NCBI GenBank assembly: GCA_937872225.1 | Contig: CALMRZ010000055.1 | Coordinates: forward strand, 1-46,278 | Direction of reading: 5' to 3' | Source: an uncultured Spirochaetota bacterium | GTDB lineage: Bacteria > Spirochaetota > UBA4802 > UBA5550 | DNA: 46,278 bases | Shown here: one piece after another, positions 1 through 46,278 of the stretch | Layout of the letters: every line of letters starts with the position of its first letter | Numbering within the stretch: the stretch's first letter is position 1 | Program-made: the position numbers and the translations under genes | The notes under the pieces: model-generated | Told to the model about the DNA's origin: nothing | The model's database searches: none | The model's input: the letters and a program-made list of their open reading frames with translations, nothing else

Positions 1-2260
1 GGATGTAGCGGCCCACTTCCATCCCGCGGATGCGCTGGCACACCTCGTAGCCGCTCATGCCGGGAAGCATCAGGTCCAGGAGCACCAGGTCGATCTCCGT
101 GTGCTTGAGGATGTCGAGGGCCGCGGGGCCGGTCATGGTGGTGATCAGCTTGTAGCTGCATTCGGCGCAGATGTTTTCCAGCACCCGGAGGTTAACCGGG
201 TCGTCGTCCACGGCCAGGATGGTCGCCCGCGCCTGTTCCGGGTTGGCTGCGGTGACAAAGGTGAGGTGCTCCTTCACGGGAGCGACGGCGCCGGGCGCAG
301 CCGCATCGCCGGCCTTTGAGACCCTGGTAATGCCCGCTGCCGGCGGCTCCAGGGGGAGCTCAAAGCAGAAGGTGCTCCCTTTCCCCGGCTCGCTCTCGGC
401 CCAGATGCGTCCGCCGTGGAGCTCCACCAGGTGTTTCGTAATGGCCAGGCCCAGGCCGGTTCCCACCGTGTGGCGCGTCTCCGCGCTCTCCGCCTGGGTG
501 AAGGGGCTCCAGATGCGTCCCAGGTCCTCCGGCGCGATGCCGGGGCCGGTGTCGGCCACGCACACGCGCACTGATCCGTCCTTCGACCCTGCCCTGAGCA
601 CCACCGATCCAGTGTCAGTGAACTTGATGGCGTTGCCGGCGAGGTTGAAGATGATCTGGTAGATGCAGTTCCGGTCCGCCTTTACGACAGGCAGCGGTCC
701 GATCTCCGACCGGAGCTCCAGTCCCTTTTCGTCAGCCGAGGGCTTGAGGAGCGACAGGGCCGATTGAGCCAGGTCGCCGATGGACACTTCCTCGATGAAG
801 AGGTCCGCCTTGCCCGCGCGGAGCTTGCTGAAGTCGAGGATGGAGTTCACCAGGCCGTTGAGCCGCGAGGCGCTGGTGCGGATCAGCTCCAGGTTCTCCT
901 TCTGCCGCGGGTTCAGGTCCCCCAGGGCGCCGGTCTCCATGGACTCGGCGATCCCCATGATGCCGTGGAGGGGCGTGCGCAGCTCGTGGGTCGTGGTGGC
1001 CAGGAAGTCGTCTTTCATCCTGTCCAGTACCAGGAGATCGGAGTGGGCGGTTTCAAGGTCGGTGTGGACCTGGGTAAAACGTTGGGCCAAAGCAGAAGTA
1101 AACAATAAAGCCATGATGAAAAAGCTTTCCATCATTGGAGTTTCTATACGATAAATATTTAAAAAATCAAGAATGCCTAGTGCGGTGGTTGCTGTAATCA
1201 ATATTATTCCGATGAATATACGGAATGCATATTTCTTTTTTTTGATAATGGAATATAAGGTAATTATAATTAAGTAAATAATAACAATATTGATGCTTGA
1301 TATGTATGGCATGTAAAAATATTGATGAAAATAAAAAACACCACCGGTTAAAATTATTTCAAAAAAAACAAATATTAAATTGAAGAAATAATAGATAAGC
1401 AAAATTCTTTGGAAAATGTTTTTCGGTATATTTAAAAATGAATGTATGAATAAGATAAGACCGATCGGACATAGTATGGAGCCAATATAGGTTATAAGGT
1501 TATAAACTATTCGCGCATCAATTACATACAAGGAAAAGCCGGTAAAGCCGAACATCCATATGCACATTCCAAGAGAAAAAACCGTCATATAAAGATAATA
1601 TCTTTCTGTTTTTAAATACAAAAAGTAAAACAAAAAGATTATAGCTATAAAAAATGAAACTGCACAAATCGCGTATGTCTTATTTGAATTAAAAAAAAAC
1701 TTATTATTAATCCTGCTGTATGATCCAATAAATATAGGCTTGCTAAATCCACTTGTATTATCAAGCATTTGAGTTCGGACCGCAAGGAGATTATACCCAT
1801 CTTTGATAAGGTTGTCAGGAATTCTTACAACACATGGTTTGCCCGGAATGGGAGGACTTTTTCCATTAATATTATAGTGGCGGGATTCATATATGAGATT
1901 TTCGTTGAAATAAAATTGTGCACCGCGGTAATGTATAGGAATATATAAGGCAATATCCCTGACTTTATTATTGATAAAAACCGGCAATCTGAACCATACA
2001 TTGCCAAAGTGTTTCGAATACTGCTTGTTGTAATGCCATGGGTATTCTATAGGTAATGAGTCCCATTTGGATACATCTGCGTCTATATTTTTATTGTTCA
2101 AATTGTCGGTTGTTGTGAAAAACCACCGGCTCGTGATTGGTTGAATTGAATCTTGAGAGGATATCTGTATTCTGGTTTTATCTGTATATAAAGTGGCATT
2201 GTCCGCTGTTTTATTAACAATGGATAATGTCACTATAATAAATATTATTGTTTTAATCAT
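1..2260 (-). CDS. Hybrid sensor histidine kinase with 7TMR-DISM-like sensor and receiver domain (C-terminus cut by window edge)
   Basis: About 753 residues are visible and the protein runs off the left edge. An N-terminal signal-like hydrophobic stretch (MIKTIIFIIVTLSIV) precedes a beta-rich extracytoplasmic region, then about seven hydrophobic helices between residues 193 and 385, as in 7TMR-DISM receptors. A HisKA domain follows with the phospho-acceptor His425 in THELRTPLHG. The HATPase domain has DTGPGIAP and GTGLGLAI boxes near 600-650. A receiver domain begins near residue 675 with Asp729 in LLDLMLPG. It should autophosphorylate on His425 and pass phosphate to the attached receiver. The ATG at 2260 is the only plausible start, with a weak ribosome site. 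The sensor half is very AT-rich and the kinase half GC-rich, with a sharp change near 1100. The ligand is unknown. Confidence 0.9.
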   Translation of the reverse strand, partial: MIKTIIFIIVTLSIVNKTADNATLYTDKTRIQISSQDSIQPITSRWFFTTTDNLNNKNIDADVSKWDSLPIEYPWHYNKQYSKHFGNVWFRLPVFINNKVRDIALYIPIHYRGAQFYFNENLIYESRHYNINGKSPPIPGKPCVVRIPDNLIKDGYNLLAVRTQMLDNTSGFSKPIFIGSYSRINNKFFFNSNKTYAICAVSFFIAIIFLFYFLYLKTERYYLYMTVFSLGMCIWMFGFTGFSLYVIDARIVYNLITYIGSILCPIGLILFIHSFLNIPKNIFQRILLIYYFFNLIFVFFEIILTGGVFYFHQYFYMPYISSINIVIIYLIIITLYSIIKKKKYAFRIFIGIILITATTALGILDFLNIYRIETPMMESFFIMALLFTSALAQRFTQVHTDLETAHSDLLVLDRMKDDFLATTTHELRTPLHGIMGIAESMETGALGDLNPRQKENLELIRTSASRLNGLVNSILDFSKLRAGKADLFIEEVSIGDLAQSALSLLKPSADEKGLELRSEIGPLPVVKADRNCIYQIIFNLAGNAIKFTDTGSVVLRAGSKDGSVRVCVADTGPGIAPEDLGRIWSPFTQAESAETRHTVGTGLGLAITKHLVELHGGRIWAESEPGKGSTFCFELPLEPPAAGITRVSKAGDAAAPGAVAPVKEHLTFVTAANPEQARATILAVDDDPVNLRVLENICAECSYKLITTMTGPAALDILKHTEIDLVLLDLMLPGMSGYEVCQRIRGMEVGRYI

Positions 2261-2338
2261 TAGAAAGTTATATCATCTATTAAAGATGAACTAGTCGATG
2301 TTATACAGCTTAAGTGATTATATTACTAAAAAGTTAAA

Positions 2339-2578
2339 TCAATATCCCTTTACATTTAAGTCTGCAATGTGAGGATTTTTCAGCATCCTTTCCTTGTTTT
2401 CATATAAACGCATGCATTCGTCATCGGTTACATGATATAATCCATTCCTGAAGTTTTTAAACCATTTTAAATAGTCTTCCATTGATGTTGCATCGTGGAT
2501 CAATTGTTTGAATTTTTCTCTGATGTCTTCATCATGAGCCGAATCAATAATGAAATCTATCATTGTTTTAGTTTCCAT
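2339..2578 (-). CDS. Small hypothetical protein, weakly Nif11-like
   Basis: 79 residues, charged and probably helical, with no signal peptide or membrane segment. The order 'IIDSAHDEDIREKFKQLI' then 'YHVTDDECMRL' faintly recalls the Nif11 domain (a helix with an E/D-L/I-R-E-K motif followed by a G-Y-x-x-[TS]-x-[ED]-E segment). I saw no double-glycine cleavage site and no obvious core peptide. It is divergent from the radical SAM gene at 2685, about 100 bp away, and in the same direction as the kinase downstream. A Nif11-like leader beside a B12-type radical SAM enzyme would suggest peptide modification, but that is inference only. Gene reality is moderately likely. Confidence 0.5.
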   Translation of the reverse strand: METKTMIDFIIDSAHDEDIREKFKQLIHDATSMEDYLKWFKNFRNGLYHVTDDECMRLYENKERMLKNPHIADLNVKGY

Positions 2579-2684
2579 GATAATTAATACTCTTTTTTAT
2601 TTTTTACAAGATGCAAATATCTTGCTTTTTTTATTAATTACAAAGCCAATTGTCAATTATAATTTAATTACACATGATATCTTA

Positions 2685-4259
2685 ATGAATAAAATTGCAT
2701 TAATTTCACTTGGCGCCTGCAGAAAGGAATATCCTTATCAGCAGCATATGACGTATATAACGCCACCGGGAATACGTTATGTGAAAGCTGCGCTCAGCAA
2801 TTACGGCTTTAATGTCGGGATTATCGACCAGCCCAATGAAAATATCTTAGATGAAGATATAATAGAAAGAATCAAAGCTTTTAATCCTGAAATGGTGCTC
2901 TTTAACCAGTTTTTCTCCACCAGGAGCCAGGTAAGGAAAATAATCAGCTCATTGGGTAATAAGTATGCCATCGGTATAGGAGGCCATGACGTCACTTTCC
3001 AGGTGGATTACCTGTCTGAATCCAGCCTGCGTGAACAGTACCGGGGCGTCGATTTTTTGTGGCGCGGTGAGGCGGACCGGGGCCTTGCAGAATTCATCGA
3101 TGGTTATAAACGACCGGGGAGCCTGTCGATCATTGATAACCGCCCAAACCGGGTGCAGGACCTTGACTCCCTTCCGGTTCTGCCCCATGACGATTATAAC
3201 GGTGAAATCGGCTTCATCGTGACGTCCCGGGGCTGTTTCAGCAACGGCTGTGATTTCTGTTCAACCTCACGATTCTATCCGGACGGGTGGCGGTACCGCT
3301 CCTTCGAACATGTGGAGCGGGAGCTCCTTAACCTGAAAAAGAACAATAGAAAATTCATAGCGGTGTTTGACGACAATTTCTTCGGGTTCACCGATGAAAG
3401 CCTGGAGCGCGGCGCGGCTATCATAAACAAGTGCCGGGACCTTGATCTGAAGATCATTTTTCTCATGGCATCGGTAAAACAGGTGGCTGACCTGAACGAC
3501 AGGGGATACCTGGGATCGTTCCGCGGCACGCTTAACAATGTTTTCCTCGGCTTGGAAAACATCGACGATAATGCCCTCAGGGTGCTGGGAAAGCGATGCA
3601 ATGTAAACACCTATAAAAACCTGTCGGCAACGGCGATCGACGCCCTTGATGCCAACGGCATTTCGATGTTCCTGGGATACATTAATTTTAACCCCTTTTC
3701 CACCCTTGAAGAGCTGGAAAACAATGCCCGGTTCCTCCATGAAAACCATGACCAGGCGTCGCAGTTCCTGTACCTGTCGAAAAAACTGCAGCTCTTCGAG
3801 GGCACCAGGTTTTTCGACAACTATGTAAGGGACAACGATGTCTCGGCGGACGGCATATCGGGCGCTGAGTACCTGTATGATTTCAAGGACAGGCGCGTGG
3901 GACGTGTTTCTTCAATTATCAAACTGGTGCAGAATGAAACCATGATTTTCGACTGCGTCGATTTTGAAACATCAACCCTGCTGTACGTGAATCAGCTTCA
4001 AAACGGAAAGTACGGAAAAGAATACGCGTCTTTGAAGAAGGAGATAAGCAATAATAATTTTGAATTTTTCATGAAGCTCCTGGACCTTTGCGGTAAAGAT
4101 GATTCAAACGCTGTTGATGTATTTGATCTTCTTGGTGATTATAAGGAAAAATTCAAAAAGAATATTGGCAGGACAAAAGACCTTTATGTTAAAATAAAAG
4201 AGAACTCACAGTATGTCATCAATGAGCCGGTAGAGCATGTTGAAAGGGTTTGTGTTTAA
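2685..4259 (+). CDS. B12-binding-type radical SAM protein with CX4CX2C cluster motif
   Basis: 524 residues from the ATG at 2685 (MNKIALISLG). A longer in-frame ATG at 2550 would overlap the divergent gene and add a non-conserved hydrophobic leader, so I prefer 2685. Residues 1-135 look like the Rossmann-like cobalamin-binding domain of B12 radical SAM proteins (PPGIRYVKAALSNYG, then FNPEMVLFNQFF and GIGGHDVTF). The radical SAM core follows with TSRGCFSNGCDFCS. Cysteine spacing is CX4CX2C, one residue more than the canonical CX3CX2C. FDDNFFG and FLGLENID are typical core strands. The C-terminal 150 residues are a family-specific extension. The gene sits upstream of idi and near a prenyl-synthase-like gene, so a terpenoid or lipid substrate is possible; the reaction is unknown. 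Confidence 0.8.
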   Translation: MNKIALISLGACRKEYPYQQHMTYITPPGIRYVKAALSNYGFNVGIIDQPNENILDEDIIERIKAFNPEMVLFNQFFSTRSQVRKIISSLGNKYAIGIGGHDVTFQVDYLSESSLREQYRGVDFLWRGEADRGLAEFIDGYKRPGSLSIIDNRPNRVQDLDSLPVLPHDDYNGEIGFIVTSRGCFSNGCDFCSTSRFYPDGWRYRSFEHVERELLNLKKNNRKFIAVFDDNFFGFTDESLERGAAIINKCRDLDLKIIFLMASVKQVADLNDRGYLGSFRGTLNNVFLGLENIDDNALRVLGKRCNVNTYKNLSATAIDALDANGISMFLGYINFNPFSTLEELENNARFLHENHDQASQFLYLSKKLQLFEGTRFFDNYVRDNDVSADGISGAEYLYDFKDRRVGRVSSIIKLVQNETMIFDCVDFETSTLLYVNQLQNGKYGKEYASLKKEISNNNFEFFMKLLDLCGKDDSNAVDVFDLLGDYKEKFKKNIGRTKDLYVKIKENSQYVINEPVEHVERVCV

Positions 4260-4301
4260 TACATGAAGTAATTGATAAATATGTCAGGATATTTCTAGCT
4301 T

Positions 4302-4844
4302 ATGGACCACGTCATCATCGTCGATGCAAACGACAACGAACTGGGAACAATGGAAAAAATGGAGGCCCATAAAGCTGGAAAACTGCACCGGGCCTTTTCG
4401 ATATTTGTGGTAAATTCCCGGGGGAACATGCTCATCCAGAAACGGGCCGATGGCAAGTATCATTCCGGCGGGTTATGGTCCAACACCTGCTGCGGCCACC
4501 AGGGACCGGGGGAAAGCCTGGATGAATCGGCACACCGAAGATTGAATGAGGAGATGGGCTTCGATTGCGAATTGAAGGAGCTTTTTGCCATAATCTACAG
4601 GGCTGATTTGGATAATAATATTATCGAGCATGAGATCGACCATGTTATCATCGGGGTGTATGATAAAGATCCGCATCCGGATCCGGCTGAAGTGTCAGCG
4701 TTTTCGTGGACTGATCCAAATCAGCTGGTCGAAGACATGAGAAGGAATCCGGAACGTTACACATATTGGTTCAGGCTGCTGCTGGAAAGGGTAATTGGGG
4801 GCTTATCAAATGGATATTTAAAGAAAAAGCGTGCCAGATTTTGA
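4302..4844 (+). CDS. idi: Isopentenyl-diphosphate delta-isomerase, type 1 (Nudix fold)
   Basis: 180 residues, about the length of bacterial type 1 IDI. The enzyme interconverts IPP and DMAPP in the cytosol using a metal-assisted Cys/Glu mechanism. The hallmark LWSNTCCGHQ holds the catalytic Cys, and the Nudix-like segment ESLDESAHRRLNEEMG follows. LHRAFSIFV and the late metal-ligand region IEHEIDHV are also typical. It starts 42 bp after the radical SAM gene and is probably cotranscribed with it. With the prenyl-synthase-like gene at 6342 it suggests local isoprenoid metabolism. The C-terminus (YLKKKRARF) is basic. Function is assigned confidently. Confidence 0.93.
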   Translation: MDHVIIVDANDNELGTMEKMEAHKAGKLHRAFSIFVVNSRGNMLIQKRADGKYHSGGLWSNTCCGHQGPGESLDESAHRRLNEEMGFDCELKELFAIIYRADLDNNIIEHEIDHVIIGVYDKDPHPDPAEVSAFSWTDPNQLVEDMRRNPERYTYWFRLLLERVIGGLSNGYLKKKRARF

Positions 4845-4856
4845 ACGCTGATGTAA

Positions 4857-5081
4857 TCAGGCTACATATTTTATTATTTCTACTTCTACTCCCTTGGAAG
4901 CCGCCATTTCAGCTTTTTTCAGAATGTCGTTTGTCACAGCTGTTGACAAATAGTATTCCCCGCAATTTGAGCACACCTCTGCAGGAACGTTCTTAATTAC
5001 CACAACAGTTTCGTTTTTATTAAGGCTGATGGTGACCAGGTCGGGCTTCGTTTCGCCGTTTTTACATAATGAGCATTTCAT
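4857..5081 (-). CDS. YgiT-type zinc-finger antitoxin (MqsA N-domain-like)
   Basis: 74 residues with two CxxC knuckles (MKCSLCKNG and EVCSNCGEYY) that form the YgiT-type zinc finger. LSTAVTNDILKKAE follows, the usual linker helix. These short proteins lack the MqsA C-terminal HTH and normally pair with a DUF4258 toxin-like protein. Its ATG overlaps the stop of the upstream gene by 4 bp, so the two are translationally coupled. Probable role: neutralising partner, possibly an autoregulator. Confidence 0.85.
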   Translation of the reverse strand: MKCSLCKNGETKPDLVTISLNKNETVVVIKNVPAEVCSNCGEYYLSTAVTNDILKKAEMAASKGVEVEIIKYVA

Positions 5082-5320
5082 TTGTTTATCCTCCTTGAAA
5101 AACCATCAACCCATAATTCTGGGTCAGGCTTGTATACTGTTATAATGTAACAGGTTTCATTTTCTTTGTCAATACCAACAACAATATGGAGCGGGTCAGG
5201 GCCTTTGTAACCAAGCAGCAAATAACTTGGATAAGGGATGTCATCGGGGTATTCGGAAATAACATGCCATGATTGAATTACATTCTCAACGTCATGGGTA
5301 TTTATGCCGCGTTCAAACAT
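5078..5320 (-). CDS. DUF4258 domain protein, probable toxin partner
   Basis: 80 residues with FERGIN.HDVENVI, ISEYPDDIPYPSYLLLG, PLHIVVG and IITVYKPDPELW, which are the standard DUF4258 motifs. The ATG at 5320 removes the usual N-terminal 'RHALERM' stretch. Upstream codons read TAATIQR in frame but hit a TAA before any good start, so the protein may be slightly N-truncated or use this ATG. No clear ribosome site is visible. First gene of a two-gene toxin-antitoxin-like operon with the YgiT-type gene. The family is usually treated as RelE-like toxins; activity was not shown here. Confidence 0.8.
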   Translation of the reverse strand: MFERGINTHDVENVIQSWHVISEYPDDIPYPSYLLLGYKGPDPLHIVVGIDKENETCYIITVYKPDPELWVDGFSRRINK

Positions 5321-5708
5321 CCGCTGGATGGTGGCCGCTGTATTTTATTTCATTTATTATCATCGGTATGGTGAATAATAAATTCTATTTATGTTGTCCA
5401 TTCAAATTCAAGAATTGAAAGCAAATTTATTGTTCCTGGGAATTAATGAGTGTGTACCGATAACTATCGGTAATAAAAATAGTGCCAAAATCCCTCTTTA
5501 TCTGCTGAAAAAATTTCATTTTTGATCCAGCCCAAACGTTTACTGTAGAACCGGCGCCATACGGAGAATTTATTATTGACATAGTATATACCATGATATA
5601 TATTATATATACCCATGACCGCCTGCAGTAACGGAACGCTTCATCCCGGTGCGGGCGGTCCCTGCCGTACTCTAGTTTCGGCAAATGCAGCGGGGCAAGA
5701 GGTATGTC
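5321..5708. other. Intergenic region between two toxin-antitoxin modules
   Basis: About 390 bp without a convincing gene. It holds one copy of the 18-bp palindrome (5455-5472), an AT-rich stretch with TATATATTATATATA near 5597, and a short GC-rich tract before vapB. Possible promoter sequence for vapBC lies in the AT-rich part, but I could not fix its -35 box. Confidence 0.5.
5455..5472. repeat. 18-bp palindrome TACCGATAACTATCGGTA, copy 1
   Basis: Perfect 8-bp arms TACCGATA/TATCGGTA around AC. It is identical to the copy at 7344 and lies in the gap between two toxin-antitoxin modules. The loop is too short for a terminator, so a protein-binding site or a dispersed repeat is more likely. Confidence 0.8.
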
Positions 5709-5939
5709 ATGAACACGGCTAAGTTGTTTGTAAATGGAAGAAGCCAGGCGGTCAGGCTTCCGAAGGAGTTCCAATTCAAGGGCGATGATGTGTTGATCCA
5801 GAGAGTGGGCGATGCCGTTATACTGGTGCCTCATGAAAAATCATGGGAGGTGTTCCTCCACGGCCTTGATAATTTCACCGATGATTTCATGAAACACGGG
5901 CGAAGCCAGGGCACAAGCCGGGAAAGGGAAACGTTGTAA
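5709..5939 (+). CDS. vapB: VapB-type antitoxin (AbrB/MazE-like fold), module 1
   Basis: 76 residues from the ATG at 5709 (MNTAKLFVNGRSQAVRLPKEF), chosen because the family begins this way and AGAGG lies upstream; an ATG at 5685 would add eight unlikely residues. The N-terminal swapped-hairpin DNA-binding domain (NGRSQAVRLPKEFQF, GDDVLIQRVGDAVILVP) is typical of VapB/AbrB antitoxins. The C-terminal tail should wrap the toxin. Its stop overlaps the vapC start by one base. It should repress its own operon together with VapC. Confidence 0.9.
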   Translation: MNTAKLFVNGRSQAVRLPKEFQFKGDDVLIQRVGDAVILVPHEKSWEVFLHGLDNFTDDFMKHGRSQGTSRERETL

Positions 5940-6340
5940 TGTATTTGCTTGATACCAATATCTGTATCTATATAATAAAAGAAAAACCCGCCCCTGTGCT
6001 GAAGGTGTTGAAAAAAAAGATTAAAGATAGTATCGGCGTATCGTCCATTACCGTTGCGGAACTGCAGTATGGCGTTGAAAAAAGCGGATGGATTGAGAAG
6101 AACAGGGTTGCCCTGCTGGAGTTTTTGTCCATATTCACAATTATACATTTTGATGATAAGGACGCGGTAGAATTCGGTAAAATAAAAGCGCATCTGGAAA
6201 GAGAGGGGAGAATTATCGGACCTATGGACCTGTTGATATCCGCCCATGCGCGGTCGAAGAATATGACATTGGTGACAAATAATATGGAAGAATTTGGAAG
6301 AATAAATGGATTGAAACTGGAGAACTGGGCATTGAGGTGA
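5939..6340 (+). CDS. vapC: VapC toxin, PIN-domain ribonuclease, module 1
   Basis: 133 residues with PIN-domain acidic residues: Asp5 in LLDTNICIYI, Glu42 in SSITVAELQYG, and the C-terminal pair in GPMDLLISAHA, followed by LVTNNMEEF. These give a Mg-dependent RNase active site; tRNA cleavage is usual in the family. Cotranscribed with vapB; the next gene starts only 1-2 bp after its stop, so the prenyl-synthase-like gene may be cotranscribed with it. Confidence 0.93.
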   Translation: MYLLDTNICIYIIKEKPAPVLKVLKKKIKDSIGVSSITVAELQYGVEKSGWIEKNRVALLEFLSIFTIIHFDDKDAVEFGKIKAHLEREGRIIGPMDLLISAHARSKNMTLVTNNMEEFGRINGLKLENWALR

Positions 6341-6341
6341 T

Positions 6342-7352
6342 GTGCCGGTTTTAATAAACATGAAATTATACAAATCACTCCTCGAACAATGCGCGGGTAT
6401 AGGTTTCGGTGAAATCGACGCCGGAAATGCCGCCGACTTCTACCGCCGCCTCAACGGCCAGGTGTCGGACCTGTGCCGCTCCCTGCCCAAAAGCATGCAG
6501 GCCGGGGCCATGATGTTCCTCATGGAGTATGGCCGCATCCGGGTCGGGGAGACTCTGGACTTCTTCAAACACTATTACGCCCCGGCATGGTCCGTGTTGC
6601 ACTGGGTCACTGCTGGGGCGCGGGCCTCGGGTACCTGGTCCGATAAGGACACGGACGACGCCCTCTGCGCCCAGGCCATGGCCATGGAGCTTCACTCCCT
6701 TGACGATCACCTGGTGGACGGCGGCATACCGGTGTCGCATCTCACCCTCCTGGTCCGCTCCCAGGCGTGGCGCCGCATGCGGGACGCCGTTGACCGCTTC
6801 TGCGCTGACCTTCCCGGGGGAAGCGATGTCGCCCATGGCCTTATCGATGATTACTACAGCGGCATCACGGAGCAGGATGCCCCCGGTGACCTTGACGCCT
6901 ACTGCGAGCTCTTCCGGAAACAGATGGCCACCTGGGTGGTCATGCCGGTGCTCACGGCGATGAAGACCGGCGGGAGCGATGACTTCGTTGCCGGACTCCG
7001 GCGGGCCTACGAGTCCTTCGGCATTGCCTGGCGCCTTCTCGACGACCTCCAGGACCTGGGGGATGACATGGCCGACGGCACCCGGAGCGCGGTCTACGTG
7101 TGCCTTGACGAAAAGGGGCGCGCCCTGTGGGATGACCGGAGCCGGGGTATGGGAAAGGGCGCGGATAAACAAATGGATACTATCTGCGCCATGGCGAGGG
7201 ACGTCAAAATCCCAGAGATGATCGCCGGACGCATCGTGGCCGAGCTTGATAACGCGGCGAAGCTTTCGGACGGTATCGGCCTTCCGGGGCTTGGCGATGA
7301 ATACCGGGTCCTGGCCGGGCCGGTCAGGGCGTGGATTGAAAGCTACCGATAA
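6342..7352 (+). CDS. Polyprenyl-synthetase-like protein (class I trans-prenyltransferase fold)
   Basis: 336 residues from GTG 6342, which directly follows a strong GAGGTGA and the vapC stop. ATG 6360 (MKLYKSLLEQ) is an alternative with poorer spacing. All-helical, with two acidic motifs: HSLDDHLVD near residue 120 (DDX3D in place of DDXXD) and LLDDLQDLGDD near 232 (DDXXD). This matches the Mg-diphosphate sites of polyprenyl synthases. Remaining sequence is divergent, so it may be a terpene cyclase or a specialised prenyltransferase. Isoprenoid context comes from idi 1.5 kb upstream. The stop codon lies inside a copy of the palindrome TACCGATAACTATCGGTA. Confidence 0.75.
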   Translation: MPVLINMKLYKSLLEQCAGIGFGEIDAGNAADFYRRLNGQVSDLCRSLPKSMQAGAMMFLMEYGRIRVGETLDFFKHYYAPAWSVLHWVTAGARASGTWSDKDTDDALCAQAMAMELHSLDDHLVDGGIPVSHLTLLVRSQAWRRMRDAVDRFCADLPGGSDVAHGLIDDYYSGITEQDAPGDLDAYCELFRKQMATWVVMPVLTAMKTGGSDDFVAGLRRAYESFGIAWRLLDDLQDLGDDMADGTRSAVYVCLDEKGRALWDDRSRGMGKGADKQMDTICAMARDVKIPEMIAGRIVAELDNAAKLSDGIGLPGLGDEYRVLAGPVRAWIESYR

Positions 7353-7361
7353 CTATCGGTA
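7344..7361. repeat. 18-bp palindrome TACCGATAACTATCGGTA, copy 2
   Basis: Identical to copy 1. It overlaps the last codons and the TAA stop of the polyprenyl-synthetase-like gene: TAC-CGA-TAA is read from the palindrome itself. Confidence 0.85.
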
Positions 7362-7468
7362 ACAATATGTATTAAATATCCTCGGAATAACCCAGCAAAA
7401 AAAATTTTTAAATTTCTTAATTATCGTACGTACACTATAGCAAATTGGAATTCCGGCAGCATTAATAA

Positions 7469-7497
7469 TTGACATTACACATGAATATGTGTAAATT
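7469..7497 (+). promoter_or_regulatory. Promoter/operator of the second vapBC module
   Basis: A perfect -35 TTGACA (7469-7474) is followed by the palindrome TTACACAT-GAAT-ATGTGTAA (7475-7494) and a -10-like TAAATT (7492-7497) at 17 bp. The palindrome fills the spacer, so bound VapBC would block RNA polymerase. The AAGGAGG ribosome site lies at about 7503. Confidence 0.75.
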
Positions 7498-7516
7498 ATC
7501 ACACAAGGAGGCACCC

Positions 7517-7717
7517 ATGGCTACGAATCTGGCGATTGATGACGAGCTTATAATCCAGGCTCAGAAATTATGCGGCCTGAAAACCAAGAAGGACACGGTC
7601 ACCCTTGCTCTCAGGGAACTGATTTCCAGGCGAAAGCAGGAAGAGATCCTCAATCTCTTCGGGTCGATAGATTACAGCACCGATTATGACCACAAGAAGC
7701 ACCGGAATCGTGCATGA
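7517..7717 (+). CDS. vapB: VapB-type antitoxin, module 2
   Basis: 66 residues from ATG 7517, which has a strong AAGGAGG 7-8 bases upstream; an upstream in-frame ATG at 7469 lies in the promoter and is rejected. MATNLAIDDELIIQAQKLCGLKTKKDTVTLALRELI is the short VapB form with a ribbon-helix-helix-like N-terminus. The charged C-terminal tail (YDHKKHRNRA) should bind the toxin. It overlaps vapC by 4 bp. Autoregulation is likely through the palindrome at 7475-7494. Confidence 0.9.
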   Translation: MATNLAIDDELIIQAQKLCGLKTKKDTVTLALRELISRRKQEEILNLFGSIDYSTDYDHKKHRNRA

Positions 7718-8124
7718 ACGTCCTGGTCGATACTCCGGTATGGTCGCTGGCCCTTCGAAGAAATGCTAATCTTGATAACGGGTATGTCAGGGAGCTCACG
7801 GAATTAATCCATGAATTGCGCGTCGCCATCATCGGGCCAATACGCCAGGAATTGCTGTCGGGAATCCCGGATCATGTTAAATTCATTATGCTCAGGGATA
7901 CGTTGAAATCCTTCGAAGACATTCCAATTGAAACAGAACATTATGAGCTGGCGGCCGAGCTGTTCAATCACTGCAGGAAAAAGGGGATACAGGGTTCGCA
8001 TGTCGATTTCTTGATCTGCGCGGTGAGCATCAGGAACAGGCTGCAAATCTTCACTCTCGATAAAGATTTTGAAAAATATAAAAAACATATCGGTATTAAA
8101 CTGTACAAGTCAAGAAGCAAATGA
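7714..8124 (+). CDS. vapC: VapC toxin, PIN-domain ribonuclease, module 2
   Basis: 136 residues. The start MNVLVDTPVWSLALRR has the first PIN aspartate, IGPIRQELLSG the conserved glutamate, SHVDFLICAVSI the C-terminal acidic residue, and IFTLDKDFEKY the last motif. It is clearly different in sequence from VapC module 1, so the modules are independent acquisitions and not a duplication. It is ATGA-coupled to its antitoxin. Confidence 0.93.
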   Translation: MNVLVDTPVWSLALRRNANLDNGYVRELTELIHELRVAIIGPIRQELLSGIPDHVKFIMLRDTLKSFEDIPIETEHYELAAELFNHCRKKGIQGSHVDFLICAVSIRNRLQIFTLDKDFEKYKKHIGIKLYKSRSK

Positions 8125-8198
8125 AAATGGATGATAAGACCGAAACTTGAGATTGGCAGTGTCATAGAGGATCATTTCAAAGATGGTTAGGTAACTGA

Positions 8199-9287
8199 TT
8201 GGACAGCGTGAACGGCTTACTGCCGGAGCATATCAGGGCATCAATCGAAAAGGACCTCCTCAGCGTCGAGGTGTCGACGCGGTGCAACAGCTCCTGCGGC
8301 CACTGCTTCGCCCGGGCCGGAAGGGACACGTGGCAGGATATGACACTTGAAACCGCGCTTGAGATTGCCGGGGAGGGGAGGGACCTCGGGTACCGGAATT
8401 TCCACATAACCGGGGGCGAGCCGCTGATGTGGACGTCCCTCTTTGACCTCGTCGGGCAGGTCCTGGCCATGGGATACGAGTCGGTCCTGGTCAACACCAA
8501 CGGCACCCTGATCACCGCTGACGCCGCCGAAAGGCTGGCCGGCTTCGAAGGCCGCGTCACCCTCTCCATCAGCCTCCAGGGGCCGGAAGATCTCCATGAC
8601 CGGGTGCGGGGCGGCTCCTTCAGGGAGGCCCAGGCCGGCCTTGAGCGGGCCCTTGCCGCGGGGATCGGCGTGTGCGTCTTCACCGTCGTTGGGAAGAGCC
8701 TTCTTCCGGAGCTCCCCCGCTTCGCGGAATTCATATTTACCGAATATCCTTCCGTCACCGAACTTGCCCTGATTCAGCTGGTCCGCGTCCACGGCGACGC
8801 CATTGACCTGTCGGCGGAGTTGCTTTCGCCGGAGGATTTCCTCTCCCTGGTGCGCATGACGGCCCTCCTGAACCTGTACGGCTACCGGATATCGGTGCTC
8901 CAGAACCCCCTTGCGACGGCCGCGTCCCGCGCCATGGGAATGCCCTGGGTCGCGCCGGCCCTTCCCCTGCACCGGGGCGGCGGCGTCATCGTCATGGCCG
9001 ACGGGAGCATCACCCTGGCCCATTCCACGAGGGACTCTTTTGGCGCCTACGGAAAAGGCGCCCTGGGGAGGGTCCTCGGGTCGGACGATTACGGGAAAGC
9101 GGTGGGGCCCGATGACGCGGCCTGCGGCGGGTGCCGCTTCATGGCGGTCTGCCGGGAGCACGGCATGGCGCGGCCCTCGGAGTGGTTCCGGTCCATGGGA
9201 CGGCCGGGTCAGTTCTGCAGGGACGTGATGTCGCTGGCTGCAGGTGCGGCGGGGGGGGGTGATATGCCGCTAACTATCCCGACATAA
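8199..9287 (+). CDS. Radical SAM protein (SPASM/twitch-like C-terminus)
   Basis: 362 residues from TTG 8199; a TGA immediately precedes it in frame, so the only other start is GTG 8208. The cluster motif STRCNSSCGHCF is canonical CX3CX2C, and FHITGGEPLMW is the SAM-binding GGE motif. VLVNTNGTLI and LSISLQGP are typical of MoaA/PqqE/AnSME-type enzymes. Near the end, CGGCRFMAVCREHG plus a late Cys (QFCRDV) could ligate an auxiliary cluster, although the set is shorter than a full SPASM domain. No precursor peptide is evident next to it. It lies between two toxin-antitoxin modules and may belong functionally with the first radical SAM gene, idi and the prenyl-synthase-like gene. Substrate unknown. 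Confidence 0.85.
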   Translation: MDSVNGLLPEHIRASIEKDLLSVEVSTRCNSSCGHCFARAGRDTWQDMTLETALEIAGEGRDLGYRNFHITGGEPLMWTSLFDLVGQVLAMGYESVLVNTNGTLITADAAERLAGFEGRVTLSISLQGPEDLHDRVRGGSFREAQAGLERALAAGIGVCVFTVVGKSLLPELPRFAEFIFTEYPSVTELALIQLVRVHGDAIDLSAELLSPEDFLSLVRMTALLNLYGYRISVLQNPLATAASRAMGMPWVAPALPLHRGGGVIVMADGSITLAHSTRDSFGAYGKGALGRVLGSDDYGKAVGPDDAACGGCRFMAVCREHGMARPSEWFRSMGRPGQFCRDVMSLAAGAAGGGDMPLTIPT

Positions 9288-9362
9288 TCGGCATCCTGCC
9301 TTTGTCGGGATTTCGGCTTCCATGCCTCAATCCCGGTTAATCGAGTATCAGTGTAAAGGTGG

Positions 9363-9380
9363 CACCGATAACTATCGGTG
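9363..9380. repeat. Palindrome CACCGATAACTATCGGTG, copy 3
   Basis: Same 16-bp core as copies 1 and 2, but the outer pair is C/G in place of T/A, a compensatory change that keeps the palindrome. It lies in the 270-bp gap between the radical SAM gene and the RHH/MazF module. Confidence 0.85.
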
Positions 9381-9525
9381 AACCCGGGCAAGAATTTAGG
9401 CGTATAATATACATTCCCATTATTACCAAAAAAATTAAATTTCATCCTGCCTGTTCGTGGAATTGAATAGTATGATTCCTTCTGGATGCCATCATCTTTC
9501 CCGCTGCTTAATGATGACTTTTTCG

Positions 9526-9563
9526 TTGACTGGGTAGTATGTTGGTAGTATATTGGTGGTATG
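9526..9563 (+). promoter_or_regulatory. Promoter with three 11-bp direct repeats for the RHH/MazF module; possibly leaderless
   Basis: TTGACT (9526-9531) and TATATT (9549-9554) are spaced 17 bp. Three tandem 11-mers, TGGGTAGTATG, TTGGTAGTATA and TTGGTGGTATG, fill 9531-9563 at one-helical-turn spacing and the last contains the ATG of the antitoxin (9561). Predicted transcription start is at or next to this ATG, and no ribosome site is present. The repeats are good candidates for ribbon-helix-helix operator half-sites. Confidence 0.75.
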
Positions 9564-9791
9564 AAAGTGAAAACATCCATTACTTTATCAAAAGAACTAT
9601 TAAAAGAAATTGACAGGATAGTAACCAAATCCGGTAACCGATCGGTTTTTATCGAAGAGGCTGTGAAAGCCTATCTGAAGGGAAAAAAACGGCAGCTTCG
9701 CGGATTGAGGGATATGGAAATTATCAATCAATCATCCGGGGATTTGAACAAAGAGTCTGAAGATATCCTGTCATATCAGGTAAAAGTTTGA
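9561..9791 (+). CDS. Ribbon-helix-helix antitoxin
   Basis: 76 residues. [21 protein letters not shown] is the RHH strand and first helix, and SRSVFIEEA-type sequence ([14 protein letters not shown]) is the second helix. This is the usual N-terminal DNA-binding and dimerisation unit of MazE/ParD-like antitoxins. The acidic tail should neutralise the MazF-like toxin encoded next, whose start overlaps its stop. No Shine-Dalgarno is present; translation may be leaderless. Confidence 0.88.
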
Positions 9792-10114
9792 AACGGGGTG
9801 ATCTGTACCGGGTATATAAAGGATCGAAACAGGATCCGAAGAACTGTCGCGTCTTTGCCGTTGTCAGCAGGCAGGCCTTGATCGAGTCGAAATTTTCCAC
9901 CGTCATGTGCGCCCCGGTATACGGCTCATATCTGGGGATTTCCACCCAGGTGCCGGTCGGCACTGATGAGGGGATGAAGCATAACAGCTGCATTTATTGT
10001 GATGAAATTATCAGCATTCCCAAATCGTCTATCTCGGATTACGTGGGAACCCTATCCGATAACAAAGTTGAAGAGTTAAACAGGGCACTTGCCATCGCGC
10101 TGGACATTGAGTAG
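9788..10114 (+). CDS. MazF/PemK-family endoribonuclease toxin
   Basis: 108 residues. [13 protein letters not shown] is the conserved N-terminal loop, [24 protein letters not shown] the core strands, and [23 protein letters not shown] the C-terminal PemK motif. The start is TTG at 9788, overlapping the antitoxin TGA. The family cleaves mRNA at short motifs in a ribosome-independent way; the specificity here cannot be read from sequence. Confidence 0.92.
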
Positions 10115-10163
10115 GTCTCAACGTTACGCCAGCGCGTGGCATATGCCCCAGGCCGGGAATTAA

Positions 10164-10631
10164 TTACTGCTTTTTGAGGTGCCGGATGACCTCTTCCAGG
10201 TCCGGGATCTCCGGTATCTCGTAGACCCGGTACCATTCGATATTCCCCTTTTCGTCTATGAGTATGTTGGCCCTTCCTGATATTCCCGCTTTTTCTATGA
10301 AGAGGTCATACTTCTGCGCCACTTCGCCGTGGGGCCAGAAATCCGCAAGGATGTCGGTTTGTTCCAGCTCCAGATAGTCCGCCCATTCCTTCTTGCTCGG
10401 CACGCTGTCGACGCTCATGCCCAGGGCCACGGTGTTGAGCTTGGACAACTCATCATGCTTGATGTCGAGGCTCTTCATCTGCACCGCGCACACGCCGGTC
10501 CATGCCAACGGGTGGAAGGAGAGGAGCACCTTTTTGCCTTTGAATGATGACAGGGACACCTCCTGCCCGTCCTGGTTTTTAAGGGTGAAATCCGGGGCCT
10601 TATCGCCGATTTTCAGTTTTATTTCTCTCAT
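10164..10631 (-). CDS. Peroxiredoxin, AhpC/TSA family, 1-Cys type
   Basis: 155 residues with a thioredoxin-like fold: KIGDKAPDFTLKNQDG, then KVLLSFHPLAWTGVC. Cys48 is the peroxidatic cysteine (PLAxTxVC). It is the only cysteine in the protein, so there is no resolving cysteine and reduction must come from an external thiol. Reduces hydroperoxides in the cytosol. Monocistronic as far as seen, with AGGGAGG upstream of the ATG; convergent with the MazF module. Confidence 0.93.
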   Translation of the reverse strand: MREIKLKIGDKAPDFTLKNQDGQEVSLSSFKGKKVLLSFHPLAWTGVCAVQMKSLDIKHDELSKLNTVALGMSVDSVPSKKEWADYLELEQTDILADFWPHGEVAQKYDLFIEKAGISGRANILIDEKGNIEWYRVYEIPEIPDLEEVIRHLKKQ

Positions 10632-10930
10632 TATAATGCCTCCCTTTTAATATGGATGATATCAATATTACCTTATTATACAATATTTTTCACTGAATGA
10701 CAATAAGAAATTTAGTAAATATTAAAATATTGATTCGCCGTGGTGCACTGCCGGCTATCGGGGCTGATGCTGCGCCTTGCGGGCGCAATGAACAACGGCG
10801 GTGCGAGGGTGTTGCCGATAAAAAGCCGGGCCGGCGATTTTTATACTTGCGCTTTCCATGCTCCGGTGCCATTATTCATCAATCCCCTGCGGGGTAGACG
10901 GGCGCCAAACACCAATTGAAGAGGAACGCC
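10632..10930. other. Divergent intergenic region, no gene seen
   Basis: About 300 bp between the peroxiredoxin and the first FGGY kinase. The first 100 bp are AT-rich and could carry both promoters. The rest is GC-rich without a convincing ORF or operator. A weak hairpin with flanking A and T runs lies near 10820-10842. Confidence 0.4.
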
Positions 10931-12517
10931 ATGGCAGTCAATGAAAAGTATATCCTGGCGATAGACCTGGGCACCTCGGGCCCGAAGTCCGCCATTATCT
11001 CCACCAATGGAGATGTCATCGACTCCGAGTTCATGGACGTTCCGCTCCAGCTTTTTCCGGGGGGCGGCGCCGAGCAGGACCCCGACGACTGGTGGAACGC
11101 CATCATGGCCACCTCGAAGAAGGTGCTGGCCAGGAAGCTCGTGAAGGCGAGCGACATCGTGGCAGTGTCCTGCACGTCGCAGTGGTCCGGCACGGTCCCG
11201 GTGGACGAGAAGGGAAACCACCTGATGAACGCCATCATCTGGTACGACACGCGCGGCGCCAAGTATATGAAGGACGTGGCCAGGGGCCTCGTCAACGTGG
11301 AGGGCTTCGGTCTCCTCAAGGCCATCCGGTGGGCCTGGCTCACCGGGGCGGTGCCGTCGCCGGCGGGAAAGGACCCCTTCTGCCATATTCTCTACCTCAA
11401 AAATGAGAAGCCCGACATTTACCGCAAGGCCTACAAATTCCTGGAACCGAAGGACTACCTGAACCTGCGCTTCACCGGCAAGTTCTACGCGTCGTACGAT
11501 TCCATCGCCCTGCACTGGGTAACCAACAACCGCGACATCAACAACATCTTTTACGGCAAGAAGCTGATCAAGTGGTCCACCATCGACCCGGCAAAGCTGC
11601 CCGATCTCAAGAAAGCGGTCGAGATCTGCGGGCCCATCAGGCCGGAGATCGCCGACGAGCTGGGCCTTTCCCGCGACGTGGTGGTCGGCATGGGGTGCCC
11701 GGACGTCCACTCCGCGGCGATCGGATCTGGGGCGGTGAAGGACTATGAGGGCCATATCTATATCGGCACTTCATCATGGATCATCTGCCACGTCCCGTTC
11801 AAGAAGACCGACATCTTCAATAACATTGCGTCGCTCCCGTCGGCGCTTCCGGGACGCTACTTCCTGGCAAACGAGCAGGAGACCGCTGGCAAGTGCCTCA
11901 TGTTTCTCCGCGATAACCTGTTCTTCCCCAGGGACCAGGTTTCGAAGGAACCGGCGCCGGCTGGCGTGTACGACCGGTTCAACGCTGCGGTGGCCGAGGT
12001 GCCGCCGGGAAGCCACAAGGTCATGTTCACGCCGTGGCTCTACGGAGAGCGCACGCCCGTCGAGAACGAAACCGTGCGAGGGGCCTTTCTGAACGTGTCC
12101 CTTGACACCACCCGCGCCACCATGGTCCGCGCGGTCTACGAGGGGGTTGCCCTCAACAGCCGCTGGCTCCTGAACTGCGCGGAGAAATTCATAAGGCGGC
12201 CGTTCCCGTATCTCAATTTCATCGGCGGCGGCGCCAATTCCGACGTGTGGAGCCAGATCCTGGCCGACGTCCTCGGCAGGAAGATCCGGCAGGTGAAGGA
12301 CCCGATCACTGCGAACGCCCGCGGCGCGGCGTTCCTCGCGGCCATCTCCCTCGGTTACATAACCGTGGACCAGATTTCCGAGCGGATCGCCATCAAGAAG
12401 GAGTACGAGCCGAATCCCGCGAACAAAAAGATCTATGACGAGCTGTTCGCGGAGTTCGTGAATTTCTACCAGACGAACAAGAAGATGTATCGCAGACTCA
12501 ATAAAAGGGAAGAGTGA
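10931..12517 (+). CDS. FGGY-family carbohydrate kinase, paralogue 1
   Basis: 528 residues from ATG 10931, with GAGG seven bases upstream (a TTG at 10916 would add five residues). N-terminal ATP-phosphate loop ILAIDLGTSGPKSAII, then LFPGGGAEQDPDDWW as in xylulokinases and glycerol kinases. VSCTSQWSGTVPVDEKG and the second domain LNFIGGGANSDVWSQILADVLG (adenosine motif) follow. It should phosphorylate a sugar, polyol or sugar acid. The SPL-like gene starts 3 bp later, so the two are cotranscribed. It is closely similar along its full length to the kinase at 15251, suggesting two successive phosphorylations or two related substrates. Substrate unknown. Confidence 0.88.
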   Translation: MAVNEKYILAIDLGTSGPKSAIISTNGDVIDSEFMDVPLQLFPGGGAEQDPDDWWNAIMATSKKVLARKLVKASDIVAVSCTSQWSGTVPVDEKGNHLMNAIIWYDTRGAKYMKDVARGLVNVEGFGLLKAIRWAWLTGAVPSPAGKDPFCHILYLKNEKPDIYRKAYKFLEPKDYLNLRFTGKFYASYDSIALHWVTNNRDINNIFYGKKLIKWSTIDPAKLPDLKKAVEICGPIRPEIADELGLSRDVVVGMGCPDVHSAAIGSGAVKDYEGHIYIGTSSWIICHVPFKKTDIFNNIASLPSALPGRYFLANEQETAGKCLMFLRDNLFFPRDQVSKEPAPAGVYDRFNAAVAEVPPGSHKVMFTPWLYGERTPVENETVRGAFLNVSLDTTRATMVRAVYEGVALNSRWLLNCAEKFIRRPFPYLNFIGGGANSDVWSQILADVLGRKIRQVKDPITANARGAAFLAAISLGYITVDQISERIAIKKEYEPNPANKKIYDELFAEFVNFYQTNKKMYRRLNKREE

Positions 12518-12520
12518 CCC

Positions 12521-14032
12521 ATGGATATCAAGATCACCACCGTTGAACGCATAATGAAGCGCTTTGACCCGCGCCTGGTCGAGTCCTTCATGAAGCTCCT
12601 GAAATCCTTCTCCCTGACCAGGAACCTGATAAAGTCCCTGGTCCAGAAGGAGGGGACCGCCCTGATGAAAGAGATTGAAGGGGCGCTCAAGCCGTACCGC
12701 GGCTCCGTTCCCGGCTTTGTGGCCCTGCCCGATAAGGGGATGTCCCGGAAGGATATCCTGAACCTGATGAAGGACCTCAGGAAACGCGAGGAGTCGAAGT
12801 GGAAAAAGGGAATGGTCTCCGGCGCCGTGTACCACGGCGACGCCGGCCACGTCGATTTCCTGAACCAGGTATACGCCATCAACTCCCAGGCCAACCCGCT
12901 CCACATGGACGTGTGGCCGAGCATAATCAAGTTCGAGTCCGAGATCGTTTCCATGACCGCCGCCATGCTCGGCGACAGTTCGGCCTGCGGCTCCTTAACC
13001 TCGGGCGGCACGGAAAGCATCCTCATGGCCATGAAGGCATACCGGGACCGGGCCAGGGCGGAGCATGGCATCAGGAAACCGGAGATGATCGTGCCGGTCA
13101 CGGCCCACGCGGCCTTTGACAAGGCGGCCCAGTACTTCAACATAAAGATCATCAAGGTGCCGGTGGATGACCGGTACCGGGCCGACATCGCGGCGGTGAA
13201 GAAGGCGATTTCGCGGCGCACCATCGTCATCGCCGGCTCCGCCCCGTCCTTCCCCCACGGCATGATTGACCCGATCGAGGAACTGTCCGAACTTGCGCGC
13301 AGCAAAAACATAGGCTTCCATACCGATGCATGCCTGGGCGGATTCCTCCTTCCCTGGGTGGAGAAGCTCGGGTACCCGGTGCCGGCTTTCGACTTCCGGC
13401 TTCCCGGCGTCACCTCCATGTCCGCAGACACCCACAAGTACGGGTACGCGGCCAAGGGCACGTCGGTCGTGCTCTACCGCGACACGGACCTCCGCCACTA
13501 CCAGTTCTTCAAGACGCCGGACTGGCCCGGCGGTCTCTATTTCTCGCCGACCATGGCCGGGAGCCGCCCCGGGGCTCTCTCCGCGGCCTGCTGGGCCTCC
13601 ATGGTTTCCATGGGCGAGAAGGGCTATCTGGACGCGGCGAGGAAGATCATGGCCGCCGCGGACAAGATCAGGAAAGGAATCGAGGCCATGCCGGAGCTCT
13701 ATATCCTGGGCGACCCCCTCTGGGTCATCGCCTTTGCCTCGAAAGACCTGAACATATACGGTGTCATGGATTACATGACAAGGAAGGGATGGAGCCTCAA
13801 CGGCCTGCACAAGCCCTCCTGCGTCCATATCTGTGTCACCCTTCGCCACACCCAGCCGGGCCTTGCGGAGCGATTCCTCAGCGATCTCAAGAAGGCCGTC
13901 AGATATGTCCTCAAGAACCCTGACGATAAGGGCGACATGGCCCCCATGTACGGCATGGCGGCTTCATTCCCTGACCGCGGCCTGGTATCCGATGTAATGG
14001 ATATCTACATGGACACGCTGTATAAGGTATGA
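12521..14032 (+). CDS. Sphingosine-1-phosphate-lyase-like PLP-dependent aldolase
   Basis: 503 residues. It resembles eukaryotic SGPL1/Dpl1 and the few bacterial S1P lyases: [50 protein letters not shown] (Asp269 for the PLP nitrogen) and [13 protein letters not shown] (Lys306, the PLP Schiff-base lysine). Known members cleave phospho-amino alcohols by retro-aldol to an aldehyde and phosphoethanolamine. I see no N-terminal membrane anchor like that of the eukaryotic enzymes, but a short amphipathic leader. No sphingolipid genes are nearby; it is cotranscribed with an FGGY kinase, so the substrate may be a phosphorylated amino-polyol or sugar rather than sphingosine phosphate. A related decarboxylase role (group II PLP family) is less likely given the close SPL motifs. 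Confidence 0.85.
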
Positions 14033-14056
14033 GATATGACCTCATCCCCTTGGTCC

Positions 14057-14075
14057 CCCTCTCCCCGGGAGAGGG
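14057..14075. repeat. GC-rich palindromic repeat
   Basis: CCCTCTCCC-C-GGGAGAGGG: 9-bp arms about a single base. Similar GC-rich short repeats occur in intergenic DNA of many bacterial genomes. It follows the SPL-like gene but no T-run follows, so it is not a classical terminator. Confidence 0.6.
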
Positions 14076-14156
14076 CGCGCCGTTGCGGGGTGTGGTGAAT
14101 AGAGATATAGTGATATAATGCTCTGACCCCGGTTTTTGCGTTTATTCCCCTTTAAG

Positions 14157-14174
14157 TACAGATAGTTATCGGTA
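14157..14174. repeat. Palindrome TACAGATAGTTATCGGTA, copy 4 (one mismatch)
   Basis: Reverse-orientation copy of the palindrome seen at 5455, 7344 and 9363, with a single arm mismatch. It lies 53 bp from copy 5, about five helical turns, upstream of tetR. Confidence 0.75.
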
Positions 14175-14209
14175 TCCATATGCTTTCAGTGGTGTCAGAG
14201 TAAAAATGT

Positions 14210-14227
14210 ATCCGATAGTTATCGGTA
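14210..14227. repeat. Palindrome core CCGATAGTTATCGG, copy 5
   Basis: The 14-bp core at 14212-14225 is perfect; only the outermost left pair differs. It lies about 190 bp upstream of the tetR start and could be a TetR-family operator. Confidence 0.75.
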
Positions 14228-14417
14228 TCCCCCAATCTATAATTGCATTAACCTGTTATTTTTTAGACAATTATATAAATATGTACATAATTTATCTGGA
14301 ATTAATTTTTTTATTGTACGATACATATTTTTATTGACTTTTTAATTTAATACCGTTAAATTAACGTATATAAATCAATAATCTGATCAATCGAAAAATA
14401 ATACAGGGATATCCATA

Positions 14418-15053
14418 ATGCCTAAGGCAACCCGAAGCGTGGAAGAAGTTGAAGAGGTGCGCGAAAAGATTCTTGATCGTGCCCTTGAGCTTCTCGTGAA
14501 AGAAGGATTTGAGAGCCTTTCCATGGGCAAGCTCGGCGCCAAGATGAAAATGACCGGCGCCAACCTTTACAACTATTACGCCAACAAGGACGAGCTCCTC
14601 ATAGCGATCCATAAAAAATCGTTCCAGATGATCCACGATAAAATCCGTACGGCCGTGAGCAATGCCTCCGCCCCCCGGGACCGACTCGCCGCGCTGGCCA
14701 AGGCCTTCGTGGAATTCGGCACCGAGCATGTAAATATATACGACATCATGTTCAACAGGCCGATCCGGCAGTACAGCGATTATATCGGGACGCCCCAGGA
14801 AAAAATGTCTTACGAGGAATACCACAACTCGATCAAGGCCCTGGTCTTCGCCGTCACGGTGGTCAGGGATTTCATAGAAACAAGGCCTGAACTGTCGACA
14901 AGCGACCCTAAGTTTTTAACGATAAAATTCCTGAGTGCGCTCCACGGGATCATTTCCCTTAACAACAGCGGCATATTAAAAGAGATGGATGATAATCCCG
15001 ACCTGGTCATGGACGCCATTATTGAAAGCACGATCCGTTCGTTGACGGACTGA
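14418..15053 (+). CDS. TetR-family transcriptional regulator
   Basis: 211 residues. The N-terminal HTH reads REKILDRALELLVKEGFESLSMGKLGAKMKMTGANLYNYYANKDELLIAIHKK, the typical TetR pattern ending in Y-x-Y-F/Y-x-x-K-x-x-L. The C-terminal ligand domain has the WHG-like (TetR_C_33) flavour, but I saw no diagnostic ligand residues. It sits between the two halves of the kinase/SPL/RLP cluster on the same strand and probably controls it in response to substrate or product. Two palindromes upstream (14157, 14210) are candidate operators. Confidence 0.9.
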   Translation: MPKATRSVEEVEEVREKILDRALELLVKEGFESLSMGKLGAKMKMTGANLYNYYANKDELLIAIHKKSFQMIHDKIRTAVSNASAPRDRLAALAKAFVEFGTEHVNIYDIMFNRPIRQYSDYIGTPQEKMSYEEYHNSIKALVFAVTVVRDFIETRPELSTSDPKFLTIKFLSALHGIISLNNSGILKEMDDNPDLVMDAIIESTIRSLTD

Positions 15054-15110
15054 CGGGCGGCCATGCGTGCCGGGTTGAATCAGATACCAAGCAACAAGGA
15101 GATGAAGAAC

Positions 15111-15206
15111 ATGAAGACAACACAACTTATCAAGGCATTCTTCCTTATTATTAAAAAGACGATCTGGTATTTACTGAACCCGGTAAAGATGAATCACAGC
15201 AATTAG
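15111..15206 (+). CDS. 31-residue small protein with one hydrophobic helix
   Basis: AAGGAG at 15096-15101 sits nine bases before ATG 15111; the peptide begins MKTTQLIKAFFLIIKK, continues TIWYLLNPVKMNHSN and ends at TAG. A single amphipathic/hydrophobic helix with lysines suggests membrane association. It lies between tetR and the second kinase on the same strand and has a better ribosome site than most genes here. Not recognised. It could be a leader peptide for the downstream operon instead of a stable protein. Confidence 0.45.
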   Translation: MKTTQLIKAFFLIIKKTIWYLLNPVKMNHSN

Positions 15207-15250
15207 TAAATCCCTGTATCCGACGAAACTAGAATCTAAAAGGTGCTGAT

Positions 15251-16792
15251 ATGACAGGTAGGATGAAGTACGTACTCGCGGTCGACCTGGGAACATCGGG
15301 CCCCAAAACGGCCCTGATATCGATTCACGGCGACGTGGTGACGGACGCCTTCGAGGAGACGCCGATCATCCTCCTTCCCGGCGGCGGCGCGGAACAGGAC
15401 CCCGAGGGGTGGTGGAAGGCCATTATGTCAACGGCGAAGCAGGTCCTCGCCCGTCGGCTGGTGCCTGTCGATGACATCATCGCGGTGAGCGTGACCACCC
15501 AGTGGTCAGGCACCGTGCCGGTAGATGAGAACGGCCATCACCTGATGAACGCAGTTATTTGGATGGACTCCCGCGGAGCCGAGCCCCTCAAGGAAAAGCT
15601 GAACGGCTTTCCGAAATTCGAGGGATACCCCCTGACGCAGGTCTTCACCTGGCTGCGCCTCACGGGAGGAGCGCCGGCCCTCTCCGGCAAGGACTCCATC
15701 AGCCATATCGTATGGATCCAGAAAAACTGCCCGGACATATACCGGAAGACCCACAAGTTCCTCGAGCCGAAAGATTACGTCAACATGCGCCTGACGGGCA
15801 AATTCGCCGCGACCTTCGACTCGATCCTGCTCCACTGGGTCACCGACAACCGGGACCCCGACAATGTCGACTACAGCGACAAGCTCATACGGATGGTCGG
15901 CATAGACCGGGACAAGCTTCCCGACCTGATCCGCGCCGTCGATGTCCTGGGGCCCCTGAAGAAGGACGTTGCCACGGAGCTCGGGCTCAAGCCCGGGACG
16001 CCGGTCATCGGCGGCACGCCGGACGTCCAGTCCGCCTGCGTCGGTTCCGGCGCCGTGCGGGACTACGAGGGCCATGTCTATATCGGCACCTCGTCCTGGA
16101 TAACGGCCCACGTTCCCTTCAAGAGGACCGACCTCCTCCACAGCATGGGCTCCTTCCCGAGCCCGATACCGGGGCGGTACCTGATCCTCACCGAGCAGGA
16201 GTGCGCCGGCAAGTGCCTCATGTGGCTCAGGGACAACGTCCTCTACCACAAGGACGAGCTGCTGCAGCAGGAAAAGGCGCCGGACATCTACAAGGTCATG
16301 GACAGGATCGTGTCCCGCGTCCCGGCCGGGGCCAACAACGTCATTTTCACCCCCTGGCTCTACGGCGAGCGCACCCCGGTGGAGGACCGGCACATCCGGT
16401 CGTCCCTCTTCAACCTTTCCCTGGAGAACACCAGGGAGGACATCGCCCGCGCGGTGTTCGAGGGCGTTGCCCTGAACCAGAAATGGCTCCTCACCTATGT
16501 CGAGAAATTCATGAAGAGGCCCTTCCAGGCCCTCAATTTCATCGGCGGCGGGGCCAACTCCGATGTATGGTCGCAGATACTGGCCGACGTGATGAACACA
16601 ACCATCCGCCAGGTGAAGGACCCGATCTTCTCCAACGCCCGCGGCGTCGCCTTTCTGGCCGCCCTGGCCCTGGGTCATATCACCGTGGAGGACATCTCCC
16701 GGCATATCAAGATAAAGGCGGAGTACAGGCCGAACCCGGACCACCGGAAGATTTACGACAGCCTGTTCCGCGAGTACGTGAACCTGTATTAG
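15251..16792 (+). CDS. FGGY-family carbohydrate kinase, paralogue 2, ended by an amber codon
   Basis: 513 residues from ATG 15251, with AAAGGTG upstream; an internal Met at 15263 begins the conserved MKYVLAVDLGTSG. Same motifs as paralogue 1 (LPGGGAEQDPEGWW, SGTVPVDENG, FIGGGANSDVWSQILADVM), so the same fold and phosphotransfer role on a related substrate. After VNLY the frame meets TAG, then continues open as TQKKACARINSV to a TAA at 16868-16870. Paralogue 1 reads VNFYQTNKKMYRRLN at this place, so the TAG appears to replace a CAG. The lost tail is about 25 residues beyond the last fold motif and the enzyme may remain active. First gene of the kinase-aminotransferase-RLP operon. Confidence 0.88.
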   Translation: MTGRMKYVLAVDLGTSGPKTALISIHGDVVTDAFEETPIILLPGGGAEQDPEGWWKAIMSTAKQVLARRLVPVDDIIAVSVTTQWSGTVPVDENGHHLMNAVIWMDSRGAEPLKEKLNGFPKFEGYPLTQVFTWLRLTGGAPALSGKDSISHIVWIQKNCPDIYRKTHKFLEPKDYVNMRLTGKFAATFDSILLHWVTDNRDPDNVDYSDKLIRMVGIDRDKLPDLIRAVDVLGPLKKDVATELGLKPGTPVIGGTPDVQSACVGSGAVRDYEGHVYIGTSSWITAHVPFKRTDLLHSMGSFPSPIPGRYLILTEQECAGKCLMWLRDNVLYHKDELLQQEKAPDIYKVMDRIVSRVPAGANNVIFTPWLYGERTPVEDRHIRSSLFNLSLENTREDIARAVFEGVALNQKWLLTYVEKFMKRPFQALNFIGGGANSDVWSQILADVMNTTIRQVKDPIFSNARGVAFLAALALGHITVEDISRHIKIKAEYRPNPDHRKIYDSLFREYVNLY

Positions 16793-16891
16793 ACCCAGAA
16801 AAAGGCGTGCGCGCGGATCAATTCCGTCAAAACGCCCGGCGCCTGCACGCCGGCGCCGCAATTTCAGTAATATGAAGGAGGCAGCTGCAGC

Positions 16892-18295
16892 ATGGAATAC
16901 AATGAAATAATGTCGCGGTTCAAGAATGTCCTATCCATACCGCCCAAAGGATTACCGGCGGATGCGATGGAAAAGTACCGCGCGATGTACACGGAAAAGA
17001 ACAGGAAGTCCCTGGAGATGTTCGAAAAGGCGAAGAGCGTCATCCCCGGCGGGGTCGAGCACAACCTGAGCCAGAACCACCCCTTCCCGGTGGCAATGGA
17101 CCGCGCCAAGGGCTACCGGGTCTGGGACGTCGACGGCAACGAGTACGTTGATTACCTGATGTGCGGAGCGCCCATCATACTCGGCCATGCCTTCGAACCG
17201 CTGGACGAAAAGATCATCGACATCATCAAGACAAAGGGACCGGCCACGGGCCTCACCTCGGAGTACGAGATCATGGCCGCCCAGGAGATCGTCAACCACA
17301 TGCCGGCGGTCGAGATGGTCCGGTTCCTCCAGTCGGGCACCGAGGCGGACATGGCGGCTCTCCGCATCGCCCGGGCGTACACCAACAAGCAGAAGATCAT
17401 CAAGATCGGCGGCAGCTACCACGGCTGGTCTGACCAGATGGTCTATTCGCTCCACGTTCCCAATTCCGGTCCCCTCTATTCGAAGGGGATCACGAAGGAA
17501 AGCTACGCCCATATCATTGACGTGAAGCCGAACGACTTCGACGGCCTGGAAAAGGCCTTCAGGGACAACGCCGATGACGTGGCCGGGGTCATCGTGGAGC
17601 CGATCGGCGGAGAGTCAGGCGCGCATCCGGTCCATCCCGACTGGAACAGGACCATGAGGGCCCTGTGCGACCAGTACAAGTCCCTCCTCATTTTCGACGA
17701 GGTGGTCACCGGCTTCAGGCTCGACATGGGTGGCGCCCAGAAGCATTTCAACGTCATGCCTGACATTACCGTCCTCGGCAAGATCATCGGCCACGGCTAT
17801 CCCTCCTGCGGCGCCGTCGCCGGCCGGAAGGAAGTCATGAAGGTATGCGCCGGCGGGCTGGGCGAAAAGATATACGTCGGCGGAACACTGGCGGCGAACC
17901 CGATCACCACGGCGGCCTGCTACTACGCCATCAAGTACATGGTGGAGCACGACGCTCAGCAGAAGGCCGCGGCCTACGCCGACCGCCTCACGAAGGCGAT
18001 GAACGATCTCTTTGCCACGCGGCAGGACCTGGGATTCTTCGTCTACAATTTCGGTCCCATCATGCACTACGTGACAACGGGATTCTTCTCGGTGGATGTT
18101 TCCGCCCCCGACGCGCTGAAGCAGGTCCTTACCCGCAAGGCGGTCGCGGACAGCTACCAGATCGTGACCTCGGCCCTGGGGCTCTGCTCCCTGGCCGGAA
18201 CGAGGATGTACACCTGCATGCAGCACGATGACGAAGCGCTGAAAAAGACCCTGGATATCTGGGAGCAGCTGCTCTCGGCGATACCGAAGGGTTAA
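16892..18295 (+). CDS. Class III PLP aminotransferase, glutamate-1-semialdehyde-aminomutase-like
   Basis: 467 residues after a strong AAGGAGG. SVIPGGVEHNLSQNHPFPVAMDRAKGYRVWDVDGNEYVDYL is the GSA-aminomutase-type N-terminus. VRFLQSGTEADMAALRIARAYT and SYHGWSD bind the cofactor phosphate, LLIFDEVVTGFR contains the PLP-pyridine aspartate, and ITVLGKIIGHGYPSCGAVAGR holds the Schiff-base lysine. It either transfers an amino group or shifts it within the substrate. It is not expected to be HemL, because no tetrapyrrole genes are near and it sits in an operon with an FGGY kinase and a RuBisCO-like protein. The substrate is probably a phosphorylated or oxo carbon compound of that pathway. Confidence 0.87.
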   Translation: MEYNEIMSRFKNVLSIPPKGLPADAMEKYRAMYTEKNRKSLEMFEKAKSVIPGGVEHNLSQNHPFPVAMDRAKGYRVWDVDGNEYVDYLMCGAPIILGHAFEPLDEKIIDIIKTKGPATGLTSEYEIMAAQEIVNHMPAVEMVRFLQSGTEADMAALRIARAYTNKQKIIKIGGSYHGWSDQMVYSLHVPNSGPLYSKGITKESYAHIIDVKPNDFDGLEKAFRDNADDVAGVIVEPIGGESGAHPVHPDWNRTMRALCDQYKSLLIFDEVVTGFRLDMGGAQKHFNVMPDITVLGKIIGHGYPSCGAVAGRKEVMKVCAGGLGEKIYVGGTLAANPITTAACYYAIKYMVEHDAQQKAAAYADRLTKAMNDLFATRQDLGFFVYNFGPIMHYVTTGFFSVDVSAPDALKQVLTRKAVADSYQIVTSALGLCSLAGTRMYTCMQHDDEALKKTLDIWEQLLSAIPKG

Positions 18296-18330
18296 GATAA
18301 ATTTTTATTAATCAAAAGAAGGAGGCGTAT

Positions 18331-19665
18331 ATGAGTAAGGAAAAAAATGTGTGCGAACCGATAGATCTCTATTCCGATAAGCCGATAGCGATTCCCGAGG
18401 CGATCGACATGGAGAATCATGTGATCGCCACCTACTGGATCCAGGCCGACAGGGGCATGGATATGTCGATAATCGGTCAGGTACTTGCCGTTGAGCAGAC
18501 TACCGGGACCTGGACGCCGGTGCCGGGAGAGACCCCGGCGATACGGTGCAAGCACGTGGCAAAGGTAATCGGCGTGTACGAGGCGCCCTACTATGAATAT
18601 GCGGTGCCGGCGGATGTTACCACGCGGCAGTACATATTGCAGATCGCCTTTCCCTCGATCAATGTCGAGGACCAGCTCCCGATGATGCTGACCGCGGTCA
18701 TCGGCAACATCTCCATGGTGCCCAATTTCAAGCTCCTGGACATCAGGCTCCCCAAGGCCACCCTGGACCAGTACAACGGGCCGAAGTTCGGCATCGACGG
18801 CTGGTGGAAGGCCCTGGGCCTGCAGAAGGGGCGTCCCCTTCTCAACAACATGATCAAACCCTGCAGCGGTTATCCGCTGGAAGTGGGCGCCGAGCTCTTC
18901 AGACAGGCGGCCCTGGGCGGCTGCGACGTCATCAAGGACGACGAGCTTATCGCCAACATGCGCTACAACGACGCGGTTGAGCGGGTCAAGACCTACATGA
19001 AGATAGAGAAAGAGGTATTCGAGGAGACCGGCGAGCACACCCTGTATACGGTAAACGTCACCGACCGTCTGCCGCGGATGTTCGACCTGGCCAAGCGGTG
19101 CATCGACGCCGGCGCCAACGCCATGATGGTCAACTACCTGGCGGTCGGCCCCGAGGCGATGCGCGCCCTGGCCGACGATCCGAACATCAATGTGCCGATC
19201 CTGGCCCACATGGACGTGGCCGGAGCCTACTACATGTCGCCGAATCAGGGGATTGCATCGCCTGTCGTGTTCGGCAAGTTTTCGCGGCTCTGCGGCGCCG
19301 ACTCCATCGTGCTTCCCTTCTCCATGGGGGGCAAGGCTTTCTACATGCACGACCGCTTCATGGCCACGTGCCGCAACCTGACCTATCCGATGGGGAACCT
19401 GAAACCCACCATGCCGATGCCGTCTGGCGGGATCACGCCGCAGAACGTGAACGACATCATGAACGCCCTCGGCAGGGATATCATGATCGGCTCCGGCGGC
19501 GGGGTCCATGCCCACCCGATGGGACCGCGGGCCGGCGCCCGGGCTCTCCGCCAGGCCATCGACGCCTCCATGCAGTGCATCAAGCTGGAGGATTACGCCA
19601 AGGACCACGAGGAACTGGGCAGGGCCATCGGCACATGGGGCAAGAAGACGGATTTCAAACTCTAA
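18331..19665 (+). CDS. RuBisCO-like protein (form IV)
   Basis: 444 residues after a very strong GAAGGAGG. The RuBisCO large-subunit order is intact: VEQTTGTW (Glu55, Thr60, Trp61), IGNIS (Asn126), MIKPCSG (Lys176), IKDDE (Lys202, Asp204, Glu205), AHMDVAG (His293), FGKF (Lys316), PSGG (Ser365) and GSGGGVHAHP. By eye the carbamate lysine and Mg ligands are kept, but the positions of RuBisCO Lys177, Arg295 and His327 are Cys178, Met294 and Ala309. It is therefore not a carboxylase but probably an enolising, isomerising or transcarboxylase-type enzyme on a phosphorylated oxo compound. Known RLPs act in methionine salvage and in apionate catabolism; the neighbours here fit neither. Last gene before a terminator. 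Confidence 0.88.
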   Translation: MSKEKNVCEPIDLYSDKPIAIPEAIDMENHVIATYWIQADRGMDMSIIGQVLAVEQTTGTWTPVPGETPAIRCKHVAKVIGVYEAPYYEYAVPADVTTRQYILQIAFPSINVEDQLPMMLTAVIGNISMVPNFKLLDIRLPKATLDQYNGPKFGIDGWWKALGLQKGRPLLNNMIKPCSGYPLEVGAELFRQAALGGCDVIKDDELIANMRYNDAVERVKTYMKIEKEVFEETGEHTLYTVNVTDRLPRMFDLAKRCIDAGANAMMVNYLAVGPEAMRALADDPNINVPILAHMDVAGAYYMSPNQGIASPVVFGKFSRLCGADSIVLPFSMGGKAFYMHDRFMATCRNLTYPMGNLKPTMPMPSGGITPQNVNDIMNALGRDIMIGSGGGVHAHPMGPRAGARALRQAIDASMQCIKLEDYAKDHEELGRAIGTWGKKTDFKL

Positions 19666-19680
19666 TCCGGTTTTCACATC

Positions 19681-19712
19681 CTGCGGGGGACCTGGTCCCC
19701 CGCAGGTTTTTG
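19681..19712 (+). terminator. Rho-independent terminator after the RuBisCO-like gene
   Basis: Perfect 11-bp stem CTGCGGGGGAC/GTCCCCCGCAG with a 3-base CTG loop (19681-19705), then GTTTTTG. It closes the kinase-aminotransferase-RLP operon. Confidence 0.92.
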
Positions 19713-19742
19713 AATATGCGCGCAAAAAGTTGCGCGCATATT
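19713..19742. terminator. Second hairpin in tandem
   Basis: 13-bp perfect inverted repeat AATATGCGCGCAA/TTGCGCGCATATT with an AAAG loop, immediately behind the first terminator and followed by GTTTAT. It may act as a back-up terminator or stabilise RNA ends. The next gene starts 18 bp later. Confidence 0.7.
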
Positions 19743-19759
19743 GTTTATACAAGCAGAGG

Positions 19760-20863
19760 ATGATAAGACCTGTGTTTCTTCATGATGACCGGCGTCTTCC
19801 CCTGGCATGGGCGCCATGGTTTTCCCATGAGTACATCAATTACTACGCTGTCCAGGCCCTGCCGGTGCTGATGGCGCTGCCGCCGGTCCCGGTGCGGCAG
19901 GATTCCGGTCCCGATGACGAAGCGTGGCCTCCGGGTCCAAACCATGTTGACCTGTACCGGGAGCGCTACACCGATGCGCGCCGCCTGGATCCGCTCCGGT
20001 CCTTTGATTACGCGGCAAAGAACGGGGATTTCAGCAGGGAGGCGCCCCTCCATGCGATCATCGAGCCGTGGAAGGTTCTGGTCGGATACAGCACCGAGCC
20101 GGACCTTAACCTTGATTGCGACCTTGTTCTCGACAAACGCCAGAAACTCACCGGCGGCTCCCACGGCTGGCGCCACATGGAGTTCCGTGTCTTCGGGATG
20201 AAGATCGGGATTGTCCGTGAGTCGTTACGGCATCACCGTGACCGGGCGCGGAAGGCCTTTAATGACGGCAATGATTACTGGGGATGGCGGTACCTTTCGC
20301 GCTGCACCCATTACCTCGCGGACATGGGGAATCCGTTCCATGTCAAGGCCCTGCCGGCGATGTATCTTCTCAGGCACATCGCCTCGGCCCGGGACCTCTT
20401 CACGACCGTGTCGGCGGTTCATAAAAGCTACGAGCTGTACGTCGAGCGAAGGTTTAGGGAAGGATTCGCTCCCTTCGGTAATGCCCTGGCCCGGGGGGCC
20501 GCGGAGGGGATGCGGTCCGGGACCGGTGACGAACGGGCCCTGGCCGGGTATACGGGAAGGGCTGCGAAGCGCCTCGATCCGATATTCAATTTTTTCCTTA
20601 ACAGCTATGGAAGCGGGCTCGTTGACGTGTTCAGGCACGGGGGTTCCGCGGGACGCGAGGACGCGTCGTTTCTGGTCAGCCGGTGCGCAGTCGAAGCGTC
20701 CCGGATCATCTTCAGCGGTTCCGGGTCATCCGCCCTGGCTGACCTTGACGGGATTACCGCGGACATCCTCCGCGATGTGGGGGCCATGCTGGGGGCGCTT
20801 CTTTCCGGGTTTTCCGGAGAGCGGGCAGTCGCCAGAGAAGGCGCGTTCCGGCGTTCCCTGTGA
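19760..20863 (+). CDS. Zinc-dependent phospholipase C / S1-P1-nuclease-like protein
   Basis: 367 residues from ATG 19760; GTG 19772 is an alternative with better spacing from AGAGG. Metal-site motifs of the Zn-PLC/P1 fold are visible: APWFSHE near 18-24, GGSHGWRHMEF (His135, His139) and RCTHYLADMGNPFHVKAL (His184, Asp188, His194). The latter matches the H-x-x-x-D-x-x-x-P-x-H pattern. No classical signal peptide precedes the first motif, although the family is usually exported and the N-terminal Trp is often exposed by cleavage. It may hydrolyse phosphodiesters of lipids or nucleotides. It is separated from the RLP operon by two hairpins, so a link to that pathway is only suggestive. Confidence 0.65.
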   Translation: MIRPVFLHDDRRLPLAWAPWFSHEYINYYAVQALPVLMALPPVPVRQDSGPDDEAWPPGPNHVDLYRERYTDARRLDPLRSFDYAAKNGDFSREAPLHAIIEPWKVLVGYSTEPDLNLDCDLVLDKRQKLTGGSHGWRHMEFRVFGMKIGIVRESLRHHRDRARKAFNDGNDYWGWRYLSRCTHYLADMGNPFHVKALPAMYLLRHIASARDLFTTVSAVHKSYELYVERRFREGFAPFGNALARGAAEGMRSGTGDERALAGYTGRAAKRLDPIFNFFLNSYGSGLVDVFRHGGSAGREDASFLVSRCAVEASRIIFSGSGSSALADLDGITADILRDVGAMLGALLSGFSGERAVAREGAFRRSL

Positions 20864-21049
20864 TATCCTTCTGTGTTGAAATTTCGAGGTTTGATAGCCG
20901 CCCCGTGCCCCCATTCCCATACTGGCGCGTCACATCACCATGCACGATTGCTGGCACATGCACAGGATAGAGGAGCTTTGGCTGACCATGGAGGAGTATC
21001 TTGAATCAGAGTAAGAGAGCCGTCGGTTCTGCCAGGGGGAGATAAGGTC

Positions 21050-21721
21050 CTACTCGATCTTTGTCCAGTCAATGGTTTCCCCGATAGCTGCAGCCGCTTT
21101 GTTCATGGCTTCATCGCCATGATATTTCAACCCGGCCTTTTCGATCTTGATGGCTCCCTTTTCCCTGGAGTAATAATACGCCTCGTGGTGGCATGCTGCC
21201 ACGATTTTTTCCTCCGACTCTCCGGCGGCGGGTTTTGACAGGGTCTCCCGGTCCGGATGGTAGCGCATCCTCCCGTTGCAGGTGCAGGCATAGGTCCTGT
21301 CCCGGCCCTCGACGGCTATGTAAAAAATCGTTCCACGGATTGACGCCGTTACCGTTGGCATCTTTATGATGATGTCGCCGGTGGCGTCCCTGTTCCGGAT
21401 TATGGCCCCGAAGGCGCCCCTCGAAAGCTCGAGGTTGCTTTCGCGGGTCGTGACGCGGTAGAGGAGGCGGGTTTCCGGGGCCAGCATCATCAGGTTTTTA
21501 TCGGCGATGATTATTTCGCAGGTTGAATCCTTCCCCGTCTCTATGGTATCGCCGAAGCGGACCGTGTCCCCCAGGATTGTTTTCTTGCCGTTCAGGGTGA
21601 CTTCGCCTACGATGAATTTGACCTTGCCGTCGGTGTTTTTCCCGGGCATGAATTGTTTGCAGGATGGAACTGCGAGGGCCGTTGATGCGATAATGATGGC
21701 TGAAAGCACGTTTCGTATCAT
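21050..21721 (-). CDS. FecR-domain lipoprotein
   Basis: 223 residues from ATG 21721 with AGGAGG upstream; longer in-frame starts read through intergenic sequence and are rejected. Signal peptide MIRNVLSAIIIASTALAVPSC ends in a loose lipobox with Cys21. The FecR-like beta repeat follows (VKFIVGEVTLNGKKTILGDTVRFGDTIETG, ELSRGAFGAII, IIIKMPTVTASIRGTIFYIAVEG), with the typical T-A-x-x-R-G-T motif. A C-terminal helix-rich tail follows. Proteins of this kind are common in spirochaetes and probably sit in the inner leaflet or periplasm; function unknown. Divergent from the YchF-like gene. Confidence 0.85.
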   Translation of the reverse strand: MIRNVLSAIIIASTALAVPSCKQFMPGKNTDGKVKFIVGEVTLNGKKTILGDTVRFGDTIETGKDSTCEIIIADKNLMMLAPETRLLYRVTTRESNLELSRGAFGAIIRNRDATGDIIIKMPTVTASIRGTIFYIAVEGRDRTYACTCNGRMRYHPDRETLSKPAAGESEEKIVAACHHEAYYYSREKGAIKIEKAGLKYHGDEAMNKAAAAIGETIDWTKIE

Positions 21722-21956
21722 GGGGGCCTCCTGGTCGTGTATGGATAATAATAGACTTGGTGCAAAATGTATTAATGGTAAGCAGTTATGCAACAAGTCT
21801 AATGTAAATGCAATCAGTCCGGGAGTCAAATAAAAATTAAGGGGATTGCGTGCCTGCCAAAGGTTGGGAATGGTCTGAGGAAAAATCTCTTGCCAATATG
21901 CCGGCCCATTCTTACTGTGACGTTCCGTTATGTATTGATTACTTAAGGAGATCAAT

Positions 21957-23030
21957 GTGAAAGTTGGAATCATGGGCCTGCCCCAGTCCGGCAGGCGCAC
22001 ATTGTACGCATTGCTTACCGGCGACAGGGCAGAGTCGATCAACCCCGACGGCAAGGACTCCGTGGTGGGCATAGCGCCGGTGCTGGACCCGCGCTTCGAT
22101 AAACTGGTAGAGATGTACCATCCAAAAAAGGAGACCCGCGCCCGGATCACCGTGGAGCTCATCCCCGCCCTTGAGGAAAACGCCATTCGGGAGGGGGCCG
22201 TGTTCAGGGACATCGCCGGCACCGACGCCCTCTGTTTGGTGGCGCGTGATTTTAAAGACGACAGGGTGTATCACGCCAAGGGGAGCATCAACGCGCTGAG
22301 GGACATCGATGCCGTCATGTCCGAGCTGGTCCTCCACGACCTCATCCTGGTCGAGAAGCGCCTGGAGCGGATCGCCGAAGGGAAGAAGCGCGCCAAGGAC
22401 GAGCAGGGACAGAAGGAAGAGCCCGTGTTCATGAAGATGAAGGAGCACCTGGAAAAGGAACTGCCCCTCCGCACCATGGAATTGAGCGCGGAGGAGATAA
22501 AGCTCCTCACCGGCTATTCCTTCATTACCATGAAGCAGATGATCATCGCCCTGAACGTTGGAGAAGGCGATATCGCCTCCACTTCGCTCGCGGATAAAAT
22601 AAAGGAAAAATACCGTGACCACGAGGTGGCGCCGGTGCAGATATCGGCGCGCCTCGAGGCGGAGATCGACGCCCTGGAGACCGAGGAGGAGCGCAGCGCC
22701 TTCATGAAGGACGCGGGCATCGCGGAGCCGGCCCTGGCGCTCCTTACCCGGGCCCTCATGGCCTCCCTGGGGCTCATATCCTATTTCACCGTGGGCGAGG
22801 ACGAGGTGCGGCAGTGGATGGTGCGCCGCGGCGCCGCCGCGCCGGAGGCGGCGGGCGTGATCCACAGCGACATCCAGCGCGGCTTCATCCGCGCCGAGGT
22901 CGTCAAGTACCATGACCTGGTCTCCCTCGGCTCGGAGGAGGCGGTGAAGAAGGCGGGAAAGCAGTACGTCATGGGCAGGGACTACATCGTCGAGGACGGA
23001 GACATCATGAATTTCCGTTTCAACGTGTAA
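21957..23030 (+). CDS. YchF/OLA1-like protein with degenerate P-loop
   Basis: 357 residues from GTG 21957, with AAGGAG upstream. The overall order is that of YchF: G domain, coiled-coil insertion and a C-terminal TGS domain (LGLISYFTVGEDEVRQWMVRRG, then QRGFIRAEVVKYHDL and GRDYIVEDGDIMNFRFNV). The Walker A motif reads GLPQSGRRTL where YchF has GLPNVGKSTL, so both the Lys and the following Ser are lost. The usual DIAG-like switch survives partly as FRDIAGTDALCLVARDF. It is therefore likely a non-hydrolysing or nucleotide-independent paralogue, with a ribosome or redox role at most by analogy. The canonical ychF would be expected elsewhere in the genome. Confidence 0.85.
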   Translation: MKVGIMGLPQSGRRTLYALLTGDRAESINPDGKDSVVGIAPVLDPRFDKLVEMYHPKKETRARITVELIPALEENAIREGAVFRDIAGTDALCLVARDFKDDRVYHAKGSINALRDIDAVMSELVLHDLILVEKRLERIAEGKKRAKDEQGQKEEPVFMKMKEHLEKELPLRTMELSAEEIKLLTGYSFITMKQMIIALNVGEGDIASTSLADKIKEKYRDHEVAPVQISARLEAEIDALETEEERSAFMKDAGIAEPALALLTRALMASLGLISYFTVGEDEVRQWMVRRGAAAPEAAGVIHSDIQRGFIRAEVVKYHDLVSLGSEEAVKKAGKQYVMGRDYIVEDGDIMNFRFNV

Positions 23031-23078
23031 CGTGATGATAATTGGAATCCGGTGAAGGCAGCATCATCGTCGTGGGCA

Positions 23079-23408
23079 TCATTCCGCTTTCTCTTTCTTC
23101 TCTTCCTTGTCCTTGTAGCAGTACCGGCACCCGTGGATCAGTATCTTCCTCTTTCCCTGCTCCTCGACGTCCGATGCGTACAGGGCCTCGTACTTCGTCA
23201 GCTCCTTGCCGCAGAGGGGGCAGAGCCTCGCGCCGGGAGCCCGGGGCATGCTGAAGTAGTCGACCCGTTCCGGGTTCACCGAGGGCTCGGGGTTTTTCTT
23301 TTCCCGCTTCTCCTTCAGCTTTTCCTTGCCGGACTGGTACGTGGAATAGAGGTAGATGAAGGCCGTGGCGCCGATGATGAGGCCGATGAGGTAGAGTATT
23401 TCGGTCAT
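23079..23408 (-). CDS. Small membrane-anchored zinc-ribbon protein
   Basis: 109 residues from ATG 23408, overlapping the methyltransferase stop as ATGA. One N-terminal transmembrane helix (ILYLIGLIIGATAFIYLY), a lysine/glutamate-rich linker, then RLCPLCGKELTKYEAL and HGCRYCYKD, giving four cysteines for a zinc ribbon. The end is strongly charged. Function unknown; it is translationally coupled to the methyltransferase. Confidence 0.8.
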   Translation of the reverse strand: MTEILYLIGLIIGATAFIYLYSTYQSGKEKLKEKREKKNPEPSVNPERVDYFSMPRAPGARLCPLCGKELTKYEALYASDVEEQGKRKILIHGCRYCYKDKEEKKEKAE

Positions 23409-24130
23409 CACGCCTTCCTCGCGACGAAGTTGACCATGATGGTGTCGTCCCGGGGCGGGTCCACAGTGTAGTCCCCGCAGATGTCCAGTATCCGGAACCC
23501 GCCCTTCTCGACAAGGCTTTTCATCTCGTCGGTCGTGTAGATGCGCTGGAGGTGCTCCTCCTCGGATAGTCTGCCGTCACGGTCGAACCGAAGCGTGGAG
23601 CGGACCAGCCTCGTCTCCGGGTCATAGCTGTTGCCCCATTGCACGGAGCCGTTCCGGAGGGGGTACCGGGAGACCTTCCCGTCGAAGTTCTCGTATATGT
23701 TGTGCTCGGTGGTGATGTCGAACATGAACACGCTCCCTTCATGCATGATGTCCCGCACGCAGCGGAACATGTTCAATATATCGGCAGGTTCCAGCAGATA
23801 GTTCACGGTGTCGTGGACGGAAAAGATGAAGTCCATTTTTTTTGCGAGGTAAAAATCGGTGATGTCCGCGCAGAGTATGCGGAAGTTCAGGAACGCCCTG
23901 GTCCGGGCGACCCGCAGCATGTCGATGGACTTGTCGATCCCGAAGATGGCGTACCCGTCGTTGGAGAACTTCGCCCCGAACCGGCCGGTGCCGCACCCCA
24001 GCTCCAGGACGAGCTCGGGACTCTTTACGTAATACTTCATGATGGAGAGGATGTGCTCGTACCATTCCTGGTAGTCCACGTGGCGCAGGAGATAATCGTA
24101 CACAGGGGCTATGTCGGTATAGGGTTCCAT
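23408..24130 (-). CDS. Class I SAM-dependent methyltransferase
   Basis: 240 residues. Motif I VLELGCGTGRFGAKFS, then IFGIDKSIDMLRVAR and FRILCADITDF, give the SAM site. MDFIFSVHDTVNYLL and the C-terminal RIYTTDEMKSLVEKGGFRI are typical of the UbiE/CfaA-like family with a YTxxEM element. The substrate cannot be predicted. The gene starts a two-gene operon on the minus strand. Confidence 0.9.
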   Translation of the reverse strand: MEPYTDIAPVYDYLLRHVDYQEWYEHILSIMKYYVKSPELVLELGCGTGRFGAKFSNDGYAIFGIDKSIDMLRVARTRAFLNFRILCADITDFYLAKKMDFIFSVHDTVNYLLEPADILNMFRCVRDIMHEGSVFMFDITTEHNIYENFDGKVSRYPLRNGSVQWGNSYDPETRLVRSTLRFDRDGRLSEEEHLQRIYTTDEMKSLVEKGGFRILDICGDYTVDPPRDDTIMVNFVARKA

Positions 24131-24375
24131 GGGTCGTCCGATACGGTCAGCGGCAGAGCATATGCCTTGAAATGGTAATGGTACTACAGTCGTCCTCCCG
24201 CCTATTCGTCAATAAAAATATCGGATATATGACTGCTGCAGGGCAGGGGATGCGGCAGTGCCCCGGTTTTTTTCTTGATTAATATCATGTAGTGATTATC
24301 GTGTAGTGGTTTTCCGTCGGAGAGAAAACTCCGCCGATAACCGGTGACATTGAATCAAAAAGGGAGGAATCCACA

Positions 24376-24966
24376 GTGAAAAAAATATTGACGCGTCTGG
24401 CAGTTGTCCTGGTGGCGGCCATGGCCGCGACGGGCTGCGGATACAACGCCATGCAGCAGCAGGAGGAAGAGGTGTTCAAGGCATGGGGAGACCTGGAATC
24501 GGCCCTCCAGCGGAGAGCGGACCTGATCCCGAACCTGGTGCAGGTCGTCAAGGGCTACGCGAAGCATGAGCGGGAGACCCTCACGGCGGTCATCGAGGCG
24601 CGGGCCAAGGCCACCTCGGTCCAGATAAACGCCAAGGACCTGGGGAACATGCAGGCGGTGCAGAAGTTCCAGCAGGCGCAGGGCGAGATCTCGTCCGCCC
24701 TGGGGCGCCTCATGGTCGTGGTCGAGAGGTATCCCGACCTGAAGGCGAACGAGAACTTCCGCGACCTGATGCACCAGCTCGAGGGCACCGAGAACAGGAT
24801 CAACGTCGCCCGGGTCCGCTACAACGAGGCGGTGAAGACCTTCAACTATTCGATCCGCAGCTTCCCCAACAGCATTACCAACGGGATCCTGCTTCACCTT
24901 GAGAAGAAGGAATACTTCAAGGCTGACGAAGCGGCAAAAAAAGCGCCCGAAGTGAAATTTGAATAA
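24376..24966 (+). CDS. lemA: LemA-family lipoprotein
   Basis: 196 residues from GTG 24376, with GGGAGG upstream. Signal peptide with lipobox AATGC (Cys21). [42 protein letters not shown] is the LemA signature, and [21 protein letters not shown] the second conserved segment. All-helical and exported to the membrane face; function in the family is poorly known. Followed by two TPM-domain genes, the usual LemA-TPM arrangement. Confidence 0.95.
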
Positions 24967-24981
24967 GGCCGGGCGCTGACC

Positions 24982-25815
24982 ATGAAACGCCTCGCCGCCC
25001 TGGTTGCTCTCGTCGCGGGACTTGCCGTCCTGCCGCTCCTGGCCCTTGACGTGCCGGCCCTGAAGGGCCGCGTCAACGACTACGCGAACATGCTGTCGCC
25101 GGAAACGGTGACGACCCTGGAGTCCAGGCTGGCCGATTTCGAAAGGAGCGATTCGACCCAGATCGTGGTCCTCACCGTCCCGTCCCTGCAGGGTGAGGTG
25201 CTCGAAGAGTTCTCCATCAGGGTCGCGGAACAATGGAGGATCGGGCGGAAGAAGCTGGACAACGGCGTGATCCTCCTCGCGGCCAAGGAGGACCGGAAGC
25301 TCCGCATCGAGGTCGGCTACGGCCTCGAGGGTAAGCTCACGGACCTCCGCGCCGGCAGGATCATCGACACCATCATCAAGCCGTCCTTCAAGGCCGGTGA
25401 TTACGATAAAGGGGTTTCCGACGGCGTTGACGCCATCATGCAGACCGTGAAGGGCGAGTACTCGGCGGTCGACGCCCCGGCCCGGGAGAAAAAGGATTTC
25501 AGCTCTTCTTCGGTGATGACCCCGGCTATTTTCATCTTTTTCTTTATCGGCATCATCGGCAAGATAAAAAGGATCCTCGGAGGGGTTGCCGGCGCGGTGA
25601 TCATACCGATCGCGGCGGTTGTCCTTTTCGGCTTCAAGCTCTTCATGCTTCTCCTGGTTCCGGCGGGGTTCCTCCTCGGGCTTATCATTCCGACCCTCAT
25701 GACGCTGCTCTGGTTCGTCGGGGGTTCCGGGGGAGGGGGCGGTTCCGGCGGCGGGGGCGGCTTCGGCGGCGGCGGGGGCGGCTTCGGCGGCGGCGGGGCT
25801 TCGGGAAGCTGGTAA
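24982..25815 (+). CDS. TPM-domain (YgcG-type) membrane protein with Gly-rich tail
   Basis: 277 residues: signal peptide, TPM domain (VNDYANMLSPETVTTLESRLADFE, IVVLTVPSLQGEVLEEFSIRVAEQWRIG, GVILLAAKEDRKLRIEVGYGLEG), one or two membrane helices near 180-240 and a poly-glycine end made of GGGGGFGG-like repeats. The glycine tail is typical of the YgcG family. TPM domains bind Ca-like ions and are proposed to have phosphatase-like folds. Spaced 15 bp from lemA and so in its operon. Confidence 0.93.
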   Translation: MKRLAALVALVAGLAVLPLLALDVPALKGRVNDYANMLSPETVTTLESRLADFERSDSTQIVVLTVPSLQGEVLEEFSIRVAEQWRIGRKKLDNGVILLAAKEDRKLRIEVGYGLEGKLTDLRAGRIIDTIIKPSFKAGDYDKGVSDGVDAIMQTVKGEYSAVDAPAREKKDFSSSSVMTPAIFIFFFIGIIGKIKRILGGVAGAVIIPIAAVVLFGFKLFMLLLVPAGFLLGLIIPTLMTLLWFVGGSGGGGGSGGGGGFGGGGGGFGGGGASGSW

Positions 25816-25828
25816 GGGAGGATAAAAA

Positions 25829-26482
25829 ATGAAAAACCTGGTGAATAGATTTCTTTCCGAAGATGACAGGGCCCGGATAACCGATGCGGTGAAGAAAGCA
25901 GAAAAAAGCACCTCCGGCGAGATCGTCCCCATGGTCGTGTCGGCGAGCGACCGGTATCCCCTCGCCTCTGTCATCGGCGCCTTGGGGCTGTCCATTCCCC
26001 TCGCGCTCCCGGGCGCCTGGTTCCTGGGCCCCCTGGCGGGGATGGGAAGGCACGACATGTGGATTTTCCTGGGCGTCGAGACCGTGCTGTTTCTCGTCGC
26101 CTATCTTCTGGTCGATAATGTGCTGTGGCTCAGGAGGCTCTTTATTTCCGAGCAGGAGATGATGGACGAAGTGCGCACGGCGGCCCTGGCGAGCTTTTAT
26201 CAGAATGGGCTCCACCGCACCAGGGACGAGACCGGCGTCCTGATCTTCATTTCCGTCTTTGAGAAAAAGGTATGGGTCCTGGGTGACCGCGGCATCCACG
26301 GGAAGGTCGGTGACGACTCCTGGAAAGAAATAGTCTCCATGATCACGGAAGGTATCAAGAACAGGAAGCAGGGCGACGCCATATGTCGGGCCGTGGAGCG
26401 GGCCGGCGAGATACTTGCAAAACATTTCCCCATCAAGGCGGGAGACCGGGACGAATTGCCGAACCTGATCGAGGGGAAGTGA
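25829..26482 (+). CDS. Second TPM-domain membrane protein
   Basis: 217 residues, no cleaved signal. The TPM domain is split around two transmembrane helices: an N-terminal ITDAVKKAEKSTSGEIVPMVV half, then LGLSIPLALPGAWFLGPLAG and an IFLGVETVLFLVAYLLVDNVLWL segment, then TRDETGVLIFISVFEKKVWVLGDRGIHGKV. This is the form usually found after lemA-ygcG pairs. GGGAGG precedes the ATG 13 bp after the previous stop. Third gene of the operon. Confidence 0.88.
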   Translation: MKNLVNRFLSEDDRARITDAVKKAEKSTSGEIVPMVVSASDRYPLASVIGALGLSIPLALPGAWFLGPLAGMGRHDMWIFLGVETVLFLVAYLLVDNVLWLRRLFISEQEMMDEVRTAALASFYQNGLHRTRDETGVLIFISVFEKKVWVLGDRGIHGKVGDDSWKEIVSMITEGIKNRKQGDAICRAVERAGEILAKHFPIKAGDRDELPNLIEGK

Positions 26483-26562
26483 CGGCCCCGGGACGCTGAT
26501 TAATTATTGACATATAACCTGCCTCCGCGATTTATTCATTGGTCACCGTGAGGTTTGAGCCG

Positions 26563-27561
26563 ATGAATCGCAAATCCTTATATATGATCATAGTATCGCT
26601 GTTTCTCCTGGCGTCCATTGTCATGGGAAGCGTCGCGCAGGGCGCCGTTGTCAGGGAATACCGGGTATTTTCAGCTGAGCTGTACACGCAGGAAAAGAAG
26701 TTCGCCCGCGTCGCCCTGCGGAGGTTCCGGATGGATGGCACCGAATGCTACCTGTCCGTTGATCCCGACTCCCTTCGCACGGAAATTGTCCCCGTGGGGA
26801 AATATCTCATCCTGAAAAAAACATTCTCGGAGATCGCCGCGCGGCGGAAGGACACGGCCTATTTCAAGGCGATACGAATTGCAGGGCAGAACTCATGGCG
26901 CCTTCAGAACGCGGGTCTGATCCATGTTCCCGCCAATGACCGGGACGTGTATCTCACCGCCGACCTCTGCCCCACGAGGCTGCCCCTTGACCGGAGCCCC
27001 TTTGCCAGTCTTGTCGCGGAATACGGCCCGTACCGCCGGCCCGTGCCGGTGGCCGTCGCGGTCAGCGGCATATGGATGGAAAAGCACCCCGAAGACCTGA
27101 AATGGCTGGCCGGTCTCGCAAAAAACGGCGACCTGTCCGTGACCTGGGTGAACCACACCTATAATCACCGCCATAAAAAAAGGGTCCCCCTGTGGAAGAA
27201 CTTTCTCCTTGATATCAACACCAGGCTTGAGGAAGAGGTCATGAAAAACGAGCTCGCCATGGTCGAGGCCGGCCTGGTCCCGTCGGTCTTTTTCCGTTTT
27301 CCCGGCCTGGTTTCGAACAGGGCCCTCTTCGGCGGTGTCGCCGGTTACGGCCTCATCCCCCTGGGGAGCGACGCCTGGCTCGGGAAAAAGCAGTGGCCCG
27401 TCGCCGGGAGCATAATCCTGATCCACGCCAACGGCCAGGAGCCGGTGGGCATCAAGCGCTTCCTCTGGATCCTCGGGAGCTGGAGAAAGGACCTTGCCGG
27501 TGGCCGAAAGGCCTTCGGGGACCTTTCCGACGGGCTCCGGCAGGCCATGAAAATGTATTGA
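26563..27561 (+). CDS. Exported polysaccharide-deacetylase-like protein
   Basis: 332 residues from ATG 26563; ATG/GTG-type starts at 26539 would precede the signal peptide (MNRKSLYMIIVSLFLLASIVMGSVAQG). The segment VTWVNHTYNHRHKKR contains the H-x-x-x-H metal-binding pattern of NodB-homology proteins. VFFRFPGLVSN and IILIHANGQEP correspond to later conserved strands, the last resembling the catalytic-His motif. The first 110 residues are a separate beta-rich region. A typical D-D pair is not seen, so activity is uncertain. Probably periplasmic. Confidence 0.65.
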   Translation: MNRKSLYMIIVSLFLLASIVMGSVAQGAVVREYRVFSAELYTQEKKFARVALRRFRMDGTECYLSVDPDSLRTEIVPVGKYLILKKTFSEIAARRKDTAYFKAIRIAGQNSWRLQNAGLIHVPANDRDVYLTADLCPTRLPLDRSPFASLVAEYGPYRRPVPVAVAVSGIWMEKHPEDLKWLAGLAKNGDLSVTWVNHTYNHRHKKRVPLWKNFLLDINTRLEEEVMKNELAMVEAGLVPSVFFRFPGLVSNRALFGGVAGYGLIPLGSDAWLGKKQWPVAGSIILIHANGQEPVGIKRFLWILGSWRKDLAGGRKAFGDLSDGLRQAMKMY

Positions 27562-27593
27562 CACGGCGCCATGGTTTTTCGTTCGATTAACAT

Positions 27594-27682
27594 AAATCCC
27601 CCCGTCCCCCGGAGGGGGCGCGAGATATATGATTCTAACTGTATTGCCAGAGAAGTCCCCCCCAGGGGGATTTAGGGGGGTC
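27594..27682. repeat. Pair of inverted C-rich repeats before valS
   Basis: AAATCCCCCCGTCCCCCGGAG begins at 27594 and a reverse-orientation CCCCCAGGGGGATTTAGGGG element ends at 27682. The AAATCCCCC/GGGGGATTT ends make them inverted partners around about 40 bp. Such units are common small non-coding elements in environmental bacterial genomes. This one may also act as a bidirectional transcription stop. Confidence 0.6.
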
Positions 27683-27731
27683 TTGAACAGCAATTCTTAA
27701 TATTTGAATATTGAATATATGGATAAAATCA

Positions 27732-30377
27732 ATGGAACTCCCTTCATCATACGATCCGAAACAGACCGAGGAAAAATGGTACCGCCTCTGGGAAGAGGGA
27801 AACTACTTCCACGCCCGGGAGGATGACGGCAAGGAGCCCTACTGCATCGTCATACCGCCGCCCAACGTCACCGGCACCCTCCACATCGGCCATGCCCTGA
27901 ACAACACTCTCCAGGACATCCTCATCCGGTGGCAGCGTATGATGGGCAAGTCGGCCCTCTGGATGCCGGGCATGGACCATGCCGGCATAGCCACGCAGAA
28001 CGTGGTGGAGCGTCTTTTAAAGGAAGAGGGGAAGACCAAGGACGACCTGGGCCGCGAGGCCTTTGAAAAGCGGGTCTGGCAATGGAAGGAGCATTCCGGC
28101 GGTCAGATTCAGAACCAGCTGAGGCGCCTCGGCTGCTCCTGCGACTGGGAGCGGGAGCGCTTCACACTGGACAAGGGGCTTTCCCGGGCCGTGCACACGG
28201 TCTTCGCGTCCCTCTACCAGGAGGGGCTGATTTACCAGGGGTACCGCATCATCAACTGGTGCCCGCGCTGCGAGACCGCCCTCTCCGATATCGAGACCGA
28301 GTACCAGGAGCTGGAGGGACACCTCTGGCACATCAAGTACCCCATGGCCGGGTCAAAGGACTTCATCGTCGTGGCCACAACCCGTCCCGAGACCATGCTG
28401 GGCGACACCGGCGTTGCCGTGAACCCTGACGACGAGCGCTATAAAGACATGGTGGGCAAGATGGTGGTCCTTCCCCTGATGAACAGGGAGATTCCCATCT
28501 TTGCGGACCACTTCGTGGACAGGGAATTCGGCACCGGCCTGGTAAAGGTGACCCCGGCCCACGATCCCAACGACTTTGAAATGGGCAAGCGCCACGGCCT
28601 GGAAGAGATCAACATCCTGGACAAGAACGGATTCATCAACGAGAACGGCGGGCCGTACCGGGGGCTCTCCCGCTTCGACGCGCGGAAAAAGGTCGTCGAG
28701 GACCTGGAAAAGCTGGGCCTCCTCGTCAAAATAGAGAAGCACATGCACGCCGTGGGACACTGCTATCGCTGCCGCACCATCATCGAGCCGTACCTCTCGA
28801 AGCAGTGGTTTGTGAAGATCAAGCCCCTGGCAGACGCCGGCATCCAGGCCGTTGAGGACGGCCTGATCCGCTTCGTGCCCAAGAGCTGGGAGAAGACCTA
28901 CTTCGAGTGGATGCGCAATATCCGCGACTGGTGCATATCGCGCCAGCTCTGGTGGGGCCACCGGATCCCGGCCTTCTACTGCGACGACTGCGGCCACATC
29001 ACCGTGCAGGTGGAGGACCCCACCGAGTGCGAGAAGTGCAAATCGAAGAACATCAGGCAGGACGAGGACGTCCTGGACACCTGGTTCTCCTCCGGCCTCT
29101 GGCCCTTCTCGACCCTCGGCTGGCCCGACAGGACGCCGGCCCTGGACAAGTACTATCCCACGAGCGTCCTCGTGACCGCCTTTGACATCATCTTTTTCTG
29201 GGTGGCGCGGATGATCATGATGGGCCTGAAGTTCATGGGGGACGTCCCCTTCCGCGACGTCTACATCCACGCCCTGATCAGGGACGAGCACGGCGCCAAG
29301 ATGAGCAAGTCCCGGGGGAACGTCATAGACCCGATCGTGATGATGGACCAGTACGGCACCGACGCCCTCCGCTTCACCCTGGCGATGCTGGCGGCCCAGG
29401 GCCGCGACATCATCCTCTCCGAGAAGCGGATCGAGGGATACCGCACCTTCTGCAACAAGATATGGAACGCCACGCGCTTCATCATGATGAACCTGGGAGA
29501 GGGCTTCACGGCCCGCGAACCCGTCCCCGCCGAGCTCGAGGTGTTCGACCGGTGGATCCTGCACCGGCTCAACGAGGCGATACGCGAGGTCCAGCGCGGC
29601 TTTGAGGAATACAAGTTCAACGACGCGGCCCACGCCGTCTATTCCTTCTGGTGGCACGAGTTCTGCGACTGGTACATCGAGCTAACCAAGCAGCGCCTCT
29701 ATGATAAAGAAGGCGGCTCGCAGAAAAGCTCCGACGCGGCGCGCCAGGTGCTCTTCCATGTGCTGAAGAAATCGATGCAGCTCATGCACCCCTTCATGCC
29801 CTTTATTACCGAAGAGATCTGGGACAAGATAAAGGATGAAAAAGACGGCCTCATCCTGGTGTCGCAGTGGCCCGCGCCACGGCCGGAATTCGACTTCGTC
29901 GCCGAGTCCGAGGAGACCAGGCTCTTCCAGGAGATCGTGTACTGGATCAGGAACATCCGCGGCGAGATGAACGTCCCCCCCGACAGGAAGGCCTCGGTGG
30001 TGTTCAAGACCGCCAGCGACATGATCGCGACAATCATAAAGAGGGAAGGGGTGCACATCAGGGCCCTGGCCAAGGTCGACACCATCACCATGGACCCCGC
30101 CTACGCGCCCTCGGGCACGGACGCCTCAGCGGTCATGAACGACATCGAGATATTCATGCCCCTAAAGGGACTTATCGATTTCGACAAGGAGCGCGCCCGC
30201 ATCGACAAAGAGATCGCCCGGGTCCGCGGCGATCTCGACAGAGTGGAAAAGAAGCTGGCCAACGAGAACTTCACCGGCAAGGCGCCGGCCGAGGTCATCG
30301 AAAACGAGAAGACGAAGCGGGCCGAATTCGCGGAACTGCTCCAGAAGCTCGAACAGAGCCGAGCGAAGTTCAACTGA
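27732..30377 (+). CDS. valS: Valyl-tRNA synthetase
   Basis: 881 residues from ATG 27732 (MELPSSYDPKQTEEKWYRLW); an ATG at 27711 would add seven unlike residues. The HIGH motif is HIGH at 51-54 (PPPNVTGTLHIGHALNN), the editing domain includes TTRPETMLGDTGVAVNPDDERY and TPAHDPNDFEMGKRHG, and KMSKS is 523-527 (GAKMSKSRGN). DTWFSSGLWPFSTLGWPD is typical of ValS. The C-terminus has the usual coiled-coil arm (DKERARIDKEIARVRGDLDRVEKKL). Charges tRNA-Val in the cytosol. All expected parts are intact. No clear T-box or other leader was seen. Confidence 0.98.
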   Translation: MELPSSYDPKQTEEKWYRLWEEGNYFHAREDDGKEPYCIVIPPPNVTGTLHIGHALNNTLQDILIRWQRMMGKSALWMPGMDHAGIATQNVVERLLKEEGKTKDDLGREAFEKRVWQWKEHSGGQIQNQLRRLGCSCDWERERFTLDKGLSRAVHTVFASLYQEGLIYQGYRIINWCPRCETALSDIETEYQELEGHLWHIKYPMAGSKDFIVVATTRPETMLGDTGVAVNPDDERYKDMVGKMVVLPLMNREIPIFADHFVDREFGTGLVKVTPAHDPNDFEMGKRHGLEEINILDKNGFINENGGPYRGLSRFDARKKVVEDLEKLGLLVKIEKHMHAVGHCYRCRTIIEPYLSKQWFVKIKPLADAGIQAVEDGLIRFVPKSWEKTYFEWMRNIRDWCISRQLWWGHRIPAFYCDDCGHITVQVEDPTECEKCKSKNIRQDEDVLDTWFSSGLWPFSTLGWPDRTPALDKYYPTSVLVTAFDIIFFWVARMIMMGLKFMGDVPFRDVYIHALIRDEHGAKMSKSRGNVIDPIVMMDQYGTDALRFTLAMLAAQGRDIILSEKRIEGYRTFCNKIWNATRFIMMNLGEGFTAREPVPAELEVFDRWILHRLNEAIREVQRGFEEYKFNDAAHAVYSFWWHEFCDWYIELTKQRLYDKEGGSQKSSDAARQVLFHVLKKSMQLMHPFMPFITEEIWDKIKDEKDGLILVSQWPAPRPEFDFVAESEETRLFQEIVYWIRNIRGEMNVPPDRKASVVFKTASDMIATIIKREGVHIRALAKVDTITMDPAYAPSGTDASAVMNDIEIFMPLKGLIDFDKERARIDKEIARVRGDLDRVEKKLANENFTGKAPAEVIENEKTKRAEFAELLQKLEQSRAKFN

Positions 30378-30382
30378 CGCCG

Positions 30383-30871
30383 TTACGGCCTGCACACCTC
30401 TTTCTGCTTTTCCGCGATGCGCTCGGCGAGGCGCCTCTTTCTCCGTTCCTGGGCCTCGCAGTTGCGCCTCTTTTCGTCTTCCGTCGTAAGATCGATCGGC
30501 GGCACCTCGACCGGCTTGCCGTGTTCGTCGAGGGGAACGAAGGTGAGATAGGCCGACGCCGTGTGCCTGGTCTCGCCGGTGATGAAGTTTTCCGCCTCCA
30601 CGCGGACGCCGACCTCCATGGATGTTTTCCCCACGAAATTTATCGTTGCCGTCAGGCGCAGCAGGTCGCCCACGAAGACCGGGCTGTGGAAATCGAGACG
30701 GTCAATGGAGGCGGTGACCACGTTCCTGCCGGTGTGGCGCGCCGCCACGATCCCCGCGGTGTTGTCTATGAGCTTCATGATGGACCCGCCATGGACGTTG
30801 CCGGCCAGGTTCGCGTCCTGGTGGGTCATGTGCTGCACGATGGTGATGCTTGAATCGCTTACTTTTTTCAT
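30383..30871 (-). CDS. Acyl-CoA thioesterase, hotdog fold (YciA/BFIT-type)
   Basis: 162 residues: GNVHGGSIMKLIDNTAGIVAARHTG is the hotdog helix with the catalytic acidic residue and HGG, FHSPVFVGDLLRLTATI follows, and TASAYLTFVPLDEHGKP ends the fold. The last 40 residues are a charged Arg/Lys/Glu helix. Hydrolyses acyl-CoA thioesters. It starts 11 bp behind the CDF transporter with GGAGG and is likely the third gene of that operon. Confidence 0.92.
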   Translation of the reverse strand: MKKVSDSSITIVQHMTHQDANLAGNVHGGSIMKLIDNTAGIVAARHTGRNVVTASIDRLDFHSPVFVGDLLRLTATINFVGKTSMEVGVRVEAENFITGETRHTASAYLTFVPLDEHGKPVEVPPIDLTTEDEKRRNCEAQERRKRRLAERIAEKQKEVCRP

Positions 30872-30882
30872 CGCGTTCCTCC

Positions 30883-31824
30883 TTAACGGCAGCAGGTCCC
30901 CGAATCGAAGCAGATCTTACTGTTCTCGACCTGCAGGGTGGTGTGCCGTATTCCGTACTTGTGTTCCAGCATTGAATTGACGTTTCGTATTATGCCATCG
31001 GTGTCGCTCCCGCCTGCCGCAGGCGACGCGCAGATATGGCACGACAGGAAAATTTCCGTTGAGTTGATCGACCAGATGTGGAGGCCGTGGACGCTCCCCA
31101 CGCCGTGCACGCCCCCGATCTCGCGGTATACCTCGTCCGCGTCGATATGGGCCGGAGTCCCCTGCAGGAATATCCTCATCGAATCGCGGATGATGGAGAA
31201 GGAGCTGCCGGCTATCATGGCGACTATGATCAGGCTTATGGCCAGGTCCACCAGGACCTGGCCGGTAACATAGAGGATGACGGCCGCGCCGATGACCGCC
31301 ACGGACGAGACCGTGTCGTACAGGAGGTGCAGGAAGGCGGCCTTCATGTTCAGGGTCCGGTGCCGGTCCCTGATGAGGAGAAGCATTGAAAAGAGGTTCC
31401 CCGCCAGGCCGATAAGGGCCACCGGCACCATGACCTTCAGGTCAATGGGCACCGGGTTGAGATAGCGCTCCACCGCCTCGTACACGATGTAGAGACCGAT
31501 GGCCAGGAGCGACAGGGCGTTCACCAGGGCCACGGCCACTTCAAAACGCTTGAGGCCGAAGGTGAATTTTTTGTCCGGCCGTTTCTCCGACACCCGTTCG
31601 CCGGCGTATCCCATGATCAGAGAGAGTACGTCGGAGAAGTTGTGCCCCGCGTCGGAGATCAGGGCCAGGCTGCCCGACAGGAGGCCGCCTATGTACTCGG
31701 CAACGGCGATACTGGCGTTGAACATGATCACCAGTACCAGCCGGCTTCCCCGGGCATGATGATGGTGATCGTGGCCTTCATGGGCGTGGCCGCCCCGGGC
31801 ATGTTTGTCCGCGCGTTCTTTCAT
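30883..31824 (-). CDS. Cation diffusion facilitator (Zn/Co/Cd efflux)
   Basis: 313 residues. A His-rich N-terminus (HAHEGHDHHHHARG), six membrane helices with metal sites SDAGHNFSDVLSL and LHLLYDTVSS (two HxxxD motifs), and a C-terminal cytoplasmic ferredoxin-like domain (HGLHIWSINSTEIFLSCHI) are present. Exports divalent metal in exchange for protons. The C-terminus ends with CCR, adding possible metal-binding cysteines. Located 12 bp behind arsR on the same strand; the pair forms a metal-responsive efflux operon. Confidence 0.96.
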   Translation of the reverse strand: MKERADKHARGGHAHEGHDHHHHARGSRLVLVIMFNASIAVAEYIGGLLSGSLALISDAGHNFSDVLSLIMGYAGERVSEKRPDKKFTFGLKRFEVAVALVNALSLLAIGLYIVYEAVERYLNPVPIDLKVMVPVALIGLAGNLFSMLLLIRDRHRTLNMKAAFLHLLYDTVSSVAVIGAAVILYVTGQVLVDLAISLIIVAMIAGSSFSIIRDSMRIFLQGTPAHIDADEVYREIGGVHGVGSVHGLHIWSINSTEIFLSCHICASPAAGGSDTDGIIRNVNSMLEHKYGIRHTTLQVENSKICFDSGTCCR

Positions 31825-31836
31825 TTCCGCTTCCCG

Positions 31837-32208
31837 TCATTCATTGATATGCTCCAAACCCTGGGTGAATATCTGCTTCACATGGTCGTCGTCAAGCGAA
31901 TAGCAGATGGACCTGCCGTTCCGCCGGTACCGAACCAGGCGCGCCTGCTTGAGGATGCGCAGCTGGTGGGATATGGCAGACTGGTTCATCTCCAGGAGCG
32001 AGGTGATGTCATGGACGCAGAGGTCAGAGCGGGAGAGGAGGTAGAGTATCTTGATCCTGGTGGCGTCACCGAAGACCCTGAAAAATTCCGACAGGTTCAC
32101 CAGGCTCGCTTCGTCGGGCATCGACTCCCCGGGCTTTTTGCCGTCCGGCTGGGTTCCTGTGTGCCCGGCGCCTTTTGGCCTGTTCCTATGTTGAAGTGTC
32201 CTGTCCAT
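31837..32208 (-). CDS. ArsR/SmtB-family metal-sensing repressor
   Basis: 123 residues from ATG 32208; an ATG at 32241 lies inside the operator, so the shorter protein is chosen. Winged HTH DLCVHDITSLLEMNQSAISHQLRILKQARLVRYRRNGRSICYSL. The last helix LDDDHVKQIFTQGLEHINE has the D-x-H...H-x-x-E pattern of the alpha-5 zinc site of SmtB/CzrA, so zinc-type sensing is likely. It should repress itself, the CDF pump and the thioesterase. Confidence 0.93.
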   Translation of the reverse strand: MDRTLQHRNRPKGAGHTGTQPDGKKPGESMPDEASLVNLSEFFRVFGDATRIKILYLLSRSDLCVHDITSLLEMNQSAISHQLRILKQARLVRYRRNGRSICYSLDDDHVKQIFTQGLEHINE

Positions 32209-32230
32209 GCCGACCCGTATATTATAGCTA

Positions 32231-32252
32231 TATATGAACATATATTCATGTA
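32231..32252. promoter_or_regulatory. SmtB/CzrA-type operator
   Basis: TATATGAACATATATTCATG at 32231-32250 with a further TA; the near-palindrome ATATGAAC/TTCATGT matches the known ArsR/SmtB 12-2-12 operator type (ATGAAC...GTTCAT). It lies 23 bp upstream of the arsR start. Confidence 0.8.
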
Positions 32253-32573
32253 TTCATAAAAAGTCAAGCGGAATTTTATGGCCGTGCGATTGATTCCTGC
32301 AGGGCTTTCCCGCTAGAAGCGATTGATTTGAAGGGCTTGATCGGGAACAGTGATTAAGGAGGGATTATAATGCTGGCGTATTTCCTGGAGCGTTCCATGG
32401 CACTGTTCTCTGAAAACCGCAACATGTAGTCCTCCGGTTTATTGAGCAGGCCCCGCGGGGCGGATTGTGTCGGGGGCTGGCTCGCATACCGAACGTCTAA
32501 TCCAAAAAAATCGCTGGACAGAACACCGGCAATTGTAAATAGAAGATTTATGAATAAAAACTTGAGGACGGGT

Positions 32574-32975
32574 ATGATAAAAGTAATAACGTATGGAACG
32601 TATGACCTCATGCATATAGGCCATATCAATCTGCTTAGGAGAGCGCGAGAACTTGGAGATCATCTGACGGTCGCTTTATCTACGGATGAATTTAACGCCA
32701 TGAAGCACAAAACGTCCTTTTTATCCTATGAGCACCGGAAGGTCATTCTTGAGGCTATTCGTTATGTTGATCGCGTGATACCTGAAGAGAATTGGGAACA
32801 AAAAGTAAGTGATATAAAGAAATATAATATCAATATATTCACGATGGGGGATGACTGGGAAGGCAAGTTTGATTTTTTAAGCGAGTATTGCAAGGTTGTT
32901 TATTTGCCCCGCACAAAGAATATTTCAACAACAATGCTGAAGGAGATTGTCAATTTATCAAACGGCGGCAGATGA
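32574..32975 (+). CDS. Glycerol-3-phosphate cytidylyltransferase-like nucleotidyltransferase (TagD type)
   Basis: 133 residues from ATG 32574 with GAGG upstream. VITYGTYDLMHIGHINLLRRARELGD contains the HxGH nucleotide-binding motif, and LPRTKNISTTMLKE the RTxGISTT-like motif (glycine replaced by asparagine). This matches TagD/GCT, which makes CDP-glycerol from CTP and glycerol-3-phosphate. Related enzymes make CDP-ribitol or similar. Its stop overlaps the next gene's start (ATGA). AT-rich in composition, unlike its neighbour, suggesting recent arrival. Confidence 0.88.
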   Translation: MIKVITYGTYDLMHIGHINLLRRARELGDHLTVALSTDEFNAMKHKTSFLSYEHRKVILEAIRYVDRVIPEENWEQKVSDIKKYNINIFTMGDDWEGKFDFLSEYCKVVYLPRTKNISTTMLKEIVNLSNGGR

Positions 32976-34213
32976 TCCCCGTGCCACAGATGAAAAGAAA
33001 ATTGTTTTACATCAATACAGCAGTGATCTCGGCCGTTTTTTTCTGCCTCGAGGCGGGTGCTTCCGCCGGACCGAAGGTGCGTCCTTCGGCGAAGCCGCTG
33101 AACCGCGTTGCCGTTATTAAGAGCAGGTATGACGATGTGGACAAGGTCCTCACGGCCTTCCGCATCCCCCATGACGTCCTGACGTACCGCGACCTGGAGG
33201 CGCCGAAAAAAATCGAGCGGTACCGTTCACTATTTGTGCCCAGCGGCGTCGATTATCCGATCGAAGAGATGCTGGACGTGTATGCCAATAATTTCAGGTT
33301 CAAGTCCGTTGCGCTCAAGCCTGATTTTTACGAGATAGACAAGGACAAGGTCGCCAAAACCCTGAGGGACTTCGTGAGGAGCGGCGGCTCGGCATATTTT
33401 TCCGGCTACACGTACGAGTTTCTGCAGAAGGGCTTTAACATGCTCGAGTACTTCAGCAATTTCCCCTACATGGGCATGCCGGCCAGGCTCGAGGCGACGG
33501 TGTTTAACGATCTCGCGCGCTTCAGCACGAAGAAGCGGATGGCCCTCTACATGGACCACCCGGGATGGATCGCCATCAAGGAAGCCCATAACGCGGAGAT
33601 TATCGCCTTCGCCACGTTTGAGACGCCCCGCGGCATGCGCTCCGGCCCGGTGAGCTTCCTCGCCCGCAGGGGCAGCGGGGAACTCCTCTATACCAGCTAT
33701 GACAGCACCGTGTTCAGCGATTTCCGGCGGTTCAACATCTACCGCATCGCCGGGGCCCATATCATGGAGAGGCTCGAGGACGAGGCGCGCCGGTGGGGTC
33801 AGGCCGTCACCGGCAGGATCGTCAATGCCATGCATGACGGTGAATACGTCGAGATGCACCGGCTGGACCTGGCTAAGGGGAACAACACGATTTACTTTTT
33901 CTCTGAGAAGGATTTTTACCAGATTGACATCGTCGACAGCCGCCAGTCGCTGATCGAGTCGCGGGACCTGCCGCAGAGGGAGCAGATGTTCACGGTGAAG
34001 TCGGCGGGCGATGATTACTGCTACATCAGGCTCTACCCGTACTCAAACGACCGCTTCGGGATGTACGGGGTCGTTTCCGCGTCGGGAAGGAGGATCATTC
34101 CCTACCTGTATTACATTCTGGCGGCCTTGGGGGCGATTGCCGCGTGCGGAATTGCCGTTGCCGTGTACCGGCTCTTTTTCACCGGGGGATATTCGGGACG
34201 CGGCCGGTTATAG
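32972..34213 (+). CDS. Exported, C-terminally anchored protein of unknown function
   Basis: 413 residues from ATG 32972, coupled to the cytidylyltransferase stop; ATG 32990 (MKRKLFYIN) is an alternative. The N-terminal signal peptide ends near GASAG. The central region has a class I glutamine-amidotransferase-like look (AVIKSRYDDVDKVL, RSLFVPSGVDYP, LRDFVRSGGSAYFSGYTYEFL), as in DUF4159/ThuA-like folds, but the catalytic Cys is not evident. The C-terminus has a transmembrane helix (YILAALGAIAACGIAVAVYRLFF) and a short basic tail. Not recognised beyond this. Confidence 0.75.
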   Translation: MIPVPQMKRKLFYINTAVISAVFFCLEAGASAGPKVRPSAKPLNRVAVIKSRYDDVDKVLTAFRIPHDVLTYRDLEAPKKIERYRSLFVPSGVDYPIEEMLDVYANNFRFKSVALKPDFYEIDKDKVAKTLRDFVRSGGSAYFSGYTYEFLQKGFNMLEYFSNFPYMGMPARLEATVFNDLARFSTKKRMALYMDHPGWIAIKEAHNAEIIAFATFETPRGMRSGPVSFLARRGSGELLYTSYDSTVFSDFRRFNIYRIAGAHIMERLEDEARRWGQAVTGRIVNAMHDGEYVEMHRLDLAKGNNTIYFFSEKDFYQIDIVDSRQSLIESRDLPQREQMFTVKSAGDDYCYIRLYPYSNDRFGMYGVVSASGRRIIPYLYYILAALGAIAACGIAVAVYRLFFTGGYSGRGRL

Positions 34214-34218
34214 GGGGC

Positions 34219-34785
34219 CTACTTCCTGCCGATTTCATCGATGAAAGCGATGAACTGCCGGTAGAATCCCTGGAACTCGTCATTTTTACGGAGCTCGCGG
34301 AGGTTCGGTTTCCTGCCGCTCATGATATCGTGCATGTGCTGCGTCAGGACGTAGAGGGGGCCGGACATCCTGTTCGTGAGACGTATGAGGTACAGGAAGA
34401 GCCCCAGGCCGAGGAGGACGCCGGTGATGATCATCACCGTGAAGAGGACCCTGTTCAGGTTCAGTATCCTCTTCAGCTGTTCCACGTTGGTGTGCATCAG
34501 CGCGATGGTTTCCATGTGCTCCTCGATGGCCCGGTCCTGGTCGCGGGATGCCGCGGTGTCCCGTTTCTGGGCGGACAACGTCATGAGCGTTTCTATGGTC
34601 TTCTTGTTTTTTTCTATCGATGCGTTGAGGTCGGTGATGGTGGCGGATATCTGCCTGTTGTTGTCGGAGGATATGATCCCCGTGACCGCTATGATGAGGA
34701 TAAAGGCTATGATAATGATCCCTATTATGCGGAAGGTCGTTTTCAGCTGGAAATTTTTATCAATGATGGTTTTGCGTCTCGTCAT
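34219..34785 (-). CDS. Two-helix membrane protein with HAMP-like domain
   Basis: 188 residues: transmembrane helix near 18-42, a coiled-coil extracytoplasmic stretch (NNRQISATITDLNASIEKNKKTIETL), a second helix near 112-135, and a HAMP-like segment (RLTNRMSGPLYVLTQHMHDIMSG, then RKNDEFQGFYRQF). It resembles the sensory front of a chemoreceptor without any signalling output domain. Such stand-alone HAMP proteins occur in spirochaetes. Function unknown. Convergent with the preceding gene. Confidence 0.75.
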   Translation of the reverse strand: MTRRKTIIDKNFQLKTTFRIIGIIIIAFILIIAVTGIISSDNNRQISATITDLNASIEKNKKTIETLMTLSAQKRDTAASRDQDRAIEEHMETIALMHTNVEQLKRILNLNRVLFTVMIITGVLLGLGLFLYLIRLTNRMSGPLYVLTQHMHDIMSGRKPNLRELRKNDEFQGFYRQFIAFIDEIGRK

Positions 34786-34973
34786 GGCTTCAACCTCACC
34801 TGTAGGATAGGGACCGCCCGGGTCGCTCCGGGGCCGGGTGGCTGTAAACCGTGAAATTTTGGGGCCCGCCGGGCCCGCCTGTCAAGCAGAAATAGTTGCG
34901 GGGCATTCCAAGAAAAGTAGTTGCATTCAGGCCTGATTGCTAAAAAAGTATTATACATATTCGGAGCCATCGC

Positions 34974-35735
34974 ATGGGAAGAGTGATATCTGTCTCCAAC
35001 CAGAAGGGAGGAGTGGGAAAAACAACGACCACGGTCAACGTCGCGGCATTTATCGCCGACAGGGGCCGTCGCGTCCTCATCATAGATATTGACCCGCAGG
35101 CCAATGCCGGATACGGCGTCGGCATAAACGCGGTCGAGAGTGAAAAGACCGTTTACGAGGTCCTTATCGGGGCGGTGCCCATCAGGGAAGCCATCATGCA
35201 GACCGGCCTCCCCAACCTGGACCTGATACCCTCGAACATCCACCTTGCCGGGGCGCAGATGGACCTCATGGACCTTGAGGGGAAGGAATTCATTCTCCGG
35301 AAGGCCATGCAGGACATCCGCGGCGAATACGATTACGTGTTCATAGACTGCCCGCCCTCCCTCGGGATACTCACGCTGAACAGCCTCGTGGCCGCGGATT
35401 CGGTCATGATCCCCCTGCAGTGCGAGTACTATGCCCTGGAGGGGCTGAGCCAGCTGCTGCGGATCATCGCCATGGTGCAGGAGAACCTGAACCGGAGCCT
35501 TTCCATCGAGGGCGTGGTCCTGACCATGTACGACTCGCGGACCAACCTGTCGCAGCAGGTCGTGTCCGACGTGCGGGAATATTTTTCCAACAAGGTCTTC
35601 AAAACGATCATACCGAGGAACGTTCGCCTCTCAGAGGCGCCCTCCTTCGGAAAACCGATCGGCCTCTACGACAGGGGAAGCATCGGCAGCGTCACGTACG
35701 AGAATTTGGCGGAAGAGGTTATACAGCATGGCTAA
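34974..35735 (+). CDS. parA: Chromosome partitioning ATPase ParA/Soj
   Basis: 253 residues. Deviant Walker A SNQKGGVGKTTTTVN, Walker A' DIDPQANAGYGVG, Walker B FIDCPPSLG, and PLQCEYYALEGLSQL are all of the Soj type. Drives segregation by a DNA-dependent ATPase cycle with ParB. Overlaps parB by 8 bp. GGAGCC upstream is only a weak ribosome site. Confidence 0.97.
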   Translation: MGRVISVSNQKGGVGKTTTTVNVAAFIADRGRRVLIIDIDPQANAGYGVGINAVESEKTVYEVLIGAVPIREAIMQTGLPNLDLIPSNIHLAGAQMDLMDLEGKEFILRKAMQDIRGEYDYVFIDCPPSLGILTLNSLVAADSVMIPLQCEYYALEGLSQLLRIIAMVQENLNRSLSIEGVVLTMYDSRTNLSQQVVSDVREYFSNKVFKTIIPRNVRLSEAPSFGKPIGLYDRGSIGSVTYENLAEEVIQHG

Positions 35736-36594
35736 GAAGGTTCTGGGCAAAGGCCTGTCAGCGATCATCACGTCATCACCAACGCCGGTGGATGCCCTGG
35801 AAAAGGGCATCGTTCAGAACGCCGAGCTCATCGTCGAGCTCGCCGTTGATTCGGTGCTGCCCAACCCGGACCAGCCCCGGACCACCTTTGACGAGCTCGA
35901 GATCAAGGGGTTGGCCGCGTCCATCCAGGCCGTTGGCCTCCTCCAGCCGATCATTGTCCGGCGTTCCGGCGACAGTTATTACGTGGTGGCCGGCGAGCGC
36001 CGCCTCAGGGCCGTCAAGCACGCCGGCATGAAGAAGATCAGGGCCATCGTCATCGAGGCCGACGAGGCGAAGAACCTGACCCTCGCCCTCATCGAGAATA
36101 TCCAGCGCACCAACCTGAATCCGATCGAGGAGGCGGAGGCGTACAAGGTCCTCATCAACCGTTTCAGCCTGAAGCAGCAGGACATCGCGGCCCAGGTCGG
36201 TAAGGACCGGGCCACCATAGCGAACCTGCTGCGGCTGCTGCAGCTTCCCGCCGAAATCCAGGAGTCGCTGTCTTCCGGCGATATCAGCATGGGCCACGCG
36301 AAGGTGCTCCTGTCCGTGAGCGGCGGCCGCCAGATGGAGCTTTTCAGGGAGATACTCAATAAATCGGTTTCGGTCCGGGCCCTGGAGCAACTGGTCCAGG
36401 AAAGCGAAAAGAAGCAGAAGCACGGCAAGAAAAAGCCGGGCAAAGACGCCCATATCAGGAAAATGGAAGAGGAGCTGGTGTCGTTCTTCGGCACCAAGGT
36501 CGAGATAAAGCATGCCTCCGGGAAAGGAAAAATCGAAATCAGCTATTATTCGCTGGATGATTTTGACCGGATCCTCGACCTGATAAAGAAATAA
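35728..36594 (+). CDS. parB: Chromosome partitioning protein ParB/Spo0J
   Basis: 288 residues: N-terminal GLSAIIT box, PNPDQPRT, the CTPase motif GERRLRAVKHAG, ALIENIQRTNLNPIEEAEAY, the central HTH LKQQDIAAQVGKDRATIANLLRLL and SLSSGDISMGHAKVLL, and a C-terminal dimerisation domain after a Lys-rich linker. Binds parS as a CTP clamp. I did not notice a TGTTTCACGTGAAACA-type parS site near by, but an exhaustive search was not possible. Confidence 0.97.
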   Translation: MAKKVLGKGLSAIITSSPTPVDALEKGIVQNAELIVELAVDSVLPNPDQPRTTFDELEIKGLAASIQAVGLLQPIIVRRSGDSYYVVAGERRLRAVKHAGMKKIRAIVIEADEAKNLTLALIENIQRTNLNPIEEAEAYKVLINRFSLKQQDIAAQVGKDRATIANLLRLLQLPAEIQESLSSGDISMGHAKVLLSVSGGRQMELFREILNKSVSVRALEQLVQESEKKQKHGKKKPGKDAHIRKMEEELVSFFGTKVEIKHASGKGKIEISYYSLDDFDRILDLIKK

Positions 36595-36602
36595 TGTTGA
36601 CG

Positions 36603-36627
36603 CCGGCGCGGTGCGCCGGTTATTTTT
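36603..36627 (+). terminator. Terminator-like hairpin after parB
   Basis: CCGGCGC/GCGCCGG stem with a GGT loop, followed by TTATTTTTG, 9 bp behind the parB stop. The next gene starts 30 bp later on the same strand, so termination may be partial. Confidence 0.75.
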
Positions 36628-36656
36628 GTGCATACAGAAACAATGGGGTTTGGGCC

Positions 36657-37205
36657 ATGAACCGTGATGATGGGGCACGGCAGTATTTCGAGAAGCTGAA
36701 AATAATAGAAAAGTTCTGCGCGGGCGACACCGAGACCGCGAAGAAGATCCTGAAGGGCGAATTCACCGATATCGTCGTCATCAAGGGAAGGTTCAAGGAC
36801 GACGAAGAAGAGAACTACGGCCTCTTCATCGTCATGATCAGCCGCATATCCCGCACCGTGGTGCTGGCGAAGTCAGTGGTGTCCCGCACCGCCTCGGTCT
36901 TTCATCACAAACCCTTCGATTCGTGGAAGGCCTTTTTCGCCAAGCTGGAAAAGGAGATCAGCGAGGCCGAGATCGACACCGAGAAGATGCAGACCATCAA
37001 CGGGGTCCTCGAGCGGCTGGCGGAGCTCAGGTTTTTCAAGAGCATTTTCGAGTGGGTCGATACCAACGATATCATGAACCTGACGGACAAGTTCCAGAAG
37101 ATCATCAACAATGTCCTTGAAATCGAAGACAGCCGCGTGGTGCTCGATTTTGAAAATATCACGTCCCTTGTCCTGTACGAGGAGCGGGGGATCAAGCCCA
37201 AATAA
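36657..37205 (+). CDS. Conserved-looking hypothetical protein after parAB
   Basis: 182 residues from ATG 36657; the open frame extends upstream to 36594 but the terminator hairpin lies there, so the later start is chosen. Soluble, alpha/beta, highly charged: FAGDTETAKKILKG-like start (CAGDTETAKKILKGEF), then DIVVIKGRFKDDEEENYGLFIVMIS and a helical C-terminus. No cysteine motif or membrane segment. Not recognised. Its place behind parAB suggests a cell-cycle or chromosome-linked role, but this is weak. Confidence 0.75.
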   Translation: MNRDDGARQYFEKLKIIEKFCAGDTETAKKILKGEFTDIVVIKGRFKDDEEENYGLFIVMISRISRTVVLAKSVVSRTASVFHHKPFDSWKAFFAKLEKEISEAEIDTEKMQTINGVLERLAELRFFKSIFEWVDTNDIMNLTDKFQKIINNVLEIEDSRVVLDFENITSLVLYEERGIKPK

Positions 37206-37221
37206 TCATCAAACCCGGTCA

Positions 37222-38337
37222 CTACCGGACCTGGAAACGGTACCTCTTGTCGACGGAGCCGCTTCTGCCGAAGTGGGCCCGCACCTCGTATATGCCCGGC
37301 GCCAGGTTCATGCCGGAAAAGGTCATCTGGCCGTTTTTGGCGCTGTAGGTCCACTGGTACGCCTGGTATCTGCCGTCGCCGTCCGCCGCCCTTGATATGT
37401 CGATCCAGCAGTTACGGTATTCCGGCATGTTCTGGTAGTACACGATGACGGAATCGGCAGTGCCGTACACGGCCTTGCCGGTCCAGATAACGGTTTGTTT
37501 CGCCGCGTCGTTTCCCGCGGGTTTATCCCGTTCCGGGGCCCCGTCGTCTTTCTTTTCCGGTTCTTTTTCCTTTTTATCCTTACGTTCCTTGTCTTTGTCG
37601 ATTTCAACGGCTTTGTCTTTGTTTTTCAGGTAGTCCTCTTCCATCCTCTTGAGGTCCTCCTCGCTTGTGCCGTCCAGGTCCTCAATGGGGGTAATCCGGG
37701 CGAAGCGGTTGAATTCCTTTTTCTCTTCTGCGTTCACCGGCCTGGTCTTGATGGAGTCCTTCACCTCGGCGGTTTTGCCGTTTTCGATGCTCCGCTCCTC
37801 ATTCGTTTCTTTGCCTTCCGCCACCATCCTGACCGCCACGGATCCGTCATTCACCGCCACAACGGATCCGTCTTTCCGGGAAGTGACGCTGAATTCGGTG
37901 CCCCGCACCGCCGCCAGGGACGTCTTGGTGTACACCTTGAAGGTCGATTCCTTGGCGAGATTATGCACCCTCGAGAACATTCTTCCCTGGTCGATATGGA
38001 ACTGCGCGTTTCCCTTGTCAAGGAAGAGGCCCATGCTCACGGTCGTGGCGGATTCGATCTTGATGACCGAGTCATCCCCGATCTGGACGACGAGCAGGGA
38101 GTCCGGTCCGGTCCTGACCACGTCGCCATGCATCAGTTCATCCTTGTGCCTGAGAATCCTGGCGGGCTCCCCGGCCCGCTCAAGGGTTACCGTGCCGATA
38201 ACGAAGGTTGCCATGGCACGGACCGCCTTTGTTTCGCCGGCATCCTTTTTGATGCATGATGAAAAAAATGCGCCGGAAAGCACCAGGGCGGTGCTGATAT
38301 ACAATGAAATTCCGCGCGTGACAGCATCAGGTTTCAT
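37222..38337 (-). CDS. FecR-domain lipoprotein with long charged linker
   Basis: 371 residues. Signal peptide ends at FFSSC (Cys28), a loose spirochaetal-type lipobox. FecR domain: ATFVIGTVTLERAGEPARILRHKDELMHGDVVRTGPDSLLVVQIGDDSVIKI, and TSLAAVRGTEFSV. A Lys/Glu/Asp-rich linker from about 230 to 290 follows (KDKERKDKKEKEPEKKDD), then a C-terminal beta domain (TVIWTGKAVYGTADSVIVYYQNMPEYRNCW) resembling an Ig-like sandwich. Same N-terminal architecture as the lipoprotein at 21050 but unrelated at the C-terminus. Likely periplasmic, perhaps wall- or envelope-associated. Confidence 0.87.
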   Translation of the reverse strand: MKPDAVTRGISLYISTALVLSGAFFSSCIKKDAGETKAVRAMATFVIGTVTLERAGEPARILRHKDELMHGDVVRTGPDSLLVVQIGDDSVIKIESATTVSMGLFLDKGNAQFHIDQGRMFSRVHNLAKESTFKVYTKTSLAAVRGTEFSVTSRKDGSVVAVNDGSVAVRMVAEGKETNEERSIENGKTAEVKDSIKTRPVNAEEKKEFNRFARITPIEDLDGTSEEDLKRMEEDYLKNKDKAVEIDKDKERKDKKEKEPEKKDDGAPERDKPAGNDAAKQTVIWTGKAVYGTADSVIVYYQNMPEYRNCWIDISRAADGDGRYQAYQWTYSAKNGQMTFSGMNLAPGIYEVRAHFGRSGSVDKRYRFQVR

Positions 38338-38675
38338 CAGGTTGCTCCTAAACTTGTGGTGATGGGGATACTGTGGGTAATGCCTGGTAAATAATCAACA
38401 TTAAATTTATTAATGCGGACAGCAGTACCCATGACATTTCCCCATGAGCCAATGATGAGGCGGTTCCATCCTGGTAAGACAACAAAAAGACCGCCTGTTC
38501 AGGCTGAAAAAATATTAGGATCTATTTTTCAATCAGTTAACGCCGGCTTGATTTGAATAAAAAAATCAGAAAAACGACAAAATAATTTGCCGATCAAAAA
38601 AAACTTAAATATCTTAAAAAGGTTTTAGATAAAAATATACACAAAGATAAAAAGCGGAAAGGATATGGAGGGTTT
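38338..38675. other. Divergent intergenic region with overlapping hairpins
   Basis: 338 bp between two divergent lipoprotein genes. AGGCGGT (38458-38464) pairs with ACCGCCT (38490-38496), and GCCTG-TT-CAGGC (38493-38504) overlaps the right arm, so the two stems exclude each other. On the minus strand the hairpin is followed by GGTCTTTTTG. The last 100 bp before the plus-strand gene are AT-rich and likely hold its promoter; GGAGG precedes its ATG. Confidence 0.5.
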
Positions 38676-39995
38676 ATGATAAGGTTTAAAGTGAGCATCC
38701 CTGCGCTCACAGTTGCTTTTTTTTCGTTAATTATTCTATTCTCTGACTGTAAAGATCTCGTCTCCTCTGAGAAAAATAATGGGAAAGCTGAATGCCTTCT
38801 CGGAAGCGCAGTTATGTATGCCGCGGCGACCGGCCTGAACGGCGGCGGGACCGGTTCTTTTGCCGGTGACGTGTTCCTGCCCTGGGAAGGCGGTTCTTCG
38901 TATTATTCAAAGTGGTCCCACGGTCCCTCGTCAGAACCGGATTACTTTCCCATCGCGGTCTGGTTGCAGTCGCCCTGCAACGCGGAAGCCTACCGTGCCA
39001 TCGGCATCAATACCTTCGTCGGTCTCTGGGAAGGGCCGACGGAAGACCAGCTTGGCCGTCTAGCCGACCGGGGGATGCCGGTCCTGTGCGCCCAGAACGC
39101 CGCGGGCCTCGGCAGCCCCAGCAATCCGGTGATCAGTGCATGGACCCACGACGACGAGCCTGATAACGCCCAGGCGGACGGACAGGGCGGGTACGGTCCG
39201 CCGATATCCACGGCATCGATTGTTGCCGGATACCAGTCAATGGTTGCCGCAGATCCAACCAGGCCGGTATTCCTGAACCTAGGGCAGGGCGTGGCCTGGG
39301 ACGGGTGGTACGGCCGCGGCGTGCGCACCGGCCATCCGGAGGACTACGCGGAGTACATCAAGGGCGCCGACATCATTTCCTATGACATCTATCCTGTCAA
39401 CTCCCGGGACACGGCAGTGAAGGACAGGCTTTGGCTCGTGGCATACGGGGTCGACCGCCTGCGCCGGTGGAGCAATTATAAAAAACCGGTATGGAACTGG
39501 ATCGAGTGCACCGACTTCAACGGCTCGGGAAGAAAGCCGACGCCGTCGGAGGTAAAGGCGGAAGTGTGGATGTCCATCATCCATGGATCCATGGGCATCG
39601 GATACTTCGTCCACGTGTTTTCTCCGACCTTCATCGAGGCCGGTCTGCTGAGCGACGCCCATATGAGCTCGGCCGTGGCGGCGATCAATGCGCAGATAAC
39701 GTCCCTGGCGCCGGTGCTGAACACACCCTCCGTCGCCAATGGCGTGACCGTGACCAGCAGCAGCGCCGATGTCCCGGTCGACGTCATGCTCAAGCGCTAC
39801 AACGGGGAGACCTATCTGTTTGCCGTGTCCATGCGGCCCGGCATCACGACGGCGACCTTTACCCTGCGGGACTTCCCGGCCGATGCCGAGGCGGAGGTCA
39901 TCGGCGAAAACCGGGTCAAGATATTCACCGATGGCGTCATGCGGGACTCCTTCACCGATTATACCGTGCATCTCTACCGCATCACCTGGAAATAG
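38676..39995 (+). CDS. Lipoprotein with glycoside-hydrolase-like (TIM-barrel) domain
   Basis: 439 residues. Signal peptide with Cys25 in LFSDC. FPIAVWLQSPCNAEAYRAIGINTFVGLWEGPT is an opening beta-alpha unit of a GH-A-like barrel, SAWTHDDEPDNAQ carries acid residues at the fourth strand, and IISYDIYPVN with KKPVWNWIECTDFNGSG carries a glutamate at a late strand. The C-terminal domain (VDVMLKRYNGETYLFAVSMRPG) is a beta-sandwich as in GH42/GH5-type enzymes. Substrate unknown; an exposed envelope glycosidase is likely. Confidence 0.7.
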   Translation: MIRFKVSIPALTVAFFSLIILFSDCKDLVSSEKNNGKAECLLGSAVMYAAATGLNGGGTGSFAGDVFLPWEGGSSYYSKWSHGPSSEPDYFPIAVWLQSPCNAEAYRAIGINTFVGLWEGPTEDQLGRLADRGMPVLCAQNAAGLGSPSNPVISAWTHDDEPDNAQADGQGGYGPPISTASIVAGYQSMVAADPTRPVFLNLGQGVAWDGWYGRGVRTGHPEDYAEYIKGADIISYDIYPVNSRDTAVKDRLWLVAYGVDRLRRWSNYKKPVWNWIECTDFNGSGRKPTPSEVKAEVWMSIIHGSMGIGYFVHVFSPTFIEAGLLSDAHMSSAVAAINAQITSLAPVLNTPSVANGVTVTSSSADVPVDVMLKRYNGETYLFAVSMRPGITTATFTLRDFPADAEAEVIGENRVKIFTDGVMRDSFTDYTVHLYRITWK

Positions 39996-40053
39996 GGGAA
40001 TCGCAGCAAACCCGCTATGATGGGGAAGGACGCCGTTCCGGTCCCTCCGTCCG

Positions 40054-40338
40054 CTACACTATTTCCTGGCATGTTGTGATGTCCATGCCCGGTTCCAGAA
40101 GGGGGAACAGTTTCTCCATTGTCTTCGGCAGGTTGGCCGAGTGGATCTTCAGGGCGTCCTTGTCCTGGTATTTTTCATAAAACAGGATCGCGTTTTCCTC
40201 CCCGCGGACCGTATGCGGGATGTAAGCAAGGCATCCCGGTTCGGATTCCTTTACCTTCGGGGCAATCTCTTTTAAAATCCCGATGGCTTCATCCATTTTT
40301 CCTTCCTTGACTTTCAGCTTGGCGATGAGCGTGATCAT
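40054..40338 (-). CDS. Antibiotic-biosynthesis-monooxygenase-like (ABM/YgiN) protein
   Basis: 94 residues: MITLIAKLKVKEGKMDEAIGIL, ESEPGCLAYIPH, ILFYEKYQDKDALKIHSANLP, the standard ABM dimer fold. Members include quinol monooxygenase YgiN, but many have no known role. GGAGAAACC precedes the ATG. No cofactor motif; the function remains open. Confidence 0.9.
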   Translation of the reverse strand: MITLIAKLKVKEGKMDEAIGILKEIAPKVKESEPGCLAYIPHTVRGEENAILFYEKYQDKDALKIHSANLPKTMEKLFPLLEPGMDITTCQEIV

Positions 40339-40395
40339 GGGTTTCTCCTTGGGTTGTTAATGTGTTAATTGTTATCGCGAGTAAAGCGAGTGTCA

Positions 40396-40521
40396 TGCCC
40401 CCCTGTCCCTCTGAGGGGCACGACGGGTATTTTGTGAGATGTTAATTATATAATTAATGCTGACAAGTAATTTAATGAACAATCTGCACTGACACATGCC
40501 CCGCTGGGGGACAGGGGGTGC
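40396..40521. repeat. Inverted pair of C-rich repeats (CCCCCTGTCCC)
   Basis: CCCCCTGTCCC at 40399-40409 and its reverse complement at 40508-40518 bound about 100 bp of AT-rich DNA. Each is part of a hairpin-like TGCCCC...GGGGCA element. A third copy lies at 41850. Confidence 0.7.
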
Positions 40522-40577
40522 TCGGATTGGTGTTTATCCTGAACCTGTCGCGGATTCCTCGCAACGACACGATACTA

Positions 40578-41837
40578 TCACAGCGCCTCTGCCGCGGCCA
40601 GGCCGGCGCAGTATCCGGTGCTCCAGCAGATCTGGAGGTTGTAGCCGCCGGTGGGGCCGTCGATATCGATTATCTCGCCGGCGAAATAAAGATTGTCGAT
40701 GATGCGTGACCGCATGGTGCGCATGTCGATCTCGTCGAGGGAAATGCCGCCGGCCGTGATGATGGCCTTGTCAAAGCCCTCGATGCCGGCGACCGTGGCG
40801 CGCAGGTCTTTCAGGAGATGGACGAGCTTCGTCCGCTCCTCCCGCGTGATGTGGCTCACGGTTTTCTGCGGGTCAATACCGGATAACCGCACGATGACCG
40901 GAATGAGGGACGCCGGAAGAAGCCGGCCCAGGCTGTTCTTGAAAAGGCGCGTGGGGTTTTCCCCGAAGTCCCGTCGGACCCGCTCGTCCAGGGCCTTGCG
41001 GTCCAGGGCCGGCTTCAGGTCGATGGAGAGCTTCAGGCGGGCGGGGAGGAGCTCGCCGACGGTCCGGCTCAAGTCTATGATAACGGGGCCGCTCATGCCG
41101 TTCGACGTGAACAGGGCCTCGCCGAATTCCTCGCCGGCTGTCCTGCCGTCATGGATAAGCCGCACCGTCACGTTGCGGAGGCTCAGGCCCTCGAGCTCGC
41201 CTGTCCACTTTTCCTTGAGGATGACCGGCACCAGGGAGGGCCGCGGTTTGACCACCGTGTGGCCCAGGTCCCGGCAGAACTCGAGACCGGCGCCGGTGGA
41301 GCCGGTCGCCGGATAGCTGAGGCCCCCGGTGCAGAGGATGATCTGCCGCGCCTCAATGTCGCCGTCGCCGGTGGTGATCCTCGTCACATGGCTGTTTTCC
41401 CGTGCCAGGCCAAGGACCTCGCGGCCGTACAGGACGCGCACGCCGTGTTCCTTTATATACTCCTGGAGGACCCGGAGTACGTCCGCGGCGCTGTCGGACT
41501 CCGGGAAGACGCGGTTCCCCCGCTCGACCTTGACCGGGCATCCGCGGCCCGTGAAAAAGCTCATGGCGTCATCGACGCTGAAGGCGTGGAGCAGTGAATG
41601 AAGGTACCGACCCTTCTTTCCGAATTGTTCGAGAAAACCGCGGACATCCGGCGCGGCGTTGGTAATGTTGCACCGTCCCTTGCCGGTGATGAGAAGTTTC
41701 CTTCCCGGCCGGCGGTTTTTCTCGATGAGGATAACATCTGCCCCGTTGGCCGCGGCGGTGCCGGCCGCCATCATGCCCGCCGGGCCCCCGCCGATCACGG
41801 CTATGTCGCAGGTCATGGAATCCATGGATTCATTCAT
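40578..41837 (-). CDS. HI0933/BaiN-family FAD-dependent oxidoreductase
   Basis: 419 residues from ATG 41837; MTCDIAV at 41816 is another start, while an ATG at 41873 would read through the repeat and is rejected. FAD motif DIAVIGGGPAGMMAAGTAA, GRKLLITGKGRCNITN, LCTGGLSYPATGSTG, and the C-terminal LYFAGEIIDIDGPTGGYNLQICWSTGYCAG are signature segments of the HI0933 family (YhiN/BaiN). Reported members reduce bile-acid intermediates or act on unknown substrates; here unknown. The gene is flanked by inverted C-rich repeats at 40497 and 41848. Confidence 0.9.
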   Translation of the reverse strand: MNESMDSMTCDIAVIGGGPAGMMAAGTAAANGADVILIEKNRRPGRKLLITGKGRCNITNAAPDVRGFLEQFGKKGRYLHSLLHAFSVDDAMSFFTGRGCPVKVERGNRVFPESDSAADVLRVLQEYIKEHGVRVLYGREVLGLARENSHVTRITTGDGDIEARQIILCTGGLSYPATGSTGAGLEFCRDLGHTVVKPRPSLVPVILKEKWTGELEGLSLRNVTVRLIHDGRTAGEEFGEALFTSNGMSGPVIIDLSRTVGELLPARLKLSIDLKPALDRKALDERVRRDFGENPTRLFKNSLGRLLPASLIPVIVRLSGIDPQKTVSHITREERTKLVHLLKDLRATVAGIEGFDKAIITAGGISLDEIDMRTMRSRIIDNLYFAGEIIDIDGPTGGYNLQICWSTGYCAGLAAAEAL

Positions 41838-42211
41838 CGGTATTGTAGACCCCCTGTCCCCTTGAGGGGGCATGTATCATGTCAACTCATTGACCAATTG
41901 ATTGACCACCGGGATGTTAATAAAATAGTACATATGTTTCAATCATTATTTGGCTGTTTTCCCCCGCTCATTATATCCAGACGCACCGGTCTCGCCCCAC
42001 TGTGAAGAAGAAGGATAGCCGCTGTTGACCACAGCGACAGGATAATAACATTCAGATATAAGAGCTGGGCGAAATGCAGTTCAGATAAAAAATATTGTGT
42101 CACCTGGGCAATTACCTATCTGGACGGAATTTCCTATATAATAAAATAGACAAGCATTTTTTACGCGGCCGGGCTGCCCCGTGGTCAGGACCAGGCCCCT
42201 GGCAGGATGTG
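41838..42211. other. Intergenic region, no gene seen
   Basis: About 370 bp behind the flavoprotein promoter and the GntR stop. It contains the C-rich repeat at 41848-41874. A short frame on the plus strand (41880-42005) has no supporting features. Nothing else is recognised. Confidence 0.4.
41848..41874. repeat. C-rich repeat, third copy
   Basis: CCCCCTGTCCCC followed by TTGAGGGGGCATG. Same family and orientation as 40399, inverted relative to 40508. Confidence 0.7.
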
Positions 42212-42931
42212 TCACCGGCCCAGCAGAATGACGCTGCCGCCGTCCCGTATGGCTTCAAATACCTTTTTTTCACCGTACTTAAGAATTTCTTCCATCGACT
42301 TCCGCGATGCCGCCGCGTCTCCGCGGGTCAGGGCCCCGAGGAGCTTCATGTTCAGCCGCAGCGAGGCTTCCGGCGCGCCCTTGATGGAATAGAAAAATTC
42401 GGTGAAGAAAGAATATACCGGCTTGAAGGATTGAAAAACAAGGCGGCTGATAATGTTTCCTGAGATGCCTATGATCGAGAAATGAAAATCGAAGTCACAT
42501 TCGGTGAGCACGGTAATGTTGTCCAGGTGCGATTGTTTTCGCTCAAGGTTTTTCCGTAAGCATTCGGCTTCGTCATCCGTGATCCGGAGAGCGGCCTCCC
42601 CGGCCGCGGACGTTTCGGTAATGAGCCTGAATCCAAGCAGGGACTCAAGGGTCTGCCGGTCTATGGCACGCCTGACGCGGAGCACCTGCACGAGGGTCTC
42701 GAGGGAGCCGTCCCTGAAAAAATCCCTGACAAATGTCCCGCTCTGGGGATGCGTTTCAACGAAGCCGCCCTGCGCAAGCACCGCGATGGCCTCGCGGACG
42801 GCGAACCGGCTTGCACCGTATTTATGGGAAAGCTCCCTCTCGGACGGGAGCCTGCTGCCGATGGGATATGCCTCGCGTATGATATCGGTCCGTATATCGT
42901 CTAAAATCCTGCCCGGAAGACCTTTTTTCAT
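42212..42931 (-). CDS. GntR/FadR-family transcriptional regulator
   Basis: 239 residues from ATG 42931, with AAGGGG nine bases upstream; in-frame ATGs at 42955 and 42967 add a short tail. wHTH: PIGSRLPSERELSHKYGASRFAVREAIAVLAQGGFVETHPQSGTFV. FCD ligand domain with ECDFDFHFSIIGISGN, carrying D-x-x-x-H-type metal/ligand residues. It should bind the double TGGTnnnACCA operator at 43031-43062, between it and the enolase gene, and respond to a sugar acid or similar substrate of that enzyme. Confidence 0.93.
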   Translation of the reverse strand: MKKGLPGRILDDIRTDIIREAYPIGSRLPSERELSHKYGASRFAVREAIAVLAQGGFVETHPQSGTFVRDFFRDGSLETLVQVLRVRRAIDRQTLESLLGFRLITETSAAGEAALRITDDEAECLRKNLERKQSHLDNITVLTECDFDFHFSIIGISGNIISRLVFQSFKPVYSFFTEFFYSIKGAPEASLRLNMKLLGALTRGDAAASRKSMEEILKYGEKKVFEAIRDGGSVILLGR

Positions 42932-43030
42932 GGTATGGATCCCCTTTTCGATCATGGCGCCATTCATTATTGGCTTATCGGAATCATTCAGCTCCTTCGC
43001 TGCATGCCGGCAAGTAATAAACTTGACATC

Positions 43031-43062
43031 TGGTTATACCAATTTATTAATTGGTATAACCA
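43031..43062. promoter_or_regulatory. Double GntR operator in the divergent promoter
   Basis: Perfect 14-bp inverted repeat with a 4-base spacer; each arm holds a FadR-type TGGTnnnACCA site (TGGTTATACCA at 43031-43041, TGGTATAACCA at 43052-43062), 21 bp apart centre to centre, so on the same helix face. A TTGACA box (43024-43029) just precedes it, so binding would block transcription of the enolase gene. Confidence 0.85.
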
Positions 43063-43090
43063 CTTTTAGAAACCCGCAGGAGGAATTGCA

Positions 43091-44311
43091 ATGAAAATTT
43101 CACGGATAGAGTTATACCACGTTTCGATCCCCCTCAGGGAAACCTTCTGGCCCACCTGGATACCGGGTTACCCCCAGACGCACAACAGGTTTACCCTCAT
43201 AAAGCTGGTGACGGACGAAGGCATCGAGGGATACAGCGCGGGCTCCGCCATGGGAAAGGAGCGCGAAGGCCTGGGCGACCTCCTGGGAGGCTACCTGATG
43301 GGCGCGGACCCTACCGATATCGACAGGGTGCAGGACCTCCTGAAACAGGCGGGGATATTGGGATGGAGGAACTTCTGGATTGAGCCTGCATGCTGGGACA
43401 TCATGGGCAAGAAGGCGGGCAAGCCCGTGTACGAGCTCCTCGGCGGCAGGGCGCGGCCCGTGGAGGTGTACTGCTCCACCGGTGAGATGCACGATCCGGA
43501 CCGGCGCGCGGAGGAGATCATGGCCGCCAGGGAGATGGGGTTCCGCTGCGCCAAGCTCCGGGTCAAGAGCATCGGGCTGAAGGACGACATCCGGCAGATC
43601 GAGACCGTCAGGAAAAAAATCGGCAAGGACTTCATGCTGGGCGTTGACGCCAACCAGGGGTGGCTGGTCACCATCGTGGACAAGATACCGGCGTGGGACC
43701 TCGCCCGGGCGAAAAAGTTCGCCGACGCCTGTCACCGGAACGGGATCGAATGGCTCGAGGAGCCCCTCGATTCGCGCGATTACAACGGCAACGCCGCCTT
43801 GAAAAAATATTCGAAAGTTAAAATATCCGGAGCCGAGCTGAACTACGGGTGGGACGAGATAAAGATCATGTTTGAGAAGGACTGTTTTCATATCTACCAG
43901 CCGGACGCCACCTTCGCCGGGGGCATCGCGCAGGTGAAGAAGGTCATCGACATGTGCCGCGAGAAAAAACGGCTGTATACGCCGCACACGTGGACCAACG
44001 GCATCGGCTTTTACGTCAATTGGAACATGGTGCTCGCCGACAGGGACAATTCCCTGCCGCTGGAATATCCGTATGAACCGCCCTCATGGATACCGGAATT
44101 CAGGGAAGGCATTATCGACCCGATCCTGCCGGACAAGAACGCGATGCTCCAGCCGTTCACCGCTCCGGGGCTCGGTTTCACCATTAACAAGGCCATGCTG
44201 AAAAAATACGGGACGCGGTTCTTCAAGCTCACGGAAACCGGCCTCAAGCTCAAGGTTATACGGGAGAAGGGGCTTAAAACGGCCCTTGAGCTGAAGAAGA
44301 GAAAAGGTTAG
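43091..44311 (+). CDS. Mandelate racemase/muconate lactonising enzyme (enolase superfamily, MR subgroup)
   Basis: 406 residues after AGGAGG. Metal ligands Asp186 (GVDANQG), Glu224 (LEEP) and Glu249 (SGAEL); the catalytic dyad Asp272/His299 (YQPDAT, YTPHTWTNG) and a lysine region Lys155-x-Arg157...Lys159 (AKLRVKS). The Asp-His dyad places it in the MR subgroup, which includes sugar-acid dehydratases. The 20s loop PTWIPGYPQTHNRFTL defines specificity, but I cannot name the substrate. Controlled by the divergent GntR regulator. Confidence 0.9.
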   Translation: MKISRIELYHVSIPLRETFWPTWIPGYPQTHNRFTLIKLVTDEGIEGYSAGSAMGKEREGLGDLLGGYLMGADPTDIDRVQDLLKQAGILGWRNFWIEPACWDIMGKKAGKPVYELLGGRARPVEVYCSTGEMHDPDRRAEEIMAAREMGFRCAKLRVKSIGLKDDIRQIETVRKKIGKDFMLGVDANQGWLVTIVDKIPAWDLARAKKFADACHRNGIEWLEEPLDSRDYNGNAALKKYSKVKISGAELNYGWDEIKIMFEKDCFHIYQPDATFAGGIAQVKKVIDMCREKKRLYTPHTWTNGIGFYVNWNMVLADRDNSLPLEYPYEPPSWIPEFREGIIDPILPDKNAMLQPFTAPGLGFTINKAMLKKYGTRFFKLTETGLKLKVIREKGLKTALELKKRKG

Positions 44312-44345
44312 ACGCATTGTAGTAGTCGGGGGGGCAAATCCCGGG

Positions 44346-45050
44346 CTAACGCACCGGCCGTTTCTGCTTCAGCATTTTCTTCAAGAACTGCCCGGTGTAC
44401 GACTCCTTCACGCGCACAACCTCTTCAGGCGTGCCCGCGACGACAACGGTGCCGCCGGCGTCGCCCCTTACGGGCCCAGGTCGATGATCCAGTCAGCGGT
44501 CTTGATCACGTCAAGGTTGTGCTCGATCGCGATCACCGTGTTTCCCGTGTCAACCAGGGACTGGAGAACGTCGATGAGATGCTGGATGTCGGCGAAGGGG
44601 AGGCCCGTGGTCGGCTCATCGATAAGGTGGATGGTGCGGCCGGTCGACCGCTTGGAGAGCTCGGCCGAAAGCTTGACCCGCTGCGACTCGCCGCCGGAGA
44701 GGGATCCGGCAGCGCGGTCCATGGTTATGTGATCAATACCCACGGCGGTGAGGAATCGGAGACGCATGCGGATTGTCCTTCATGATCTGCTACGCGATCT
44801 TCTTCTCGGTCTCCGTAAGATACAGCTCCATGTAGAGGCGGCACGCCTGACCGATGGAACGGGCCGTCATCTAATCTATGGTGTACCAGGCGACCTGCAC
44901 GGCCAGGCTCTCGGGCCGGAGACGCTTCCCGCCGCACTCCTCGCACCGCTTGTGGGACATGTAGCTTTCCATCCAGATGCGTATGTCCAGGGACTTGGAC
45001 TCCCTGTAGCGTCGGCGGAGGTTCGGGATGACGCCCTCGAAGGAGCGCAT
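44346..45050 (-). pseudogene. uvrA: uvrA remnant: internally deleted and frameshifted
   Basis: UvrA-like sequence in several frames. It starts at FEGVIPNLRRRYRESKS, continues through SHKRCEECGGKRLRPESLAV (N-half zinc-knuckle region) and RSIGQACRLYMELYLTETEKKIA, then [19 protein letters not shown]. From there it runs straight into [45 protein letters not shown] and [19 protein letters not shown]. In intact UvrA the first LSGGE motif is followed by the N-half Walker B and the whole second half up to its own LSGGE, so about half the protein is missing. Two in-frame TAG codons and two frameshifts are present. Not functional; an intact uvrA is expected elsewhere. Confidence 0.9.
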
Positions 45051-45236
45051 AAATTTTAAGCCCCCTGTCCAGTATTTTTTCTGTTGACATGTGCCTTTTT
45101 GGACTTCATATAAGATCCATTGTGTCCCTTGGTCCGGGCCCAATGAGGGAGCAAAATCCTTGATAATAATTGTATTTATACAGGTACTATACATCTAACC
45201 TGAAAACACACAAAACCGTATCTGTGGTAGATATTT

Positions 45237-46061
45237 ATGAATAATATTTCCAACGGTGATTTTAGTGCATACATACATGGCCTAATACATTCATGGCTTA
45301 AAACGCTGCTATTGCTTGGTTCGATTCTTGTTCCTGGTTTCTTGATACTTGATTATGTAATCGCTCCACATGAATTGTTCTCCCGGTTTGTTGTGTATCG
45401 ATTTCTGTCAACAGCATTATTGATTATTCAGTATGTAATACTTCGGATTTTAAAACCTGGCAGATTCAGTTTTATTCATGGTTATCTAGCAGCATTGAAT
45501 ACCGGGTTCGTTATTGCACTTATGACAGTGGATTTAGGGGGATTTTCATCCGGCTATTATGCAGGGCTTAATCTGGTAATTATTGGTGTGAATTTGTTAA
45601 CGCCATGGCAGTTTATCCATTCTTTAATCAACGGATTGGCTGTGGTGGGAATGTATGTAGGGCTTAATTTTGTTAGATCTCAATCATCTGATTATGTCAA
45701 CATTTTTAATAACCTTTTTTTTATGGTATCAACTGTAGTTCTTACGACAAGCTTTAGTTATTTAAGGTTTAAACAATTAAAAAGCGAGTATGATTTGCGG
45801 TCCATGCTGACGAATGCTCAGGTTGATGAAATACAGGCACTTGCAAATATTGCAGCAGTTATTGCGCGGGGCGATCTTACAGTAACTTTAGATTCATCTT
45901 CGGATGGTGCTGCGGGAGCACTGGAGCGGTCGTTTAATGTCATGTTGTGTGACATGCCGAGGTGGACAAAAACTGTTATGATTAAAATGAAAAAAGAGAA
46001 AAAAACTCGCCCGTCAAGAATGCTCGCCATCCTTGGCTCGCAAAATATTAAGATTGGGTAA
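45237..46061 (+). CDS. Polytopic membrane sensor, apparently truncated at the signalling helix
   Basis: 274 residues. Five or six hydrophobic helices between residues 18 and 175 are followed by a HAMP-like or chemoreceptor-type entry (SYLRFKQLKSEYDLRSMLTNAQVDEIQALANIAAVIARGDLTVTL). LERSFNVML then breaks into a Lys-rich unrelated tail (TVMIKMKKEKKTRPSRMLAILGSQNIKIG). The expected output domain (methyl-accepting, cyclase or kinase) is missing. It is AT-rich, with no good ribosome site. The tail might be the end of another gene, joined by recombination next to the type III restriction gene. Confidence 0.7.
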   Translation: MNNISNGDFSAYIHGLIHSWLKTLLLLGSILVPGFLILDYVIAPHELFSRFVVYRFLSTALLIIQYVILRILKPGRFSFIHGYLAALNTGFVIALMTVDLGGFSSGYYAGLNLVIIGVNLLTPWQFIHSLINGLAVVGMYVGLNFVRSQSSDYVNIFNNLFFMVSTVVLTTSFSYLRFKQLKSEYDLRSMLTNAQVDEIQALANIAAVIARGDLTVTLDSSSDGAAGALERSFNVMLCDMPRWTKTVMIKMKKEKKTRPSRMLAILGSQNIKIG

Positions 46062-46066
46062 ATTTA

Positions 46067-46278
46067 ATGCTAAAGACAGAAACAAAACAGTTTCAATATG
46101 AAATACAAAGCTATCAGGAAGACTGTGTAAATAATATTATCAGTCTTTTTGAGAGCCTTCGCCAAAAAGTGGATTTTGTTGAGGTGCTTACGGCACACCA
46201 TAAAAAGAACAAATACAATTTTCCGGTTCAAGATACCAAGAACATTGACATAATGATGGAAACGGGAACGGGTAAAAC
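46067..46278 (+). CDS. res: Type III restriction enzyme Res subunit (N-terminus only)
   Basis: About 70 residues before the window ends: FQYEIQSYQEDCVNNIISLFESL, then NIDIMMETGTGK, the DEAD-type Walker A of type III Res helicase-nucleases. ATG 46067 follows the previous stop by 6 bp. It is AT-rich. A mod methyltransferase should be its partner, but the upstream gene here is not a methyltransferase; mod may be elsewhere or downstream. Confidence 0.85.
   Translation, partial: MLKTETKQFQYEIQSYQEDCVNNIISLFESLRQKVDFVEVLTAHHKKNKYNFPVQDTKNIDIMMETGTGK

Follow-up and report, generated by a model that had tools for sequence, protein, structure and literature searches.

What is degraded by a locus in which two FGGY-family kinases accompany a relative of sphingosine-1-phosphate (S1P) lyase, a class-III aminotransferase and a RuBisCO-like protein (RLP)? 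The locus lies in a window of 46,278 bp, the whole stretch of DNA analysed, and its six genes on the plus strand belong to the families named in a preliminary description, as coordinates and domain matches confirm. That description did not include a seventh gene, NX1, just beyond the terminator. The features are as follows.

10931..12517, plus strand: K1, FGGY-family kinase of module A, proposed sphingoid-base kinase (PF00370/PF02782)
12521..14032, plus strand: SPL, relative of S1P lyase (3mad similarity, PLP-site motifs)
14033..14417, no strand: AT-rich intergenic region between modules A and D (promoter-like matches)
14418..15053, plus strand: TetR-family regulator of module D (PF00440, PF13305)
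15251..16792, plus strand: K2, FGGY-family kinase of module D (PF00370/PF02782)
16892..18295, plus strand: class-III PLP aminotransferase (GSAM-like), proposed deaminase of the base 1-phosphate (PF00202)
18331..19665, plus strand: RLP, proposed enolase of a 1-phospho-2-keto-3-hydroxyalkane (PF00016/PF02788)
19680..19706, plus strand: intrinsic-terminator-like hairpin (sequence pattern)
about 19760..20863, plus strand: NX1, Zn-phospholipase-C/P1-nuclease-like protein (zinc-ligand motifs, predicted fold)

The two kinases that flank the SPL gene and tetR are indeed paralogous (58% identity), and the terminator reported 3' of the RLP gene is present as a pattern with a 12-pair stem, ten pairs of it G-C, followed by T5. 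The gaps between the six genes are, in order, 3, 385, 197, 99 and 35 bp, so that the near-zero or short spacing described earlier does not hold throughout. In K2 an in-frame stop sits earlier than in its homologues. The 385-bp AT-rich stretch upstream of tetR contains four promoter-like matches. A TetR operator in the palindromes at 14160 and 14213 was considered and dropped, because the identical palindrome recurs exactly at 5458, 7347 and 9366, outside the cluster.

The locus consists of two separable modules, A (K1 and SPL) and D (TetR, K2, aminotransferase, RLP and NX1). Gene content, conservation and module structure can be observed directly in this respect: K1-SPL pairs occur in other genomes without GSAM or RLP, and K2-GSAM-RLP sets occur without SPL. 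The single kinase-SPL-kinase-GSAM-RLP pathway envisaged before is therefore rejected, and the co-occurrence expected for it is found for K2-GSAM-RLP, with the two modules standing apart. As they do so, it seems that similar kinase products can pass either to SPL or to GSAM-RLP. The RLP scan used two peptide patterns and therefore finds close relatives only; it returned 21 named loci with relatives at 81-88% identity, 19 of which carry K2 and 18 the aminotransferase. The order K2-GSAM-RLP is kept in 18 of the 21 across two phyla, which is more than chance, and the module is common to the uncultured spirochaete and to sediment-dwelling Smithella relatives. NX1 adjoins the RLP gene in 15 of these loci (and also occurs so in genome G004), and a TetR gene of the module-D kind is found in 14. 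In locus L083, where neither aminotransferase query matched, a saccharopine-dehydrogenase-like gene adjoins kinase and RLP. Separately, FGGY genes that are 35-37% identical to K1/K2 adjoin NX1 in L087, L094 and L095, and those of L094 and L095 also adjoin a frame read by eye as a GlpD-like dehydrogenase; these FGGY genes were left out of the partner counts.

We think it probable, at roughly 60%, that both modules belong to a hitherto undescribed route for the degradation of sphingoid bases, which are 2-amino-1,3-diols and form the backbone of sphingolipids; this reading and all substrates and reactions in it are inferred from sequence. Kinases of the K1/K2 family would phosphorylate the primary hydroxyl of the base. 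SPL, by analogy with its family, would cleave the product of K1 to phosphoethanolamine and a fatty aldehyde, and the class-III aminotransferase would deaminate the product of K2 to a 1-phospho-2-keto-3-hydroxyalkane, a compound whose C1-C3 portion is patterned like that of ribulose bisphosphate and methylthioribulose-1-phosphate. The RLP could then enolise this keto-alkane at its RuBisCO metal/carbamate site, the residues of which are present, and the enolised product may be isomerised, or carboxylated and cleaved. NX1 might remove the phosphate, which is a guess. The catabolic outline given in the preliminary description, namely phosphorylation by FGGY kinases, amino-group handling by PLP enzymes and action of the RLP on a phosphorylated oxo compound, is supported, and the genes co-occur elsewhere.

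At least 51 matches of the kinase family were found in 148 related genomes, a lower bound with further first-look candidates in G000 and G081 beyond those scored. Among the 51 scored, 42 adjoin an amine-processing gene, which is an S1P lyase in 14 cases, a class-III aminotransferase in 21 and a saccharopine-dehydrogenase-like gene in 7. For five the nearby genes are limited to MFS, aldolase or ceramidase (G010, G016, G001:C13, G043:C624 and G027:C59, the last close to a contig end), and four (G004:C12, G015:C112, G081, G088) have none of all these gene types in their vicinity. FGGY kinases are best known for acting on sugars, and the kinases, aminotransferase, aldolase and RLP could instead use an aminopolyol or amino sugar that is soluble in water; the ceramidases near them, described below, would then be incidental or serve just a side branch. 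We regard this as possible but rather unlikely. It is consistent with xylulokinase being the best model for both kinases (272.7 and 277.4 bits), but the cut-off of that model is 380.25 bits and neither K1 nor K2 exceeded the cut-off of any of the 12 NCBIfam sugar-kinase models listed for each, and the 14 pairings with an S1P-lyase relative also argue against it. In the kinase tree, K1, K2, the saccharopine-dehydrogenase-linked kinases and the G083 kinase form one clade (100/100), the C16-type kinases form a separate one (100/100), and four E. coli kinases and one Vibrio kinase fall outside on long branches. Two kinases from the glycerol-metabolism side (Kx) branch between the K1/K2 clade, which they join at a weak 85/88, and the kinases linked to ceramidases; because of this position, the family may not share one substrate. 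As FGGY kinases, K1/K2 belong to another superfamily than kinases of the diacylglycerol/sphingosine-kinase type.

SPL is, to judge from its similarity to 3mad (S1P lyase; 630 bits over residues 51-503) and 4q6r (S1P lyase 1; 450.4 bits), related over its full length to S1P lyases of solved structure, which fits the sphingoid-base reading. Its PLP-site motifs are VTAHAAF at 193, TDACLGG at 268, DTHKYGY at 303 and AGSRPG at 346, and the PLP lysine and the His/Asp/Cys/Ser set named for S1P lyase in PMC5234717 are present when mapped by motif rather than by structure. The aminotransferase reaches 310.8 bits with the hemL model TIGR00713, below the cut-off of 527.3.

The RLP matches PF00016 (151.3 bits) and PF02788 (41.9 bits) over their cut-offs. 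In RuBisCO numbering, it keeps the residues that serve the metal, the carbamate and the C1 phosphate, among them the carbamate lysine and metal Asp/Glu (K201, D203, E204, in VIKDDE at 200-205), and it also retains E60, T65, W66, N123, K175 and H294. At the second phosphate site, Met and Val stand in for R295 and H327; K177 is replaced by Cys and T173 by Met, and no lysine aligns with K334, an invariant Lys335 lying one position away; the set K334, K177, T173, R295 and H327 expected of a RuBP carboxylase is thus not present. A role of the RLP in methionine or 5-deoxysugar salvage, with aminotransferase and kinases as unrelated neighbours, would agree with DK-MTP-1-P enolases being among its closest solved structures and with the MtnW models scoring highest, but these fall short of their cut-offs (328.3 of 409 and 281.8 of 513.6 bits), the RLP has Asn at the N123 position where MtnW has its catalytic lysine, and 18 of 21 loci contain K2 and GSAM together with the RLP, so that we hold such a role to be very improbable. 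The OiaX model NF042437 likewise gave 177.2 of 700 bits, and both the methionine-salvage and the isoapionate role were set aside on these curated cut-offs. A further idea is that the RLP is a lipid carboxylase, which would enolise the keto-alkane, add CO2 at C2 and split C2-C3 to yield 3-phosphoglycerate and a free fatty acid. The retained E60, T65, W66, N123, K175 and H294 and the invariant lysine one position from K334 leave room for it, the absence of K334, K177 and T173 speaks against it, and we consider it quite doubtful; if true, it would be RuBisCO-type carboxylation outside sugar metabolism.

NX1, the start codon of which is uncertain, had no Pfam match and no sequence match in the PDB up to an E-value of 1. 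Its residues H184-x3-D188-x5-H194 and H221-x3-E225 are unchanged in all 12 aligned sequences and have the spacing of the zinc ligands in the Zn-phospholipase C/S1-P1 nuclease family. The predicted structure (AF2, pTM 0.80) resembles a zinc phospholipase C/P1 nuclease and may share its fold: the 28 top matches all have that fold, with Z from 14.3 (PC-PLC) to 9.8 and the next at 5.4, but models rich in helices can obtain high scores by chance, and the Foldseek E is above 0.2.

Neutral ceramidases adjoin a kinase-aldolase-aminotransferase-MFS module in G000, G003, G004 and G005 and a kinase-MFS pair in G010, and they lie inside the RLP loci L080 and L092, so that such neighbours exist in both phyla, including the window's own genome with its sister module ceramidase-kinase-FucA-like aldolase-aminotransferase-MFS, a second locus absent from the preliminary description. 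The ceramidase genes of L070, L080 and L092, all three that were scanned, match PF04734 (493.6-511.8 bits) and PF17048 (161-177 bits) over cut-off and at full length. A lipid amino alcohol seems likelier than the polyol or sugar acid first suggested, given that sister loci in both phyla contain ceramidases, and the same neighbourhoods weigh against a water-soluble substrate. That substrate is favoured by the aldolase of the sister module (ALDO2), which is closest to L-fuculose-1-phosphate aldolase and has a class II aldolase domain (PF00596, 156 bits, over cut-off), as FucA-like enzymes normally split sugar phosphates; with the L-fuculose-phosphate aldolase model TIGR01086 it reached 116.7 of 400.25 bits, below cut-off. 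Also in its favour, the MFS neighbour best fits a D-galactonate transporter (63.2 of 395 bits), and 17 of the 21 RLP genomes are without a ceramidase match, only four having any and two having one in the locus. If sphingoid bases are the substrate, the sister module may serve 4-hydroxylated ones, the aldolase producing dihydroxyacetone phosphate and a fatty aldehyde; its closeness to L-fuculose-1-phosphate aldolase counts for this reading too.

The family kinase is present in 16 of 21 genomes with a ceramidase against 15 of 127 without (p 3e-9), and inside the order in 13 of 15 against 10 of 31 (p 0.001), kinship being uncontrolled in both comparisons. The two genes are close together in 5 of the 21 ceramidase genomes; in G016, G027, G095 and G107 they are far apart or on separate contigs, G116 has a ceramidase and no kinase of the K1/K2 family, and in G144 the ceramidase contigs are partly too short to judge proximity. 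No ceramidase match was found in G015. All but one of the five ceramidase loci in Spirochaetota belong to a single genus.

The modules might also detoxify free sphingoid bases or tune the bacterium's own sphingolipids rather than supply carbon metabolism, which we think improbable. Sphingoid bases inhibit bacteria, and sphBC of P. aeruginosa promote sphingosine metabolism, according to the available text of PMC11893366. Regulator, porin-like and ceramidase genes are seen near some RLP loci, and they recall the SphR regulon as far as it is set out in the portion of PMC3900636 at hand. Catabolism is better suited by the many modules in a single genome (at least five kinase matches in G000) and by predicted products that would enter central metabolism. 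Own synthesis of sphingoid bases in G000 is not supported, because its best match to the serine-palmitoyltransferase-like model TIGR01825 (347.6 of 535.4 bits) is under cut-off; 13 of 14 control genomes also match, two of them over the cut-off, and the argument is a weak one.

Sphingolipids are common in eukaryotes and are also made by Bacteroidetes, and the bacterial degradation of their sphingoid base is largely open. A route of FGGY kinase, deamination and class II aldolase or RLP would provide enzymes that can be tested, a lipid kinase of a new type and a novel function for an RLP, and, if true, it would carry the chemistry of the RuBisCO fold over to a lipid. In the route of sphingosine kinase and S1P lyase, known from eukaryotes and some bacteria, a kinase likewise precedes PLP-dependent cleavage of the base 1-phosphate. 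It differs in its kinase, which is of the diacylglycerol/sphingosine-kinase type and not FGGY, and nothing in it corresponds to the modules that contain an aminotransferase, an RLP or a class II aldolase. A literature search, made up mostly of titles and abstract beginnings and with few subscription papers, brought up no paper recognised as linking an RLP or FGGY kinase to sphingoid-base catabolism. Bacterial sphingoid-lipid kinases are represented by the Porphyromonas dihydrosphingosine kinase PG1348 and the Caulobacter ceramide kinase CpgB, as stated in the excerpts of PMC9045371 and PMC10331486. These also give CpgB a GGDG motif in common with the sphingosine-kinase family, and this sets it apart from K1/K2. 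The SphR regulon of P. aeruginosa (cerN, sphA, sphBCD) resembles the present loci in that a single regulator governs a ceramidase, a predicted porin and genes that metabolise the base; it differs by a periplasmic oxidase/cytochrome and a threonine-aldolase-like enzyme, and no kinase or RLP is among the genes named in the sections seen of PMC3900636 and PMC11893366. The product of sphingosine metabolism in P. aeruginosa is described as still unknown in the part seen of PMC11893366.

From OiaX the RLP differs by its low score in that model. The described OiaX/OiaT isoapionate pathway is not known to contain an aminotransferase step. OiaX and OiaT are comparable as RLPs of catabolic operons that act on a phosphorylated oxo compound, as is Bacillus MtnW, or the Rhodospirillum rubrum MTRu-1-P isomerase, as an RLP acting on a ketose-like compound with one phosphate, and a phosphatase, MtnX, comes after MtnW (all from the accessible sections of PMC6302742). 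MtnW has also lost R295 and H327. The RLP studied here is set apart from it by the Asn in place of its lysine, by the retention of E60 and T65 and by other operon partners.

The preliminary description had placed six genes of named families on one strand, and all of them were confirmed, on the forward strand. K1 and SPL are separated by 3 bp and tetR follows SPL after 385 bp, while the further gaps are 197 bp (tetR to K2), 99 bp (K2 to the aminotransferase GSAM) and 35 bp (GSAM to the RuBisCO-like protein, RLP). A hairpin and a further gene, NX1, lie downstream:

10931-12517, + strand, FGGY-family kinase K1
12521-14032, + strand, S1P-lyase relative SPL
14418-15053, + strand, regulator gene tetR
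15251-16792, + strand, FGGY-family kinase K2
16892-18295, + strand, class-III PLP aminotransferase GSAM
18331-19665, + strand, RLP
19680-19706, hairpin with a 12-pair stem and T5, 3' of RLP
about 19760-20863, NX1, past the hairpin

SPL is near solved S1P lyases and keeps their PLP-site motifs. NX1 has no match in Pfam or NCBIfam (E 0.001), and Foldseek alone gave weak matches. Its AlphaFold model (pTM 0.80, mean pLDDT 72) matches PC-PLC-type enzymes and P1/S1 nucleases with Z scores of 14.3 to 9.8, the next row standing at 5.4; the zinc-ligand pattern is present and no signal peptide was seen by eye. These features suggest that NX1 is an intracellular phosphoesterase.

K2 (15251-16792) stops about 25 codons earlier than its homologues, the frame downstream is still homologue-like and relatives have intact copies; the early stop could be an assembly error or real. 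Just upstream of the cluster, PIN-domain and PemK/MazF-like genes occur at 7714-8124 and 9788-10114. The palindrome CGATA-N2-TATCG is found exactly at 5458, 7347, 9366 and 14213, with one mismatch at 14160, and in exact copies in 9 of 165 loci examined; it is perhaps a dispersed element.

The system is real, conserved and rare, and it occurs in two phyla. The co-occurrence of kinase, SPL, kinase, GSAM and RLP expected earlier stands in so far as the entire run through NX1, including TetR, is kept in order in G004, a genome of the same genus, but K1-SPL and K2-GSAM-RLP also occur apart. G015, from another genus of the same family, carries K2-GSAM-RLP-NX1-TetR, with K1-SPL not found within the 40 kb examined. 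Conversely, eight related genomes (G001, G005, G007, G089, G095, G107, G136, G144) have K1-SPL pairs in whose surroundings neither GSAM nor RLP gave a match, and G004 and the window's own genome (G000) have such pairs as second copies. Just 3 of the 148 related genomes carry so close an RLP, and one of the three is the window's own; the next match has 35% identity. A scan of GTDB species genomes with two peptide patterns yielded 21 loci, all from MAGs, with RLP identities of 81-88%: one Spirochaetes contig and 20 others named as Syntrophaceae, Smithella, Smithellaceae, Desulfatitalea, Desulfobacterales or Deltaproteobacteria. Several of these loci end at contig ends, and with this limit a K2-type kinase lies directly upstream in 19 of the 21; the other genes counted across the 21 loci are aminotransferase (18), NX1 (15), TetR (14), MFS transporter (13), class II aldolase (10), porin-like gene (5), amidohydrolase (5) and ceramidase (2). 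Two loci (L094, L095) have RLP and NX1, the K2-aminotransferase pair being absent upstream. Between Spirochaetes and Deltaproteobacteria (L077-L097), RLP is 81-88% identical and K2 67-75%, which perhaps reflects horizontal transfer and strong constraint on RLP.

The kinase family keeps company with amine-processing enzymes. At E up to 1e-75, K2-family kinases gave at least 51 matches in 31 of 148 related genomes, and 42 of these 51 adjoin a gene of an amine-acting family: SPL (14), the RLP-type aminotransferase (3), a related aminotransferase (18) or a saccharopine-dehydrogenase-like gene (7). Five more have only MFS, aldolase or ceramidase nearby, and four none of these families. PF03435 was found in all three dehydrogenase-like neighbours scanned with Pfam, the other four being assigned by similarity (65-75%). 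The dehydrogenase-like/FGGY kinase pair, which makes up another module, forms seven loci in seven genomes (L132, L138, L139, L166-L169), five with a TetR match nearby. One of the 21 RLP loci, L083, has the order kinase-RLP-saccharopine-dehydrogenase-like, the last protein being 49% identical to the Spirochaetota ones, and its 21 kb gave no match to either aminotransferase query. We read this as the dehydrogenase-like protein substituting for the aminotransferase as deaminating enzyme, which argues that the GSAM-like enzyme takes off an amino group.

The lipid side is represented by ceramidases. Full neutral-ceramidase domains were found in all three module neighbours scanned, which score 493.6-511.8 bits where the cut-off is 32.1, and none of the 14 named control genomes gave a match to the family. 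The second locus of the window's genome (contig C16) holds ceramidase, kinase, class II aldolase, aminotransferase and MFS in order, a gene set also present in G003, G004 and G005; G010 has ceramidase-MFS-kinase, and the RLP loci L080 (two copies) and L092 also carry ceramidase. The kinase is present in 16 of 21 related genomes with ceramidase versus 15 of 127 without, kinship being ignored. Against this link, ceramidase was found near a kinase in only 5 of these 21 genomes, and a search of the 21 RLP genomes for ceramidase gave matches in only 4. Five RLP loci, none ceramidase-bearing, contain an amidohydrolase (L079, L082, L088, L089, L093); that of L079 scanned as Amidohydro_3, and those of L079, L088 and L089 have a twin-arginine-type N-terminus as judged by eye. 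Our guess is that it stands in for ceramidase as an alternative N-deacylase. Sulfatases (PF00884) lie near the RLP cluster in L024 (17496-19289) and L083 (1698-3245, 6701-8149, 14911-16452), and sulfated lipids could be a source.

We infer that what SPL, the aminotransferase, the dehydrogenase and ceramidase have in common is a 2-amino-1,3-diol; the putative substrate class, sphingoid bases, is argued from context. Phosphorylation of such a diol at C1 would give the known substrate of S1P lyase, and deamination would give a 1-phospho-2-keto-3-hydroxyalkane. RLP locus L092 encodes an aldolase whose nearest relative is L-fuculose-1-phosphate aldolase (108.9 bits), an enzyme of a class that yields DHAP. 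If C4 also bears a hydroxyl group, the product would be a ketose-1-phosphate analogue, which a FucA-like aldolase could cleave to DHAP and a fatty aldehyde. Without that hydroxyl no aldol cleavage is possible, and an enolising RLP is a sensible alternative. Enolisation might be followed by isomerisation, phosphate loss or carboxylation; for isomerisation, the R. rubrum RLP is a precedent (PMC6302742). The RLP step is the prize of the system.

Related work covers sphingosine genes of P. aeruginosa (PMC11893366, PMC3900636), Burkholderia S1P lyases (PMC5234717), bacterial sphingoid and ceramide kinases (PMC9045371, PMC10331486) and RLP functions (PMC6302742). Our literature search returned no paper joining RLP with sphingosine or with FGGY; by title, none of the seven papers on sphingosine and FGGY is about sphingoid-base catabolism, one concerning a P. 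aeruginosa glycerolipid regulator.

The RLP was aligned with MtnW, OiaX and RuBisCO sequences of form I, form II and presumably form III, the last from an archaeon; residues are given in RuBisCO numbering. It keeps E60, T65, W66, N123, K175, K201, D203, E204, H294, S379, G381, G403 and G404 and is changed at T173, K177, R295 and H327. K334 is unaligned, though all five copies of this RLP in the alignment have Lys335, displaced by one position. On a Vibrio nigripulchritudo plasmid (L152, 4788-7449), an RLP adjoins an FGGY kinase, a TPP-enzyme pair and transporter genes, possibly another RLP pathway. Like MtnW, the RLP of the window has lost R295 and H327 of the second-phosphate site, and this loss suits a substrate with one phosphate.

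Follow-up and report, generated by a model that had tools for sequence, protein, structure and literature searches.

A RuBisCO-like protein encoded in a gene cassette proposed for sphingolipid catabolism in an uncultured Spirochaetota bacterium

Introduction

The window analysed here, a 46,278-nucleotide stretch from the genome of an uncultured Spirochaetota bacterium (contig CALMRZ010000055.1), contains a gene for a RuBisCO-like protein (RLP) within a cassette of enzyme genes that probably belongs to sphingolipid catabolism, a reading to which we assign a probability of about 0.7. We would give roughly even odds to the narrower proposal that the RLP acts as an enolase or isomerase in sphingoid-base catabolism, its most likely substrate being a long-chain 1-phospho-2-oxo-3-hydroxyalkane derived from a sphingoid base. 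RLPs of known function act on methylthioribose or branched-sugar metabolites, and a literature search found no paper dealing with both a RuBisCO-like protein and sphingosine. Two lines of evidence bear on the function of this RLP, its operon context and its active-site residues, and the operon context is the stronger of the two.

Results

The RLP Gene Encodes a Form IV RuBisCO Homolog

The RLP gene (positions 18331 to 19665, plus strand) is a complete open reading frame coding for 444 amino acids and has its own ribosome-binding site (AAGGAGG) upstream of the ATG start codon. Pfam domains RuBisCO_large (PF00016, 4.6e-44) and RuBisCO_large_N (PF02788, 1.4e-10) span its full length, and it is the only PF00016 protein of the source genome. 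Proteins of about 780 amino acids with weak PF00016 matches scored under the cut-off and were set aside. A 486-amino-acid open frame lies antisense to the gene (18292 to 19752, minus strand); nothing supports it as a gene, and it was attributed to the codon bias of the GC-rich RLP gene. The RLP is 81–88% identical to 17 relatives in other genomes, and its nearest solved structures are the MtnW-type proteins 4nas and 2zvi (31–35% identity). A Foldseek search with the RLP model ranked MtnW, a Chlorobium RLP and form III Rubiscos highest (E ~1e-29).

The protein combines both RuBisCO large-chain domains and the K202/D204/E205 set with the replacement of essential Rubisco residues, as is characteristic of form IV. 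It does not qualify as a bona fide RubisCO of forms I–III, since the equivalents of K177, R295 and H327 are gone and model TIGR03326 scored 244 bits against a cut-off of 497. The best NCBIfam model was NF007095 with 328 bits, below its MtnW cut-off of 409 bits; the second MtnW model, TIGR03332, gave 282 against 513.6, and the OiaX model NF042437 gave 177 bits against 700.

The Active Site Retains One Phosphate Site of Rubisco and Has Lost the Other

For residue assignment, the protein was aligned by MAFFT L-INS-i with solved RLPs and with spinach Rubisco, whose numbering served as reference. An initial annotation of this DNA, made from the sequence by eye, had proposed that the RLP keeps the carbamate and metal triad, and the alignment bore this out: Lys202 (codon 18934 to 18936, plus strand) corresponds to the carbamylated Lys201 of Rubisco, and the neighboring Asp204 and Glu205 correspond to D203 and E204. 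The further residues that it had listed as retained, Glu55, Asn126, Lys176 and His293, aligned with E60, N123, K175 and H294, and the losses of Lys177 and Arg295 were also confirmed, their positions being occupied by Cys178 (codon 18862 to 18864, plus strand) and Met294 (codon 19210 to 19212, plus strand). His327 is lost as well, but its equivalent is Val327 (codon 19309 to 19311, plus strand) and not Ala309 as first assigned, and Lys316, taken at that time for an active-site lysine, aligns with spinach K316, which is no active-site residue. In all, nine of these 11 residue calls agreed with the alignment and two were wrong. The equivalent of the loop-6 Lys334 is Lys335 (codon 19333 to 19335, plus strand; motif GGK), which is retained, as are Thr60/Trp61 (T65/W66), Ser365-Gly366-Gly367 (S379-G381) and Gly389-Gly390 (G403-G404). 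Further replacements are Ala297 for H298 and Met174 for T173. Nearly all active-site residues are invariant among the 16 closest sequences, and close relatives share them with the exception of a few that have Gly at Ala297 and of a 67% identical relative (L071) with Asn at Cys178. Because almost all sampled RLPs have lost Lys177, Cys178 alone is not diagnostic of the clade.

When a bisphosphate is bound to Rubisco, T65, W66, K334, G381, G403 and G404 hold its P1 phosphate, and R295 and H327 hold P2. All residues of the P1 set are present in the RLP (T60, W61, K335, G367, G389 and G390), whereas the P2 set and its neighbor H298 are replaced by Met294, Val327 and Ala297, so that a monophosphate substrate with an apolar tail would be expected. 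The residue pattern thus fits a monophosphate with a hydrophobic tail. It had also been suggested that retention of the KDDE set means enolisation without carboxylation. This does not follow, because the equivalents of Lys334, Glu60 and Asn123, which aid CO2 addition in Rubisco, are all kept. An AlphaFold model of the RLP, built with 16 close relatives, reached a pLDDT of 58, with residues 294–367 under 50 and poor quality near loop 6; this low confidence is due to the shallow alignment and is not evidence for a disordered active site. Accordingly, the active-site overlay was done on the sequence.

The RLP Belongs to a Separate Clade Found in More Than One Phylum

Trees were built from 72 rows and then, more carefully, from 44 rows, with YkrW, Photo, DeepYkr and OiaX-type sequences as references and with support given as bootstrap/SH-aLRT. 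Both trees placed the RLP in a clade of its own, with support of 100/100. The YkrW references formed a separate clade (100/99), and the Photo (1ykw, 2qyg), DeepYkr and OiaX-type references each formed a clade of their own, the RLP lying outside all of them. It also lacks the His that DeepYkr proteins have at the E204 position, and it differs from the OiaX type (OiaX and its relatives being presumably IV-NonPhoto) in lacking Arg295 and in having an FGGY kinase as partner instead of a four-carbon acid sugar kinase. None of the sampled reference clades with a defined substrate included the RLP. The new RLP clade foreseen in the initial annotation is therefore upheld with respect to YkrW, Photo, DeepYkr and OiaX-type proteins, but with IV-GOS, IV-AMC and EnvOnly left out of the tree its novelty is not fully proven. 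The RLP is a well-conserved member of a clade not represented among the sampled references.

Clade members come from Spirochaetota and from genomes labelled Thermodesulfobacteriota or Myxococcota, with a 67% identical member outermost, and they are 77–88% identical across Spirochaetota and syntrophic or sulfate-reducing "Deltaproteobacteria." Smithella relatives are interspersed in the tree with those from the genus of the window, a pattern indicative of gene transfer across phyla. No RLP is encoded in four genomes of that genus. Outer relatives, 42–51% identical, adjoin ABC sugar or DctP transporters and in one locus (L107) an OiaK-like kinase, and hence the ancestral substrate may be a sugar. 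A separate RLP lineage was observed in a Spirochaetota family (f10; L028 and L029), with Lys at K177, Asn at R295 and Ser at K334.

The RLP Gene Lies in a Conserved Cassette

Upstream of the RLP gene and in the same direction lie genes for a TetR-family regulator (14418 to 15053; Pfam TetR_N, 6.1e-10), an FGGY kinase identified by Pfam (FGGY2, 15251 to 16792) and a class III aminotransferase similar to GSA aminomutase (16892 to 18295; Pfam Aminotran_3, 7.3e-57), which contains the PLP lysine motif and has GSAM 5hdm as its nearest solved structure (1e-67). The gene downstream, orf7 (19760 to 20863, plus strand), had no Pfam match. Its model resembled Bacillus cereus phospholipase C (PLC; 1p5x/1ah7) with a Z score of 14.2 over about 212 residues at 3.3 Å, unrelated folds scoring Z < 4, and the metal-ligand spacing H184-x3-D188-x5-H194 plus H221-x3-E225 is invariant in 12 homologues. 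On the modeled fold and its zinc ligands, orf7 is assigned as a predicted protein of the zinc-dependent phospholipase C/P1-nuclease fold.

This arrangement recurs in other genomes. FGGY2 has a 68–74% identical copy adjoining the RLP gene in 15 of the 17 related loci, the aminotransferase a 71–82% identical copy in 14 and orf7 a counterpart in 12, and a 53–60% identical TetR gene occurs in 11. An MFS transporter, distantly similar to sugar-acid transporters, and a class II aldolase, which among NCBIfam models matches those of L-fuculose- and ribulose-1-phosphate aldolases best, also recur at RLP loci. A genome of the same genus (G042) has the entire seven-gene order of the window at 65–93% identity.

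Several loci depart from this pattern or add to it. Two Smithellaceae loci (L016 and L017) carry a core-clade RLP and orf7 together with a different gene set on the opposite strand, which codes for a GlpD-like FAD dehydrogenase, a further FGGY kinase, a protein with an SCP2 domain and a distant class III aminotransferase. Smithella-type loci L157 (6462–9143) and L159 (10025–12691) code for an 893-amino-acid fusion of FGGY kinase and D-2-hydroxyacid dehydrogenase adjoining the class II aldolase. An Amidohydro_3 (D-aminoacylase-like) protein adjoins the aldolase in L003 (12329–14879), L011 (11894–14499) and L012 (10475–13031) and is a candidate for an alternative ceramide deacylase; sulfatase-superfamily proteins adjoining the cassette in L002 (11180–12973) and L007 (4701–6152) are possible head-group hydrolases. 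In G640 (L105, 7566–12658), the gene for a 67% identical RLP is flanked on one side by those for an MtnX-like HAD phosphatase (2.8e-41) and an FGGY kinase and on the other by that for a flavoprotein of the geranylgeranyl-reductase family. Its RLP and phosphatase are possibly an MtnW-MtnX-like pair outside methionine salvage. In the window itself, a PemK/MazF-like toxin-family protein (9788 to 10114, plus strand; PF02452, 3.2e-10) is encoded upstream of the cassette.

Sphingolipid Genes Occur Beside the Cassette and Its Paralogues

A second FGGY kinase, FGGY1 (10916 to 12517, plus strand; Pfam FGGY_N/C), is a putative sphingoid-base kinase. Three bases downstream of it lies a gene (12521 to 14032, plus strand) whose product is a PLP decarboxylase by Pfam. 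Phmmer identified this protein as a PLP-dependent sphingosine-1-phosphate (S1P) lyase, with matches to the Symbiobacterium enzyme 3mad (E 2.5e-188) and human SGPL1 (4q6r, E 7e-134) against only 1.5e-30 for MfnA-type decarboxylases, and the HKYG lysine motif is present. The FGGY-lyase pair was also found in G107, G122 and G640 and on another contig (C46) of the source genome. FGGY1 and FGGY2 are 58% identical, and FGGY2 groups with the lyase-paired FGGY kinases (SH-aLRT 99, 56–60% identity), a kinship that makes a substrate of the same kind likely for it. Not all RLP genomes have the S1P lyase, and it adjoins the cassette only in the window's genus.

Full-length neutral ceramidase genes (E ~1e-147 to 1e-153) lie about 5–10 kb from the RLP gene on the same contig in G307 and G298, the only ones with a ceramidase that strong among 395 genomes of that phylum. 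A ceramidase adjoins the cassette in only two of the 17 loci. Association of full-length ceramidase with the RLP in the 395 genomes gave a Fisher value of 4.6e-4, which shared ancestry inflates. When any ceramidase match (PF04734) was counted, the association in the same sample was weak (2 of 9 RLP genomes against 17 of 386, p 0.065), so that only full-length ceramidases and adjacency are informative. The source genome also contains a sister cluster devoid of the RLP (G000:C16:46001-65000; L149 1663–12847), with genes for a neutral ceramidase (2.6e-153), an AraC/GAF regulator, an FGGY kinase, a class II aldolase, an MFS transporter and a GSA-type aminotransferase 45% identical to that of the window. 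This cluster is conserved in G042, G107 and G135. Members of the same genus carry the ceramidase-aldolase cluster but no RLP, so this route does not require it.

The class II aldolase was found in 20 of the 22 core-RLP genomes checked, and no close copy was found in outer-RLP genomes. At a threshold of E ≤ 1e-55 in the sample of 395 genomes (9 core-RLP and 386 others), it was present in 8 of the 9 and in 14 of the 386 (Fisher 2e-10, inflated by shared ancestry). Aldolase and any ceramidase co-occurred in 9 of 22 genomes against 10 of 373 (p 6e-8, likewise inflated by common descent). Phylogenetic non-independence weakens all of these Fisher tests.

Proposed Pathway

The link of the RLP to sphingoid bases can be strongly inferred from this context. 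From the protein families, the conserved gene order, the co-occurrence, the kinase kinship and the active-site residues, we infer which substrates are used, in what order the steps occur and what the RLP catalyses, as follows. Ceramide would be deacylated by ceramidase, and the FGGY-type kinase would phosphorylate C1 of the released sphingoid base. FGGY kinases are known to act on sugars; we know of none that acts on long-chain bases, and a literature search on this RLP clade and on sphingoid-base phosphorylation by FGGY kinases gave no relevant result. The GSA-type aminotransferase would then convert the C2 amine to a ketone, yielding R-CH(OH)-CO-CH2-O-phosphate, which chemically would equal C1–C3 of ribulose bisphosphate extended by an alkyl tail. 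The RLP, with carbamylated Lys202 and Mg2+ on Asp204/Glu205, would remove the C3 proton to form a 2,3-enediolate that is re-protonated, and the outcome may be a moved ketone or an inverted C3 (isomerase or epimerase) or else enolase action. An MtnX-like phosphatase beside the RLP of G640 fits an enol or enolone product, as in enolase-type pathways. Finally, the chain would be broken to DHAP and a fatty aldehyde by the class II aldolase, in the case of a C4-hydroxylated base, or by other enzymes. In a first version of the pathway, the aldolase cut deaminated sphinganine phosphate directly; this was rejected since that compound is an alpha-ketol without a beta-hydroxyl. Class II aldolase cleavage of such a ketol needs a C4 hydroxyl, as in phytosphingosine, and thus the aldolase step needs a C4-hydroxylated base. 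In a parallel branch, the S1P lyase beside FGGY1 would cut the un-transaminated base phosphate directly to give phosphoethanolamine.

Discussion

The closest solved relatives of the RLP are the YkrW/MtnW enzymes (2oek, 2zvi and 4nas), which share with it the metal triad and the loss of Arg295 and His327, and whose substrate is a monophosphate with a hydrophobic tail, as proposed here. It differs from them in its separate clade, in Asn at position 123, in keeping Glu60 and the loop-6 Lys, and in having no methionine-salvage genes nearby. The DeepYkr protein RLP1 of Rhodospirillum and Rhodopseudomonas is a 5-methylthioribulose-1-phosphate 1,3-isomerase (PMC5893883). Both proteins would enolise a 1-phospho-2-ketose carrying a hydrophobic tail, but DeepYkr belongs to another clade and has His at Glu204 and Arg at Lys334. 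We propose that the RLP would work much as these monophosphate-using enzymes do, yet it is a member of neither group. With OiaX, the 3-oxo-isoapionate-4-phosphate decarboxylase, it shares coupling to a kinase and the loop-6 Lys, whereas OiaX-type proteins keep Arg295 and are coupled to the four-carbon acid sugar kinase family. Adjacency of S1P lyase and kinase recalls the sphingosine kinase and S1P lyase route of eukaryotes and of bacterial lyases that include StSPL from Symbiobacterium, from which the window differs by an FGGY kinase in place of one of the diacylglycerol-kinase family and by a proposed second branch through transaminase and RLP. The nearest analogue at the level of the system is the DHAP shunt of methionine salvage, in which a kinase or phosphorylase, an isomerase and the class II aldolase Ald2 yield DHAP and an aldehyde (PMC5893883). 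The same logic is proposed for the cassette, except that nitrogen would leave through transamination and the tail would consist of a lipid chain.

A cassette for a small polar amino-polyol or sugar derivative can be modeled on the DHAP shunts for 5-methylthioribose and 5-deoxyribose, with a ketose-1-phosphate produced and isomerised by the FGGY kinase, the aminotransferase and the RLP and then split by the aldolase into DHAP and a short aldehyde. Members of the FGGY and class II aldolase families classically act on sugars, the sugar-phosphate aldolase models and the sugar-acid-like MFS transporter agree with such a substrate, and so do the transporters and the OiaK-like kinase beside the outer relatives; for the wider RLP family a sugar substrate is a live rival. 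For the cassette we consider it unlikely, given the lipid genes, namely the ceramidase beside the cassette or its paralogue, the S1P lyase beside the sister kinase and the PLC-fold orf7, and given the hydrophobic P2-site replacements. Identity with the YkrW-type 2,3-diketo-5-methylthiopentyl-1-phosphate enolase of methionine salvage is decidedly improbable. The best model and best solved relatives are those of MtnW, and an MtnX-like phosphatase adjoins the RLP in G640, but the scores lie under both MtnW cut-offs, and the RLP lies outside the YkrW clade. All YkrW references have the general-base Lys at the position of N123, where the RLP has Asn126 and all core relatives have Asn; Glu stands where YkrW has Gly60, and loop 6 has Lys instead of Ser. 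Neither mtnK, mtnX nor mtnB was found in the cassette or among the genes conserved across the 17 loci, the sole MtnX-like phosphatase being that of the G640 locus. Score, clade placement, catalytic residue and gene neighborhood thus all spoke against a methionine-salvage role, which was rejected.

There is little chance that the RLP is a carboxylase, adding CO2 to the 2,3-enediolate of a deaminated sphingoid-base 1-phosphate to give 3-phosphoglycerate and a fatty acid. Such a reaction would explain the cleavage of the alpha-ketol; the C1–C3 part of the proposed substrate would equal that of RuBP, and the equivalents of Lys175, Lys201, Asp203/Glu204, His294, Lys334, Glu60, Asn123 and Ser379 are all present. 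Against it, Lys177, invariant in the sampled bona fide Rubiscos, is Cys, and Arg295 and His327 are gone; we know of no carboxylating RLP. That the protein is catalytically dead, with a regulatory or structural role, is hardly credible: three Rubisco active-site residues are missing, but the metal and carbamate residues and the loop-6 Lys are invariant over at least two phyla at 77–88% identity, and the gene lies within an enzyme operon.

The sphingolipid reading suggests that relatives of Rubisco also help anaerobic bacteria to use sphingolipids, which in Black Sea sediments have been reported to make up about 20% of lipids (PMC12619533). If true, an RLP in a lipid pathway would add a new role to those of the Rubisco fold, one that the gene order opens to direct testing. 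Were the carboxylase reading to hold, the protein would be a "lipid Rubisco," with CO2 fixation inside lipid degradation. The proposed pathway would, if correct, outline anaerobic sphingolipid breakdown in syntrophs and spirochetes, with FGGY-type kinases replacing sphingosine kinases.
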